A DNA stretch of 49,114 bases from Clostridia bacterium (GTDB lineage: Bacteria; Bacillota; Clostridia; Christensenellales; Aristaeellaceae), in the NCBI GenBank assembly GCA_017526525.1, contig JAFXRG010000017.1, forward strand, positions 1-49,114. Direction: 5' to 3'. The notes beneath the pieces were generated by a model. That model ran no database searches. It was not told where the DNA came from and worked only from the letters and a program-made list of their open reading frames with translations. Positions 1-49,114 of the stretch are shown here, in pieces. The position numbers and the translations under genes are program-made. Each line of letters starts with the position of its first letter. The first letter of the stretch is position 1.

Positions 1-1
1 C

Positions 2-208
2 GCCCTGGACGCCAAAACGGAATACGAGCTGGTGAAGGCGGTCCGGGACCGGGGCATTTCCTGCATTGTTGTGGCCCACAGGCTTTCCACCATCCGCGAC
101 TGCGACGAAATCATTGTGATGAAGAACGGGCGGATTGAGGAACGCGGAACCCACGAGGAGCTGTATGCAAAGGGCGGAGCCTATACAGAGCTGGTGACCA
201 GTGAATAA
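2..208 (+). CDS. ABC exporter ATP-binding C-terminus (partial, probably NHLM ABC1)
   Basis: Only the last 68 codons are in the window and the 5' part lies upstream. The frame reads from an ALDAKTE stretch (the D-loop after Walker B) through the H-loop motif VVAHRLSTIRDCDEIIVMKNG to a TAA at 206-208, the standard end of an ABC exporter nucleotide-binding domain. The next gene, 41 bp downstream on the same strand, is an NHLM-type ABC2 exporter. In that family the partner gene is normally a peptidase-containing ABC1 exporter that removes the leader from a NHLP-class precursor peptide. I therefore infer ABC1 identity, but the diagnostic peptidase C39 domain is not visible. Role: ATP hydrolysis driving export across the cytoplasmic membrane. 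Confidence 0.75.
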   Translation, partial: ALDAKTEYELVKAVRDRGISCIVVAHRLSTIRDCDEIIVMKNGRIEERGTHEELYAKGGAYTELVTSE

Positions 209-249
209 GGAATTGCGGGAAACGGATTTCTGTCGAAGGGAGAACATCA

Positions 250-2433
250 ATGGGCTGGTTTAGTGAACAAATCAAACAGCGCATGGAAAGCGACCAGAAT
301 ATACTGGAAGATTCCTTTTTCCGGATGGCCAGCGTTGTCATGGACAAATGGAATGCGGAGCGGCTGGAGGATGAACGGCTGATTGCGAAGGAATCGCTGG
401 AAGAGATCCTGAAATACTACCATTTTAAAGCCATCGAGGTTCCGGACAGCATCAAGGACGTGGAAAAGCAGATGGAATACGTGCTGCGGCCGACGGGCCT
501 GATGATCCGGGAAGTGAAGCTGGAGGAAAACTGGCAGAACAACGCCTACGGTCCCATGCTGGGATACCTGCGGGAAAGCGGCGCGACGGTGGCGCTGCTG
601 CCCGGAACCGTGACCGGATACTATTTCCGGGATCCGGCCACGGGAAAGAAAACGAGGGTGACCCGGAAAAACGCGCAGATTTTCTCCCGGGACGCCATCT
701 GCTTCTACCAGCCCCTGCCTATGAAAAAACTCGGGGTGCCGGATCTTCTGCTCTTTATGAAGAAAAACATTTCCACCGGGGACCTGATTCTGATTGTTCT
801 TGCAACGCTGGCCTGTACGCTGGTGGGCTTTATTGAACCGCGGGTGTACAACCTGGTGACCGGCAAAATCCTGAGCAGCAGGAACATGCCGCTGCTGATG
901 GGCATGGCGGTGTTCCTGCTGACCAGTTCCTTTGCCAACCAGCTGATTGAACTGGTGCGCAACCTGCTGATGGAACGGATCAACACCAAGACGTCCGTTG
1001 CGGTGGAAGCCTCCGTGATGATGCGGATTCTTTCGCTGCCGGTGAGCTTTTTCCGGCAGTTTTCCTCCGGTGAGCTGGCCAGCCGGGCTTCCAGCGTCAA
1101 CAACCTGTGCACGATGATCCTGAACAACATCCTGTCCATCGGCCTGAGCAGCCTGATGTCCCTGCTGTATGTGACGCAGATTTTCAACTATGCCCCCGCG
1201 CTGGTGCTGCCCTCCATCCTGATCGTTATCGCCACGGTGACCATCAGCGTGACGGCTTCCATTGTGCAGATGGGCGTGACCCGGCGGAAAATGAAACTGA
1301 GCGCCGAAGAGACCGGCATGAGTTACGCGATGCTCAACGGCGTTCAGAAAATCCGTCTTTCCGGATCGGAAAAACGGGTGTTTGCCCGGTGGGGACGACT
1401 GTATGCCCGGGGCGCGAGGCTGGACTACAATCCGCCGATGTTCCTGAAGCTCAATACCGTGATTACCACGGCCATCTCCCTGATCGGTACGGTGATCCTG
1501 TACTACCTGGCGGTGGAAACCCATGTGGCGCCCAGTGAATACCTGGCTTTCAACGCTGCCTACGGGCGGGTGATGGGCGCGTTTACCGCCCTGGCCGGCA
1601 TTGCCATCTCCGTGGCGTCCATCCGCCCCGTGCTGGAAATGACGGAACCGATCCTGAAAGCGGAACCGGAAGTGACGGAAGAAAAGCAGGTTGTGGAATC
1701 CGTGAGCGGGCACATCGAAATGGACCATATTTCCTTCCGCTACGATGAAAGAAGCCCTTACGTGCTGGAGGACCTGAGCCTGGATATCCGCGCCGGGGAA
1801 TACGTGGCGATCGTCGGCCGCACAGGATGCGGCAAGTCCACGCTGGTGCGGCTGCTGCTGGGCTTTGAAAAGCCCGAGAAGGGGACCATTTTCTATGACC
1901 AGCGGGATATGAACAACCTGGATCCCCGGTCCCTGCGGAAGCATATCGGCGTTGTGACCCAGAACGGCCAGCTGTTCCAGAGCGACATTTACTCCAACAT
2001 CGTGATTTCAGCGCCGCAGCTGAAGCTGGAGGACGCCTGGGAGGCGGCGGAAATTGCCGGCATCGCCCAGGATATACGGGAAATGCCCATGGGAATGCAG
2101 ACGATGATTTCCGAAGGCCAGGGCGGCATTTCCGGCGGACAGAAGCAGCGGCTGATGATTGCCCGGGCGATTGCCCCCAAGCCGAAAATCCTGATTTTTG
2201 ACGAGGCAACCTCCGCACTGGACAACATGACCCAGAAACAGGTATCCGATGCGCTGGACCGGCTGAAATGTACCAGGATCGTCATTGCGCACCGGCTGTC
2301 CACCATCCGGCACTGCGACCGGATTCTTGTGATGAAGCAGGGTGAAATTATTGAAGAAGGGACCTATGACGCACTGATTGAAAAGAACGGGTATTTCGCC
2401 GAGCTGGTTTCCCGGCAGCGGCTGGATACCTGA
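250..2433 (+). CDS. NHLM-type bacteriocin/peptide ABC exporter, permease and ATPase (ABC2)
   Basis: 727 residues, starting at an ATG eight bases after AGGGAG. Residues 1-165 form a soluble N-terminal region with motifs typical of the peptidase-free NHLM ABC2 subunit (LLPGTVTGYYFRDPATG, then QPLPMKKLGVPDLL). Residues about 170-470 hold the exporter membrane domain with hydrophobic segments. The C-terminal ATPase has Walker A GRTGCGKST near residue 523, signature ISGGQ near 626 (Ile replaces the usual Leu), Walker B ILIFDEATSALD and the H-loop AHRLST. In known systems ABC1 and ABC2 export RiPP peptides carrying nitrile-hydratase-like or Nif11-like leaders. It is probably co-transcribed with the partial gene before it. 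No precursor or maturase is visible to the right, so the rest of the locus should lie to the left. Confidence 0.88.
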   Translation: MGWFSEQIKQRMESDQNILEDSFFRMASVVMDKWNAERLEDERLIAKESLEEILKYYHFKAIEVPDSIKDVEKQMEYVLRPTGLMIREVKLEENWQNNAYGPMLGYLRESGATVALLPGTVTGYYFRDPATGKKTRVTRKNAQIFSRDAICFYQPLPMKKLGVPDLLLFMKKNISTGDLILIVLATLACTLVGFIEPRVYNLVTGKILSSRNMPLLMGMAVFLLTSSFANQLIELVRNLLMERINTKTSVAVEASVMMRILSLPVSFFRQFSSGELASRASSVNNLCTMILNNILSIGLSSLMSLLYVTQIFNYAPALVLPSILIVIATVTISVTASIVQMGVTRRKMKLSAEETGMSYAMLNGVQKIRLSGSEKRVFARWGRLYARGARLDYNPPMFLKLNTVITTAISLIGTVILYYLAVETHVAPSEYLAFNAAYGRVMGAFTALAGIAISVASIRPVLEMTEPILKAEPEVTEEKQVVESVSGHIEMDHISFRYDERSPYVLEDLSLDIRAGEYVAIVGRTGCGKSTLVRLLLGFEKPEKGTIFYDQRDMNNLDPRSLRKHIGVVTQNGQLFQSDIYSNIVISAPQLKLEDAWEAAEIAGIAQDIREMPMGMQTMISEGQGGISGGQKQRLMIARAIAPKPKILIFDEATSALDNMTQKQVSDALDRLKCTRIVIAHRLSTIRHCDRILVMKQGEIIEEGTYDALIEKNGYFAELVSRQRLDT

Positions 2434-2437
2434 GGAA

Positions 2438-2459
2438 CCGGGCCGGAGCTCAGGCCCGG
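2438..2459. terminator. Hairpin between convergent genes
   Basis: A perfect 7-bp stem (CCGGGCC at 2438-2444, GGCCCGG at 2453-2459) with an 8-base loop lies between the exporter stop and the convergent PreA-like gene, overlapping the latter's stop codon. Neither side has a T-run, so it may only weakly terminate. Confidence 0.4.
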
Positions 2460-3970
2460 GAATGCTCCGGCGGTTTCCGGATCCGCTTACGGCCGGGAAC
2501 GACGGCGCCCTGCGGGCAGACCAGCAGGCAGAGATGGCAGCCGACACATTTCTTTCCGTTGAGCACCGGACGGCGGTTTTCATCCAGGCGAAGCGCCTGA
2601 TGGCCGCCATCCTCGCAGGAAATGACGCAGCGTCCGCAGCCGATGCAGCGCTCCGGCAGCACGGAAGGGAAGACGACGGTATCCCGCTCCAGCGGCTCGG
2701 TGGTGCCGCTGAGGGAATCCAGCCCCAGCCCCACGAGCTGCTTCACGGAGGAGAAGCCTTTCTCCGCCAGGTACAGATTCAGGCCGGCTTTCAGATCGTC
2801 AATCACCCGGTATCCGTACTGCATGACAGAGGTGGTGACCTGGACGGAGCTGCCGCCCAGCAGGATGAAATCCAGCGCGTCCTGCCAGGTTTCCACGCCG
2901 CCCATGGCGGAAATATGCATGCCCTTCAGGGCAGGATTCTGCGCCAGCTCAGCCACAAAACGGAGGGCGATGGGACGCACGGCGTTGCCGCTGTAACCGC
3001 CCACGGCGCTCTGCCCGTGGACCGACGGGGCGGACACGAAGGTATGCGGGTTCACCCCGGTAACGGATTTGATGGTATTAATGGCGGCAATACCGTCCGC
3101 GCCGCCCCGGAGAGCCGCCTCCGCGGCGGGACTCATGGCGGCGACATTGGGCGTCAGCTTGGCCAGCACCGGGATGGTGCAGGCCTTTTTGGCAGAGGCG
3201 GTAAACCGCTCTACCAGCTCCGGCACCTGGCCGATATCGCTTCCCAGGCCTCCGTCGGCCATGTTGGGACAGGAAAAATTCAACTCCACCGCATCCGCGC
3301 CGTTTTCCTGGCAGCGGCGGGCAAGCTCGCCCCACTCCGCTTCATTCTGGCCCATGATGGACGCCAGGATGAATTTGGCGGGGTATTTCTTTTTCAGCCG
3401 GCGGAAGATTTCCATGTTTTCTGACACGCTGTGGTCGGACAGCTGTTCAATATTCTTGAAGCCGATGATGCCGCCGTCACTGCCGGAAATGGCGGAGAAA
3501 CGGGGAGAGGCTTCATGAATATCCATGGAGCAGATGGTTTTGAAGCAGGCGCCGGCCCAGCCGGCCTCAAAGGCCCGGGCGCACATGTCGTAGGTACTGG
3601 CCACCACGGAGGAGGACAGGAGGAAGGGGTTTTCCAGCGGAATTCCGCACAGATCGCACTTCAGGAGGTCCTCGTTTTCCGGAATCGGGGTTTCGCAGGC
3701 GGGCTTCACCTGGAAATACAGCCGGTTGATCAGGTCCCGGATGGGAACCTCTCCCGGACGGACGCAATGCCGTTCGCAGGGAGCCCGGCAGGTGATGCAG
3801 GGATTCTGCTCCGGAAGCCGCTGGGCAGCGACCTGCTCGTTCCGGAACCAGATGCTCTGCAGCAGGCCGGAAGGATTCAGGCGGGAACAGGCCTGATCAC
3901 AGGGAGCATCCTTGCACAGGGTACAGCGAATCAGATCTGAACGCGGAATCATGGGCGATAACGGAATCAT
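2450..3970 (-). CDS. preA: PreA-like dihydropyrimidine dehydrogenase / DHOD-like Fe-S flavoprotein
   Basis: About 506 residues. I chose the ATG at 3970 because it lies seven to eight bases after GGAG; the ATG at 3976 is too close to that site. Residues 1-90 carry two cysteine groups (CTLCKDAPCDQAC and CITCRAPCERHC) resembling the N-terminal Fe-S domain usually found on PreT or GltD-type partners. Residues about 95-410 are the FMN-binding, dihydroorotate-dehydrogenase-like barrel (LNFSCPNM, AKLTPNV, AINTIKSV, SAMGGVETW, QVTTSVMQYGYR). The C-terminus has two ferredoxin motifs (CIGCGRCVISCEDGG and CVGCHLCLLVCP). In bacteria PreA with PreT reduces uracil or thymine using NADH. No PreT with its FAD/NAD module is adjacent, so the electron source is unknown. 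It stands alone, after the terminator of the upstream minus-strand pair. Confidence 0.82.
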   Translation of the reverse strand: MIPLSPMIPRSDLIRCTLCKDAPCDQACSRLNPSGLLQSIWFRNEQVAAQRLPEQNPCITCRAPCERHCVRPGEVPIRDLINRLYFQVKPACETPIPENEDLLKCDLCGIPLENPFLLSSSVVASTYDMCARAFEAGWAGACFKTICSMDIHEASPRFSAISGSDGGIIGFKNIEQLSDHSVSENMEIFRRLKKKYPAKFILASIMGQNEAEWGELARRCQENGADAVELNFSCPNMADGGLGSDIGQVPELVERFTASAKKACTIPVLAKLTPNVAAMSPAAEAALRGGADGIAAINTIKSVTGVNPHTFVSAPSVHGQSAVGGYSGNAVRPIALRFVAELAQNPALKGMHISAMGGVETWQDALDFILLGGSSVQVTTSVMQYGYRVIDDLKAGLNLYLAEKGFSSVKQLVGLGLDSLSGTTEPLERDTVVFPSVLPERCIGCGRCVISCEDGGHQALRLDENRRPVLNGKKCVGCHLCLLVCPQGAVVPGRKRIRKPPEHSRA

Positions 3971-4007
3971 GGGCATTCTCCTTTTTTATATTGTAATTGG
4001 ACCGGTA

Positions 4008-4045
4008 CAAAAAACGGCGTTCCGGCAACAGGCCGGGAACGCCGT
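4008..4045 (-). terminator. Intrinsic terminator of the STAS/ATPase operon (minus strand)
   Basis: A 10-bp stem (ACGGCGTTCC at 4014-4023, GGAACGCCGT at 4036-4045) read on the minus strand is followed by a six-base U-run (A-run at 4008-4013). It lies directly after the stop of the anti-sigma-type gene and before the PreA-like gene. Confidence 0.85.
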
Positions 4046-4056
4046 AAGCGATTCTG

Positions 4057-4662
4057 TCAGGCAATTTTTTTCAGAATGGTCATTTCGACCGTATGGTTCC
4101 GGATGCTGACTTTCACATCGTCCGCCACATGGGCGACGACGGATTTTTCCAGCTCGTCCCACGCTTCGCGGGTTTCTACGTCGCCCTGGTTGCGCATCCG
4201 GGCGGCGAGCTCTTCCTCATACCGCAGCATGGACCACTCATAGTCCAGCGGGGAGGTTCCGCTTTCTTCATAGATGCCGGAAACCAGCGGACCGGCGCAG
4301 GCGGCGACGTCTTCATCCGCCTGGAGGTCGAAGAAATTCCGCAGGCGGCCCATCAGCCCGCGGGCTGATTCGTTCTTTCCGCTGGTTGAGGCGGAAAGAA
4401 GCTGGGCACGCTTGGTGCTGTTCATCCGCGTGGAAACGCGCAGATGAAGCTGATAGACGGAATCTTCATCTTCAATCCAGAAGGTGCCGTCTGTTTCGCC
4501 GGTGATGGACCGCATCATTCCCATCATTTCTTCTGTGAGCAGGCGCAGATGCAGGGCGTTTTTCGGGGAAAGATCCTTATAGGCCGCTACCTTGTCCACC
4601 AGTTCAAGGGCAGCGCTTGTCTGACTTCCCTTGCCGGAAACGTGGATTACGTCTGTCTTCAT
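4057..4662 (-). CDS. Anti-sigma-type ATPase-like protein, partner of the STAS protein
   Basis: 201 residues. I recognise the sequence pattern (HLRLLTEEMMGMMRSITG near 38-55, VSTRMNSTKRAQLL, STSGKNESARG near 93-102, and a WDELEKSVVAHVADDVKVSI tail) as a conserved clostridial protein usually encoded with a STAS anti-sigma antagonist. It seems distantly related to the RsbW/SpoIIAB GHKL kinases. The usual N-box asparagine is not apparent (EEMMGM), so ATP binding is uncertain. Its start lies 16 bp after the STAS stop, so the two are one operon read from the promoter at 5043-5071 and ended by the hairpin at 4014-4045. Expected role: reversible partner switching in a regulatory circuit. The target sigma factor or effector is not in this window. 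Confidence 0.6.
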   Translation of the reverse strand: MKTDVIHVSGKGSQTSAALELVDKVAAYKDLSPKNALHLRLLTEEMMGMMRSITGETDGTFWIEDEDSVYQLHLRVSTRMNSTKRAQLLSASTSGKNESARGLMGRLRNFFDLQADEDVAACAGPLVSGIYEESGTSPLDYEWSMLRYEEELAARMRNQGDVETREAWDELEKSVVAHVADDVKVSIRNHTVEMTILKKIA

Positions 4663-4678
4663 ATTGGCCCCGCTCCTG

Positions 4679-4975
4679 TTACTCGATGGTCAGGATGTCG
4701 GAGAAACCGGTTACTTCGAACACTTCCTGCACGATTTCGTTGACATTCTTGATTTTCATGCCGCCCTTGCCGCTCATGGTTTTGTGGGCAGAAAGAAGCA
4801 CGCGCAGTCCGGCGGAAGAGATATAGTCCAGCTTGGCGAAGTCCAGGGTCAGGGAATCGGCATCTCCCATGGTTTTGTTCAGCTCGGCTTCCAGTTCCGG
4901 GGCAGTCATGGTGTCCAGACGGCCTTCCAGGGCGATAACCAGGGCTTTGTCGTTTTTGTTGGTGGTAATGGTCAT
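4679..4975 (-). CDS. STAS-domain anti-sigma factor antagonist
   Basis: 98 residues, a single STAS domain of normal length. The start at 4975 (MTITTNKNDK) is set by GGAGGA at 4983-4988; a longer in-frame reading up to 5032 has no such site. Family features are the LEGRLDTMTAPELE strand-helix and the phosphorylation loop LDYISSAGLRVLL, with Ser53/Ser54 as the likely phospho-acceptor. By analogy with RsbV and SpoIIAA, the unphosphorylated form should bind the ATPase-like partner encoded directly downstream and free whatever that partner holds. First gene of a two-gene operon. STAS identity is clear; the regulated process is not. Confidence 0.88.
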   Translation of the reverse strand: MTITTNKNDKALVIALEGRLDTMTAPELEAELNKTMGDADSLTLDFAKLDYISSAGLRVLLSAHKTMSGKGGMKIKNVNEIVQEVFEVTGFSDILTIE

Positions 4976-5042
4976 TGTTTTTCCTCCTTCAGTCATGCAA
5001 AGAAAGACCCTTGCAATGGATGAACTTATCAAAATTCACATT

Positions 5043-5071
5043 ATTCTAACATGTTTATTATGAAATTTCAA
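5043..5071 (-). promoter_or_regulatory. Sigma-A-type promoter for the STAS/ATPase operon
   Basis: Read on the minus strand: TTGAAA (5066-5071), 17-base spacer, TAGAAT (5043-5048). It lies about 70 bp upstream of the STAS start. Sequence match only. Confidence 0.65.
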
Positions 5072-5127
5072 TCAGTTTCTTTCATTTCGGACGAAACGCA
5101 TATCTTTTTCAGCATCTGACGATTTAA

Positions 5128-6054
5128 TCAGGAACGAAAGCACTGCTGCGGCTGTTCCGCCGCATCAATTGCCTTCTGCGTATCGGCATCCGCTTCGCCG
5201 GTCACGGGCAGTCCGTGCGTCTCCTGGAACTTCCGGACCGCCGCCTCGGTCAGTTCTCCGTAAAAGCCGGTAGGTTCATCCCCGTCGATGGTCAGCAGGT
5301 TCATTGCCATCAATCCTGCCTGGATCCGGCAGATGTTCCAGCTGTAGTCTCCCATCCGGCAGGTCCGGTGGTCTTCCGTGTACGCGCGCGGTGCGGGCAT
5401 GGGTTCGGGATGATAGTCTGCCGTTTCGTTGGGCTCCATGCCCAGCAGCTCGTTCAGTGTCAGCAGCTGATAGCCCTGGGAAATCACCCAGGGAACGAAC
5501 TCCTCCAGCTTCCCGATATCACCGTCTACGGTGTGAAACAGATAAATCGCTCCGGGGCTGAGTTCCCGCCTGATCTCTTCCATATCGACGTCCGTACCGC
5601 AGCAGCTCCATTGCATGACGCCCCTGAACCCGAGCTGGATCAGATAGTTGTGCGTCCGCAGATCCGTTATACCGTCCCCGCCCATCAGCCGGAAAAAATG
5701 CTGCCGGTAATTCACGCCCAGAATGCTGTTTACTTTCTGCCCCTGTGCCCAGATTTCCCGGGCCATTTCCGTCTCCGGCGCCCGGAAGATCCGCGCGTGA
5801 CTCATCGTATGGTTTTCGATCTCAAACCCTTTTTCCAGGACACACTGCCTGATGATTTCCGCCGCGCCGGGGAAGGAAAGGGCATTCCCGATGGGAAACA
5901 GCGTCAGCCCTGCGCCGTATTGATCGAAAATACGCACAATGCGCCGCAGGTTTTCCGTCCGGTCGCAGTCGTCCACCGTCACCGCGATCTTCCGTTCTTC
6001 TGTTTTCGCCCGGAAGAACACCGGCAGATACCTGTCATTTCCCTGCTTGTTCAT
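5128..6054 (-). CDS. Polysaccharide deacetylase (NodB-type) with C-terminal peptidoglycan-binding domain
   Basis: 308 residues. Residues 20-215 form a NodB-homology domain: metal-binding TVDDCD near 26-31, NHTMSHAR near 81-87 supplying the two histidines, FFRLMGGDG near 119-127, and IYLFHTVDGD near the end of the barrel. Residues about 225-300 match a PG_binding_1 repeat (NLLTIDGDEPTGFYGELTEAAVRKFQETHG in pieces). The family removes N-acetyl groups from peptidoglycan or other polysaccharides outside the cell. Oddly, the N-terminus (MNKQGNDRYLPVFF) has no signal peptide or membrane anchor, and no upstream in-frame start supplies one. The start at 6054 has GGAAGAGG behind it. It is transcribed divergently from the envelope operon starting at 6207, so the two may share regulation. 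Confidence 0.8.
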   Translation of the reverse strand: MNKQGNDRYLPVFFRAKTEERKIAVTVDDCDRTENLRRIVRIFDQYGAGLTLFPIGNALSFPGAAEIIRQCVLEKGFEIENHTMSHARIFRAPETEMAREIWAQGQKVNSILGVNYRQHFFRLMGGDGITDLRTHNYLIQLGFRGVMQWSCCGTDVDMEEIRRELSPGAIYLFHTVDGDIGKLEEFVPWVISQGYQLLTLNELLGMEPNETADYHPEPMPAPRAYTEDHRTCRMGDYSWNICRIQAGLMAMNLLTIDGDEPTGFYGELTEAAVRKFQETHGLPVTGEADADTQKAIDAAEQPQQCFRS

Positions 6055-6092
6055 CCTGTCCTCTTCCTTTTCGAACGTTCTGTCCCGCTCCT

Positions 6093-6122
6093 ATCATATG
6101 TTGAATATCGCATTATTGTCAA
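6093..6122 (-). promoter_or_regulatory. Promoter for the deacetylase gene
   Basis: Minus strand: TTGACA (6117-6122), 18-base spacer, TATGAT (6093-6098), about 40 bp before the start codon. On the plus strand of the same interval I see only TTGCAT (6125) and TATAAA (6151) with a 20-base spacer, which is too wide to call with confidence. Confidence 0.65.
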
Positions 6123-6206
6123 TCTTGCATTCCTTCCGCTTATGCATTAGTATAAAAGGGAAACACTGCTTCCCCGGGCTGTCAAAATCAGAATGCCTGA
6201 TCCGTC

Positions 6207-7382
6207 ATGAGCGATGATGGATTCTCTTCAGAAAGGAGCAGGTCTGCCGCGGTGCTGGTATATGATACGTTTGATCAATGGCTGGCGGAGAACAGCTTTC
6301 AGGCCGTCTATCTGTATGACTGCGATGAAAACCGTGTCCTGTATGCCCGCAATGAGCACATGCCGGCGCCGGTTGCCTCGCTCACCAAGATCGCGACGGC
6401 CATGGCGGCGCTGGAATGTGTGGCCGATCCGGACGGCACAGTCATTGAGGTAACCCGTCCCGCCGTAAACGAGGTGCACCGGCTCGACGGATTCTGCGCC
6501 GGTTTTGACGAGCAGATCGGTATGCGTTTTTCCGTAACGGAATACCTTTCCGGCCTCCTGATTGCTTCCGGGTGCGAAGCAGGTATGCTGCTCGCCGATT
6601 CCCTGTGCGCGGGAGACCGGGACGCCTTTGTCGCCCGGATGAACCGGCTCGCCCTTCGCGCGGGATGCCGGAACACCTGCTTCCGTGATCCCTGCGGCCT
6701 GCTCGATGAGGGCGTGTCGTCCGCTTTTGATGTCTTTCTTCTTTTCCACCGAATGCTGGAGATCCCGCTTCTGCGCGGGATTGCTTCCGCCACCACCCGG
6801 ATTATTCCCGGTTTGCCGGATCCCGTTCTGACGACGAACAGACTGAAGCGTTTCGCCAGTCCTGTTTTCTTTCCCTACGCCGCCTGCGGCAAAACGGGAA
6901 CATCGGACCTGGCGGGAAAGTGCCTGGCCTGTTCCTATGAGCGCAGGGGCAAAACGTACATTGCCGTCGTGCTGGGTTATCCTTTTGTCCTGGGAAAAAC
7001 GGCGGGGGATTCATTCTGGAAGGGTGCAGCCGATTCCCTGCTCTGCACTGCCTTCGCCCGGGAAGGAGCCTTTATGCGGGTGACTCTTGACCGGCATTTG
7101 CTGAAGGCGGGCGTCGGTGACCGACTCCCGCTCTTTCCCCGCGCGGTTTTCAACAACACCGGTGAAGAGCCCCGATTCCGTTTCCGTTCACTGAATCCCG
7201 AGGTGGCCGCCGTGAACGGGCAGGGCCTGGTTACGGTTCTGCAGCCGGGGCTTGCGCAGATCGAAATCCTCTCGCAGACAGGGGACTACGACCTGGCCTG
7301 CGTCAATGCCTGCGGTTCAGATCCTGTGAGTGTCAGCCGTCCCCACGGGGTCGGCGCCATCTCCGTTTATCCCTCTTTTTAG
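6207..7382 (+). CDS. PBP5-like D-alanyl-D-alanine carboxypeptidase homologue with altered SxN motif
   Basis: 391 residues from the ATG at 6207. A shorter GTG start at 6252 lies 13 bases after AGGAG and is also possible. Residues about 30-265 follow the penicillin-binding serine peptidase fold: SLTK with Ser58/Lys61 (SxxK), then SGC at 121-123 where this family normally has SGN, then KTGTS at 229-233. Residues about 295-375 resemble a bacterial Ig-like (Big2) domain (LNPEVAAVNGQGLVTVL). The family trims the terminal D-Ala from peptidoglycan stem peptides on the outer face of the membrane. Two oddities: the Asn to Cys change at the second motif, and no signal peptide with either start. It is the first gene of a tight run with the Asn-synthetase-like, GT51 and ABC genes. 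Activity is uncertain. Confidence 0.75.
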   Translation: MSDDGFSSERSRSAAVLVYDTFDQWLAENSFQAVYLYDCDENRVLYARNEHMPAPVASLTKIATAMAALECVADPDGTVIEVTRPAVNEVHRLDGFCAGFDEQIGMRFSVTEYLSGLLIASGCEAGMLLADSLCAGDRDAFVARMNRLALRAGCRNTCFRDPCGLLDEGVSSAFDVFLLFHRMLEIPLLRGIASATTRIIPGLPDPVLTTNRLKRFASPVFFPYAACGKTGTSDLAGKCLACSYERRGKTYIAVVLGYPFVLGKTAGDSFWKGAADSLLCTAFAREGAFMRVTLDRHLLKAGVGDRLPLFPRAVFNNTGEEPRFRFRSLNPEVAAVNGQGLVTVLQPGLAQIEILSQTGDYDLACVNACGSDPVSVSRPHGVGAISVYPSF

Positions 7383-7392
7383 GAGAACACCC

Positions 7393-8913
7393 ATGTCGAT
7401 CTGTTTTTATGAAGGTTATCTCAGAAACAGGCTTTCCCTCTGCCGCGAGCTTGGCCTTCCGGATGCGTCCGGGGAGCGGGCTGTCCTGGAGGCAGGCTTT
7501 CGCCGCTGGGGAGCGGGCCTTCCTGATCATCTGTACGGCGCCTTCGCCTTCGTTTTCCGGCTTCCGGAAAGAGGCGCTTTTTTTGCCGCCAGGGATCATC
7601 TCGGCCTGCAGCCTTTCTTTTATTACGTCACTGAAGACAGCACACTGCTCTTTGCCTCGGATGTGAACGATCTCCTCCGCGACCGCCGGGTCCGCCGGGC
7701 ACTGGATCCGGAGGCCCTGCAGCATTATATGCACTTCGGCTATCCCGTCGGGGAGAAAACTCTCTGGCAGGGAATCCGTAAGCTCCTGCCCGGCCGAACC
7801 CTGACCTTCCGGGACGGGGAAGCCTGTATTTCGACTTACTGGAAACCGACGTTTCACCCGGATTATTCCCGCACGGAGGAAGCCTGGGCGGCGGATATCG
7901 ATGAAGTGCTTCGCCTGATCCTTTCCGAGGACCGTGAAAACTTTGATTTCCGCTCGGCCTTTTCCTTCCTCTCCGGCGGCGTAGACTCCGCTTATCTGCT
8001 CGCGCACTCCGGTGTGCCCCGGGCGGTCGGGATCGGGTATCCCGGTGAACCTGTCAGTGAATTGCCACTTGCCGCCAAAGCTGCGCAAACCCTGGGCGCA
8101 GACTTTTCCGGCGTGGATGTCACCCCCGAAGCTTTCTTTGATGCCGTACCGCGGGTCGTCCGCCGGCTGGGCCTGCCCCTGGCGGACGCTTCCGCCGTCG
8201 CCTTCGCCCTCGGATGTGAACAGGCGGCGCAAACCGGCGCGGTCTGCTTCTCCGGGGAAGGTGCGGATGAATTCTTCGCCGGTTATCGGATTTACCGGCG
8301 CGCCGATGAGCTGGCGCAGTCCGGCGGCCCCTGGCATTACGGCTGTGCCGGCGTCATGGAAGCGGAGGACGCTGCTCCGCTGCTGAAGCAGGAGCGGCTT
8401 TTCCCCTGCGAACCGCTGGTGAAGGACCTGTATGCGGACTCGGAAGCGGACGAGCATCTGTCCCGTCTCCTGCGGATTGACTGTGCGCTCTGGCTGGAAG
8501 GGGACATCCTCTTCGGGGTCGCCGGCTCCGCCGGAGCTGCAGGCCTGCGGCTTCTCCTGCCCTATGCGGATCGGCGCCTCTTTGAACTTTCCGCCCGCAT
8601 TCCATCCTCCCTGAAGCGGAAGGACGGCGTTGAAAAATATATCCTGCGCCGGGCTGCGGAAAAACGCCTTCCCCGTGAAACGGCCTTCCGGCCGAAAGTC
8701 GGCTTTTCGGTGCCCGTCCGCGGCTGGCTGCGCAGGGAACCCTTCCGTTCCCGGGCGGAATTGATCCTCTTCGGAGCCCGCTCGTCCCGTCTTTTCGACC
8801 AGACCCTGCTCCGCCGGTACTGGTCAGCCTTTCAGGACGGAAATGACGCGATCTGGCAGATCTCTTATGCCGCTTATGTTCTTCTGGTCTGGCTCCGGGA
8901 ATTTGATATGTGA
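7393..8913 (+). CDS. Asparagine synthetase-like protein lacking the glutaminase nucleophile region
   Basis: 506 residues; the ATG at 7393 follows AGGAG closely. The C-terminal synthetase domain is intact: PP-loop SGGVDS at 194-199, SGEGADEFFAGY near 287-298, and a conserved tail with RRAAEKRLPRE and KVGFSVPVRGW. The N-terminal part starts inside the normal Ntn glutaminase domain. Its first residues (FYEGYLRNRLSL) line up with the NGEIYNYREL region that usually comes some 50-70 residues after the catalytic Cys2. The nucleophile is therefore absent and glutamine hydrolysis is not expected. Relatives with inactive or missing glutaminase halves (lasso cyclases, beta-lactam synthetase) adenylate a carboxylate and join it to another amine. 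Between a carboxypeptidase-like and a transglycosylase gene, a role in modifying a wall peptide is plausible but only an inference. Confidence 0.82.
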   Translation: MSICFYEGYLRNRLSLCRELGLPDASGERAVLEAGFRRWGAGLPDHLYGAFAFVFRLPERGAFFAARDHLGLQPFFYYVTEDSTLLFASDVNDLLRDRRVRRALDPEALQHYMHFGYPVGEKTLWQGIRKLLPGRTLTFRDGEACISTYWKPTFHPDYSRTEEAWAADIDEVLRLILSEDRENFDFRSAFSFLSGGVDSAYLLAHSGVPRAVGIGYPGEPVSELPLAAKAAQTLGADFSGVDVTPEAFFDAVPRVVRRLGLPLADASAVAFALGCEQAAQTGAVCFSGEGADEFFAGYRIYRRADELAQSGGPWHYGCAGVMEAEDAAPLLKQERLFPCEPLVKDLYADSEADEHLSRLLRIDCALWLEGDILFGVAGSAGAAGLRLLLPYADRRLFELSARIPSSLKRKDGVEKYILRRAAEKRLPRETAFRPKVGFSVPVRGWLRREPFRSRAELILFGARSSRLFDQTLLRRYWSAFQDGNDAIWQISYAAYVLLVWLREFDM

Positions 8914-9749
8914 AACGCAAGGGAGATAGCTTCAGAATGGTTTTGACGGTATTGACGGTTCTTCTTGTTCTCCTGGGGGCGTTCCTGCTGCTCTTCGCGG
9001 GCATATCGGTCTATGCCCTGGTCCTGATGAAAAAGCGGCCCCCGCTGGCCCTGTATGAAGCCCGCAAAAGGGAGGCGGATTATCTTCCCCTTTCCGCCGT
9101 TCCTGCCCGGATGACGGAATTGCTGGTGGAGATGGAGGACAGCGATTTCTATACCCACCGCGGCGTTGACCCCGGTGAAATCCGCTGCGCCATTCATCTG
9201 AATTTCGGCGCGAAGAAGATTGTCTACGGCGGCAGTACCATCACCATGCAGCTGGCCAAGAACCTCTATTTCCGCTTCACACACAACTATCTGCGCAAAA
9301 CAGCGGAAATCCTGATCGCTTTGGCCCTCGAACGGAAAATGGGCAAGGAGCGCATCCTGGATTTCTATATCAATATCATCTACTTCGGCAACGGGACTTA
9401 CGGCCTTTCGGAAGCGGCCCGGTTTTACTTCAGCAAACCGGCCTCAGCCCTGACGCTGAATCAGATGTTCCTCCTGGCCTGTCTCCCGGCAATCCCCACC
9501 AGGGGCAACCCCATTCAGTATCCTGAAGTCTTCGAACGCGTCCGGAACAGGCGCCTGAATTATCTTCTCAGGGAGAAGAAAAAGCCGCTCATCTCGCAGG
9601 ATGAAGCTGCTGGGATTTTCGCGAATACCGCATCGTGCCTGGACCCGGAGCTGAGAAAACCGGATGATTTTACCCGCTCCTATCCCCAGACCATTCCCTG
9701 CATCAACGAACGCTTCGGCAGATTTGCTCCGAAGGGGCAGAAAGCATGA
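8910..9749 (+). CDS. Monofunctional peptidoglycan glycosyltransferase (GT51)
   Basis: 279 residues, starting with GTG at 8910 and overlapping the preceding stop by four bases (GTGA), so translation is coupled. Residues 9-40 form one membrane anchor. The GT51 domain follows with all key motifs: MEDSDFYTHRG (catalytic Glu76), GGSTITMQLAKN at 107-118, RKTAEILIALALERKMGKERIL with the second conserved Glu, and YFGNGTYGLSEAARFYF. This enzyme polymerises lipid II into glycan strands on the outer side of the membrane. It has no transpeptidase domain, matching MtgA-type enzymes in length. These are rare in Firmicutes, which mostly use bifunctional class A PBPs, so its place in this operon suggests a special task rather than bulk wall growth. 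Confidence 0.88.
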   Translation: MKRKGDSFRMVLTVLTVLLVLLGAFLLLFAGISVYALVLMKKRPPLALYEARKREADYLPLSAVPARMTELLVEMEDSDFYTHRGVDPGEIRCAIHLNFGAKKIVYGGSTITMQLAKNLYFRFTHNYLRKTAEILIALALERKMGKERILDFYINIIYFGNGTYGLSEAARFYFSKPASALTLNQMFLLACLPAIPTRGNPIQYPEVFERVRNRRLNYLLREKKKPLISQDEAAGIFANTASCLDPELRKPDDFTRSYPQTIPCINERFGRFAPKGQKA

Positions 9750-9797
9750 TTCAGAATCACAGGGACGGCTCTCATTGACTTAATCGGAGGTGTTTTC

Positions 9798-11879
9798 ATG
9801 AATCTGACCCTGGAAAACATCCAGCTGACCGTTGAGCGGGCGGACCGCTTTATGGAAGCCAACGGCTCGGACCGCCAGAAGCGGCTGGGCTACCGCCTGC
9901 TGCTGGAGCAGCTGCTGCTGGGCTACCGGGACCTGTACGGAGAAGAAGTCTCCTATCGCCTGGTTCTGAAACGCACATTGAAACGGGTGTTCCTGTCGCT
10001 GCATGTCGCCTGTGAAAGCAGGAACCTGCTGAAGGAGCAGGTAAGCTTCATTGCCGAAAAAATACGGGACAATTTTCCCCACGGCCTTTTCTGGAAATAC
10101 ATCAGGCATGAGAACGTCATTTTCTGCACTTTCCAGACTCCCATCATGGGCTACCGGAGCATCCGGTATATCTGGCAGTATATGCGGAATGAAAAGCACA
10201 CCTTCCGGTGGGCTGTATTCCTGCGTTTTCTCAATATGGCGCTCTCCGTCCTGGAACCGCTGCTCTCCGCCTGGATCATCGTGGCCTATACGGAGTCAGA
10301 AATCGAGAAAATTGCCCTGCTGGCGCTGCTGATCCTGGGCCAGGGGGTGCTGAGCAGCCTGATCAACTATGGCGCGAGCCGCATGCTCCGGGCGACCTAC
10401 GCGTCCATGCAGAAACGGATGCAGATCGATCTGGCGGAGCGGATTCTGCGCATCCGGACAGACCGGATGGACAAAGCCGGCAGCGGTGCCTTTTCACGGC
10501 GCCTGCTGAATGATACCGCCGATATCGTTGACGGGATCGATGAACTCCTGGGAACGTTCACGGAAGCCTTCCGGCTGATCAGCCTGCTGATCGGTTTTGC
10601 CATCGTCTCCGTTCCGATGTTTCTGTTCGAGCTGGCGCTTTTTGTGATCTATATGCTCATTCAGCGGGCGCACAGCAAAAGCCTGCAGCAGAACGGCCGT
10701 GAAACCAGCGTGGCTAATGAACGGCACAGCGGCTTTGTCAGCGAAATGGCCCGCGCCCACCGGGATATCAAACTGCTTCACTGTGAAGACAGTTTTATGG
10801 AAAAATTCACCGGAAGCGTCCGTGAAAGCGTGGATCTGGCTTCCCGGATGCGCCGCAGGTCAATGAATTTCATTCTGCTGCGCTCCCAGTTTGTCAGCTG
10901 GACCAGCTGCGCCTATATGTTTCTGCTGGCGTTTCTGATGGCGCACCACAGCATGGCGCCTTCCACCGCGCTGGTTCTGTTCAACTACAACGGCAGGGTA
11001 TATACCTGCGCCGCGGATCTGGCGAACCTGATGTCTACCGCTTACAGCCTGGGCGTTTCCATTGAGCGGATTTACCAGCTGATGAACAGTCCGGATTATG
11101 CGTGGGAGCAGTTTGGCACCAGGCATCTGGATCATGTGCGCGGCGAGCTGGAATTGCGGGATGTCTCCTTCTCCTACCACCAGGCGGACGGAAAGGAAAA
11201 CAGGGTGCTGCGCGGCGCCTCCCTGAAAATCCATGCCGGCGAATCGGTGGCCCTGGTAGGACGAAGCGGATGCGGAAAAACCACCATCCTTTCCCTTTTC
11301 TCCCGCCTGTATGACGCGGACAGCGGATCGGTCCTGATCGACGGCGTTCCCGTGGAATTGCTGGATCAGGATACGATTCGCGGAAATATCACCGTGGTAA
11401 GCCAGATGCCCTATCTGTTCAATATGAGCATCCGGGACAACCTGGCGGTTGTGAAAAAGGACCTGACGGACGAGGAAATGATCGAAGCCTGCAAGGCCGC
11501 CTGTATTCATGAGGATATCATGGCCTTCCCGGACGGCTACGGTACGGTGGTCGGAGAAGGCGGCGTGCAGCTGTCCGGCGGTCAGCGCCAGCGGATCGCG
11601 CTGGCCCGGAGCCTGCTGCGTGAAACGCCGATTATCATGCTGGACGAAGCTACCTCCGCCCTGGACAACACCACCCAGTCCGAAGTCACCCGGGCGATCG
11701 AAAAAACGCGCGGCGGACGCACGGTGATCATCATCGCTCACCGGCTGTCCACCGTCATGAACTGTGAGCGCCTGTTCTTTATCTCAGAGGGCAGGGTACT
11801 TGCCTGCGGAACGCATCAGGAGCTGCTGGCAGGCTGCGAGGAATACCGCAGGCTTTACAGCGAGGAGCTCTCCTCCTGA
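9798..11879 (+). CDS. ABC exporter (permease-ATPase) with an extra N-terminal soluble domain
   Basis: 693 residues; the ATG follows CGGAGGTG. Residues about 135-420 are the six-helix exporter membrane domain. The C-terminal ATPase has GRSGCGKTT near 488-496, LSGGQRQR near 592, IIMLDEATSALD and IAHRLST. The first ~120 residues are not part of a standard exporter. A stretch near 27-75 (helix with RLLLEQLLLGYRDLYGEE followed by two beta strands) vaguely resembles the N-box region of GHKL/anti-sigma ATPases and, more weakly, the protein encoded at 4057-4662. There is no peptidase C39 domain. It is the last gene of the run from 6207, 48 bp after the GT51 gene. Substrate unknown: a peptide, lipid-linked wall precursor or glycolipid are all possible. 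Confidence 0.82.
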   Translation: MNLTLENIQLTVERADRFMEANGSDRQKRLGYRLLLEQLLLGYRDLYGEEVSYRLVLKRTLKRVFLSLHVACESRNLLKEQVSFIAEKIRDNFPHGLFWKYIRHENVIFCTFQTPIMGYRSIRYIWQYMRNEKHTFRWAVFLRFLNMALSVLEPLLSAWIIVAYTESEIEKIALLALLILGQGVLSSLINYGASRMLRATYASMQKRMQIDLAERILRIRTDRMDKAGSGAFSRRLLNDTADIVDGIDELLGTFTEAFRLISLLIGFAIVSVPMFLFELALFVIYMLIQRAHSKSLQQNGRETSVANERHSGFVSEMARAHRDIKLLHCEDSFMEKFTGSVRESVDLASRMRRRSMNFILLRSQFVSWTSCAYMFLLAFLMAHHSMAPSTALVLFNYNGRVYTCAADLANLMSTAYSLGVSIERIYQLMNSPDYAWEQFGTRHLDHVRGELELRDVSFSYHQADGKENRVLRGASLKIHAGESVALVGRSGCGKTTILSLFSRLYDADSGSVLIDGVPVELLDQDTIRGNITVVSQMPYLFNMSIRDNLAVVKKDLTDEEMIEACKAACIHEDIMAFPDGYGTVVGEGGVQLSGGQRQRIALARSLLRETPIIMLDEATSALDNTTQSEVTRAIEKTRGGRTVIIIAHRLSTVMNCERLFFISEGRVLACGTHQELLAGCEEYRRLYSEELSS

Positions 11880-11929
11880 CGGGCGCGGCCGGCTGCTGCT
11901 GTTTTTTTCCGGAAGGCAGCAAAAAAACC

Positions 11930-11957
11930 TTGACAAACCAAATATATTGCGTAAAAT
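11930..11957 (+). promoter_or_regulatory. Promoter for the thioredoxin/OhrR operon
   Basis: TTGACA (11930-11935), 16-base spacer, TAAAAT (11952-11957) in a short A+T-rich stretch, about 50 bp before the start at 12011. The region 11880-12010 has no gene. I could not identify a clean T-tailed terminator for the upstream exporter there. Confidence 0.65.
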
Positions 11958-12010
11958 ATAATTTGCAAAAAGAAATTGCGAATCAAGGTATTTGCAAGGG
12001 AGGGGAGCGA

Positions 12011-12889
12011 ATGGAAACCGCTAAAAGAGTTGATATAGCAATTATCGGAACGGGGCCGGCGGGCGTGTCCGCCGCTCTGACCGCGGTGAACCGCAACAAG
12101 ACTGTGCTGCTGCTGGGCAGCCGGGAGATGAGCGAAAAGGTTGCGAAGGCCCACGAAATCCGGAATTATCCCGGGCTTCCGTCCATCAAGGGAGCCGACC
12201 TGGCGGAAGCTTTCCGGAAGCACCTGGACGAAGCGGGCGTTACGATTGAGGAAAAACGGGTGGGCACCGTGTACGCCATGGGCGATTATTTTGCCCTGCA
12301 GGCAGGGGAGGAAATGCTGGAAGCCCGGACCGTGATCCTGGCCACTGGCGTGGTGCAGGCCAATCCGCTGCCGGGCGAAAAGGAACTGCTGGGGCGGGGC
12401 GTCAGCTACTGTGCCACCTGCGACGCGCCCCTGTACCGGGGCAAAACCGCCGCGGTGATCGGATACAGCCCCCGGGAGGAAGCCGAAGCGGCTTTCCTGC
12501 AGGAGGTCTGCGAAAAGGTGCTGTATTTCCCGATGTATAAGGAAGAAACGGATCTGCCCGCAGAGGTGGAAGTGATCCGGGAAAAGGTGACCGGCATTGA
12601 AGAAGCGGACGGAAAACGGGTGGTCCGGGCCGGAGAGAATACCTGGACGGTGGACGGGGTGTTCGTGCTGCGGGAGGCTGTGGCGCCGGATCAGCTGGTG
12701 CCCGGGCTGGAAGCGGACGGCGCCCATGTGCGGGTGAACCGGAAAATGGAAACCAGCCTCCCGGGCGTGTTTGCCTGCGGGGACCTGACGGGAACGCCTT
12801 ACCAGTATGTCAAGGCAGCGGGAGAAGGCAACGTGGCGGCGATCAGCGCGGCCATGTATGCAGATAAATTAAGGAGGGAAGAAAAATGA
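12011..12889 (+). CDS. Thioredoxin reductase-like flavoprotein without a recognisable NADPH site
   Basis: 292 residues; the ATG follows GGGAGGGGAG. FAD site GTGPAG at 13-18, redox-active CATC at 134-137 and the FAD-tail motif GVFACGDLTG near 252-261 are all present, so the thioredoxin-reducing core is intact. At the place of the NADPH Rossmann motif (normally GGGxSA), residues 150-158 read IGYSPREEA, and the usual HRR arginine patch is replaced by YFPMYKEE. Clostridial ferredoxin-dependent flavin thioredoxin reductases (FFTR) are known to lack exactly these two motifs, so reduced ferredoxin is the likely donor (inference). It overlaps trxA by ATGA, confirming thioredoxin as partner. The operon also encodes an OhrR-like sensor and an amino acid importer. 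Confidence 0.82.
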   Translation: METAKRVDIAIIGTGPAGVSAALTAVNRNKTVLLLGSREMSEKVAKAHEIRNYPGLPSIKGADLAEAFRKHLDEAGVTIEEKRVGTVYAMGDYFALQAGEEMLEARTVILATGVVQANPLPGEKELLGRGVSYCATCDAPLYRGKTAAVIGYSPREEAEAAFLQEVCEKVLYFPMYKEETDLPAEVEVIREKVTGIEEADGKRVVRAGENTWTVDGVFVLREAVAPDQLVPGLEADGAHVRVNRKMETSLPGVFACGDLTGTPYQYVKAAGEGNVAAISAAMYADKLRREEK

Positions 12890-13200
12890 TTACCAAGATC
12901 AATGAACAGGAATTCCAGACCAAAGTGGTGAACGACGATGTGGCGGTGGTGGACTTTTCCGCAACCTGGTGCGGCCCCTGCAAGATGCTGGCGCCGGTGC
13001 TGGAGCAGATTTCCGAGGAACTGGGCGGAAAAGCGAACTTCTACAATGTGGACGTGGACGATGACGGCGCGCTGGCGGCCGGTTTCGGCATCAGCTCCGT
13101 TCCCACGGTGCTGATCCTGAAGAAGGGCAAAGTGGTGGACCAGTCCCTGGGCTTCCGTCCCGCTCCCGCTGTGAAGAGCTGGATTGAGGGAAATCTGTAA
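12886..13200 (+). CDS. trxA: Thioredoxin
   Basis: 104 residues, the normal length of a single-domain cytoplasmic thioredoxin. The active site WCGPCK has Cys29 and Cys32. The cis-proline motif SSVPTVLILKKG and the C-terminal helix are intact. Its start codon overlaps the reductase stop (ATGA), so the two are translationally coupled and should form an electron chain reducing protein disulfides. It is followed after 35 bp by the OhrR-like regulator. Confidence 0.95.
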   Translation: MITKINEQEFQTKVVNDDVAVVDFSATWCGPCKMLAPVLEQISEELGGKANFYNVDVDDDGALAAGFGISSVPTVLILKKGKVVDQSLGFRPAPAVKSWIEGNL

Positions 13201-13235
13201 CCAGAACTGAGATCCGGTCCGGAGGAAGGAAAAAA

Positions 13236-13691
13236 ATGAGTGAAATGAACAGGGAAACTGAAGAATATCCTCAGCTGCTGCTGAAAAACCAGCTTTGTTT
13301 TCCGCTGTACGCCGCAGCCCGCAGGGTGATGAACGAATACAGCCCGCTGCTGAAGCCCTACGGCCTGACCTACACGCAGTACATTGTATTCCTGGCGTTG
13401 TGGGAAGAAGGCACCAAGGTGAAGGTGGGCGACCTGGGCCGCAAGCTGTACCTGGACTGCGGCACCCTGACCCCCCTGCTGAAGAAGATGGAGGAAGGCG
13501 GCTGGCTGACCCGCTGCCGCTGCAAGGCGGACGAACGGGTGGTTTACGTATCGCTGACGGATGCCGGCTGGAACCTGAGGGAGGAACTGAAGGATATTCC
13601 CTGGAAGATGGGCGGCTGTGTGACCCTGGAGCAGGAGGACGCGGCGAACCTGTATACGCTGCTGTACAAACTGCTGGACACCATGAACTGA
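13236..13691 (+). CDS. OhrR/MarR-family thiol redox regulator
   Basis: 151 residues. The winged-helix core (YLDCGTLTPLLKKMEEGGWLTR near 74-95, ERVVYVSLTDAG) and the N-terminal NQLCFPLYAAAR match OhrR-type MarR proteins, in which the Cys in the NQLCF motif senses organic peroxide. The equivalent here is Cys21. The usual ohr peroxidase gene is not beside it. Instead it sits in a thioredoxin operon and is followed by an amino acid ABC transporter, so I infer it controls this operon in response to thiol stress. A second Cys in the DNA-contact region (LDCGTL) is unusual, since most homologues have Ser there. No operator could be assigned with confidence. Confidence 0.82.
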   Translation: MSEMNRETEEYPQLLLKNQLCFPLYAAARRVMNEYSPLLKPYGLTYTQYIVFLALWEEGTKVKVGDLGRKLYLDCGTLTPLLKKMEEGGWLTRCRCKADERVVYVSLTDAGWNLREELKDIPWKMGGCVTLEQEDAANLYTLLYKLLDTMN

Positions 13692-13742
13692 AACACCGGC
13701 GGCGGAGAGGCTGCCCGGTATCTGAAAGGAGAAGAAAGAAAA

Positions 13743-14534
13743 ATGAAAAAGTTAACCGGTATTCTGTTGGCTCTTGTGCTGGCGCTGGCCATCGGCGCTG
13801 TTTCCGCGGAGGACGCCGGAGACGCCCTGGCAGAGATTAAGGCTAAGGGAACCCTGACCATTGCCATGGAAGGCGCCTGGCAGCCCTGGACCTATCATGA
13901 CGAAGAGGGCAACCTGACCGGTTTCGACGTGGAAGTGGGCGCACTGATTGCCGAAGGCCTGGGCGTTCAGCCGGAATACAAGGAAACTGCCTGGGACGGC
14001 ATCCTGGCCGGGGTGGATTCCGGACGGTTTGACATTGCCTGCAACGGCGTGGGCTACACGGAAAAGCGGGCTGAATCCTACAACTTCAGCACCCCCTATG
14101 TTTACACGGAAATGGTGCTGGTGGTCCGGGCGGACAACGAGGACATCAAGACCCTGGAGGACCTGAAGGGCAAGAAGACCGCCAATTCCCCGAACTCCAC
14201 CTACGCGATGCGGTCCGAAGCCGCGGGCGCGGAAGTGGTTTACGCGGACACCCTGGGCGAAACCATGGAACTGCTGCTGCAGGGCCGGGTGGCTGCCACG
14301 CTGAACGCCAAGGATTCCGTGGACGCCTACCTGGCGGAGCATCCGGAAGCCCAGATCAAAATCGTGCTGAGCGTTGCCGGTGAACCGGTGGCCGTTCCCA
14401 TGCAGAAGGGTGAACGGACGGAGACCCTGAAGGCTGAAATTGACCGGATCCTTGAGGAAGCCCGGCAGAACGGAAAGCTGGCGGAACTGAGCCTGAAGTA
14501 TTTCGGCCGGGACCTGACGGTAGAAGGTAAATAA
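13743..14534 (+). CDS. Polar amino acid ABC transporter substrate-binding protein
   Basis: 263 residues. A Sec signal peptide occupies residues 1-22 (MKKLTGILLALVLALAIGAVSA) with a predicted cut before EDAGD. There is no lipobox cysteine, which is unexpected for a Gram-positive binding protein. The mature part follows the SBP_bac_3 fold: GTLTIAMEGAWQPW, GFDVEVGALIAEGL, WDGILAGVDSGRFDIACNGV, YTEKRAESYNFSTPYV and LEDLKGKKTANSPNS. It binds a polar amino acid outside the membrane and hands it to the permease encoded next. Cystine is an attractive substrate because of the thioredoxin/OhrR neighbours, but that rests on context alone. Confidence 0.9.
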   Translation: MKKLTGILLALVLALAIGAVSAEDAGDALAEIKAKGTLTIAMEGAWQPWTYHDEEGNLTGFDVEVGALIAEGLGVQPEYKETAWDGILAGVDSGRFDIACNGVGYTEKRAESYNFSTPYVYTEMVLVVRADNEDIKTLEDLKGKKTANSPNSTYAMRSEAAGAEVVYADTLGETMELLLQGRVAATLNAKDSVDAYLAEHPEAQIKIVLSVAGEPVAVPMQKGERTETLKAEIDRILEEARQNGKLAELSLKYFGRDLTVEGK

Positions 14535-14568
14535 TCGCATTGACTGTTTTTCTTACGGGTGATGGAGA

Positions 14569-15243
14569 ATGACTGAGAGACTCTGGAATATCCTGGTGGA
14601 ATCCTTTCCCAAGATGCTGGAATACGGCCTGAAGGTGACGATTCCGCTGACCGTGCTGAGCTTTGCGCTGGCCATTATGGTTGCGCTGCTGGTGGCACTG
14701 ATTCAGTATGCGCGGGTAAAGGTTCTGCGGCAGATTTGCCGGTTCTATATCTGGATTACCCGGGGTACGCCCCTGCTGGTTCAGCTGTATATTGTGTTTT
14801 ACGGACTGCCCAAAGTGGGCATTGTGCTGGACGCTTTCCCCGCCGCCGTGCTGGTGCTGGGCCTGAACGAGGCAGCCTATATGGCGGAAACCATCCGCGG
14901 CACGCTGGAAAGCGTCAGCACCGGCCAGCTGGAGGCCGGTTACTGCGTGGGAATGACCTGGCCGAAAATCATCTGGCATGTGGTGCTGCCGCAGGCGCTG
15001 CGCACCGCGTTCCCGGCCCTGTCCAATTCCATGATCTCCATGCTGAAGGAAACCTCCATGGCCGCGACCATCACGGTCATGGAGATGTTCCGGCAGGCAC
15101 AGGTCATCAACGGCCGCGTTTATGAGCCGCTGGCGCTGTATGTGGAAGCCGCAGTGATCTATCTCATTTTCTGCACGATCCTGACCTGGGTGCAGCACCG
15201 GGGAGAAAAACGGCTGAGCAGCTACGGAGGTGCAAGGGCATGA
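14569..15243 (+). CDS. Amino acid ABC transporter permease
   Basis: 224 residues with about five hydrophobic segments, the usual size of a HisM/GlnP-type permease. The cytoplasmic EAA loop, EAGYCVGMTWPKIIWHVVLPQALR near residues 122-145, contacts the ATPase. The N-terminal TIPLTVLSFALAIMVALLVAL and RGTPLLVQLYIVFYGLP are family hallmarks. Start ATG at 14569 after GGAGA. The stop overlaps the next gene's ATG (ATGA at 15240-15243). A single permease gene implies a homodimeric channel. It forms one importer with the flanking binding protein and ATPase. Confidence 0.93.
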   Translation: MTERLWNILVESFPKMLEYGLKVTIPLTVLSFALAIMVALLVALIQYARVKVLRQICRFYIWITRGTPLLVQLYIVFYGLPKVGIVLDAFPAAVLVLGLNEAAYMAETIRGTLESVSTGQLEAGYCVGMTWPKIIWHVVLPQALRTAFPALSNSMISMLKETSMAATITVMEMFRQAQVINGRVYEPLALYVEAAVIYLIFCTILTWVQHRGEKRLSSYGGARA

Positions 15244-15986
15244 TGCTGGAAATCCGGGATGTCCGGAAGCAATTTGACGGAAACATGGTGCTGGACGGCA
15301 TCAGCCTGGACGTGAACAAGGGGGACGTGACGGCCATCCTGGGGCCCAGCGGCTCCGGGAAAACCACTTTTTTGCGGTGCCTGAACTTCCTGGAACGGGC
15401 GGACGGCGGAACCCTGGTGTTTGACGGGGAAAAGTTTGACCTGCACTCCGCCCGGAAGGCGGAGATTGCCCGGGTGCGGAAAAAGACGGCCTTTGTGTTT
15501 CAGAACTACAACCTGTTCCTGAACAAAACGGCCTTGCAGAACGTGACGCTGGGGCTGACCTCCGGCGCCGGCATGCGGAAGGACGAGGCGAAGGAACGGG
15601 CTGTGAAGGCCCTGGAAAAGGTGGGCATGGCGGACCGGCTGAACCATTATCCGTCCCAGCTTTCCGGCGGACAGCAGCAGCGGGTGGCCATCGCCCGGGC
15701 CATGGCCATGGAACCGGAAATCATTTACTTTGACGAACCCACCAGTGCCCTGGATCCTGAGCTGATCGGCGAGGTGCTCTCGGTGATGCGCCGCCTGGCG
15801 GAGGAAGGCATGACCATGCTGGTGGTGACCCACGAGATGGACTTTGCCCGGAACGTCAGCAACCAGATCCTTTTCATGGACGGCGGGAAGGTAATTGAAA
15901 GCGGCCCGTCGAAAGAATTCTTTGCGAATCCCCAACAGGAGAGAAGCCGGGAGTTTGTCCGGGCGATCCGGGAAGCGAGAGAATAA
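15240..15986 (+). CDS. Amino acid ABC transporter ATP-binding protein
   Basis: 248 residues, standard length for GlnQ/TcyC-type ATPases. Walker A GPSGSGKTT at 35-43, Q-loop VFQNYNLF, signature LSGGQQQR near 142-149, Walker B IIYFDEPTSALDPE and H-loop VVTHEMDFAR are complete. Coupled to the permease by a four-base overlap. It hydrolyses ATP on the cytoplasmic face to drive uptake of the amino acid bound by the product of 13743-14534. Last core gene of the importer; three bases separate it from the TPR gene. Confidence 0.95.
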   Translation: MMLEIRDVRKQFDGNMVLDGISLDVNKGDVTAILGPSGSGKTTFLRCLNFLERADGGTLVFDGEKFDLHSARKAEIARVRKKTAFVFQNYNLFLNKTALQNVTLGLTSGAGMRKDEAKERAVKALEKVGMADRLNHYPSQLSGGQQQRVAIARAMAMEPEIIYFDEPTSALDPELIGEVLSVMRRLAEEGMTMLVVTHEMDFARNVSNQILFMDGGKVIESGPSKEFFANPQQERSREFVRAIREARE

Positions 15987-15989
15987 CGC

Positions 15990-16823
15990 ATGAAACTGGA
16001 AAAGGAAGACTACATGGATCCGGCGTGCCCCCTTTGCGGGAAGCCGGGGGAAACGGAAACCGCGCAGCCGGTGCCCCAGGGGCGGATTCAGGAAAAACTG
16101 AGGGCATATGAGGACGCCTCGGACTGGGCCGGCGCGGAGCGCCACCTGCTCTACTGGCTGCGGGAAGCGGAAATGAACCGGGATGAGCGGGGACAGCTGA
16201 TGCTCTGCAACGAGCTGATGGGCTTTTACCGCAAGCAGGGCAGCCGGGAACCGGCCATGGAATATGCCGGGAAGGCGGCGGAACTGGTGCGGAGGCTGAA
16301 GATGGAAGACACCATTACCGCCGGAACTACCTGGGTGAACGTGGGCACCGTGCACGAAGCCTTCCGGGATCCCGTTGGGGGACTGACCTGGTTTGAGCAG
16401 GCCCGGGAATGCTACGAGCGGAACCTGCCGGCAGGGGATGAACGGCTGGGAGGCCTGTACAACAACATGGCGCTGAGCCTGACCTCCTGCGGCCGGTACG
16501 CGGAAGCCCGGGAACTGTTCGGCAAAGCGCTGGACGTGATGGAAAAGCAGGAGCACGGGGAACCGGAACAGGCCATTACCCTGCTGAACATGGCGGACGC
16601 GCTGGAGGCGGAACTGGGACCGGAAGGGGCCGCGGAAGAGGCGGAGGCATACCTGGACCGGGCCGCGGAACTGCTGAACACGCAGGACCTGCCCCGGAAC
16701 GGGTACTATGCATTCGTATGCGAAAAATGCGCGCCGGTGTTCGGCCACTACGGATACTTTGCCGCGGAAGAAGAACTGCGCAAACGGGCGAAGGAGATTC
16801 AGGAAAATCATGAAGGGGCTTGA
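15990..16823 (+). CDS. TPR-repeat protein with N-terminal CxxC
   Basis: 277 residues from the ATG at 15990. The ATG at 16014 (MDPACPLCGK) has a better ribosome site (AAGGAAG at 16002-16008) and may be the real start. The N-terminus has a CPLCGK knuckle (Cys13, Cys16) with no partner pair nearby, so zinc binding is doubtful. Residues about 50-260 are tetratricopeptide-like helix pairs (GGLYNNMALSLTSCGRYAEARELFGKALDVM is a clear one, broken here only by length). No signal peptide. It overlaps the DUF4037 gene by 14 bases. These two families often occur as a pair in Clostridia, and the TPR protein probably acts as its scaffold. Biochemical function unknown. Confidence 0.7.
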   Translation: MKLEKEDYMDPACPLCGKPGETETAQPVPQGRIQEKLRAYEDASDWAGAERHLLYWLREAEMNRDERGQLMLCNELMGFYRKQGSREPAMEYAGKAAELVRRLKMEDTITAGTTWVNVGTVHEAFRDPVGGLTWFEQARECYERNLPAGDERLGGLYNNMALSLTSCGRYAEARELFGKALDVMEKQEHGEPEQAITLLNMADALEAELGPEGAAEEAEAYLDRAAELLNTQDLPRNGYYAFVCEKCAPVFGHYGYFAAEEELRKRAKEIQENHEGA

Positions 16824-17751
16824 ACTGGCCGAAAAATATTACCAGGTCTTCGGCGCGCCCATGATCCGGGAACAGTTTCCGGAGTTTGAAGGCGTTATTG
16901 CCGCAGGGCTGACGGGAAGCGGATCGGAATGCTACGGATACGATGACGATGTATCCGCGGATCACGATTTTGAGCCGGGCTTCTGCCTGTTCCTGCCGGG
17001 GGAAGACCGGCTGGACCGGCGGAAGGCTTTTTTGCTTGAACGGGCCTACGCAAAGCTTCCCGCGGAGTTTGAGGGACTGACCCGCCAGAAAATGGGGCCG
17101 GCCGGCGGACCGCGCCACGGGGTTTTCCGGCGGGAGGAATATTTCCGGGAAAAGCTGGGATGCCTGCCGGCGGAGATGACGGCGGCGGACTGGATGCGGC
17201 TGCCGGACTGGGCGCTGGCGGAAGCGGTGAACGGAAAGATTTTCCGGGACGACGCGGGGGAGATGACCCGGGACCGGGACATCCTGCGGCGGATGCCGGA
17301 GGATATCCGGCGCAAACGCCTGGCCGGACATCTGCTGATGATGGCCCAGAGCGGCCAGTACAACTACCGCCGGTGCCTGCAGCACGGGGAAACCGGCGCG
17401 GCGCAGCTGGCGGCGGGGGAGTTTGTGAACCACGCCCTGAGCCTGGCTTTCCTGCTGGAGGGACGGTACAGGCCCTACTACAAATGGAGTTTCCGGGCGC
17501 TGCGGGAGCTGCCGGGCGGCGAAGACCTGGCCCGGTCGCTGGAGTGGCTGCTGACCACGGAAAACGGGCCGGAAATTGCGGAGGAAAAGGTTTTCTGCAT
17601 GGAAGGCATTGCCTCCGAAACCATTGAAAAGCTGCAGGCACAGGAACTGACACAGGCGGTCTGCGGCGATCTTGAAAAGCACGCCTACTCTGTGAACGAC
17701 GGAATCGGCGACGCGGGGATCCGCAATCTGAGCGTGCTGGCCTGCGTCTGA
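16810..17751 (+). CDS. DUF4037 protein, nucleotidyltransferase-like
   Basis: 313 residues. The ATG at 16810 lies inside the end of the TPR gene, 14 bases before its stop; an earlier in-frame ATG at 16708 would overlap too far. The N-terminal motif GLTGSGSECYGYDDDVSADHDFEPG near residues 32-56 has the layout of a nucleotidyltransferase active site (GS followed by acidic DD and DHD). The rest is helical with conserved QSGQYNYRRCLQHGE and YKWSFRALRELP. In Clostridia this domain often accompanies a TPR protein, as here. A nucleotide or nucleotidyl transfer to an unknown acceptor is inferred from the motif only. Confidence 0.72.
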   Translation: MKGLELAEKYYQVFGAPMIREQFPEFEGVIAAGLTGSGSECYGYDDDVSADHDFEPGFCLFLPGEDRLDRRKAFLLERAYAKLPAEFEGLTRQKMGPAGGPRHGVFRREEYFREKLGCLPAEMTAADWMRLPDWALAEAVNGKIFRDDAGEMTRDRDILRRMPEDIRRKRLAGHLLMMAQSGQYNYRRCLQHGETGAAQLAAGEFVNHALSLAFLLEGRYRPYYKWSFRALRELPGGEDLARSLEWLLTTENGPEIAEEKVFCMEGIASETIEKLQAQELTQAVCGDLEKHAYSVNDGIGDAGIRNLSVLACV

Positions 17752-17788
17752 ACACGAAAAGGAAACCGGAGGAAAGGAAAAACGGACC

Positions 17789-18445
17789 ATGAAACAGAAG
17801 ACGCTGGTGATGTTTGATCTGGACGGAACCCTGTGGGATTCGGCCCAGGCGGTGGCGGAATCCTGGAACGAAGTCTTTGCGGAAGCGGATCCCACACTGC
17901 CCCTGCTGACGGCGGAGGACGTGCACGGGGTGATGGGCATGACGATGAAGGAGATCAGCGAAGTGCTCCAGCCCGGCATGGATCCGGCAAAGCGGGAGAC
18001 GGTTTTTGACCGCTGCTGCCGCCACGAGGTGGAGTATCTTTACGATCATCCGGGACAGCTGTATCCGGATCTGGAGAAAACCCTGCAGGCGCTCCGGGCG
18101 GCGGGATACGAGATGGCCATCGTCAGCAACTGCCAGCGGGGATATGTGGAGGCCTTCCTACACAGCTCCGGGCTGGGGAATTATTTCATCGACTATGAGG
18201 AATGGGAGCGCACCGGGAAACCGAAGGGGGAGAACATCCGCCTGGTGATGGAGCGCAACGGCTACGACAGCGCCGTTTACGTGGGGGATACAAGCAAGGA
18301 TGAGGAAGCGGCGCGGATGGCCGGAATTCCTTTTGTCCACGCGGCGTACGGATTCGGGAAAACGGAGAAACCGGAAGGCGTGATCCGGGCGATTTCCGCG
18401 CTGCCGGAACTGATGGAAAAGCTGGATCACAAAAAACAGGATTAA
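17789..18445 (+). CDS. HAD-family hydrolase (phosphoglycolate phosphatase-like)
   Basis: 218 residues; RBS GGAGGAAAGG. HAD motif I DLDGTLWDSA has the nucleophile Asp10 and general acid Asp12, motif II VSNCQRGY has Ser/Asn, the Lys of motif III is in RTGKPKGENI, and motif IV YVGDTSKDEEAA completes the site. A cap domain lies at about residues 18-85. The family dephosphorylates small metabolites; substrate cannot be told from sequence. Transcribed with the genes before it, 37 bp after the DUF4037 gene. The gdhA promoter starts just after its stop. Confidence 0.87.
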   Translation: MKQKTLVMFDLDGTLWDSAQAVAESWNEVFAEADPTLPLLTAEDVHGVMGMTMKEISEVLQPGMDPAKRETVFDRCCRHEVEYLYDHPGQLYPDLEKTLQALRAAGYEMAIVSNCQRGYVEAFLHSSGLGNYFIDYEEWERTGKPKGENIRLVMERNGYDSAVYVGDTSKDEEAARMAGIPFVHAAYGFGKTEKPEGVIRAISALPELMEKLDHKKQD

Positions 18446-18458
18446 TGCAGTGCATTTA

Positions 18459-19917
<1,459 letters not shown>

Positions 19918-19938
19918 TCAGATCGGGAGACAACCGGG

Positions 19939-19966
19939 AGGCGGCGCGGAAGCGCCGCCTCTTTTA
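19939..19966 (+). terminator. Terminator of gdhA
   Basis: 9-bp G+C-rich stem (AGGCGGCGC at 19939-19947, GCGCCGCCT at 19952-19960), GGAA loop, then CTTTTA. Located 21 bp after the gdhA stop. Confidence 0.9.
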
Positions 19967-19992
19967 TGCACGGAAAACAGGCAAAAGGGCAC

Positions 19993-20028
19993 AAAAAAAC
20001 CCCCGCCCGAAAAAGGACGGAGGTTTTT
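19993..20028. terminator. Bidirectional terminator
   Basis: Stem of nine pairs with two G-U pairs when read on the minus strand (20000-20008 with 20015-20023). A-run at 19993-19999 and T-run at 20024-20028 flank it. It ends the small minus-strand gene and backs up gdhA. Confidence 0.8.
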
Positions 20029-20038
20029 ACGCGATGGA

Positions 20039-20266
20039 TTAAGCGTTCTGCCAGGCCTTGACCTTGTCAGCAGCAAGACGCTTGATGGTTTCTTCCGTAT
20101 AGGGGGATTCGGGGCCGCCGAAGCCATACAGGAAGAATTTGCCTTCCTTGGTCTTGTACAGGCATTCTTCATAGCCTTTGGGATCGCCGAACACACCGAA
20201 AACTTTCTTCTGAAGCAGCTCGGAAGCTTCGGTATCGTATTCGATCTTGCAAATGACTTTCTTCAT
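20039..20266 (-). CDS. Small conserved protein, function unknown
   Basis: 75 residues starting MKKVICKIEYDTEASELL at 20266, with AAGGAAGAT as ribosome site. The pattern (FGVFGDPKGYEECLYKTKEGKFFLYGFGGPESPY, then EETIKRL) has many aromatic and glycine residues and no membrane segment or signal peptide. I have the impression of similar small proteins in other Clostridia but cannot name a family. It has its own promoter (20337-20365), a palindrome between promoter and start (20313-20328) and its own terminator, so it is an independent, probably regulated, gene. Confidence 0.75.
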   Translation of the reverse strand: MKKVICKIEYDTEASELLQKKVFGVFGDPKGYEECLYKTKEGKFFLYGFGGPESPYTEETIKRLAADKVKAWQNA

Positions 20267-20312
20267 ACTGATCTTCCTTTCCCGCGCTGTGCGCACATTC
20301 CGGATAAAAATA

Positions 20313-20328
20313 CGTAAACTGCTTTACG
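20313..20328. promoter_or_regulatory. Palindrome at the start of the small-gene transcript
   Basis: CGTAAA (20313-20318) and TTTACG (20323-20328) around CTGC. It lies nine bases after the -10 element on the minus strand, so it covers the expected transcription start. Operator-like position; the binding protein is unknown. Confidence 0.5.
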
Positions 20329-20336
20329 CAGTGCGT

Positions 20337-20365
20337 ATCATAGCACAAAGGATCCCCGAAAACAA
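20337..20365 (-). promoter_or_regulatory. Promoter of the small conserved gene
   Basis: Minus strand: TTGTTT (20360-20365), 17-base spacer, TATGAT (20337-20342), about 70 bp upstream of the start at 20266. Confidence 0.6.
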
Positions 20366-20467
20366 TGGACTGCAATAGTGCAAAACTTACCAAAATAGGC
20401 ATAACCCCGTATTTTTGAAGGATTCCCGGGGAAAAAACAAACAAAATCCATTCCATGTAAAAGACGC

Positions 20468-20893
20468 TTACAGCTTCAGGCTTTCATCGGAGAGGGTGTC
20501 GATGCCGCCGGCATGGAGCACCTGCTCCGCGGTTTCCACGTCATTGACGCGGAGCACCACATAGGCCTCTTCCGGGCCGGTGCCGGTGAAGGCATACATA
20601 TATTCGATGTTGATGTTGCTCTCGTTGAGCACCGCCAGAATGGGATACAGCGCGCCGTGGCGGTCGTCCATGCGGGCGGCCACCACCGGGGTGCAGTTGA
20701 CCAGGTATTTCTCTTTCAAAGCTTTACAAACCAGGTCCGTATCGGTCACGATAGCCCGGAGGATGCCGAAGTCATTGGCTTCGGCAATACTCATGGCCCG
20801 GATGTTGGAACCGGTATCGGAAATGGCGCCGACGGCCTCCACCAGCTGGCCGGGCTGATTCATCAGAAAAAGGGAAATCTGCGTGATTGCCAT
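20468..20893 (-). CDS. Tandem ACT-domain protein of the paaK operon
   Basis: 141 residues, two ACT domains back to back (MAITQISLFLMNQPGQLVEAVGAISDTG is the first strand-helix in pieces; the second begins near residue 70 with AARMDDRHGALYPILAVLNES). ACT domains bind small ligands, mostly amino acids. Proteins of this type are commonly encoded next to phenylacetate-CoA ligase in anaerobes. It follows paaK by 23 bp with a strong AGGAGG site, so it is the second gene of the operon. It may sense an aromatic amino acid and tune the ligase, which fits the Phe-rich leader upstream. No catalytic domain is present. Confidence 0.87.
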   Translation of the reverse strand: MAITQISLFLMNQPGQLVEAVGAISDTGSNIRAMSIAEANDFGILRAIVTDTDLVCKALKEKYLVNCTPVVAARMDDRHGALYPILAVLNESNINIEYMYAFTGTGPEEAYVVLRVNDVETAEQVLHAGGIDTLSDESLKL

Positions 20894-20916
20894 AACTTTC
20901 GCCTCCTGAAATATGA

Positions 20917-22224
20917 TTAGTCGTGCAGCTTTCGCTTGTCAATGACGCGGACCGCCTTGCCTTCGCTGCGGGTGATGGTTTTGGGGGCCACCAGGTGCAC
21001 CTTCGGGCCGATGCCCAGCATGGTGCGCAGGGCGCCTTCCAGGCTTTTTTCCATCCGCTGGATCTGGGACATCAGGTCGGAGAACTGGTCGGCGCTGACT
21101 TCCACATAGACGTCGAAGGTATCGTTGTTGCGCTCCCGGTCCAGCACAATCTGGTAATTGGGCGTATAGCCCTCGTTGAGCAGCACGGTTTCGATCTGGC
21201 TTGGGAATACGTTGACGCCGCGGATAATGAGCATATCGTCGCTGCGGCCCATGGGCTTGCTCATGCGCACGTGGGTGCGGCCGCAGGAGCAGGGCTTGCG
21301 GCTGAGCACGCAGATATCCCGGGTGCGGTAGCGCAGCAGGGGAAAGGCTTCCTTATCCAGGGACGTGAATACCAATTCACCCTTTTCGCCGTCGGGCAGC
21401 ACTTCTCCTGTATCCGGATCAATGACTTCCGCATAGAAATGATCCTCGTTGATGTGCATGCCGTGCTGCTCTTCGCATTCGAACGCCACCCCGGGGCCGC
21501 TGGTTTCCGTCAGGCCGTAGATATCATAGGCTTTGATGCCCAGCTTCTTTTCAATATCCCGGCGCATTTCCTCCGTCCAGGGCTCCGCGCCGAAAATGCC
21601 GGCTTTGAGCTTGTTGTCTTCCGGCCTGTAACCCATTTCCGCCAGGGATTCGCCGATATAGGCGGCATAGGAGGGCGTGCAGCAGAGGATGGTGGAGCCC
21701 AGGTCCATCATGAACTGAATCTGGCGCTCGGTGTTGCCGGAGGACATGGGGAGCGTCAGGCAGCCCACCTTGTGGGAACCGCCGTGGAGGCCGGAACCGC
21801 CGGTGAACAGGCCGTAGCCGTAGCAGACCTGCACCACATCCTCCTCTGTGCCGCCGGCGGCGACGATGGCCCGGGCCGTGCAGTCCTCCCACAGGTCGAT
21901 GTCATGCTGCGTGTAGAACGCCACCACCCGCTTTCCGGTGGTGCCGGAGGTGGAATGGATGCGGACACAGTTTTTCAGGTCCGTGCCCAGCAGGCCGTAG
22001 GGATAGGAATCCCGCAGGTCCGCCTTGCTCAGGAAGGGAAGCTTCCGGATATCGTCCACTGAACGGATATCCTTCGGCGTAATGCCTTTTTCCTCCATCA
22101 GGCGGCGGTAATAGGGAACATGATCCCAGACGTGCCGGACCTGGCGGACGATTTTTTCATTCTGGATTTCCAGGATTTTCTCCCGGGGGGCTGTTTCAAT
22201 TTCCTGCTGGTAATACCTGCTCAT
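20917..22224 (-). CDS. paaK: Phenylacetate-CoA ligase
   Basis: 435 residues. The start at 22224 (MSRYYQQEIE) is set by AGGAGG at 22231-22236; the in-frame extension to 22293 runs back towards the attenuator stem. Adenylating-enzyme motifs are present: HSTSGTTGKR near 90-99 (phosphate loop), GAEPWTEEMR, YGLTETSGPG near 238, RYRTRDICVL and RSDDMLIIRGVNVFPSQIE near 328. The reaction is ATP plus arylacetate plus CoA giving arylacetyl-CoA in the cytoplasm. In fermentative anaerobes it typically works with 2-oxoacid:ferredoxin oxidoreductases in aromatic amino acid metabolism, in either direction. First structural gene after the leader; co-transcribed with the ACT gene. Confidence 0.93.
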   Translation of the reverse strand: MSRYYQQEIETAPREKILEIQNEKIVRQVRHVWDHVPYYRRLMEEKGITPKDIRSVDDIRKLPFLSKADLRDSYPYGLLGTDLKNCVRIHSTSGTTGKRVVAFYTQHDIDLWEDCTARAIVAAGGTEEDVVQVCYGYGLFTGGSGLHGGSHKVGCLTLPMSSGNTERQIQFMMDLGSTILCCTPSYAAYIGESLAEMGYRPEDNKLKAGIFGAEPWTEEMRRDIEKKLGIKAYDIYGLTETSGPGVAFECEEQHGMHINEDHFYAEVIDPDTGEVLPDGEKGELVFTSLDKEAFPLLRYRTRDICVLSRKPCSCGRTHVRMSKPMGRSDDMLIIRGVNVFPSQIETVLLNEGYTPNYQIVLDRERNNDTFDVYVEVSADQFSDLMSQIQRMEKSLEGALRTMLGIGPKVHLVAPKTITRSEGKAVRVIDKRKLHD

Positions 22225-22270
22225 GACAGGACCTCCTTTTTTCTGTGTACGGCGCGGCGCGGAAAGGCTT

Positions 22271-22311
22271 AAAAAAATCCACCGCCTTTTCAATCACAAA
22301 AGGCGGTGGAT
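22271..22311 (-). terminator. Attenuator terminator in the paaK leader
   Basis: On the minus strand a perfect 14-bp stem (22298-22311 with 22277-22290) and a 7-base loop are followed by a U-run (A-run at 22271-22276). It lies after the leader peptide and 47 bp before the paaK start, with no other minus-strand gene ahead of it. It can therefore only act inside the paaK transcript. Confidence 0.88.
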
Positions 22312-22333
22312 TCTCACGCTCTCTCGGCGTTTG

Positions 22334-22381
22334 TCAATCCATCGCAATGCTGCTAAAGAAGAAAGCCGCACTGTACATCAT
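22334..22381 (-). CDS. Phe-rich leader peptide of the paaK operon
   Basis: 15 codons: MMYSAAFFFSSIAMD, stop at 22334-22336. AGGAG lies ten bases before the first ATG (GAUGAUG, so either Met can start). The peptide has Tyr3 and three consecutive Phe codons (22355-22363) followed by a terminator, the arrangement of ribosome-mediated attenuators such as pheL. The Phe codons form exactly the 9-base loop of a hairpin (22364-22371 with 22347-22354). The last codons (22337-22345, GCGATGGAT on the minus strand) are an eight-of-nine copy of the terminator 3' arm and can pair with its 5' arm as an antiterminator. Too short to be a functional protein; its role would be sensing charged tRNA-Phe. Confidence 0.7.
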   Translation of the reverse strand: MMYSAAFFFSSIAMD

Positions 22382-22436
22382 CGTTCACATACTCCTGAAT
22401 TCGCAAAATCTGAAAATGAATTTGCAGGACAGGTGC

Positions 22437-22465
22437 ATCTTACTCCCGGCGGAAGGCGGTGTCAA
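22437..22465 (-). promoter_or_regulatory. Promoter of the paaK leader
   Basis: Minus strand: TTGACA (22460-22465), 17-base spacer, TAAGAT (22437-22442). Transcription would start near 22430, about 50 bases before the leader peptide. Confidence 0.7.
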
Positions 22466-22510
22466 CGGCAGAAAATGTTTTTTCCCTGTTTCCGCTTCCC
22501 GGACGGACGA

Positions 22511-22540
22511 TTGACAGAAAAAGGATAATCGTGCTATAAA
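22511..22540 (+). promoter_or_regulatory. Promoter of the degV-type gene
   Basis: TTGACA (22511-22516), 18-base spacer, TATAAA (22535-22540), back to back with the paaK promoter and 46 bp before the start codon. Confidence 0.7.
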
Positions 22541-22585
22541 GTATTATTGCCCTTTGGGCGCAAAGCAGGCAAGGAGGAAGCAAAG

Positions 22586-23449
22586 ATGGCTGCTGAATAT
22601 GTTCTGGTAACGGATTCCGCGTGTGACATTCTGCCGGAAACCCTGAAGGAATGGGAAGTTGAACTCATCCGGATGCCCTATCTTTTCACGGACGACGGAA
22701 AGGAAAAACTGGATCACGACCAGCCCATGCATGAATTTTACGACCAGATGCGGAACGGCCGCGTGGCGAAAACATCCGGCCTGAATGAAGATACGTTTCT
22801 GAATACCTTTGAGCCGATCCTGAAGGACGGAAAGGACATTCTTTACCTGGCGTTCTCCAGCGGGCTGAGTGTTACCTGCGAGAACGGGAAAAAGGCCGCG
22901 GAACAGCTGGCGGAAAAATATCCGGAAAGAACCATCCGGGTGGTGGATTCCCTGTGCGCCTCCGCGGGCGAGGGACTGTTTGTCTACCTGGCAAAGGAAA
23001 ACAGGGAAAAGGGTATGGATGTGAACCGGAACGCTGACGCCATGGAAGCGGACAAGCTGCACCTGTGCCACTGGTTCACGGTGGAGGACCTGAAATACCT
23101 CAAGCGCGGCGGACGCATCAGCACGGCCACGGCCCTGCTGGGAACGGCCCTGAACGTGAAGCCGGTGATGCATGTGGACAACGAGGGACACCTGATCAAG
23201 GTGACCCAGACCCACGGCCGGAAAAAGTCCATCCGCAAGATGGCGGAGGCCCTGGGGGAAACCATCCTGGACGATTCCCCGATTTTCATCTCCCACGGCG
23301 ACTGCCTGGAGGACGCGCAGCTGCTGGCCCGGATCCTGAAGGAGGAATACGGCAGGGAGACCAGCCTGATTACCGGCATCGGCTCCGTGATCGGCGCGCA
23401 TTCCGGCCCAGGAACCCTGGCGCTGTTTTTCCGGGGAACGGAACGGTAA
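22586..23449 (+). CDS. DegV family fatty-acid-binding protein
   Basis: 287 residues, the usual DegV length; the ATG at 22586 follows AAGGAGG. Typical landmarks: VLVTDSACDILPETL at the N-terminus, AKTSGLNEDTF (ligand loop), LAFSSGLSVTCENG, VVDSLCASAGEG, LKRGGRISTATALLGTALNVKPV near residues 170-190, and the SVIGAHSGPGTLALFF C-terminal motif. DegV/FakB proteins bind a fatty acid and present it to the FakA kinase for entry into phospholipid synthesis. No FakA gene is nearby. Single gene with its own promoter. Confidence 0.93.
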   Translation: MAAEYVLVTDSACDILPETLKEWEVELIRMPYLFTDDGKEKLDHDQPMHEFYDQMRNGRVAKTSGLNEDTFLNTFEPILKDGKDILYLAFSSGLSVTCENGKKAAEQLAEKYPERTIRVVDSLCASAGEGLFVYLAKENREKGMDVNRNADAMEADKLHLCHWFTVEDLKYLKRGGRISTATALLGTALNVKPVMHVDNEGHLIKVTQTHGRKKSIRKMAEALGETILDDSPIFISHGDCLEDAQLLARILKEEYGRETSLITGIGSVIGAHSGPGTLALFFRGTER

Positions 23450-23499
23450 CCGGAAAAGGGAACGGAAAAATACACCGGCTTAATTTGCGCTTTTCACCG

Positions 23500-23528
23500 T
23501 TTACAGGGATGGATGCGGAATCTATAAT
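23500..23528 (+). promoter_or_regulatory. Promoter of the SPFH gene
   Basis: TTTACA (23500-23505), 17-base spacer, TATAAT (23523-23528), 69 bp before the start at 23598. Confidence 0.75.
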
Positions 23529-23597
23529 CGCATTGTGATCCGGGAGGAAGCCCGGAGCATGAACAGGCCCTGCGGGGTGGGAAGGGAGAGGCGAAAG

Positions 23598-24500
23598 ATG
23601 AACAAATTGAAAAAAAGACTGATTCTTGTGGGAATCATCGCGGCCGTGGCACTGCTGGTATTCATCACCTGCACGGCGACGGTGGAGACCGGATACACGG
23701 GTATCGTTACCACCTTTGGCAAGGTGGAGGATGTGACCCTGGAGGCGGGGCTGCATTTCAAGAGTCCCTTCCAGCGGATCATCGCCATGGATAACCGGGA
23801 GCAGAAAACCGGCTTCAACACGGAAGCGTTCTCCAGCGACATCCAGCAGGTGAACGTCACCGGCAGCATCAACTACGCCATCAACAAGTCCACGGCCATG
23901 AACCTGTTCAAGGAAGTGGGCACGGACTACTTCAACAAACTGGTGTATCCCCGGATGCTGGAGATCACCAAGGGCGTTTTCAGCAAGTACAGCGCGGAAA
24001 ACCTGGTGGCCAACCGGGAAAAACTGAGCGAAAGCATCCGGGACGGACTGTACAGTGAGCTGAAGGATTACGGCATCAACGTCATCAGCCTGAGCATTGA
24101 AAACCTGGACTTCACCGACGCCTTCACCGACGCGGTTGAGGCCAAGCAGGTGGCCGCCCAGCGGAAACTGCAGGCGGAAATCGAACAGGCCCAGAAGACC
24201 ATGGAAACCCAGCAGGCCGCGGAACGCCAGCGCATCAACGCCGAAGCGGATGCCAACGTGCTGAAGATCAACGCGGACGCGGACGCCTACGCCACCAAGG
24301 TGCGCAGCGAGGCGGAGGCGGAAGCCAACAAGAAGATTGCCGAGTCCCTGACGGAGAACCTGATCCGGTTCAACGAGATCAAAAACTGGGACGGCAAGCT
24401 GCCCGTGTACATGGCCGGAGAGGGATCCACCACGGTGCCGGTGCTGCAGATGGGAAACGAAAACAATACAGCGGCTGAGAGCAATGGCAGCGGGGAATAA
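23598..24500 (+). CDS. SPFH/prohibitin-family membrane protein
   Basis: 300 residues. The ATG at 23598 follows GGGAGAGG; an earlier in-frame ATG at 23535 lacks a site. Residues 8-27 form one membrane anchor (LILVGIIAAVALLVFITC). An SPFH domain follows (VETGYTGIVTTFGKVEDVTLEAG, then VNVTGSINYAIN and LKDYGINVISLSIENLDF). From about residue 180 there is a long charged coiled coil rich in Ala, Glu and Gln (AAQRKLQAEIEQAQKTMETQ). Such proteins oligomerise on the membrane and organise lipid domains or protease complexes. Own promoter; a G+C-rich hairpin follows at 24514. Confidence 0.9.
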   Translation: MNKLKKRLILVGIIAAVALLVFITCTATVETGYTGIVTTFGKVEDVTLEAGLHFKSPFQRIIAMDNREQKTGFNTEAFSSDIQQVNVTGSINYAINKSTAMNLFKEVGTDYFNKLVYPRMLEITKGVFSKYSAENLVANREKLSESIRDGLYSELKDYGINVISLSIENLDFTDAFTDAVEAKQVAAQRKLQAEIEQAQKTMETQQAAERQRINAEADANVLKINADADAYATKVRSEAEAEANKKIAESLTENLIRFNEIKNWDGKLPVYMAGEGSTTVPVLQMGNENNTAAESNGSGE

Positions 24501-24513
24501 CCCCCTGCAAACG

Positions 24514-24541
24514 GGGCGGATGCACAGGGCATCCGCCCTTT
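24514..24541 (+). terminator. Hairpin after the SPFH gene
   Basis: 10-bp stem (GGGCGGATGC at 24514-24523, GCATCCGCCC at 24529-24538) followed by only three T. It may terminate partially, allowing some read-through into addB, which has no clear promoter of its own. Confidence 0.55.
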
Positions 24542-24560
24542 GCCGCTGCAGGAGGACGCA

Positions 24561-27500
24561 GTGGAAAAGCTATTTGTGATTGAAGCCCGGAGCGGCCGGC
24601 TGTGGCCGGAAATGGCCCGGGCGGTGCAGAATGCCCGGGCGAAAGGCCGGAAGGTGCTGCTGTACGTACCGGAGCAGATGACGCTGCAGACGGAGCGGAA
24701 CCTGATTCTTTCCCTGCGCCTGAAGGGGTTGATGGACGTTGAGGTGATCAGTCCCCGGAAGCTGCGCCAGCTGGTGCAGGAAAAGACCGGCGGCACGGCG
24801 CTCCGGTCGCTGGACGAGCGGGGACAGCTGATGGCGGTGCAGCGGGCCATGACGGACAGCGCGGAGGATCTCGGGTTTTACCGGAATACCGCGGAGCTGC
24901 CCGGCGCGGTGCGGCGGGTGCGGGAAGCCCTGGCGGAGCTGCGGGAGAGCGAGATCACCGGGGAGGAAATGGAAAAATACGCGGAGGAAGCCTCCACCGG
25001 CGCGGTGCGGGCCCGGATCCTGGACCTGAAGCGGATTCTCAGCGCCTATGAGGACCTGGTTTCCGCGCAGTTTGAGGATGAGAAAACCGCCTGGAGCGAA
25101 ATGGTCCGGCGGCTGAAAGGAACGGACCTGCTTCAGAATACGGAACTGATGGTGTACGGTTTTGACACCGTGCGGCCGGACCTGCGGGAGCTGCTGCTGG
25201 CCGCGGCGGAGAAGGCGGAGTGCACACGGGTTTTCCTGACGGCCGGAAACACCGGGGACCCGGACGAGGCGATTTTTGAGGAACAGGCCCGTAGCGTCCG
25301 GAAACTGCTGGCGGGAGGACCGGAAAAAACAATAAAGGTATTCTTCATGGACGCCCCCCGGAAAGGCTGGGGCGGGATGATGAACTGGCTGGACCGGTAC
25401 CTGTTTGCGGATTACCAGCCGCCGTATCCCGAAAAGCCGGGGGACGAGATTGCTCTTTACGCCGCGGCGGATCCGGAGGATGAGGCGGAGCATATTGCCG
25501 ACTGCCTGCTGAAATGGCATGAACAGGGAATTCCCTGGGAACGCATGGCGGTGGTGCTGCCCGGGAACAGCAGCCTCAACGGCCTGCTGCGCGCCTGCCT
25601 GGCCCTCAGCGACATTCCCTTTTCCGGAAAGGAACAGATTTCCGCGGTTTCCCACGGCGTATGCCGGATGCTGACCGGCGCGCTGGAGTGCATGACCGAG
25701 GGATACTCCACCGAGCATGTGGCGGAGATTGCCGAAAGCGGCTTCTGCACCCTGACGCAGGACGAAGCGGCGCTGCTGCTGGATTACGCGCAGGAACGGG
25801 GTATCGAAGGCGCCCTGTGGGAGGAACCCTTCCGGCGGGGCGAAAACGCGGCGGAGGCGGAAGCGGCCCGGCGGAAGCTGACGGATCCCATTGAACAGCT
25901 TCGGACGGCCCTGAAGGAGGCCAGATCCGCCGCGGCGTCCGTGGAAGCCATTGTGGCCTTCCTGGAGGCGGAAAAGGTGTGGGACCGCCTGAAAGAGCGG
26001 GAAGCGATGCTGACGGAGGCCGACATGTACCGGGAGGCCGTGATGGACCGCCAGGTCTGGAAGCTGCTGATGGATGTGCTGGACCAGCTGTGGGCCCTGT
26101 TGGGCGAGCGGCGGGCTACCCTGCGGGAAATGAAAAACCTGCTGGACAGCGCCCTGGAAAGCAGCACGGTGACCACGCTGCCGGAAACGGAAAACGGCGT
26201 TTTCCTGGGCGAAGTGGGCCATATGCCGGAAACGGAGCTGGACGCCCTGGTTCTTTCGGGCTGCCAGGAGGGCCTGATGACCGTTCCGGAAAGCGGATGG
26301 CTAACGGATCGGGAACGGGAGGAAATGGAAAAAGGAACCGGCCGGGAAGTGGGGATCAGCCGGGAGCGGCGGGGATGGATCCGCAAATATGACTATTACC
26401 GGGTGATGACCATGCCCGAAAAATACCTGCGGGTCAGCTGGAGCCTGCGGGACGAGGGCGGAAGCCCCCTGCAGGAGGACGGCCTGATTACCAGGATCCG
26501 GACGGCTTTCCCGGGCATCCGCCAGGAAGGCAGCCTGCTGGGCGGCGGGAAATTCCGGCCCCGCACGGCCATGATGGCGCTGGAATCCATGGGCGGCCGG
26601 CTGGAGGAAAACCGGAAGGGCTCCGAAGAGGACGGGGCGGAAACGCAGCAGGAGGTGTTTTCCCTGCTGCGCCAGGGCGTTTTCGGGCCCACGGCCCGGA
26701 AGATTGTTGCGGAAGCCGCGGGGGAAACGGAGACGCCGGCGCTGAATCCGGAAACGGCCCGGAAGCTGTTCCATGCGGATCCGGTGAGCATCAGCCGCCT
26801 GGAGCGCTACGCGGCCTGCCCCTACCAGCATTTTGTGGATTACGGGCTGCGGCCGGTGCAGCCGAAAACCTATGAATTCAGCGACGCGGACGCTGGGAAC
26901 TTTTTCCACAGCGCCCTGGACCGCTTCCTGAAAAGTGTCGGGCAGGAACCGGACTGGCCCCGATGGACGGACGCACAGGTGGACGGCCGGATGGACGCCA
27001 TCTGCGCGGAGCTGACGGAGAAATGGGAAGGCGGCCCCCTGCGGGAGGACGCCCTGGGCATCTGGCAGGGCGAGGACTGCCTGCGCCGGGTGCATCACGC
27101 GGCCCGGGTGCTGACCCGCTTTGCCGCCAACAGCGAATTCAGGACCCTGGCCACGGAGCAGTCCTTTGGCCGGGGAGAAGGCATGCCGGCGCTTCCGATC
27201 CGCCTGCCGGACGGCACCCGGGCGTCGGTGCACGGCATTATCGACCGGATGGATACCTATACCGACAGCGAGGGCACCTGGCTGCGGGTGGTGGACAACA
27301 AAAGCCGGGAGAAAAAGCCGGATCCCGCCCGGATGGCGGACGGGGAACAGCTGCAGCTCATGATTTACCTGAAGGCGGCCCTGGAGGCCATGCCGGAGGC
27401 CCGGCCCGCCGGCGCGCTTTTCTTTCCCGTGCAGGACGCGGAGGTGGGCGGGGAGGACGAATCGCCGGAGGCCCTGGAGGCGGAACGGCTGAAAAAGGTG

Positions 27501-27908
27501 CGGATGAAAGGCCTGGTGAATGCCCGGGAGGACTTGGCCCGGGCCATGGACCGGGACCTGCGGCCCTATTCCGTGGACGAGATGTTCAACAAGGACGGCA
27601 GCGTGAAGAAAAACGCCGGCTGGGCAGTGGAGGAAGAGGTGCTGCAGGGACTGATGGCCGCCGCGGAACGGAAGGCCGGGGAAATCTGCGGGGAAATCCG
27701 CTCGGGGCGCATTGCCCCGGCGCCCCGGGGAACCGCGGAGGACAACGTATGCCGTTACTGCGGCTACCGGACCCTTTGCCATATGCGCAAGGAATTCCTG
27801 GTGCCCCGGGAGGAAAACGCGACCTACGGGGACATTGCCCGCGGAGCGGCGGAAAAACCTGCCAAAAACGATTCCGGGAAAAACACGTTGCGTGAAGAGA
27901 AAAAATAG
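24561..27908 (+). CDS. addB: AddB-type helicase-nuclease subunit (PD-(D/E)XK)
   Basis: 1115 residues from the GTG at 24561, which follows GGAGGA. The C-terminal nuclease has IIDRMD, then VVDNKS with Asp912 and Lys914, then the QxxxY motif GEQLQLMIYL. The Fe-S staple cysteines are Cys753 (AACPYQHF) and Cys1064, Cys1067, Cys1073 (CRYCGYRTLC), exactly the AddB layout. The vestigial helicase half occupies most of the remainder. AddB with AddA resects double-strand breaks before RecA loading. Two oddities: the N-terminal phosphate-loop position reads EARSGRLWPE rather than a GxxGxGKT motif, and no addA gene follows, whereas addB-addA is the usual Firmicute order. Confidence 0.9.
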   Translation: MEKLFVIEARSGRLWPEMARAVQNARAKGRKVLLYVPEQMTLQTERNLILSLRLKGLMDVEVISPRKLRQLVQEKTGGTALRSLDERGQLMAVQRAMTDSAEDLGFYRNTAELPGAVRRVREALAELRESEITGEEMEKYAEEASTGAVRARILDLKRILSAYEDLVSAQFEDEKTAWSEMVRRLKGTDLLQNTELMVYGFDTVRPDLRELLLAAAEKAECTRVFLTAGNTGDPDEAIFEEQARSVRKLLAGGPEKTIKVFFMDAPRKGWGGMMNWLDRYLFADYQPPYPEKPGDEIALYAAADPEDEAEHIADCLLKWHEQGIPWERMAVVLPGNSSLNGLLRACLALSDIPFSGKEQISAVSHGVCRMLTGALECMTEGYSTEHVAEIAESGFCTLTQDEAALLLDYAQERGIEGALWEEPFRRGENAAEAEAARRKLTDPIEQLRTALKEARSAAASVEAIVAFLEAEKVWDRLKEREAMLTEADMYREAVMDRQVWKLLMDVLDQLWALLGERRATLREMKNLLDSALESSTVTTLPETENGVFLGEVGHMPETELDALVLSGCQEGLMTVPESGWLTDREREEMEKGTGREVGISRERRGWIRKYDYYRVMTMPEKYLRVSWSLRDEGGSPLQEDGLITRIRTAFPGIRQEGSLLGGGKFRPRTAMMALESMGGRLEENRKGSEEDGAETQQEVFSLLRQGVFGPTARKIVAEAAGETETPALNPETARKLFHADPVSISRLERYAACPYQHFVDYGLRPVQPKTYEFSDADAGNFFHSALDRFLKSVGQEPDWPRWTDAQVDGRMDAICAELTEKWEGGPLREDALGIWQGEDCLRRVHHAARVLTRFAANSEFRTLATEQSFGRGEGMPALPIRLPDGTRASVHGIIDRMDTYTDSEGTWLRVVDNKSREKKPDPARMADGEQLQLMIYLKAALEAMPEARPAGALFFPVQDAEVGGEDESPEALEAERLKKVRMKGLVNAREDLARAMDRDLRPYSVDEMFNKDGSVKKNAGWAVEEEVLQGLMAAAERKAGEICGEIRSGRIAPAPRGTAEDNVCRYCGYRTLCHMRKEFLVPREENATYGDIARGAAEKPAKNDSGKNTLREEKK

Positions 27909-27916
27909 CGTATAAT
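27888..27916 (+). promoter_or_regulatory. Promoter inside the end of addB
   Basis: TTGCGT (27888-27893), 17-base spacer, TATAAT (27911-27916), partly within the last addB codons and 37 bp before the next start. Confidence 0.65.
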
Positions 27917-27952
27917 CATTCCAGAGACAAAACCAAAGAGGAGGCGGTTCCC

Positions 27953-28363
27953 ATGATACAGGTGATAGCAGGCAAGAAGGGCTCCGGAAAAACGAAGCGG
28001 CTGATTGACCTGACCAATAATACCGCGAGGGAAGCGGAACACGACGTAGTATTCCTGGACGATGATAATCGTTACATGTTTGATGTGGATCATAAAGTAC
28101 GGTTTATCAACGCCGAAGATTATCATATTCACAGCAGCGATATGTTTATCGGCTTCCTGTGCGGCATGCTTTCCTGCAACTTTGACATCGGCACGGTGTT
28201 TATCGACGCGTTCCTGGACCTCTGCCATGCCCCGCTGGAAGAAACCGAAGGCGTTGTCAAAACGCTGGCGGAACTGGGCGAAAAACACAGCGTGGATTTT
28301 GTGCTGAGCCTGAGCGCGGATCCGGACATGCTGCCTGATCATCTGAAACAGTACCTGATCTGA
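27953..28363 (+). CDS. Small P-loop protein, function unknown
   Basis: 136 residues; RBS GAGGCGG. The N-terminus MIQVIAGKKGSGKTKRLIDL carries a perfect Walker A loop (GKKGSGKT at 7-14). A hydrophobic strand ending in Asp (GTVFIDAFLDL near 82-92) could be Walker B. There is no signal peptide. I know similar short ATP-binding proteins from Clostridia, often labelled PilT-like, but nothing ties this one to pili. It has its own promoter and terminator. Confidence 0.78.
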   Translation: MIQVIAGKKGSGKTKRLIDLTNNTAREAEHDVVFLDDDNRYMFDVDHKVRFINAEDYHIHSSDMFIGFLCGMLSCNFDIGTVFIDAFLDLCHAPLEETEGVVKTLAELGEKHSVDFVLSLSADPDMLPDHLKQYLI

Positions 28364-28380
28364 AACGTAACAGAAAAATC

Positions 28381-28408
28381 AAAGAGGCGGCAAACGCCTC
28401 TTTTTTGA
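28381..28408 (+). terminator. Terminator of the P-loop gene
   Basis: Stem AAAGAGGCG (28381-28389) with CGCCTCTTT (28395-28403), 5-base loop, then further T residues. It is immediately ahead of thrC. Confidence 0.88.
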
Positions 28409-28426
28409 AACAAGGGAGAACTGAAG

Positions 28427-29911
28427 ATGTCATTTTTCTCAACCCGCGGTGAAAGCTGCGTTACGGCCAGCCAGGCCATTCTGCGGGGGATTGCACCGGA
28501 CGGCGGACTGTATGTGCCCGCCATGTTTCCCGGTGTGCGGCCGGAACGGCTGACGTCCCTGCCCGAAATGAACTATGAACAGCGCGCGGTCAACATTCTC
28601 AAGCATTTCCTGGAGGATTTCTCCCTGCGGGAAATTGAGGACGCGGTTCACGCGGCCTACGGCCCCGACCGGTTTACGCATCCGGATGTGGCGCCGGTGA
28701 AAAAGCTGGACAGCGCCACCTGGGCCCTGGAGCTTTTCCACGGGCCGACCCTGGCCTTCAAGGATATGGCCCTGCAGCTGCTGCCCCACCTGCTGAAGCT
28801 TTCCGCGGAGAAAAACGGGGAGGACCGGGAAATTTGCATCCTGGTGGCCACCAGCGGGGACACGGGCAAAGCGGCGCTGGAGGGCTTCCGGGACGTTCCC
28901 GGCACCAGCTGCACCGTGTTCTATCCCCTGGACGGCGTCAGCGATGTGCAGAAGCTGCAGATGGTGACCACCGGAGGCAGCAACACCCGGGTGATCGCGG
29001 TGCGCGGCAACTTTGACGATGCCCAGACGGGCGTCAAGGAACTTTTCGGATCGGAGGAGTTCCGGGAGGAAATGAGCCGGAAGGGCAAGACCCTGTCCTC
29101 CGCCAACAGCATCAACCTGGGACGGCTGGTGCCACAGGTGGTCTACTACTTCTCCGCGTATGCGGAGCTGCTCAAGCAGCACGCCGTCGCCCCGGGCGAA
29201 GCGGTGAATTTCTGCGTGCCCACGGGCAATTTCGGGGATATCCTGGCGGGCTACTACGCCCGGAACATGGGCCTGCCCGTGAACAAGCTGATCTGCGCCA
29301 GCAACCGGAACAACGTGCTTTCGGACTTCTTCCGCAGTGGCATTTATTCCACCCACCGCACCTTCTTCAAAACCATCAGTCCCAGCATGGATATCCTGGT
29401 ATCCTCCAACCTGGAACGGCTGCTGTATGAAGCGGCGGACCGGGACGGGGAGCTGGTGCGCACCTGGATGACCCAGCTGAAGGAATGCGGCAGCTATTCC
29501 GTGGGCGACCAGCGCCGGGAATGGATGGCGGACGTGTTCTGGGCAGACTGCGCGGACAACAAGGATACCCTTGCGGAGATCCGCAAGCGCTGGGAGCAGG
29601 ACCGGTACCTGATGGATCCGCATACCGCCGTGGCGGGCCACGTGCTGCGGGAGTACCGGAATGCCACCTCGGACGACACCCCGGCGGTGATTGTTTCCAC
29701 CGCCAGCCCCTACAAGTTCGCGGCGGACGTGCTCAGAGCCTTCGGCGGGGACACGGTGCGGGATCCTTTCGAAGCCGGCGCCGAACTGGAACGCATGACG
29801 GGCCTGCCCATGCCGGAACAGGTCCGGAGGCTCCGGGAACTGCCGGTGCGCCATACCGCCACCTGCGACCGGGACAAAATGGGCGCCGCGGTGCTGGATG
29901 CTTTCGCCTGA
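28427..29911 (+). CDS. thrC: Threonine synthase
   Basis: 494 residues, matching the long (E. coli/yeast-like) threonine synthase class. The N-terminus MSFFSTRGES is typical. The PLP lysine is Lys112 in HGPTLAFKDMALQLLP. Other landmarks: VATSGDTGKAALEG, the phosphate-binding VPTGNFGDILAGYYA, SNRNNVL and the C-terminal VIVSTASPYKFAADVL. It converts O-phospho-homoserine to threonine and phosphate in the cytoplasm. Ribosome site AAGGGAG. The preceding gene is terminated just upstream, and I could not find an obvious promoter in the short gap, so read-through may supply part of its transcription. Followed by a strong terminator. Confidence 0.96.
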   Translation: MSFFSTRGESCVTASQAILRGIAPDGGLYVPAMFPGVRPERLTSLPEMNYEQRAVNILKHFLEDFSLREIEDAVHAAYGPDRFTHPDVAPVKKLDSATWALELFHGPTLAFKDMALQLLPHLLKLSAEKNGEDREICILVATSGDTGKAALEGFRDVPGTSCTVFYPLDGVSDVQKLQMVTTGGSNTRVIAVRGNFDDAQTGVKELFGSEEFREEMSRKGKTLSSANSINLGRLVPQVVYYFSAYAELLKQHAVAPGEAVNFCVPTGNFGDILAGYYARNMGLPVNKLICASNRNNVLSDFFRSGIYSTHRTFFKTISPSMDILVSSNLERLLYEAADRDGELVRTWMTQLKECGSYSVGDQRREWMADVFWADCADNKDTLAEIRKRWEQDRYLMDPHTAVAGHVLREYRNATSDDTPAVIVSTASPYKFAADVLRAFGGDTVRDPFEAGAELERMTGLPMPEQVRRLRELPVRHTATCDRDKMGAAVLDAFA

Positions 29912-29926
29912 AAAACCGCAAATCCG

Positions 29927-29960
29927 TGACAGGGCTTCAGCCCTGTCATTTTTTTCTTTT
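29927..29960 (+). terminator. Terminator of thrC
   Basis: 9-bp stem (TGACAGGGC at 29927-29935, GCCCTGTCA at 29940-29948), 4-base loop, then a long T-run. Confidence 0.92.
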
Positions 29961-29985
29961 CAAACCGCGTGAAATATGGTAAAAT
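29957..29985 (+). promoter_or_regulatory. Possible promoter of the aminopeptidase/efp operon
   Basis: TTTTCA (29957-29962), 17-base spacer, TAAAAT (29980-29985), 53 bp before the start at 30039. The -35 element is weak. Confidence 0.5.
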
Positions 29986-30038
29986 AACCAACAGGTGTAT
30001 TCAGCCTTCGGGGGAATGCACGGAAAGGCGATGTTTTT

Positions 30039-31112
30039 ATGACAGCTTCGGAACGACTGGCGGATCTGCTGCGGCTTGGCTCCGGCTCCGCGGTGATCAT
30101 TTTTGATCCATCCAACATGTTCTACCTGACGGAGGGATACACGGGTGAAGGCCTGGTATTCATTTCGCAGAACCGCCGGATCATCGTAACGGATTTCCGT
30201 TACACGGAACAGGCAGGGCGGCAGGCCCCCGCCTTTGAGGTGCTCATGACCGAAAAGGGCCGGAGCGCCGACCAGATCCTGGCAGAGCTGGTGCAGCAGG
30301 AAGGCATTACCGGCGTCCGGACGGAAACCAACTACCTGTCCGTGGACCGTTACAACAAACTCCGGGCCGCGCTGGGCGAGGAAGTTTCCTGCCTGCCCCT
30401 GGACGAAGCGCCTCAGAAGCTTCGCCAGATCAAGACGCCATTGGAAGTAATGGCCATCCGCAAGGCCTGCAAAATTACGGCGGACGCCTTCCGGGCGATC
30501 CTGCCGAAAATCCGGGAAGGCATGACGGAGAAAGAGCTTCAGATTGAACTGAACTTCACCATGCTGCGGATGGGCGCGGAAACCCTGGCGTTCGACACCA
30601 TCATCGCTTCCGGGGAAAACGGAAGCCTGCCCCACGCGATTCCCGGGGAACGGGTGATCCGCCGGGGGGATATGATTACGATGGACTTCGGCGCGAAGGT
30701 GGGCAACTACTGCGCGGACATGACGCGCACCGTGGCCTTCGGCCAGCCGTCGGAGGAAATGCGCCGGATTTACGATACGGTGCTGCGGGCGCAGACCATG
30801 TGCGAGGATGCCCTGTGCGCCGGAAAAAACTGCTTCGATATCGACAAACTGGCCCGGGACTACATTGACGCCCGGGGCTACGCGGGCAAGTTCGGCCACG
30901 GCCTGGGCCATTCCGTGGGCATTGATATCCATGAGGAGCCGCGGCTGAGCCCTTCCTGCCAGGAAACCCTGAAGGCCGGCGTGGTGATTACGGTGGAACC
31001 CGGTGTGTATGTGCCCGGACTGGGCGGCGTACGCATTGAGGATACATGTCTGGTAAAGGAGAACGGCTGTGAGGCGCTGACCGACGCGGACAAACAGCTG
31101 ATCATCCTGTAA
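30039..31112 (+). CDS. M24-family Xaa-Pro aminopeptidase
   Basis: 357 residues with the two-domain layout of short PepP/PepQ enzymes: a creatinase-like N-terminal domain (to about residue 130) and the pita-bread metallopeptidase. The five metal ligands are visible in [17 protein letters not shown] (two Asp), [18 protein letters not shown] (His), [11 protein letters not shown] (Glu) and VRIEDTCLV (Glu). It removes N-terminal residues preceding proline in the cytoplasm. It comes directly before efp, 49 bp away. This peptidase-efp pairing is common in Firmicutes, and both deal with proline-rich sequences. Confidence 0.93.
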
Positions 31113-31161
31113 GAATCAGAGCAGCAATGAGCAACAATTTATAAACGGAGGAGAGAGAAAC

Positions 31162-31719
31162 ATGATTACAGCGGGCGATTTCAAAAAGGGCATTACCATC
31201 GAATGGGACGGCGGCGTATGGAACATCGTGGATTTCCAGCACGTGAAGCCCGGCAAGGGCGCGGCGTTTGTCCGCACCAAGATCAAGAACGTGATGACCG
31301 GCGCGGTGGTTGAGCGCAGCTTCAACCCCACCGACAAGATGCCCAAGGCCATCATCGAGACCAAGGAAATGCAGTACGTCTACAACGACGGCGACCTGTA
31401 CTACTTCATGGACACCGAAACCTACGAGCAGCTGCCCCTGAGCAAGGATCAGGTGGAAGACGCCATTCCCTTCGTGAAGGAAGGCACCAACGTGACCGTC
31501 CGCTTCTTCAAGGGCAGCGCCTTCTCCGTGGAAGCGCCGAACTTCGTGGTGCTGGAAGTAACGGATACCGAACCCGGTTTCGCCGGCGATACCGCCTCCA
31601 ACACCTACAAGCCCGCCACGCTGGAAACCGGCTTCAGCCTGCAGGTGCCGCTGTTCATCAACACCGGCGACAAGATTCAGATCGATACCCGTACCGGGGA
31701 GTATCTGAAGCGCGCCTGA
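31162..31719 (+). CDS. efp: Elongation factor P
   Basis: 185 residues, standard length; the ATG follows GGAGGAGAG. Three domains: the KOW-like N-terminal with the loop VKPGKGAAF, where Lys32 is the residue modified in Bacillus, then two OB folds (the C-terminal one ends [19 protein letters not shown]). EF-P relieves ribosomes stalled at polyproline. No EarP, EpmA or other modification gene is in the window, so the modification route is unknown. Followed after 19 bp by its usual clostridial neighbour. Confidence 0.98.
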
Positions 31720-31738
31720 TCTGAGAGGAAGCAGACAT

Positions 31739-32206
31739 ATGAGCAAGCTGACAGACAGAATCAGTTACCTGCAGGGCCTGGCGGAAGGCATGAAGCTGAA
31801 CCCGGACAAGGATTCCCACCGGCTGATCCTGGGCATTCTGGATGTGCTGGGCGATGTGGGCGAGAACATTGAAGCCCTGGCGGAATCCCACGGCGAACTG
31901 AGTGACTACGTGGAAAGCATCGATGAGGACCTGGCGGACCTGGAAGCCGACCTGTACGATGACGAAAATGAGGACACCGCGCCGGAAACGGATGACGAAG
32001 AGTTTGAGAGCACCATTGAGTATGAGTGCCCCCATTGCGGCGCCGTGATCAAAATCGATCCGGACGACGTGGACTTTGACGAGGACAGCATTTGTCCGGA
32101 ATGCGGCAAGGACCTGTTCCCCGAGCTGCCGGAAGGCGCGGAGGAAGAGCCGGACGAGGAAGCCGACGAGGAAGCCGACGGAGAAGAATCCGACGACGAC
32201 GAATAA
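31739..32206 (+). CDS. CD1247-like zinc-ribbon protein
   Basis: 155 residues. Residues 1-65 form a helical domain (MSKLTDRISYLQGLAEGMKLNPDKDSH, in pieces) typical of the CD1247 N-terminal family. Residues about 96-125 hold a zinc ribbon with CPHC and CPEC pairs. The rest, including the last ~30 residues, is very acidic and probably disordered. The pairing with efp is characteristic of Clostridia. Function unknown; the acidic tail and zinc ribbon could suggest contact with a nucleic-acid-binding complex, but this is only an impression. Confidence 0.85.
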   Translation: MSKLTDRISYLQGLAEGMKLNPDKDSHRLILGILDVLGDVGENIEALAESHGELSDYVESIDEDLADLEADLYDDENEDTAPETDDEEFESTIEYECPHCGAVIKIDPDDVDFDEDSICPECGKDLFPELPEGAEEEPDEEADEEADGEESDDDE

Positions 32207-32215
32207 CCGCAGGCA

Positions 32216-32249
32216 TAAAAAAACCGGGAGAGGAAAACTCTTCCGGTTT
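32216..32249. terminator. Bidirectional terminator between efp operon and ktrA
   Basis: 12-bp stem with one G-U pair (AAACCGGGAGAG at 32221-32232, CTCTTCCGGTTT at 32237-32248). An A-run on the left and T-run on the right let it stop transcription from both sides. Confidence 0.88.
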
Positions 32250-32260
32250 TTTTGCACGCT

Positions 32261-32908
32261 TTACAGTTTTTTGATTTTGTCGATGGTTTTGTAGCTGGCC
32301 AGGATAACCAGGGCGGATCCCGAACCCATGGTGCAGTCAATATCCGGCGGAATCTGCAGGGCCTCGTCTTTCCGCATGGCGATGACGTTGATGCCGTACT
32401 GCTGCCGCAGGTTCAGCTCCCGGATGGTCTTTCCGTGCCAGGAAAGGGGCGCTTCGATTTCCACGATGCCGTACTCGTCCGAAAGCTCAATGTATTCCAT
32501 AATCCCGGCGGAGGTCAGGCCCAGGGACAGCTTGTCCGCCATTTCCCGCTCGGGGATGATGACCCGGTTGGCTCCCAGCTTTTCCAGAATGGCCCGGTAG
32601 GTATCATCGTGGGCTTTGCAGATGATATAGGGAATGCCCAGGTTTTTCAGGTTCATGGTGATGAGGGCGGAAGCCCCCAGGTCGGAGCCCACGGCCACCA
32701 CCGCCCGGTCAAAGGAACCGACGCCCAGCTTTTTCAGCACGTCAATGTCCCGGGCGTCCGCCGCCACCGCCCGGGTGACCTTGTCCGCAAACTTGTCCAC
32801 CACGAACTCATCCGTGTCGATGGCCAGCACATCCTCACCGCAGGCGTACAGTTTGGCGGCCATTTCCATGCCGAAACGGCCCAGACCGATTACCACATAG
32901 GATTTCAT
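32261..32908 (-). CDS. ktrA: Potassium channel regulatory subunit (KtrA/TrkA, RCK)
   Basis: 215 residues, single RCK_N plus RCK_C, the size of KtrA. The nucleotide site is GLGRFG at 8-13 with the acidic strand end AIDTDEFVV. The RCK_C domain starts near residue 135 (IVEIEAPLSWHGKTIRELNLRQ). It forms an octameric ring on the membrane channel and opens or closes it on ATP/ADP (and often c-di-AMP) binding. It lies 58 bp downstream of the channel gene on the minus strand, with RBS AGGAGG, so the two form an operon. Confidence 0.93.
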   Translation of the reverse strand: MKSYVVIGLGRFGMEMAAKLYACGEDVLAIDTDEFVVDKFADKVTRAVAADARDIDVLKKLGVGSFDRAVVAVGSDLGASALITMNLKNLGIPYIICKAHDDTYRAILEKLGANRVIIPEREMADKLSLGLTSAGIMEYIELSDEYGIVEIEAPLSWHGKTIRELNLRQQYGINVIAMRKDEALQIPPDIDCTMGSGSALVILASYKTIDKIKKL

Positions 32909-32966
32909 GGAATTTCCTCCTTCAGGGAATCCGGGAAGATTCCGCGCTTCGTTTATCCCGGAATGA

Positions 32967-34343
32967 TCAGCCGATCAGCAGATCGGTATTGGCATACCTG
33001 TATTTTTCCCCGGCGGGCTTCTTCTTCAGGAAGCCCATGCTGATGGTCAGCACCCCCACCCGGCCGAAGTACATGAACAGGATCAGCATCATTTTGGCCA
33101 GGGGCCGCAGCCGCGCCGTAATGCCGGTGGAAAGGCCCACGGTCCCGATGGCGGAAACCGCTTCATACAGGCCGTCCGCAAAGGCTACCGGGGAGGTGGC
33201 ACAGATAAAGGTGCCGCCGAAGAAGCTGAGCCCCACCATTACAATGAAAATGGTAATGGCGTTCAGCACATGGCTGTCCTCGATGGTCCGGTGGAAGACG
33301 CTGACCGTGTAGCGGCCCCGCAGCCGGTTCCACAGGAACATCAGCAGCACCACCAGCGTGACGGTTTTCAGGCCGCCGGCGGTGGAACCGGAGGATCCGC
33401 CGATGAGCATCATGAAAATGGAAACTCCCTTGCTGGCAGGGGTCAGCATGGCCTGGTCCAGCCCGGCAAAGCCTGCGGTGCGCAGCGTAACGGACTGGAA
33501 GAGGGCCGCCAGCAGCTTTTCAAAGAAGGAAAGCTTGCCGAGGGTATGGGGATTGTTCCATTCCAGCACGCAGGTGAGGATCATTCCGGAGAGCAGCAGC
33601 ACCCCGGTGGTGATCATAACCAGCTTGGTGTAAACATTCCAGCGGGAAGGCTTGCGCTCCCGCAGCACCTCATCCCACACCAGGAAGCCCAGGCCGCCCA
33701 GGATCACCAGGGCGCACAGGGTCAGGCAGATGACGGGATCCGTGTGATACAGCGCGAGGCTGGAGCCCGGGGCCCGGAAGCCCAGCAGGTCAAAGCCGGC
33801 GTTGCAGAAGGCGGATACGGAGTGAAAGATCCCCAGCTTCAGCGCCAGCAGGAAGGGATAGTCAAAAGCGAAGCGGGCCGTCAGGATGACCGCTCCGATG
33901 CCTTCCACCGCGAAGGCGCGTATCATCAGGCGTTTCTGATGCTCCGTCACATCGCTCATGTCGCTGCCGGCCCCGATGGCTTCCGCGATCACCAGCCGGG
34001 AGCGCATGCCGATCTTTCGCCGCAGGGTGAAATAGGCCAGGGAAGCCGCGGACATGAACCCCAGGCCGCCGATCTGAATCATCAGCAGGATGACCAGCTG
34101 GCCGAAATCCGTCCACATGGAATAGGTATCCCCCATAACCAGGCCGGTCACGCAGGTGGCGGAGGTGGCGGTGAACAGGGAGGTCAGGAAGCCCGTGGGT
34201 TTCCCGGAACGGGAAGCCGCCGGCAGGCAGAGCAGCATCGTTCCGGCCGCAATAATGCAAAGGAACGTAACCGCCATGATCCGGCTGATACTGATTCCTT
34301 TCCGGTGTTTGCTCTCCCTTCGGTGGTGCCGATGCTTCCACAT
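32967..34343 (-). CDS. ktrB: Potassium transporter channel subunit (KtrB/TrkH)
   Basis: 458 residues. The start at 34343 (MWKHRHHRRES) has GAAGGGG behind it; the in-frame extension to 34409 includes the promoter. Four pore repeats with selectivity-filter glycines are visible: SATCVTGL, SVSAFCNAGFDL, SVTLRTAGFAG and SAIGTVGLSTG. The N-terminus is short and basic as in KtrB. Together with KtrA it imports potassium, coupled to sodium in characterised systems, and is used in osmotic adaptation. Promoter at 34367-34396; divergent from the glycosyltransferase gene. Confidence 0.95.
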   Translation of the reverse strand: MWKHRHHRRESKHRKGISISRIMAVTFLCIIAAGTMLLCLPAASRSGKPTGFLTSLFTATSATCVTGLVMGDTYSMWTDFGQLVILLMIQIGGLGFMSAASLAYFTLRRKIGMRSRLVIAEAIGAGSDMSDVTEHQKRLMIRAFAVEGIGAVILTARFAFDYPFLLALKLGIFHSVSAFCNAGFDLLGFRAPGSSLALYHTDPVICLTLCALVILGGLGFLVWDEVLRERKPSRWNVYTKLVMITTGVLLLSGMILTCVLEWNNPHTLGKLSFFEKLLAALFQSVTLRTAGFAGLDQAMLTPASKGVSIFMMLIGGSSGSTAGGLKTVTLVVLLMFLWNRLRGRYTVSVFHRTIEDSHVLNAITIFIVMVGLSFFGGTFICATSPVAFADGLYEAVSAIGTVGLSTGITARLRPLAKMMLILFMYFGRVGVLTISMGFLKKKPAGEKYRYANTDLLIG

Positions 34344-34366
34344 GTTTTCCCCTTCTTTCGGGAAGC

Positions 34367-34396
34367 AGTATACACCCGGACCCGCGGTGAAATCAA
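34367..34396 (-). promoter_or_regulatory. Promoter of the ktrB-ktrA operon
   Basis: Minus strand: TTGATT (34391-34396), 18-base spacer, TATACT (34367-34372), 23 bp before the ktrB start codon, so the 5' leader is very short. Confidence 0.7.
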
Positions 34397-34417
34397 GACG
34401 CGGAGCCATTCGGAAAC

Positions 34418-34446
34418 TTGAAAGGAATAGGGGGAGCGGCTATAAT
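34418..34446 (+). promoter_or_regulatory. Promoter of the GT2 gene
   Basis: TTGAAA (34418-34423), 17-base spacer, TATAAT (34441-34446), about 45 bp before the start at 34492. Confidence 0.8.
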
Positions 34447-34491
34447 AGGAAAGGAAACGAAATCCGGAAGGACGCGGAAAGGAACGACGGA

Positions 34492-35508
34492 ATGGAAGCA
34501 AGGCCTGTACTGTGGATTGTGGTTCCGTGCTACAACGAGGAAAAAGTGCTGCCGCTGACGGCGCCCATGTTCCTCAAAAAGCTTTCACAGCTGGCGGAGG
34601 ACGGAAAAATCAGCCGAAACAGCCGGGTGCTGTTTGTCAACGACGGCTCCGGGGACCGGACCTGGGAAATCATCCGGCAGCTGGCGGAGGAGCATGAGGA
34701 ATGCCTGGGCATCTGCCAGAGCCGGAACAGGGGGCACCAGAACGCCGTGCTGGCCGGCCTGATGGAGGCCAAAGACCGCTGCGACATCACGATTTCCATT
34801 GACTGTGACGGACAGGACGACCTGAACGCCATGGATGAGATGGTGGAAAAATACCTGCAGGGGGCGGAAGTGGTCTATGGCGTACGTTCCCGCCGGGAAA
34901 CGGACACCTGGTTCAAGCGCACCACCGCCCTGGCTTTTTACCGCCTGATGCACGGCATGGGGGCGGAGGTGGTTTACAACCACGCGGATTACCGCCTGAT
35001 TTCCGCAAAGGTGCTGCAGCACCTGGCGGATTTTGAGGAGGTCAACATCTTTCTGCGGGGCATGGTGCCACTGGTGGGGTTCCCTGCGGAGACCGTATAT
35101 TATGAAAGAAACGTCCGGCTGGCCGGGAAGAGCCATTATCCCCTCCGCAAAATGATCGCCCTGGCCTTCAACGGCATTACCAGCCTGTCCGTGAAACCCA
35201 TCACCCTGATTACCACCTTCGGCATCGGCTTCAGCCTGGTGGGCCTGATCCTGATGATCTGGGCCGTAATCCAGGCCATTCTGGGCAATACCGTGGCCGG
35301 CTGGACTTCCACGGTGTGCATTATCTGCCTGCTGGGCGGCATTCAGCTGATCAGCCTGGGAGTCCTGGGCCAGTATATCGGCAAAACCTACCTGGAAACC
35401 AAACACCGGCCCCGCTACATTATTTCCGCCCGGACCTGGGAAAAGGAAACCCGCCGGTGGATCGAAGACGACAGCCCGAGGGAGAGAACAGAGGAAAAAC
35501 AAACCTGA
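34492..35508 (+). CDS. Membrane GT2 glycosyltransferase (polyprenyl-phosphate sugar type)
   Basis: 338 residues; start set by the promoter and GGAAAGGAA site (an in-frame ORF reaches back to 34156 across the promoter). The GT2 domain has VPCYNEEKVLP at the N-terminus, NDGSGD, the metal motif SIDCDGQDD, and NHADYRLIS where family members have DADFRL. Two C-terminal membrane helices follow (ITTFGIGFSLVGLILMIWAV and TVCIICLLGGIQLISLGVLG), then GKTYLETKHRPRYI. This is the GtrB/YkcC-type layout, in which a sugar is moved to undecaprenyl phosphate. The sugar and final polymer cannot be told. Monocistronic. Confidence 0.92.
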   Translation: MEARPVLWIVVPCYNEEKVLPLTAPMFLKKLSQLAEDGKISRNSRVLFVNDGSGDRTWEIIRQLAEEHEECLGICQSRNRGHQNAVLAGLMEAKDRCDITISIDCDGQDDLNAMDEMVEKYLQGAEVVYGVRSRRETDTWFKRTTALAFYRLMHGMGAEVVYNHADYRLISAKVLQHLADFEEVNIFLRGMVPLVGFPAETVYYERNVRLAGKSHYPLRKMIALAFNGITSLSVKPITLITTFGIGFSLVGLILMIWAVIQAILGNTVAGWTSTVCIICLLGGIQLISLGVLGQYIGKTYLETKHRPRYIISARTWEKETRRWIEDDSPRERTEEKQT

Positions 35509-35550
35509 AAAGTACGGACAAATCGAGGGCAAATTACCAATATCCGGAAG

Positions 35551-35592
35551 AAAAACGACCGAATCAGACAGAATCGGTCGTTTTTGTCTTGC
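35551..35592 (+). terminator. Terminator of the GT2 gene
   Basis: 12-bp stem (35551-35562 with 35574-35585), 11-base loop; the stem ends in five A-T pairs that give the T-run. Confidence 0.88.
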
Positions 35593-35617
35593 TTTTTCAG
35601 GGAAAGGACTCTATAAT
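35589..35617 (+). promoter_or_regulatory. Promoter of the Cna-B protein gene
   Basis: TTGCTT (35589-35594), 17-base spacer, TATAAT (35612-35617), giving a leader of roughly 100 bases before 35722. Confidence 0.7.
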
Positions 35618-35721
35618 TAACTTTGTAGAGATATACCCAAACGGGCACACTATTGTTTTCGTATCTTTGTTTCGGAAGAAGTTCCTTCCGAAACCTGAAA
35701 AACCAGAGGGGAGAAGTATAC

Positions 35722-37629
35722 ATGAAACAAAGGCTGCAGCGAATTCTTTCCATCCTTTGCGTCCTGGCGCTGGTCATCGGCTGCCTGGCCGTTTCCGCGC
35801 TGGCGGAAAATGAGGTATCCCGGGTCATTACGGTCAAGTGGGAAGACACAGACAATTATGAAGGCCTTCGTCCCGAATCCGTAACGGTGAACCTGGGCGC
35901 GCAAAGCATTGTGCTGAATCCGGCCAACGGCTGGACCGGCGGCGTCTCCGTTCCGGAAAGCTCCACGGAGGAGTGGACGGTTCCCGCCATTGAAGGATAT
36001 ACAACCATTTTCAACGGCACGAAGTCGGAGGTAACCAGTTATACCTTCTCCCATCGCGTACTGACCACCCGCCTGACCACCAGCGTAGTGTGGGAGGATG
36101 CGGAGAACGCTTCCGGAATCCGTCCCGAATTTGTAAAGCTCTGCCTGCTGGCGGACGGCAATCCTTTCCGGACCCCCATGGCGGTCAGCGCGGCCAACAA
36201 CTGGACCGCTGAGTGGGAAAACCTTCCCGTGAACAAAAAGGGAACCACCACCCCCATCGTTTACAGCCTGGCGCAGGTGGAATCCCTGCAGGGATACTCC
36301 ACGGCAGTGGACGGAAGCAGAGTCATCAACACCCTGCTGACCGGCAAGCTTCAGCTGGAAGCCCATGCCGTTGCCCCGGAAGGCGCGGATGTCAGCGGGC
36401 TGAAGCTGACGGTTTCCGGCCCGGATCCCCGGATGCCCATGACCCTGACGCTGGGCGATCTCACCAACAGCAAGTACGACTTCGGTGATGTGATTCCCGG
36501 CGCCTACGTGGTGCAGGAATCTAACGGCAGTACCCTGCTGGAGGGTTATGTGAACGATCCCCTGAACAGCCGCGTCGGGGACGCCGTGCTGGTCAAGGCC
36601 GGAGAGGGCGCGCAGCTTTTCTTCGTATACGCCTGGAAAGAGCCGGAAGAGCAGGAACCCAATGAGGATCCCATGGCGGAAACCGGCAAACTGACCTTTG
36701 AAATTATCGGGCCGGATCCCCGTCTTCCCATGACGGTGACCTACGCCCAGTTCACCAACGGAACCTACGAACTGGACAACCTGGTTCCCGGCAACTACGC
36801 GGTGATCGAGCGGAACGCGGAAGGCCTGGTCCGGGCTTATGAACTGAACAGCCTCAGCGTTACCGGGATGACCTTGACGGTTGGCAGGGAAGGCGCTGTC
36901 GCGGTGCTGAAGAACATCTACGAACCGGCTCCCACCCCGACTCCCGACGCGGAAGTCATCGATATTCCGGTGGTCAAGATCTGGAACGACAATGACAACG
37001 CGGACGGCAACCGTCCGGCCTCCATTACCGTGAACCTCTTCGCAGACGCCGTGAAGAGCGAAACCGTTACAATCACCGCGGAAATGGGCTGGCAGTACAC
37101 CTTCGTCAGCAAGCCCCGCTACCGGGAAGACGGTGAGGAAATCGCCTACACCGTTACGGAAGAAGAAGTTCCGTGGTACACCTCTTCCGTGAACGGAACC
37201 TTCATTACCAATACCTACAATCCCGAGACCACAAGCGCTTCCGTCTCAAAGGTCTGGGATGACAACAACAACGCGCAGAAGATCCGGCCCACCACGCTGG
37301 CAGTGACCCTGCTGCCTACCGGCGAAGTTTTCGTCCTGAGCGAAGAAAACGGCTGGTATGTTGAAAAGAAAGACCTGCCCACCCGTATCAACGGGGAGGA
37401 CGTCACCTGGTCCTGGAAGGAACAGGGTGTCGCGGGCTACAACCCCGGCGTTTATAACCAGGATGGAACCGTCACCGTCATCACCAATACCGTGACACAG
37501 CTGGCGAAGCCCGACGACGACCAGAAACAGCCCAAGCGCGGCGGTGATACCTGGGTCGTCTTCGAGGAATATGACACCGCCCTGGGCGGCGAAACCATCA
37601 TCAACCATGTGGGTGACTGCTTCGATTAA
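35722..37629 (+). CDS. Secreted multi-Cna-B-domain protein
   Basis: 635 residues; the ATG at 35722 follows GAGGGGAG. A signal peptide ends near residue 29 (VSALA then ENEV). It contains four Cna-B-type units recognisable by the W-D/E-D-x-x-N opening and an N-T-Y/N-T-V closing strand, near residues 33-110, 111-205, 415-500 and 507-590. Between them are two copies of a different unit with GPDPRMPMT (233) and GPDPRLPMT (331), 98 residues apart. Cna-B domains often form internal isopeptide bonds and act as stalks of surface adhesins. No LPXTG sorting signal or C-terminal membrane helix is present (the end is GETIINHVGDCFD), so anchoring is unexplained. A binding-protein gene follows after 59 bp. 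Confidence 0.88.
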   Translation: MKQRLQRILSILCVLALVIGCLAVSALAENEVSRVITVKWEDTDNYEGLRPESVTVNLGAQSIVLNPANGWTGGVSVPESSTEEWTVPAIEGYTTIFNGTKSEVTSYTFSHRVLTTRLTTSVVWEDAENASGIRPEFVKLCLLADGNPFRTPMAVSAANNWTAEWENLPVNKKGTTTPIVYSLAQVESLQGYSTAVDGSRVINTLLTGKLQLEAHAVAPEGADVSGLKLTVSGPDPRMPMTLTLGDLTNSKYDFGDVIPGAYVVQESNGSTLLEGYVNDPLNSRVGDAVLVKAGEGAQLFFVYAWKEPEEQEPNEDPMAETGKLTFEIIGPDPRLPMTVTYAQFTNGTYELDNLVPGNYAVIERNAEGLVRAYELNSLSVTGMTLTVGREGAVAVLKNIYEPAPTPTPDAEVIDIPVVKIWNDNDNADGNRPASITVNLFADAVKSETVTITAEMGWQYTFVSKPRYREDGEEIAYTVTEEEVPWYTSSVNGTFITNTYNPETTSASVSKVWDDNNNAQKIRPTTLAVTLLPTGEVFVLSEENGWYVEKKDLPTRINGEDVTWSWKEQGVAGYNPGVYNQDGTVTVITNTVTQLAKPDDDQKQPKRGGDTWVVFEEYDTALGGETIINHVGDCFD

Positions 37630-37688
37630 TCAAAAAAAGGGAAAATAGAAGAGAAAAGAAGAAAAAAGAAGGAAAGGGTCTGATCAGA

Positions 37689-40028
37689 GTGAGCAAGCTG
37701 CAAAGAATCCTATGCATGGTGCTGTCCGCTGTCCTGCTGCTGGCCTGGATGCCTGCATCGCTGGCGGAGGAAAACGCAGAAGAAGAAATCCAGTTCCCGG
37801 ATGAGCTGATTGTCGGCCATCCGACCATCACCAAGGGCGACTTCTTCACGGAGCTGTTCGGCAACAACACCGCGGACATCGACGTCCGTGCCCTGATTCA
37901 CGGATACAACCTGGTGAACTGGGACCAGAACCAGGGAACCTACGTGTTCGATCCCAGCGTCGTGACCGATGTCACCGAGACTGTGGACGAATTCGGAGAT
38001 CACCGGTATTCCCTGGTGCTGGCGGATGATCTTCTCTATTCTGACGGCAGCCCCATCACCGCCTGGGATTATGCGTTCTCCCTGCTGCTGATGATGTCCC
38101 CCGAAATCGAAGAGATCGGCGGTAAAATCTACCGCGCTGAGCACATCCTGGGCTATGACGACTACATCGCCAATCGCCGGGCTGTCCTGGCCGGCCAGGA
38201 GCCCACCACCGTGGATTACCTCTCCGGTGTGCATGTCATCGGCGATTACCAGCTGGAGTTCATTCTGGATCATAACTTCCTGCCTTACTTCTTCGAAACC
38301 GGTCTGCTGCTGACCGTGCCGTATCCAATCAAGGTGATCGCCCCCGGCTGCAAGGTTACCCACGGCTATGTGGATGCCCAGGGAAACACCATCGGCATCA
38401 AGATCGTCAACGAGGACCAGAACAACCTGACCCCCATCTTTACCGCGGAGCTGCTGAAGCAGACGATCCTGGATTCCCAGACCGGCTACAACACGTTCCC
38501 GTCCGTCTGCTCCGGCCCCTACGTCATCAAGTCCTGGGACGGCGTTACCGGACACTTTGAAATCAATGAGTATTTCAAGGGCGCCTGGGTGGAAAACAAC
38601 CTGCCCGGCGGAGAAGTCAGCGCGGCGATCCAGCGGGCCATGGACCGCGGCTTCGTGGAAACCGTGGAAGCCAATGACGGCACGCAGATCCTCCTGGTGA
38701 AGCCCAGCATTGAAAAGATTGCCTTCACCGTGGCGGACAACGATACCATGATTACCGACCTGGCCAACGGCGACCTGCACCTGGTGAACAAGGTGACCTA
38801 CGGTAAGACCATCGTGGAAGGCACTGCCTACATCAACGATGCGGAAAAGGAAGGCGTGGGGCTGCAGTATCAGAACTATCCCCGCATCGGGCTTTCCTTC
38901 CTGACCTTCACCTATGACTGGCCCACCGTCCATGAAATGGAAGTCCGCCAGGCCATTGCCTGGTGTATGGACCGGGATTTCATGACCAACAAGTACTGCG
39001 GATACGAAAACAGCTCCTACGGTATGCGTATGGACGGCTACTTCGGAATCGAGCAGTGGGAATACAAGCTGGTCACCGGCCGGATGTCCTTCCCCGTCAA
39101 CTTCCTGCCCACCCGGGACGCCCTGGGAACGCCCATCAAGTACGAGGGTCCGGAAAAGGAAAAGATGGACAAGCTCCTGAAGCTGAAGAACCGCTACTTC
39201 ATGGATGACGACCAGGAAGGCTATGAACGGGCCATCGCCGCCTGGGAAGGCCTGGTGGAAGAGTGGAAAGACAAGCTGACCGTCTATACCGTGGACCTGG
39301 ACAAGGCCAACGCCCTGCTGGACGGCGCCAAGTGGAACCTGAACCGCAACGGCGAACCCTACCAGGCCGGCGTGGATGATGTCCGCTGCAAGATGGTGGA
39401 CGATCACCTGGTCGCCCTGGATCTGAAGATGCTCTATCCCGCCGGAAACCACATGGCGGAAATCATGCGGGACGAAGGCAAGGATGAATTCGTAAACGAG
39501 GAAAAAGGCTGGACCAAGAACTTCGTGGACAACCTGGCCAAGGTCGGCATCAAGCTGGAACTGGTGCCCGCTCCCATGGAAGAGCTGCTCCGGGCCTACT
39601 ACCGCGAAACGGACCGTACTACCGACATGATCTACCTGGCCACCAACTTCCACGTCATCGTGGACCCGTCCATCACCTACAGCACGGATGACAGCGTGGG
39701 CCACAAGGTCTGGAACAACACCTACTCCGACGACGAACAGCTGTACTGGGACGCTGTGGACATGCGGAAGACCGAGCCCGGCGACTATTACGAGTATGTT
39801 GCGAAGTGGATGTCCTTCCAGAAGCGCTACAATGAAGTGCTTCCCACCATCCCGATTTACTCCAACATCTACTACGACTTCTTCACCGAGTACCTGCAGA
39901 ACTACGAGATTACCTCTTCTGTAACCTGGTCCCAGGCGATCCTGCTGGCATACTTCGGCCTGCCGGAAGCTGAACCGGAAGTGGAAGAAGAACCCCTCGC
40001 AGAAGGTGAAGTTGCCTTCGACGATTAA
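37689..40028 (+). CDS. Long family-5 (oligopeptide-type) solute-binding protein
   Basis: 779 residues from the GTG at 37689, nine bases after GGAAAGGG. This start gives a complete signal peptide (hydrophobic core MVLSAVLLLAWMPASLA, cut before EENAEE), but no lipobox cysteine. The body follows the SBP_bac_5 pattern (YSLVLADDLLYSDGSPITAWDYAFSL in pieces, FPSVCSGPYVIKSWDG, EMEVRQAIAWCMDRDFM). Typical members have 500-600 residues; the excess includes a charged insert around 470-530. No permease or ATPase gene is near, so it is either a remote component of a peptide importer or a binding protein with another job. It sits between two secreted-protein genes. Ends in a strong terminator. Confidence 0.87.
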   Translation: MSKLQRILCMVLSAVLLLAWMPASLAEENAEEEIQFPDELIVGHPTITKGDFFTELFGNNTADIDVRALIHGYNLVNWDQNQGTYVFDPSVVTDVTETVDEFGDHRYSLVLADDLLYSDGSPITAWDYAFSLLLMMSPEIEEIGGKIYRAEHILGYDDYIANRRAVLAGQEPTTVDYLSGVHVIGDYQLEFILDHNFLPYFFETGLLLTVPYPIKVIAPGCKVTHGYVDAQGNTIGIKIVNEDQNNLTPIFTAELLKQTILDSQTGYNTFPSVCSGPYVIKSWDGVTGHFEINEYFKGAWVENNLPGGEVSAAIQRAMDRGFVETVEANDGTQILLVKPSIEKIAFTVADNDTMITDLANGDLHLVNKVTYGKTIVEGTAYINDAEKEGVGLQYQNYPRIGLSFLTFTYDWPTVHEMEVRQAIAWCMDRDFMTNKYCGYENSSYGMRMDGYFGIEQWEYKLVTGRMSFPVNFLPTRDALGTPIKYEGPEKEKMDKLLKLKNRYFMDDDQEGYERAIAAWEGLVEEWKDKLTVYTVDLDKANALLDGAKWNLNRNGEPYQAGVDDVRCKMVDDHLVALDLKMLYPAGNHMAEIMRDEGKDEFVNEEKGWTKNFVDNLAKVGIKLELVPAPMEELLRAYYRETDRTTDMIYLATNFHVIVDPSITYSTDDSVGHKVWNNTYSDDEQLYWDAVDMRKTEPGDYYEYVAKWMSFQKRYNEVLPTIPIYSNIYYDFFTEYLQNYEITSSVTWSQAILLAYFGLPEAEPEVEEEPLAEGEVAFDD

Positions 40029-40046
40029 TCCACAAACCAAATCCAG

Positions 40047-40076
40047 CCGGGTACCGCAATGGTACCCGGTATTTTT
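40047..40076 (+). terminator. Terminator of the binding-protein gene
   Basis: 9-bp stem (CCGGGTACC at 40047-40055, GGTACCCGG at 40061-40069), GCAAT loop, then TATTTTT. The next gene starts 15 bases later. Confidence 0.9.
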
Positions 40077-40090
40077 GTGAGGAAACCGCA

Positions 40091-40933
40091 ATGAACGAGA
40101 TTTACTGCTCCACCGGTGCCCTGATTGGCCGTCCGAACGGAAGAAACTACCGTCTCCTGGAGGAGTTTTGTCCGAAACTACGCTATGACGGCTTTGAATT
40201 CATGTTTTACCCGGACTGGTATGCGGATCCGGAGGCGGTTGCAGCCTTTCTGAAGACCCTGGAACAGACGCAATCGGTTCGTTTTCCGGTCATGCACTGT
40301 GAAAAATCCCTGTCGGAGCACATTACAAAAGGCGGAAAAGAGGAAGAAAGGGAAGCATTCCGCCTGTTTCGCATCAATTGCAGCGTAGCCGGCAAAATCG
40401 GAGCTGAAAAGATGGTCCTTCATCTGTGGAACGGGGTGATTTCCGATTCAAATTTCGAAAACAACCTGAAAAACTTCGGACAATTACAGAAAATCGCCGA
40501 AGAATTCGGCCTGGATCTCCTGGTGGAGAATGTAATCTGCCATCAGGATCCCATGACCCACTGGAAAGAGCTGAAAAAGGAATATCCGGATATCCATTTC
40601 GTCTTTGATACGAAAATGGCAGATTTCCATCGTCAACTGGATCTGCTCTACGCTCCGGAATTTGACTGGCTTCAAAGCGAAAATCACATCCGGCATTATC
40701 ATGTGAATGATTATGGAGGAGAATACCTGGAATGGACCAACCTGAAAGTTCTTCCGGTCGGGGAGGGACATATCAATTTTGAGAAATTTTTTGACTTTCT
40801 GAAAGAGAAAAATTACCAGGGAAATTTCACCCTGGAAGCCACCGGATTTGATCAAACCGGCAAAGTCGACCTGGACGGACTGAACCGACAGGCAGACCGG
40901 GTCCGGCAGATGATCTCAAAACAGAGATGTTAA
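40091..40933 (+). CDS. Sugar phosphate isomerase/epimerase-like TIM-barrel protein
   Basis: 280 residues; ribosome site GAGGAAAC. The fold pattern of xylose-isomerase-like barrels is clear: YDGFEFMFYPDW, FPVMHCEKSLSEHI, IGAEKMVLHLWNG, LLVENVICHQDP, HFVFDTKMADFHRQ, RHYHVNDYGGEY and NFTLEATGFD. Metal ligands of the family (Glu in LLVEN, Asp in FDTKMAD, His in YHVNDY, Glu in TLEATG) are all present. It should isomerise or epimerise a small sugar or inositol-like compound in the cytoplasm; substrate unknown. No transporter or kinase gene accompanies it. Terminator at 41074. Confidence 0.88.
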   Translation: MNEIYCSTGALIGRPNGRNYRLLEEFCPKLRYDGFEFMFYPDWYADPEAVAAFLKTLEQTQSVRFPVMHCEKSLSEHITKGGKEEEREAFRLFRINCSVAGKIGAEKMVLHLWNGVISDSNFENNLKNFGQLQKIAEEFGLDLLVENVICHQDPMTHWKELKKEYPDIHFVFDTKMADFHRQLDLLYAPEFDWLQSENHIRHYHVNDYGGEYLEWTNLKVLPVGEGHINFEKFFDFLKEKNYQGNFTLEATGFDQTGKVDLDGLNRQADRVRQMISKQRC

Positions 40934-41073
40934 TTAACCTCAAACATGCTCCCAAAAGCTCAAAAATGCTCCCAAAAACGAAAGAAAAGACTTTAGTCCA
41001 AAAAAATCACCACAGACCATATTCTCCCCAAAATGGGAAAATAAGGCAGCCAAATTCAGCCGAAAAAACCAGG

Positions 41074-41102
41074 CGCAGGAGAAAAAATCCTGCGATTTTT
41101 TT
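41074..41102 (+). terminator. Terminator downstream of the isomerase-like gene
   Basis: 7-bp stem (CGCAGGA at 41074-41080, TCCTGCG at 41088-41094), 7-base loop, then an A and seven T. Confidence 0.85.
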
Positions 41103-41106
41103 CGTG

Positions 41107-41337
41107 CCATCCTGGCCACCGGCGAAGAATCTGATCCGGAATCTTCAGCATAATGCTATTCCTCCGAATCATCCGGAAAAGGAAGAGAAGACCCAAATGT
41201 TCCACTATATCCAGGATCAATAATCCCCATGGCAGCTTTGCCTTCCCGTTTCATCCTGCATGTCAGCGAAGGATCTGCGACCCTGTTTATTCAGGAACTG
41301 CAAGCCCGGTGTCATCCTGAGCGGCAGCGAAGGATCT
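41107..41337. repeat. Three REP-like intergenic repeat units
   Basis: Units at 41107-41132, 41251-41276 and 41311-41337 share CATCCTG, then 8-10 variable bases, then GCGAAG and ATCT. The core ATCCT/AGGAT arms can form an imperfect hairpin. Similar CATCCTGAGC...GCGAAGGATCT units are familiar from intergenic regions of many gut bacteria. Confidence 0.7.
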
Positions 41338-41930
41338 TATCATCATGCACCATTCCGAATGTATAATTTGAACCTTTTGCAATCCGGTCAGAAAACGGAC
41401 AGAATACACAGTTTGTCAAGAGGGTACACAGAGAAAACAGAAAAACATTTCTTTCACCTCCGGAAACCCAAACCCCATGGAAAACATTGAGGTTTTCAGC
41501 CCTTTTTCATCGCCTGGAAGCCTGTTACGCGTTTCTTAAAAGAATAAGACGAAACGACATAAAATTAGTATGTACAAATTACTAAAAAACGATCACTTGA
41601 CCAAATAGAGGGGTGGAATCGATACCAATAAAGGAAAATCAACAGCAAGAGCTATTTTATGAAAAGAATTGCGAAAATAACCAAATGTAATATTGTACAA
41701 AATGGTGTAAAATGCCACCAAAAACAACCATAAAAATGGGCAATCAGAGCCGAATTATGTGATGAAAAGTGATTTAGAAGTTTTTACAAGTCACAATTCA
41801 GTTACACATTGATTAAACCGAAAACAGGGCGAATTACTGTATACAAATCCGTAAGAACAATGGAAAATCAAGGCTTTGGAGGCCAAACAGGTTGTAATTT
41901 AACAAATTTGGTCAAATTTTCTCAAAACCC

Positions 41931-41959
41931 TTGCATTCCTGATTTTTTTATGCTATCAT
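41931..41959 (+). promoter_or_regulatory. Promoter of the repetitive secreted protein
   Basis: TTGCAT (41931-41936), 17-base spacer, TATCAT (41954-41959). It gives an untranslated leader of about 140 bases before 42109. Confidence 0.65.
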
Positions 41960-42108
41960 TCTCCATGGATTCGTGTACCCATTTTGAGGTATTTTGAAAC
42001 CGACGGAAATCGCGAAATGTAACTTTTATGTAACGGGACTTCCGAAAAGGACAAAACACGAATCCAGAAGAACGAACCAAACAGGACGACTGAAAAGAGG
42101 TAAGGATC

Positions 42109-44760
42109 ATGAAGAAACGGTTCAAGAAAGTTCTCTCCATGCTGACCGTCATCGCAATGCTGGCTTCCTGCTTTGCCATGGCCATCGCTGAAGAACCTAC
42201 TGACGCGACTGTTGATGCTGCTCAGGAATCTGCTGCTATAGTAGAAGAAATTCCTGCGCAGGAAACCGCAACGGCTGAAGAAGCTGCTGCATCTGCCGAA
42301 GAAGCTACGGCTCCTTCCCAGGATGCTGAAGTGCCTTCTGAAGAAGCCGCTGCCCCCGCCGAAAACGCTGAAGCTGCTGCCCCTGCTGAAGAAGCTGCGG
42401 CTCCTTCCCAGGATGCTGAAGTGCCTTCTGAAGAAGCCGCTGCCCCCGCCGAAAACGCTGAAGCTGCTGCCCCTGCTGAAGAAGCTGCTGCTCCTGTTGA
42501 AGGCAAAGTCAATCCTGTTCCTTCCTATAATAATGAAGAAACACTTGCTGAGAATCAGGCGGCTGACGAACAGCCTGCTGACGAACAGCCTGCTGACGAA
42601 CAGCCTGCTGACGAACAGCCCACTGACGAACAGCCTGCTGACGATCAGCCTGCTGACGAACAGCCCACTGACGAACAACCTGCTGATGAGCAGACCGCTG
42701 ACGAGCAGCCCGCTGACGAGCAGCCCGCTGACGAACAGCCTGCTGACGAACAGCCTGCTGACGAACAGCCTGCTGACGAGCAGCCCGCTGACGAACAGCC
42801 TGCTGATGAAGTGGAAGAGGAATATGCGGATGACGAAGAAGACGATGAGGATGACTCTTCTGACGAAGATGAACTCATCGAACTGGACGGATGGGGAATC
42901 CTCGATCCCGAACTTGTCCCTGAACATGTTCCGGACACCAACGAAATTAAATTCGAAGGTTATCAGGAACTGAAACTGAACGAGAAGGTCTCCGGCACCG
43001 TCGATGCGGAAAACACCGGGAAGATCCTCGTTCAGTGGGGCGCCAACAAGACCTTCGTCCTGGGTCTGCGTGCCTCTTCCAACAATGTTGATATCCGTAT
43101 CAACAACAAAGCTGTGAAGTTCGTTCCCGCTGCCGAAAACAACAGCCTCGAGTTCGTTGCCAACTACGAGCTGAATGTCCGGGCCGGAAAATCTTACGAA
43201 ATTATCCTCACCTCAAATGCTCCTGTCAACTATACACTGACCGCGGTTGAAGGTATCCAGAACGAAACGATCGATGAGATCAATGAAGAACCGATCGAGA
43301 ATATCACTGAAGAAGTAACCGAAGAAGCTGCTGAAGAGACCACCGAAGAAGTGACCGAGGAAGCTGCTGAAGAAACCACCGAAGAAGTGACCGAGGAAGC
43401 CACTGAAGAAACCACCGAAGAAGTGACCGAGGAAGCGGCCGAAGAGACCATCGAAGAAATGACTGAGGAAGCTGCTGAAGAAACCACCGAAGAAGTGACC
43501 GAGGAAGCCACTGAAGAGACCACCGAAGAAGTGACCGAGGAAGCTGCCGAAGAGACCACCGAAGAAGTGACCGAGGAAGCTGCTGAAGAAACCGCCGAAG
43601 AAGTGACCGAAGAAGCTGCTGAAGAGACCACCGAAGAAGTGACCGAGAAAGCTGCTGAAGAGACCACCGAAGAAGTGACCGAGGAAACAGCTGAAGAGAC
43701 CACCGAAGAAGTGACTGAAGAAGCTGCTGAAGAAACCACCGAAGAAACGACCGAGGAAGTTGCTGAAGAGACCACCGAAGAAGTGACCGAGGAAGTTGCT
43801 GAAGAGACCACCGAAGAAACTGCTGAGGAAGCTATCGAAGAAACCACCGAAGAAGAGACCGAGGAAGCCACTGAAGAAACCAAGGAAACAGAAGCAATCG
43901 TCGAAAATACTGCTGAAGAAAATGCTGAGGAAGTGGCGGCTGCTGAAGAAGAGAACGTTGAAGAAGCAACGACTGAAGAAAAAATTGAAGGAAATGATTC
44001 CGAAGAAGAAGGAATCGAGGTTACAAAGGAAGAAATTAATAAAAATCCCGAAACAACTGAAGAAGCAGTCGAAACCGTACCTCCGATGGTGGGTTGGATC
44101 AAAGTCGATGCTGATGAATATGTTGTCGGTGAAACCGCGACTCTGACTGCAGAATCCAATGTAGATCTGGACAATCAGGTTATCTGGCAGACGAAGACGG
44201 AAGAGAGCGAATGGGAAAATGTTGGTTACGGTAACACCTTGACTGTCGAACTGACCGAAGACAACGCCAACAACAGCTATAGCTTCAGGATGGCTGATGG
44301 GAGCATCTCAGATGAAATAAAGTTGGTTGTTAATGAAAAAAAGGCAGAAACGGAAGATGATGAAAGTGCAGAGGAAAAGACTGATACAGACGAAATGACA
44401 TTCGAAGAGAATACTGATGATTATGAAGGACAGACCGAAACCGAACAAAATATCGAAGGAATCGATAATTCAAATGAGGATACAGTAAAATACGAGACTG
44501 TTAAAGTAGATCTTCCGGTTATTTCAACGCTCGACAACCGCGATGTGTTCTATGGTGAGATTTGCGAGTTAAATGCAAACATTGACGGGCTTGAAGATAT
44601 GGATATTTCCTTCCAGTGGTACTATTCATTGAATGGAGAAGAATGGATAGCTGTTGAAAACTATGATGATAGCCATTTCAGTTTTGTAATGGATGCCAGC
44701 AATTGGTACTATCGTTGGAAAGTGATTGCAACGATCAGCTTTGAGGCATTTGCAGAATAA
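42109..44760 (+). CDS. Secreted low-complexity acidic repeat protein with Ig-like C-terminal domains
   Basis: 883 residues; the ATG at 42109 follows AAAGAGGTAAGG. The signal peptide ends near residue 27 (FAMAIA then EEP). Order of parts: two 30-residue Ala/Pro/Glu repeats (64-123), sixteen ADEQP-type pentapeptides (152-231), an acidic linker, a globular domain near 265-385 that looks like a beta-sandwich (NEIKFEGYQELKLNEKVSG in pieces), about sixteen 12-residue EEVTEEAAEETT repeats (400-592), then two beta-sandwich or Ig-like stretches (about 660-745 and 800-883; VIWQTKTEESEWENVGYGN and ISFQWYYSLNGEEW). No LPXTG. Long acidic repeats probably act as an extended spacer. Codon use turns A+T-rich after about 44000. 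It is 45 bp upstream of, and likely co-transcribed with, the giant adhesin. Confidence 0.82.
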   Translation: MKKRFKKVLSMLTVIAMLASCFAMAIAEEPTDATVDAAQESAAIVEEIPAQETATAEEAAASAEEATAPSQDAEVPSEEAAAPAENAEAAAPAEEAAAPSQDAEVPSEEAAAPAENAEAAAPAEEAAAPVEGKVNPVPSYNNEETLAENQAADEQPADEQPADEQPADEQPTDEQPADDQPADEQPTDEQPADEQTADEQPADEQPADEQPADEQPADEQPADEQPADEQPADEVEEEYADDEEDDEDDSSDEDELIELDGWGILDPELVPEHVPDTNEIKFEGYQELKLNEKVSGTVDAENTGKILVQWGANKTFVLGLRASSNNVDIRINNKAVKFVPAAENNSLEFVANYELNVRAGKSYEIILTSNAPVNYTLTAVEGIQNETIDEINEEPIENITEEVTEEAAEETTEEVTEEAAEETTEEVTEEATEETTEEVTEEAAEETIEEMTEEAAEETTEEVTEEATEETTEEVTEEAAEETTEEVTEEAAEETAEEVTEEAAEETTEEVTEKAAEETTEEVTEETAEETTEEVTEEAAEETTEETTEEVAEETTEEVTEEVAEETTEETAEEAIEETTEEETEEATEETKETEAIVENTAEENAEEVAAAEEENVEEATTEEKIEGNDSEEEGIEVTKEEINKNPETTEEAVETVPPMVGWIKVDADEYVVGETATLTAESNVDLDNQVIWQTKTEESEWENVGYGNTLTVELTEDNANNSYSFRMADGSISDEIKLVVNEKKAETEDDESAEEKTDTDEMTFEENTDDYEGQTETEQNIEGIDNSNEDTVKYETVKVDLPVISTLDNRDVFYGEICELNANIDGLEDMDISFQWYYSLNGEEWIAVENYDDSHFSFVMDASNWYYRWKVIATISFEAFAE
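42298..42477 (+). repeat. Two tandem 90-bp coding repeats
   Basis: Copies 42298-42387 and 42388-42477 are almost identical at DNA level (one A/G difference seen) and encode 30 residues each; a partial third copy follows. Confidence 0.9.
42562..42801 (+). repeat. Sixteen 15-bp coding repeats (ADEQP)
   Basis: Sixteen units of GCTGACGAACAGCCT with few third-base changes. Because 15 is a multiple of three, gain or loss of copies changes protein length without a frameshift. Confidence 0.92.
43306..43884 (+). repeat. About sixteen 36-bp coding repeats (Glu/Thr-rich)
   Basis: Units of 12 codons of the form EEVTEEAAEETT, with substitutions rising towards the 3' end. Also length-multiple of three. 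Confidence 0.88.
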
Positions 44761-47700
44761 AAAACTGTTTCAGATTTTTGATTAAAGGACGGAGGAATCA
44801 AAGCTATGAAACGCTATCCCAAGAAATTGCTGGCGTTACTGTTGGTTATGTTCCAGCTGGTTTCTATTATCCCTACGAATGCATTAGCTGTTCCGGTGAA
44901 TAGCATCACGGTATCGGTTCAGATGCCTTCACCGGGAGGAATAACTTCCCTTCAAAGGGACTATTTTGTGGTTGTTGGCACGCCTGAGGCTGGATTTACA
45001 GCTCGTCGAATTGATAAGAATAATTCACAGACATTACAAACTGTGTCTTTTAATTCTGCAATCGACCCATATATTATTTTAAAGGCTGCATATTCAGAAG
45101 GACATGCTGTACAGCAATATGCAGATGGCAATGTAGATATTTTTCAGGCGAATCCAGGTGAAGTCGCAGCCCAAGGTGTTGTTGAAGATAAATTTGATGC
45201 GATCCTATCTTCTGAAAACAGTGAAACACGTTTAGTTTTATTTAAACCCATTAGTGGAAAAAACTATGCTGTTCGTGTCAGATTTGATCCTGACGCGGTT
45301 TCTTCTGTTTCCACAGGGGATCAATACTATGTGTTTGTAGAGGTAACAAGAGCCGGACAAACCAGTCCCGATCGTTATTGGCTTGAGAAAATAGCAGCCG
45401 ATCCTGGTAGTCTTCCTGTAGATCAATCTGGTTATCCATACTATGACATCAATATTCCTAACTGGAAAGATAATAATGGGAACAATACGACAGATTCGTT
45501 TACAAGCAGAGAAGAAAATATCCATGTTTCCGTTGTAAAATACACTGATGCTAACGGGCAATTATCGATTAACAATACTATTCAGCATACCAATTCTGCT
45601 GCGTTAGGTTCAGGTATGACAGCGAAAGTATATAGCGTGGCATATGATACAAAGGAAATATCTCCTCAGAATACAGATTCTCAGTATCATGAATATACAA
45701 ATGAAAGCACCAATGAAAAACTATACTACGATGTTATCAACTTGACGACAATTAAGAGTGCAAATGAATATACATATCACTCAATTCTTGGACCAGCGAT
45801 TTCTTTCGGTATTGTTGCTGAACATCTATATCACGAGAATCACCTGCAAACAAACTTTGCGGTTAATCATTACACAGGAAAAGGCATTGATACCAGACCG
45901 GACTTATCTGGTAATTCTGCCGGTGCTATTGTTATTGCTGAATTCAATGAAAATGATCATGAAAAAGCAAATCATACGGGAAAGGTTGCCACTAGTGGCG
46001 TTGCAAGTCAGCTGTTTATTGGAAATGATCTGAAAGGTCATTTAGTGGCATATGTAGATAATGATTCCGGAGATACAAATCCATCTCTAAAGGTACATGG
46101 AAATTTGGCACAAGCTACAGTTATTCCCAGCAATGGTGCAACATTAAGCTCAACAATTGTTGAAAATGCAATCAGTTATATCAAAAAATCGTCGAACAAA
46201 TTAGTAAGCCATCCTGATACTATTTTACCGGCTCTGCCTCAAAACGGAAAACTGACGATTGATACAACTGCTTTTGGGGACGAGGACACCATCTTTATTG
46301 ATGGTGATAGACTGAAGAGCTATATTGAAAATTCGAATTTAATAATTAATAAATTAGAGCATCAGACGTTGGTCTTTAATTTCAACTCAGAAGACAGTGT
46401 TATAATTAAACAGTTTGAAATCAATATTAATGATGGCTATGGAAGTCATTTGACACAGACCCCTGAGGCAAAGAATTCACCACAAAATGCGTGGATGGAT
46501 AAAGTCGCCCGTCACATCGTATGGAATTGTAACAGCTGCTCGTATGTAAAGATTGATGACAGTTGTGGTATTGTTTTACAACCCAACAATGATTCAGAAG
46601 TAGAAATAGGAACGACTAGTGGCGGTTGGATTGCAAGTGATGGTTATGTGCATAACACAACTGGTGAGTGGCATAATTTCTACTCAGATCTACCTGATTC
46701 CAGCAAACTGAATCTTTCTGCTTTGAAGACTGTTGATAATAATACTCCTGGCACTGCACAAGTGTTCAACTTTATTCTTGAGCGTTATGATGAAACGCGT
46801 GCACCGAATGACAGATGGGTACTTGTTGAAACCAAGCAGAATGTAAAAGATCATGTTTCTTTCTCCGCAATCGATTCCTTACCGACAGGCTGGAATATTT
46901 TCCGCATTACAGAGTCTACAGTAATTCCGGACAGCACACAGGAAACTGGTAATTATATTACAAGTCAAGCCGTTTTCTATGCGGCTGCGGAATGCATCGT
47001 TATCAATGCAGGCCTCGATAATCAAAGAACTATTATCGGACTTCCAGCATATTATTCAACTTTCAGACCTGAACAATATAGGCGTGACAGTGAAATTGCT
47101 TCTGGCGTCAGCGGTCAGGTAGATGATGTTAAATTTAATAACTATGTTAGAAAAGCTGGGCTGACCATTTCAAAAGAAGTTGTTAGTCCGTTTGACGATG
47201 ACCTGAATCAGACTTTCGAATTCCATATTACTTTGACACCGCCTGCTGGAACACCCGCAATCAACGATACTTTCAGCGGAGTTGAGTTTAGGGATAATAA
47301 AGCAACCATTTACCTGAAAGACGGCGAATCAAAGACCATTTATGGATTGCCGCAAAAAACTCGCTATAAGGTTGAAGAAGTTAAGGTTATTGGATTTGAT
47401 ACTATTCCTGCTTCCTGGATCTATGAAGGAGTTTTGGAATCGAGCGGATCAAGAGCTGATTATACAAATACCAGGAAAGTAAGAGAAGAGTTTTCTGGAA
47501 TTGATGTAAAGATTCGAAAAGAAGACAATCATGGTAAGAAACTCAAAGATGTTACTTTTACCTTAACAGGTGAAGAAAGAAATGGTAATACCTTTACTAT
47601 AACAAAAAAGACAAATCCAAATGAAGGTAAAGCAGTTTTTACAGTTGATGCTGCAAAACTTGGAAAACCCATATCTGATACCGAGATTAGGACTTTTGAA

Positions 47701-48965
47701 CTTACAGAAACTACACCTGCTGGATTCCTTGAAAGTGGTCCGTGGACGATTAGTATTATACCGGATGGTACGGAAAAGAGAATCGATAACCGTACCGGTG
47801 AAGTTGTTATAAAGTATAAATGGAAGATTGACAGTATCAAAGAAGGCGACAAGGTATTAAATCCCGATAATGATCTGACATATACAATTGTAAATGTAAA
47901 AGAATATAAGGGAGAGATTACGCTTACAAAATCAGGTTTCAACGGGAATGCATTAGCTGGTGCAAAGTTTATACTGTACAAATCTGATCGTGAAAATGGT
48001 ACGTATTCTGCACAAGGCACTTATACAACTGATGTAAATGGTAAAATCTTTGTAGACGAACTGGATGCAGGGTATTACTATTTTGAAGAAACAGAAGCAC
48101 CCGCTGATTATATTCTGCCAAGCGACGTAGCAGAACGAAGGACAAATGTTGTACATGTTATAGAAAAATCTAAAATTGAACAGAAATTCAATCTTGCGAA
48201 GACGAACATCAAGAAAGTAGTAACACACTTTGAAGCAGAAAAGATCATCAATACATGGGGAGACAGTCTCAGCTTTACATTCAAACTAGCTCCCAAGGTT
48301 GCAACAAATCCCATGCCTGCTGGTACTGTAAATGGCGTTGTAACCGCTAATGCCACGAAAACAAATCCGTTGGCTGTATTTGGTGACATTACATTTGAAG
48401 AAGTAGGAATATATGAATATACCATCACTGAGCAGGATGACGGTGTAACGTACGTTTCCTACAATACTACTCCCCATAATGTTAAAGTTGAAGTTTCTAA
48501 GAATAACACAACCAATTCGTTAGTAGCTGTTGTTACCTATGATAATAAGCCGAGTTTAACTATTAGCAATACTTATAAGGCCAGTGGCAATACTAAGCTG
48601 CAAGTTTCCAAGCATTTGGAAGGGCGTACACTTAGAGATACTGACAGCTTTACCTTCACGTTAAGTTCAATTGACAATGCTCCATTAAAAAATGCCATAG
48701 GAATTACTTACACTACTACTCAGTTAACAAAGAAGCAGAATGGTGAAGGTGTACTTGTTGATTTCCCGACACTATATTATGATTTAAATGATGCGGGAAA
48801 AGAATATAAGTATAAGATTGTTGAGAATGATTTCTCAATTGCTGGTGTTACGAAAGATACTGTTACCGGACCAGTGGAGATTTATGCCAAGGTAAAAGTT
48901 GGCAATGATAATGGTCGAGGGCAGCTAACAGGAACTTACGTACAATATTTCAAAGACGAAAATTG
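44000..48965. other. A+T-rich compositional segment inside two adhesin genes
   Basis: From about 44000 to about 48965 codons switch to A/T-ending forms (AAT, GAT, ACA, TTT) whereas sequence before and after is G+C-rich. Both borders lie within reading frames that stay open across them. The change at the right border is abrupt, within a few codons. Confidence 0.75.
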
Positions 48966-49114
48966 CACGCACTCCCTGGCGAAGTCCGAGTTTGTGAACA
49001 ATTATGACGCACAGGGCAAGGGCGAGATCGAGGTAGCGAAGCACCTGGAAGGCCGCACCCTGAAGGACGGCGAGTTCACCTTCACCCTGAGCGGGATTAA
49101 CGGCGCACCGACAA
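44806..49114 (+). CDS. Giant SpaA/pilin-isopeptide-type surface adhesin (3' end outside window)
   Basis: The frame is open from the ATG at 44806 (after GGACGGAGGA) to the window end, 1436 codons, with no stop. The signal peptide is MKRYPKKLLALLLVMFQLVS to about residue 28 (NALA). Residues 30-780 are a large beta-rich N-terminal region I cannot assign. Then come a Spy0128/SpaA-like unit (about 785-890), another (about 897-1035), a SpaA unit (about 1037-1110) with ITLTKSG and YYFEETEAPADY, whose Glu is the usual isopeptide catalyst, and a pilin-isopeptide unit at about 1145-1260. Near-repeats then start with VSKHLEGRTL (1267) and VAKHLEGRTL (1410), 143 residues apart. More copies and an anchor presumably follow outside. 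Likely a cell-wall stalk binding host or plant surfaces. Confidence 0.85.
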   Translation, partial: MKRYPKKLLALLLVMFQLVSIIPTNALAVPVNSITVSVQMPSPGGITSLQRDYFVVVGTPEAGFTARRIDKNNSQTLQTVSFNSAIDPYIILKAAYSEGHAVQQYADGNVDIFQANPGEVAAQGVVEDKFDAILSSENSETRLVLFKPISGKNYAVRVRFDPDAVSSVSTGDQYYVFVEVTRAGQTSPDRYWLEKIAADPGSLPVDQSGYPYYDINIPNWKDNNGNNTTDSFTSREENIHVSVVKYTDANGQLSINNTIQHTNSAALGSGMTAKVYSVAYDTKEISPQNTDSQYHEYTNESTNEKLYYDVINLTTIKSANEYTYHSILGPAISFGIVAEHLYHENHLQTNFAVNHYTGKGIDTRPDLSGNSAGAIVIAEFNENDHEKANHTGKVATSGVASQLFIGNDLKGHLVAYVDNDSGDTNPSLKVHGNLAQATVIPSNGATLSSTIVENAISYIKKSSNKLVSHPDTILPALPQNGKLTIDTTAFGDEDTIFIDGDRLKSYIENSNLIINKLEHQTLVFNFNSEDSVIIKQFEININDGYGSHLTQTPEAKNSPQNAWMDKVARHIVWNCNSCSYVKIDDSCGIVLQPNNDSEVEIGTTSGGWIASDGYVHNTTGEWHNFYSDLPDSSKLNLSALKTVDNNTPGTAQVFNFILERYDETRAPNDRWVLVETKQNVKDHVSFSAIDSLPTGWNIFRITESTVIPDSTQETGNYITSQAVFYAAAECIVINAGLDNQRTIIGLPAYYSTFRPEQYRRDSEIASGVSGQVDDVKFNNYVRKAGLTISKEVVSPFDDDLNQTFEFHITLTPPAGTPAINDTFSGVEFRDNKATIYLKDGESKTIYGLPQKTRYKVEEVKVIGFDTIPASWIYEGVLESSGSRADYTNTRKVREEFSGIDVKIRKEDNHGKKLKDVTFTLTGEERNGNTFTITKKTNPNEGKAVFTVDAAKLGKPISDTEIRTFELTETTPAGFLESGPWTISIIPDGTEKRIDNRTGEVVIKYKWKIDSIKEGDKVLNPDNDLTYTIVNVKEYKGEITLTKSGFNGNALAGAKFILYKSDRENGTYSAQGTYTTDVNGKIFVDELDAGYYYFEETEAPADYILPSDVAERRTNVVHVIEKSKIEQKFNLAKTNIKKVVTHFEAEKIINTWGDSLSFTFKLAPKVATNPMPAGTVNGVVTANATKTNPLAVFGDITFEEVGIYEYTITEQDDGVTYVSYNTTPHNVKVEVSKNNTTNSLVAVVTYDNKPSLTISNTYKASGNTKLQVSKHLEGRTLRDTDSFTFTLSSIDNAPLKNAIGITYTTTQLTKKQNGEGVLVDFPTLYYDLNDAGKEYKYKIVENDFSIAGVTKDTVTGPVEIYAKVKVGNDNGRGQLTGTYVQYFKDENCTHSLAKSEFVNNYDAQGKGEIEVAKHLEGRTLKDGEFTFTLSGINGAPT

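Follow-up and report, generated by a model that had tools for sequence, protein, structure and literature searches.

Upstream of the paaK-ACT gene pair in the stretch of DNA that we analysed (the window, 49,114 nt), we found an element that is very probably a ribosome-mediated transcription attenuator reading the charging of Phe-tRNA. This assignment draws on sequence comparison: the parts and their spacing, two mutually exclusive pairings, their conservation and their use in common with pheA-type operons can all be read from the genomes. The first-pass annotation had proposed a ribosome-stalling attenuator at this site, and the proposal is supported both by retention of the element in relatives and by the presence of the same module before genes of Phe biosynthesis.

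Organization of the leader region

The leader lies between a divergent degV-type gene (plus strand, ATG at about 22586) and a gene on the minus strand (20917-22224) whose product, a paaK-type phenylacetate-CoA ligase of 435 aa by NCBIfam match, is presumed to be the regulated protein; the next gene on the same strand (20468-20893) encodes the paired ACT-domain protein (PF19571, E 6.8e-16). All parts named in the first-pass annotation were found where it had placed them, on the minus strand. A sigma-70-like promoter (22437-22465), composed of TTGACA (22465-22460), a 17-nt spacer and TAAGAT (22442-22437) and matching at 10 of 12 positions, is followed by a Shine-Dalgarno sequence readable as AGGAG (22392-22396) and by a leader peptide ORF of 15 codons, MMYSAAFFFSSIAMD plus TGA (22334-22381, with the ATG at 22381), in which three Phe codons, TTC TTC TTT (22355-22363), are the putative regulatory codons. 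Pairing, covariation and folding together place the 5' arm of an antiterminator, GCGATGGATT, at 22336-22345, made up of the nine bases before the stop codon (three codons) and the first letter of TGA, and its 3' arm, AATCCACCGC, at 22303-22312, comprising the 5' arm of the terminator and one more base. Folding further places a small inner hairpin, ACGC...GCGT (22316-22330), within the antiterminator, and an intrinsic terminator at 22271-22311, in which a stem (22311-22298 with 22290-22277) encloses a loop (22297-22291) and is followed by a T-run. A second promoter-like site inside the leader (22337-22310) was discarded, as its TTGACA needs TGACA after GGAT, a combination present in only three of 16 leaders (L001, L004 and L013).

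Predicted structures and the proposed switch

The terminator was predicted to have 14 bp and a 7-nt loop, with a folding energy of -23.4 kcal/mol (shuffles, -6.9 +/- 2.5; none of 200 as good); a simple terminator scan of the window did not list the hairpin at 22311-22271, but RNA folding does show it. The antiterminator (22345-22303), which had been claimed as a pairing between the end of the ORF and the 5' arm of the terminator, held up: nine of its ten positions pair with AATCCACCGC around one A.C mismatch, enclosing the small inner hairpin, at -15.7 kcal/mol (shuffles, -6.1 +/- 1.9; none of 200 as good), and the arms covary in relatives. Since the two structures share an arm, they are mutually exclusive. 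As a whole, the 171-nt leader folded better than all 200 shuffles, with a z of -3.74.

Given the usual ribosome footprint, a ribosome waiting on the aromatic run would leave the antiterminator arm free and one at the stop codon would cover it, and we infer the following dynamics of the switch. Transcription would start downstream of the promoter at 22437, and a ribosome would translate the 15-codon leader. With Phe-tRNA scarce, it would stall at FFF with its front edge just before GCGATGGATT, 9 nt past the last Phe codon, and the freed arm would pair with AATCCACCGC and block the terminator, so that RNA polymerase would continue into paaK-ACT. With Phe plentiful, the ribosome would reach the TGA, which overlaps GCGATGGATT, and cover the arm, and the terminator would form.

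The three Phe codons had also been described as the loop of a hairpin, a claim that stood only in part. Folded on its own, the ORF is indeed predicted to adopt such a hairpin (-10.2 kcal/mol), but with no gain over its shuffles (z -0.56; 49 of 200 equalled or beat it), and the pairing is only partly kept, with 64.1% of cells paired over 16 leaders and the hairpin missing from part of the set (shuffles, 58.5 +/- 1.7%, none of 500 as high; slid alignments, 18.8-50.0%). Given the paired fraction and the z value, its candidacy as a conserved (1:2) pause hairpin was judged weak.

Conservation upstream of paaK

A search of 61 related genomes with the paaK protein gave matches in 51, and up to 400 nt upstream was read at each of 30 listed loci. 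Among these loci, the element was present at 17 of 22 same-genus paaK genes of at least 86% protein identity, window included, all 22 having been chosen by the protein search alone, with no selection on the RNA. A terminator kept in close relatives that had lost the ORF, the Phe run or the antiterminator pairing had been named beforehand as evidence against an attenuator, and the opposite was seen: leader ORF and terminator either occur together (17 upstream regions) or are both absent (five; L005, L007, L012, L021 and L022). Going by these five genes, paaK can manage without the element. The 17 leaders represent 16 distinct sequences. Six further same-genus homologues of 75-78% identity (L023, L025-L027, L029 and L030) were without the element, as were L024 and L028 from other families; the upstream reading left aside the same-genus genes at 71-74% identity (G018, G028 and G036).

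A scan of the 45 genus genomes for the pattern GCGATGGAN{12,42}TCCACCGC gave 39 places in 31 genomes, compared with none in any of the 45 for a backward-read control; 27 of the 39 coincide with matches to an RNA model, and the remaining 12 were taken as chance.

Distribution and target genes

The first RNA model, built from the 16 distinct genus leaders, matched 24 of the 45 genus genomes at E <= 0.01 and 22 at E < 1e-20. Twenty-one of the 22 leaders at the stricter threshold precede paaK and one (G030) lies at a contig end, and one more match at E < 1e-20, in G034, precedes genes for prephenate dehydratase and DAHP synthase. Among the weaker matches in the genus were Tyr/Phe-rich leaders, MFANSYYYFYSPAMDG, MFAYSYFYFYSIAMDS, MRKVFGYYYFRNAMDG and MMFAYAYYYFTGAMDGRG; aroB lies downstream of one of them, and a chorismate mutase-prephenate dehydratase gene downstream of each of the other three. 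At the order level (24 of 297 genomes, E <= 0.01), the new acceptances were six genomes of one other family (L061-L066), with FFF leaders before prephenate dehydratase-DAHP synthase genes. A second RNA model matched nine of 391 class genomes (E <= 0.001), and one match beyond the window was accepted: L207, which belongs to a different order and has an FFFF leader upstream of a gene for chorismate mutase-prephenate dehydratase. At the family level 18 of 200 genomes matched, those accepted outside the genus being G792 (before paaK) and G811, G871 and G102 (before prephenate dehydratase genes). The pattern scan of named genomes yielded 21 stretches, 20 with the leader, whose sources are seven genomes named for a sheep or goat gut compartment, six with RUG labels, one RUI142 and six SRR bins.

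Matches with no aromatic leader ORF accompanied by GCGATG and CACCGC arms were rejected as chance (L054, L067-L070, L073, L075, L083 and the pattern match L102, and likewise L206, L208-L213, L221-L225 and L227). The reading covered the model matches other than L071, L072, L074 and L076-L079 and other than second or opposite-strand matches (L058-L060, L080-L082, L084, L214-L216, L228 and L229).

We conclude that the module is not special to paaK and looks like a pheA-type attenuator that paaK shares. Its presence before prephenate dehydratase, DAHP synthase and aroB genes suggests that the signal is Phe, or Phe and Tyr.

The searches together gave 38 distinct leaders. Downstream of 22 lies paaK and downstream of 15 a prephenate dehydratase-type or aroB gene, and the remaining one, L049, runs to the end of its contig; Pfam confirmed the first gene in all eight tested of these 15, and the others were assigned from translations or a fragment search. 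Order and spacing are kept throughout, from the promoter and the Shine-Dalgarno-like sequence through the run of aromatic codons to the antiterminator arm and the stop. Every leader has a TTGAC promoter element (37 TTGACA, one TTGACT; the -10 element is loosely defined) and an SD-like purine stretch upstream of its start. The aromatic run ends 6, 9 or 10 nt before GCGATG in all 38 (L003 having one extra Phe codon nearer), and the stop codon begins 8-24 nt past the G that opens GCGATG. That GCGATG and CACCGC never vary in this set is partly by construction, because 32 of the 38 rows were picked by a pattern requiring both. In 24 rows (23 paaK-type and L055) the Phe run reads FFF in 20 and FAF in four, and the middle Phe codon shows a silent TTC/TTT change among them. 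Mixed Tyr/Phe runs of like architecture were observed before prephenate dehydratase or aroB genes (L053, L056, L057, L182, L219, L220 and L226), and these leaders may sense Tyr as well as Phe.

The A.C mismatch at antiterminator position 4 (22342 versus 22306 in the window) occurs in 38 of 38 leaders, a constancy that is partly by construction of the set but is seen as well in the 17 leaders that the protein search alone had picked out. Perhaps the mismatch holds the antiterminator weaker than the terminator.

Constraint at the RNA level

Over the 38 leaders, 335 of 380 antiterminator cells pair, compared with 105/304, 57/342, 146/380 and 137/380 (17-38% of cells) in slid controls. Changes on both sides were found in 22 cells, and none of 2000 column shuffles, which ignore kinship among the leaders, reached either 335 paired cells or 22; the number of pair types and that of both-side pairs were not above the shuffles (1064 and 937 of 2000, respectively, as high). 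Positions 7 and 8 change together: 32 leaders have G-C at 7 and A-U at 8, and the other six have U-G and G-C there. Position 10 shows five standard pair types, with five of the 38 leaders unpaired. The covariation comes from the other family and from the outer pairs, since the arms hardly differ between leaders of the genus. In the genus leaders, 95.0% of terminator cells (16 leaders) and 60.7% of cells of the small inner hairpin (alignment A1) are paired, the relatives' folds showing inner hairpins of differing sequence; neither structure showed more than little covariation within the genus alignment, because their arms hardly vary there.

Leaders of the other family keep GCGATGTGT but differ in its reading, ..SDV* in L061, L063, L064 and L065 and ..AMC* in L062 and L066, with an in-frame FFF ahead of it in all six. 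Retention of a segment in two frames behind in-frame Phe codons suggests that it is held as RNA. This change of frame and peptide end with the nucleotides kept counts against an alternative without any translation-coupled switch, in which a functional micropeptide is made from the ORF and the hairpin serves as an ordinary terminator. The strong conservation of the peptide end AMD in the genus leaders would fit a micropeptide, but the 3' arm changes along with the 5' arm, and the terminator at 22311-22271, lying behind a divergent degV-type gene, has no upstream gene to end. We consider the micropeptide highly improbable.

A role of the terminated leader as a trans-acting small RNA was also considered and rejected. 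The sequence CCRTCGCTGACY occurs 43 times in nine genomes, versus 13 for a backward control, and the paaK leader itself accounts for 16 of these 43 occurrences; all 17 sites read among the other 27 lie inside open frames of at least 471 nt, so that no trans target is supported.

A segment complementary to the arm in paaK 5' UTRs

In nine paaK leaders (L010, L014, L015, L016, L018, L019, L050, L052 and L094), a segment located after the terminator is complementary to the antiterminator arm and the bases upstream of it. The segment is close to CCRUCGCUGACY, the complement of RGUCAGCGAUGG in the leader, and can form 12 pairs in eight leaders and 11 in L050, sequence differences keeping the pairing except for one mismatch in L050. 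Its end is 49-61 nt before the paaK start codon even though arm and segment are separated by anything from 85 to 228 nt. In these nine leaders only 0-1 of 200 single-base shuffles of the UTR complement the arm as well, compared with 14 to 200 of 200 in the other 13 paaK leaders tested, window included (lowest in L020). The predicted helix between this segment and the arm is one that can form only after read-through.

Comparison with known systems

The pheA and pheST operons of enteric bacteria are controlled by ribosome-mediated attenuators. Compared by general description and not by sequence, the present leaders resemble them in the Phe-rich leader peptide, the exclusive terminator and antiterminator and the Phe-related targets, but differ in their phylum, in the lack of an Rfam match in the window, in having paaK as a target and in an antiterminator arm that is formed by the very end of the ORF and pairs with one A.C mismatch.

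A T-box or another tRNA- or ligand-binding riboswitch would be a different explanation, and T-boxes are a common form of amino acid control in Firmicutes, as the first-pass annotation pointed out. Nevertheless, the window contains no Rfam family at the gathering score and eight related loci gave only a tRNA; matches in the region 22200-22520 at E values up to 1 were confined to microRNA and snoRNA families, all scoring well under their cut-offs. The T-box covariance model itself had no match in the window, in the eight related loci or, at E up to 1, in 22200-22520. We therefore regard a riboswitch as extremely unlikely and retain the ribosome-mediated attenuator.

The first-pass annotation had implied that leader-peptide attenuation is rare in Firmicutes and that a Phe leader on paaK was not described. 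The first part needs qualification, as such attenuators are less exceptional than implied. PMC5864092 and PMC5794164 describe Listeria Rli60 and the leucine-rich ilv attenuator of Staphylococcus aureus, respectively, both of which share ribosome-mediated attenuation of amino acid synthesis with the present system but use branched-chain codons and targets; as in the present leader, the terminator of Rli60 is the more stable structure (PMC5864092). In Acholeplasma, the uORFC-13-1 motif is a candidate Phe uORF upstream of aroF, and PMC8632094 gives it a short uORF with Phe codon(s), a possible promoter, an RBS and an adjacent terminator before a DAHP synthase gene, as here, although it belongs to another lineage, is described as having at least one Phe residue and was compared by description only. 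In Actinobacteria, candidate attenuators of trp and leuS and leader peptides of the ilv genes (PMC1262725) were likewise supported by comparative evidence from leader peptides and conserved complementary segments, but come from another phylum and concern other amino acids. The second part stood: ribosome-mediated attenuation in Firmicutes is already known, but neither this RNA family in Clostridia nor a Phe attenuator before paaK was found in the open-access literature searched, that is, in titles and the starts of abstracts among the matches listed, subscription papers being outside the scope. The present finding adds a set of probable leader-peptide attenuators in Clostridia that have no Rfam match and come in Phe and Tyr/Phe versions.

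Possible role of the paaK leader

The best NCBIfam match of the 435-aa ligase is TIGR02155 (PaaK; E 2.5e-157), with 523.8 bits against a family cut-off of 646.3; as the score lies below the cut-off, the exact arylacetate is unproven, with phenylacetate a likely substrate. Phe can be formed from phenylacetate in rumen cultures (PMC7356843, citing a 1965 report by Allison). The element probably lets cells salvage phenylacetate into Phe at Phe shortage, in a route that would run from phenylacetate through PaaK, reductive carboxylation by indolepyruvate ferredoxin oxidoreductase and transamination to Phe. For prephenate dehydratase, DAHP synthase and aroB the tandem regulatory codons match the downstream products; for paaK we infer the link to Phe synthesis.

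It is still debated in which direction arylacetate-CoA ligase and indolepyruvate oxidoreductase operate in gut anaerobes (PMC13285125). A switch that is on when Phe is short would argue that the two enzymes are anabolic, leading from phenylacetate to Phe. If, instead, the attenuator is real but PaaK acts in breakdown or detoxification of aromatic amino acids, Phe-tRNA starvation would serve as a general amino acid stress signal. Arylpyruvate oxidoreductases do act in fermentation too; PMC13285125 names Pyrococcus, along with the conversion of Phe to phenylacetate in Bacteroides. A catabolic gene, however, would be expected to be on with Phe excess, whereas the element predicts expression at Phe shortage, and the element is common to prephenate dehydratase and DAHP synthase operons. 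Moreover, PMC13285125 places the Bacteroides IOR next to an AMP-forming arylacetate-CoA ligase and argues that this adjacency indicates that it may serve biosynthesis. A catabolic PaaK thus appears unlikely. A Phe-starvation switch on paaK would provide a testable genetic prediction for the direction of the pathway and name candidate genes.

On a broader scale, we tentatively suggest, as a conjecture with somewhat less than even prospects, that ruminant-gut Clostridia possess a Phe-starvation-induced salvage of phenylacetate into Phe in which the pheA-type attenuator of the de novo pathway was recruited to PaaK-ACT, and in which, in one subclade, the antiterminator arm has a third partner, a complementary 12-nt segment ending 49-61 nt upstream of the paaK start codon, that exerts further control once polymerase has read through.

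The 20 stretches read upstream of iorA, those of the window genome's C58 copy and its counterparts among them, contained no such leader, so that control may act on a single step of the salvage route. A mechanical scan listed aromatic frames in three of these stretches (L157, L172 and L173), and these were taken as chance; that of L157 lies after iorB, and L172-L175 lack both GCGATG and CACCGC and carry, near iorA, a promoter resembling TATAAT. The six leaderless same-genus paaK homologues of 75-78% identity come after iorA and, by reading, an iorB-like frame, an arrangement that ties the ligase to the oxidoreductase. The genome of the window has two iorA genes above the family cut-off: one (G000:C49) adjoins a second paaK-like gene, and the other (G000:C58) has iorB downstream and an AMP-binding acyl-CoA ligase gene upstream.
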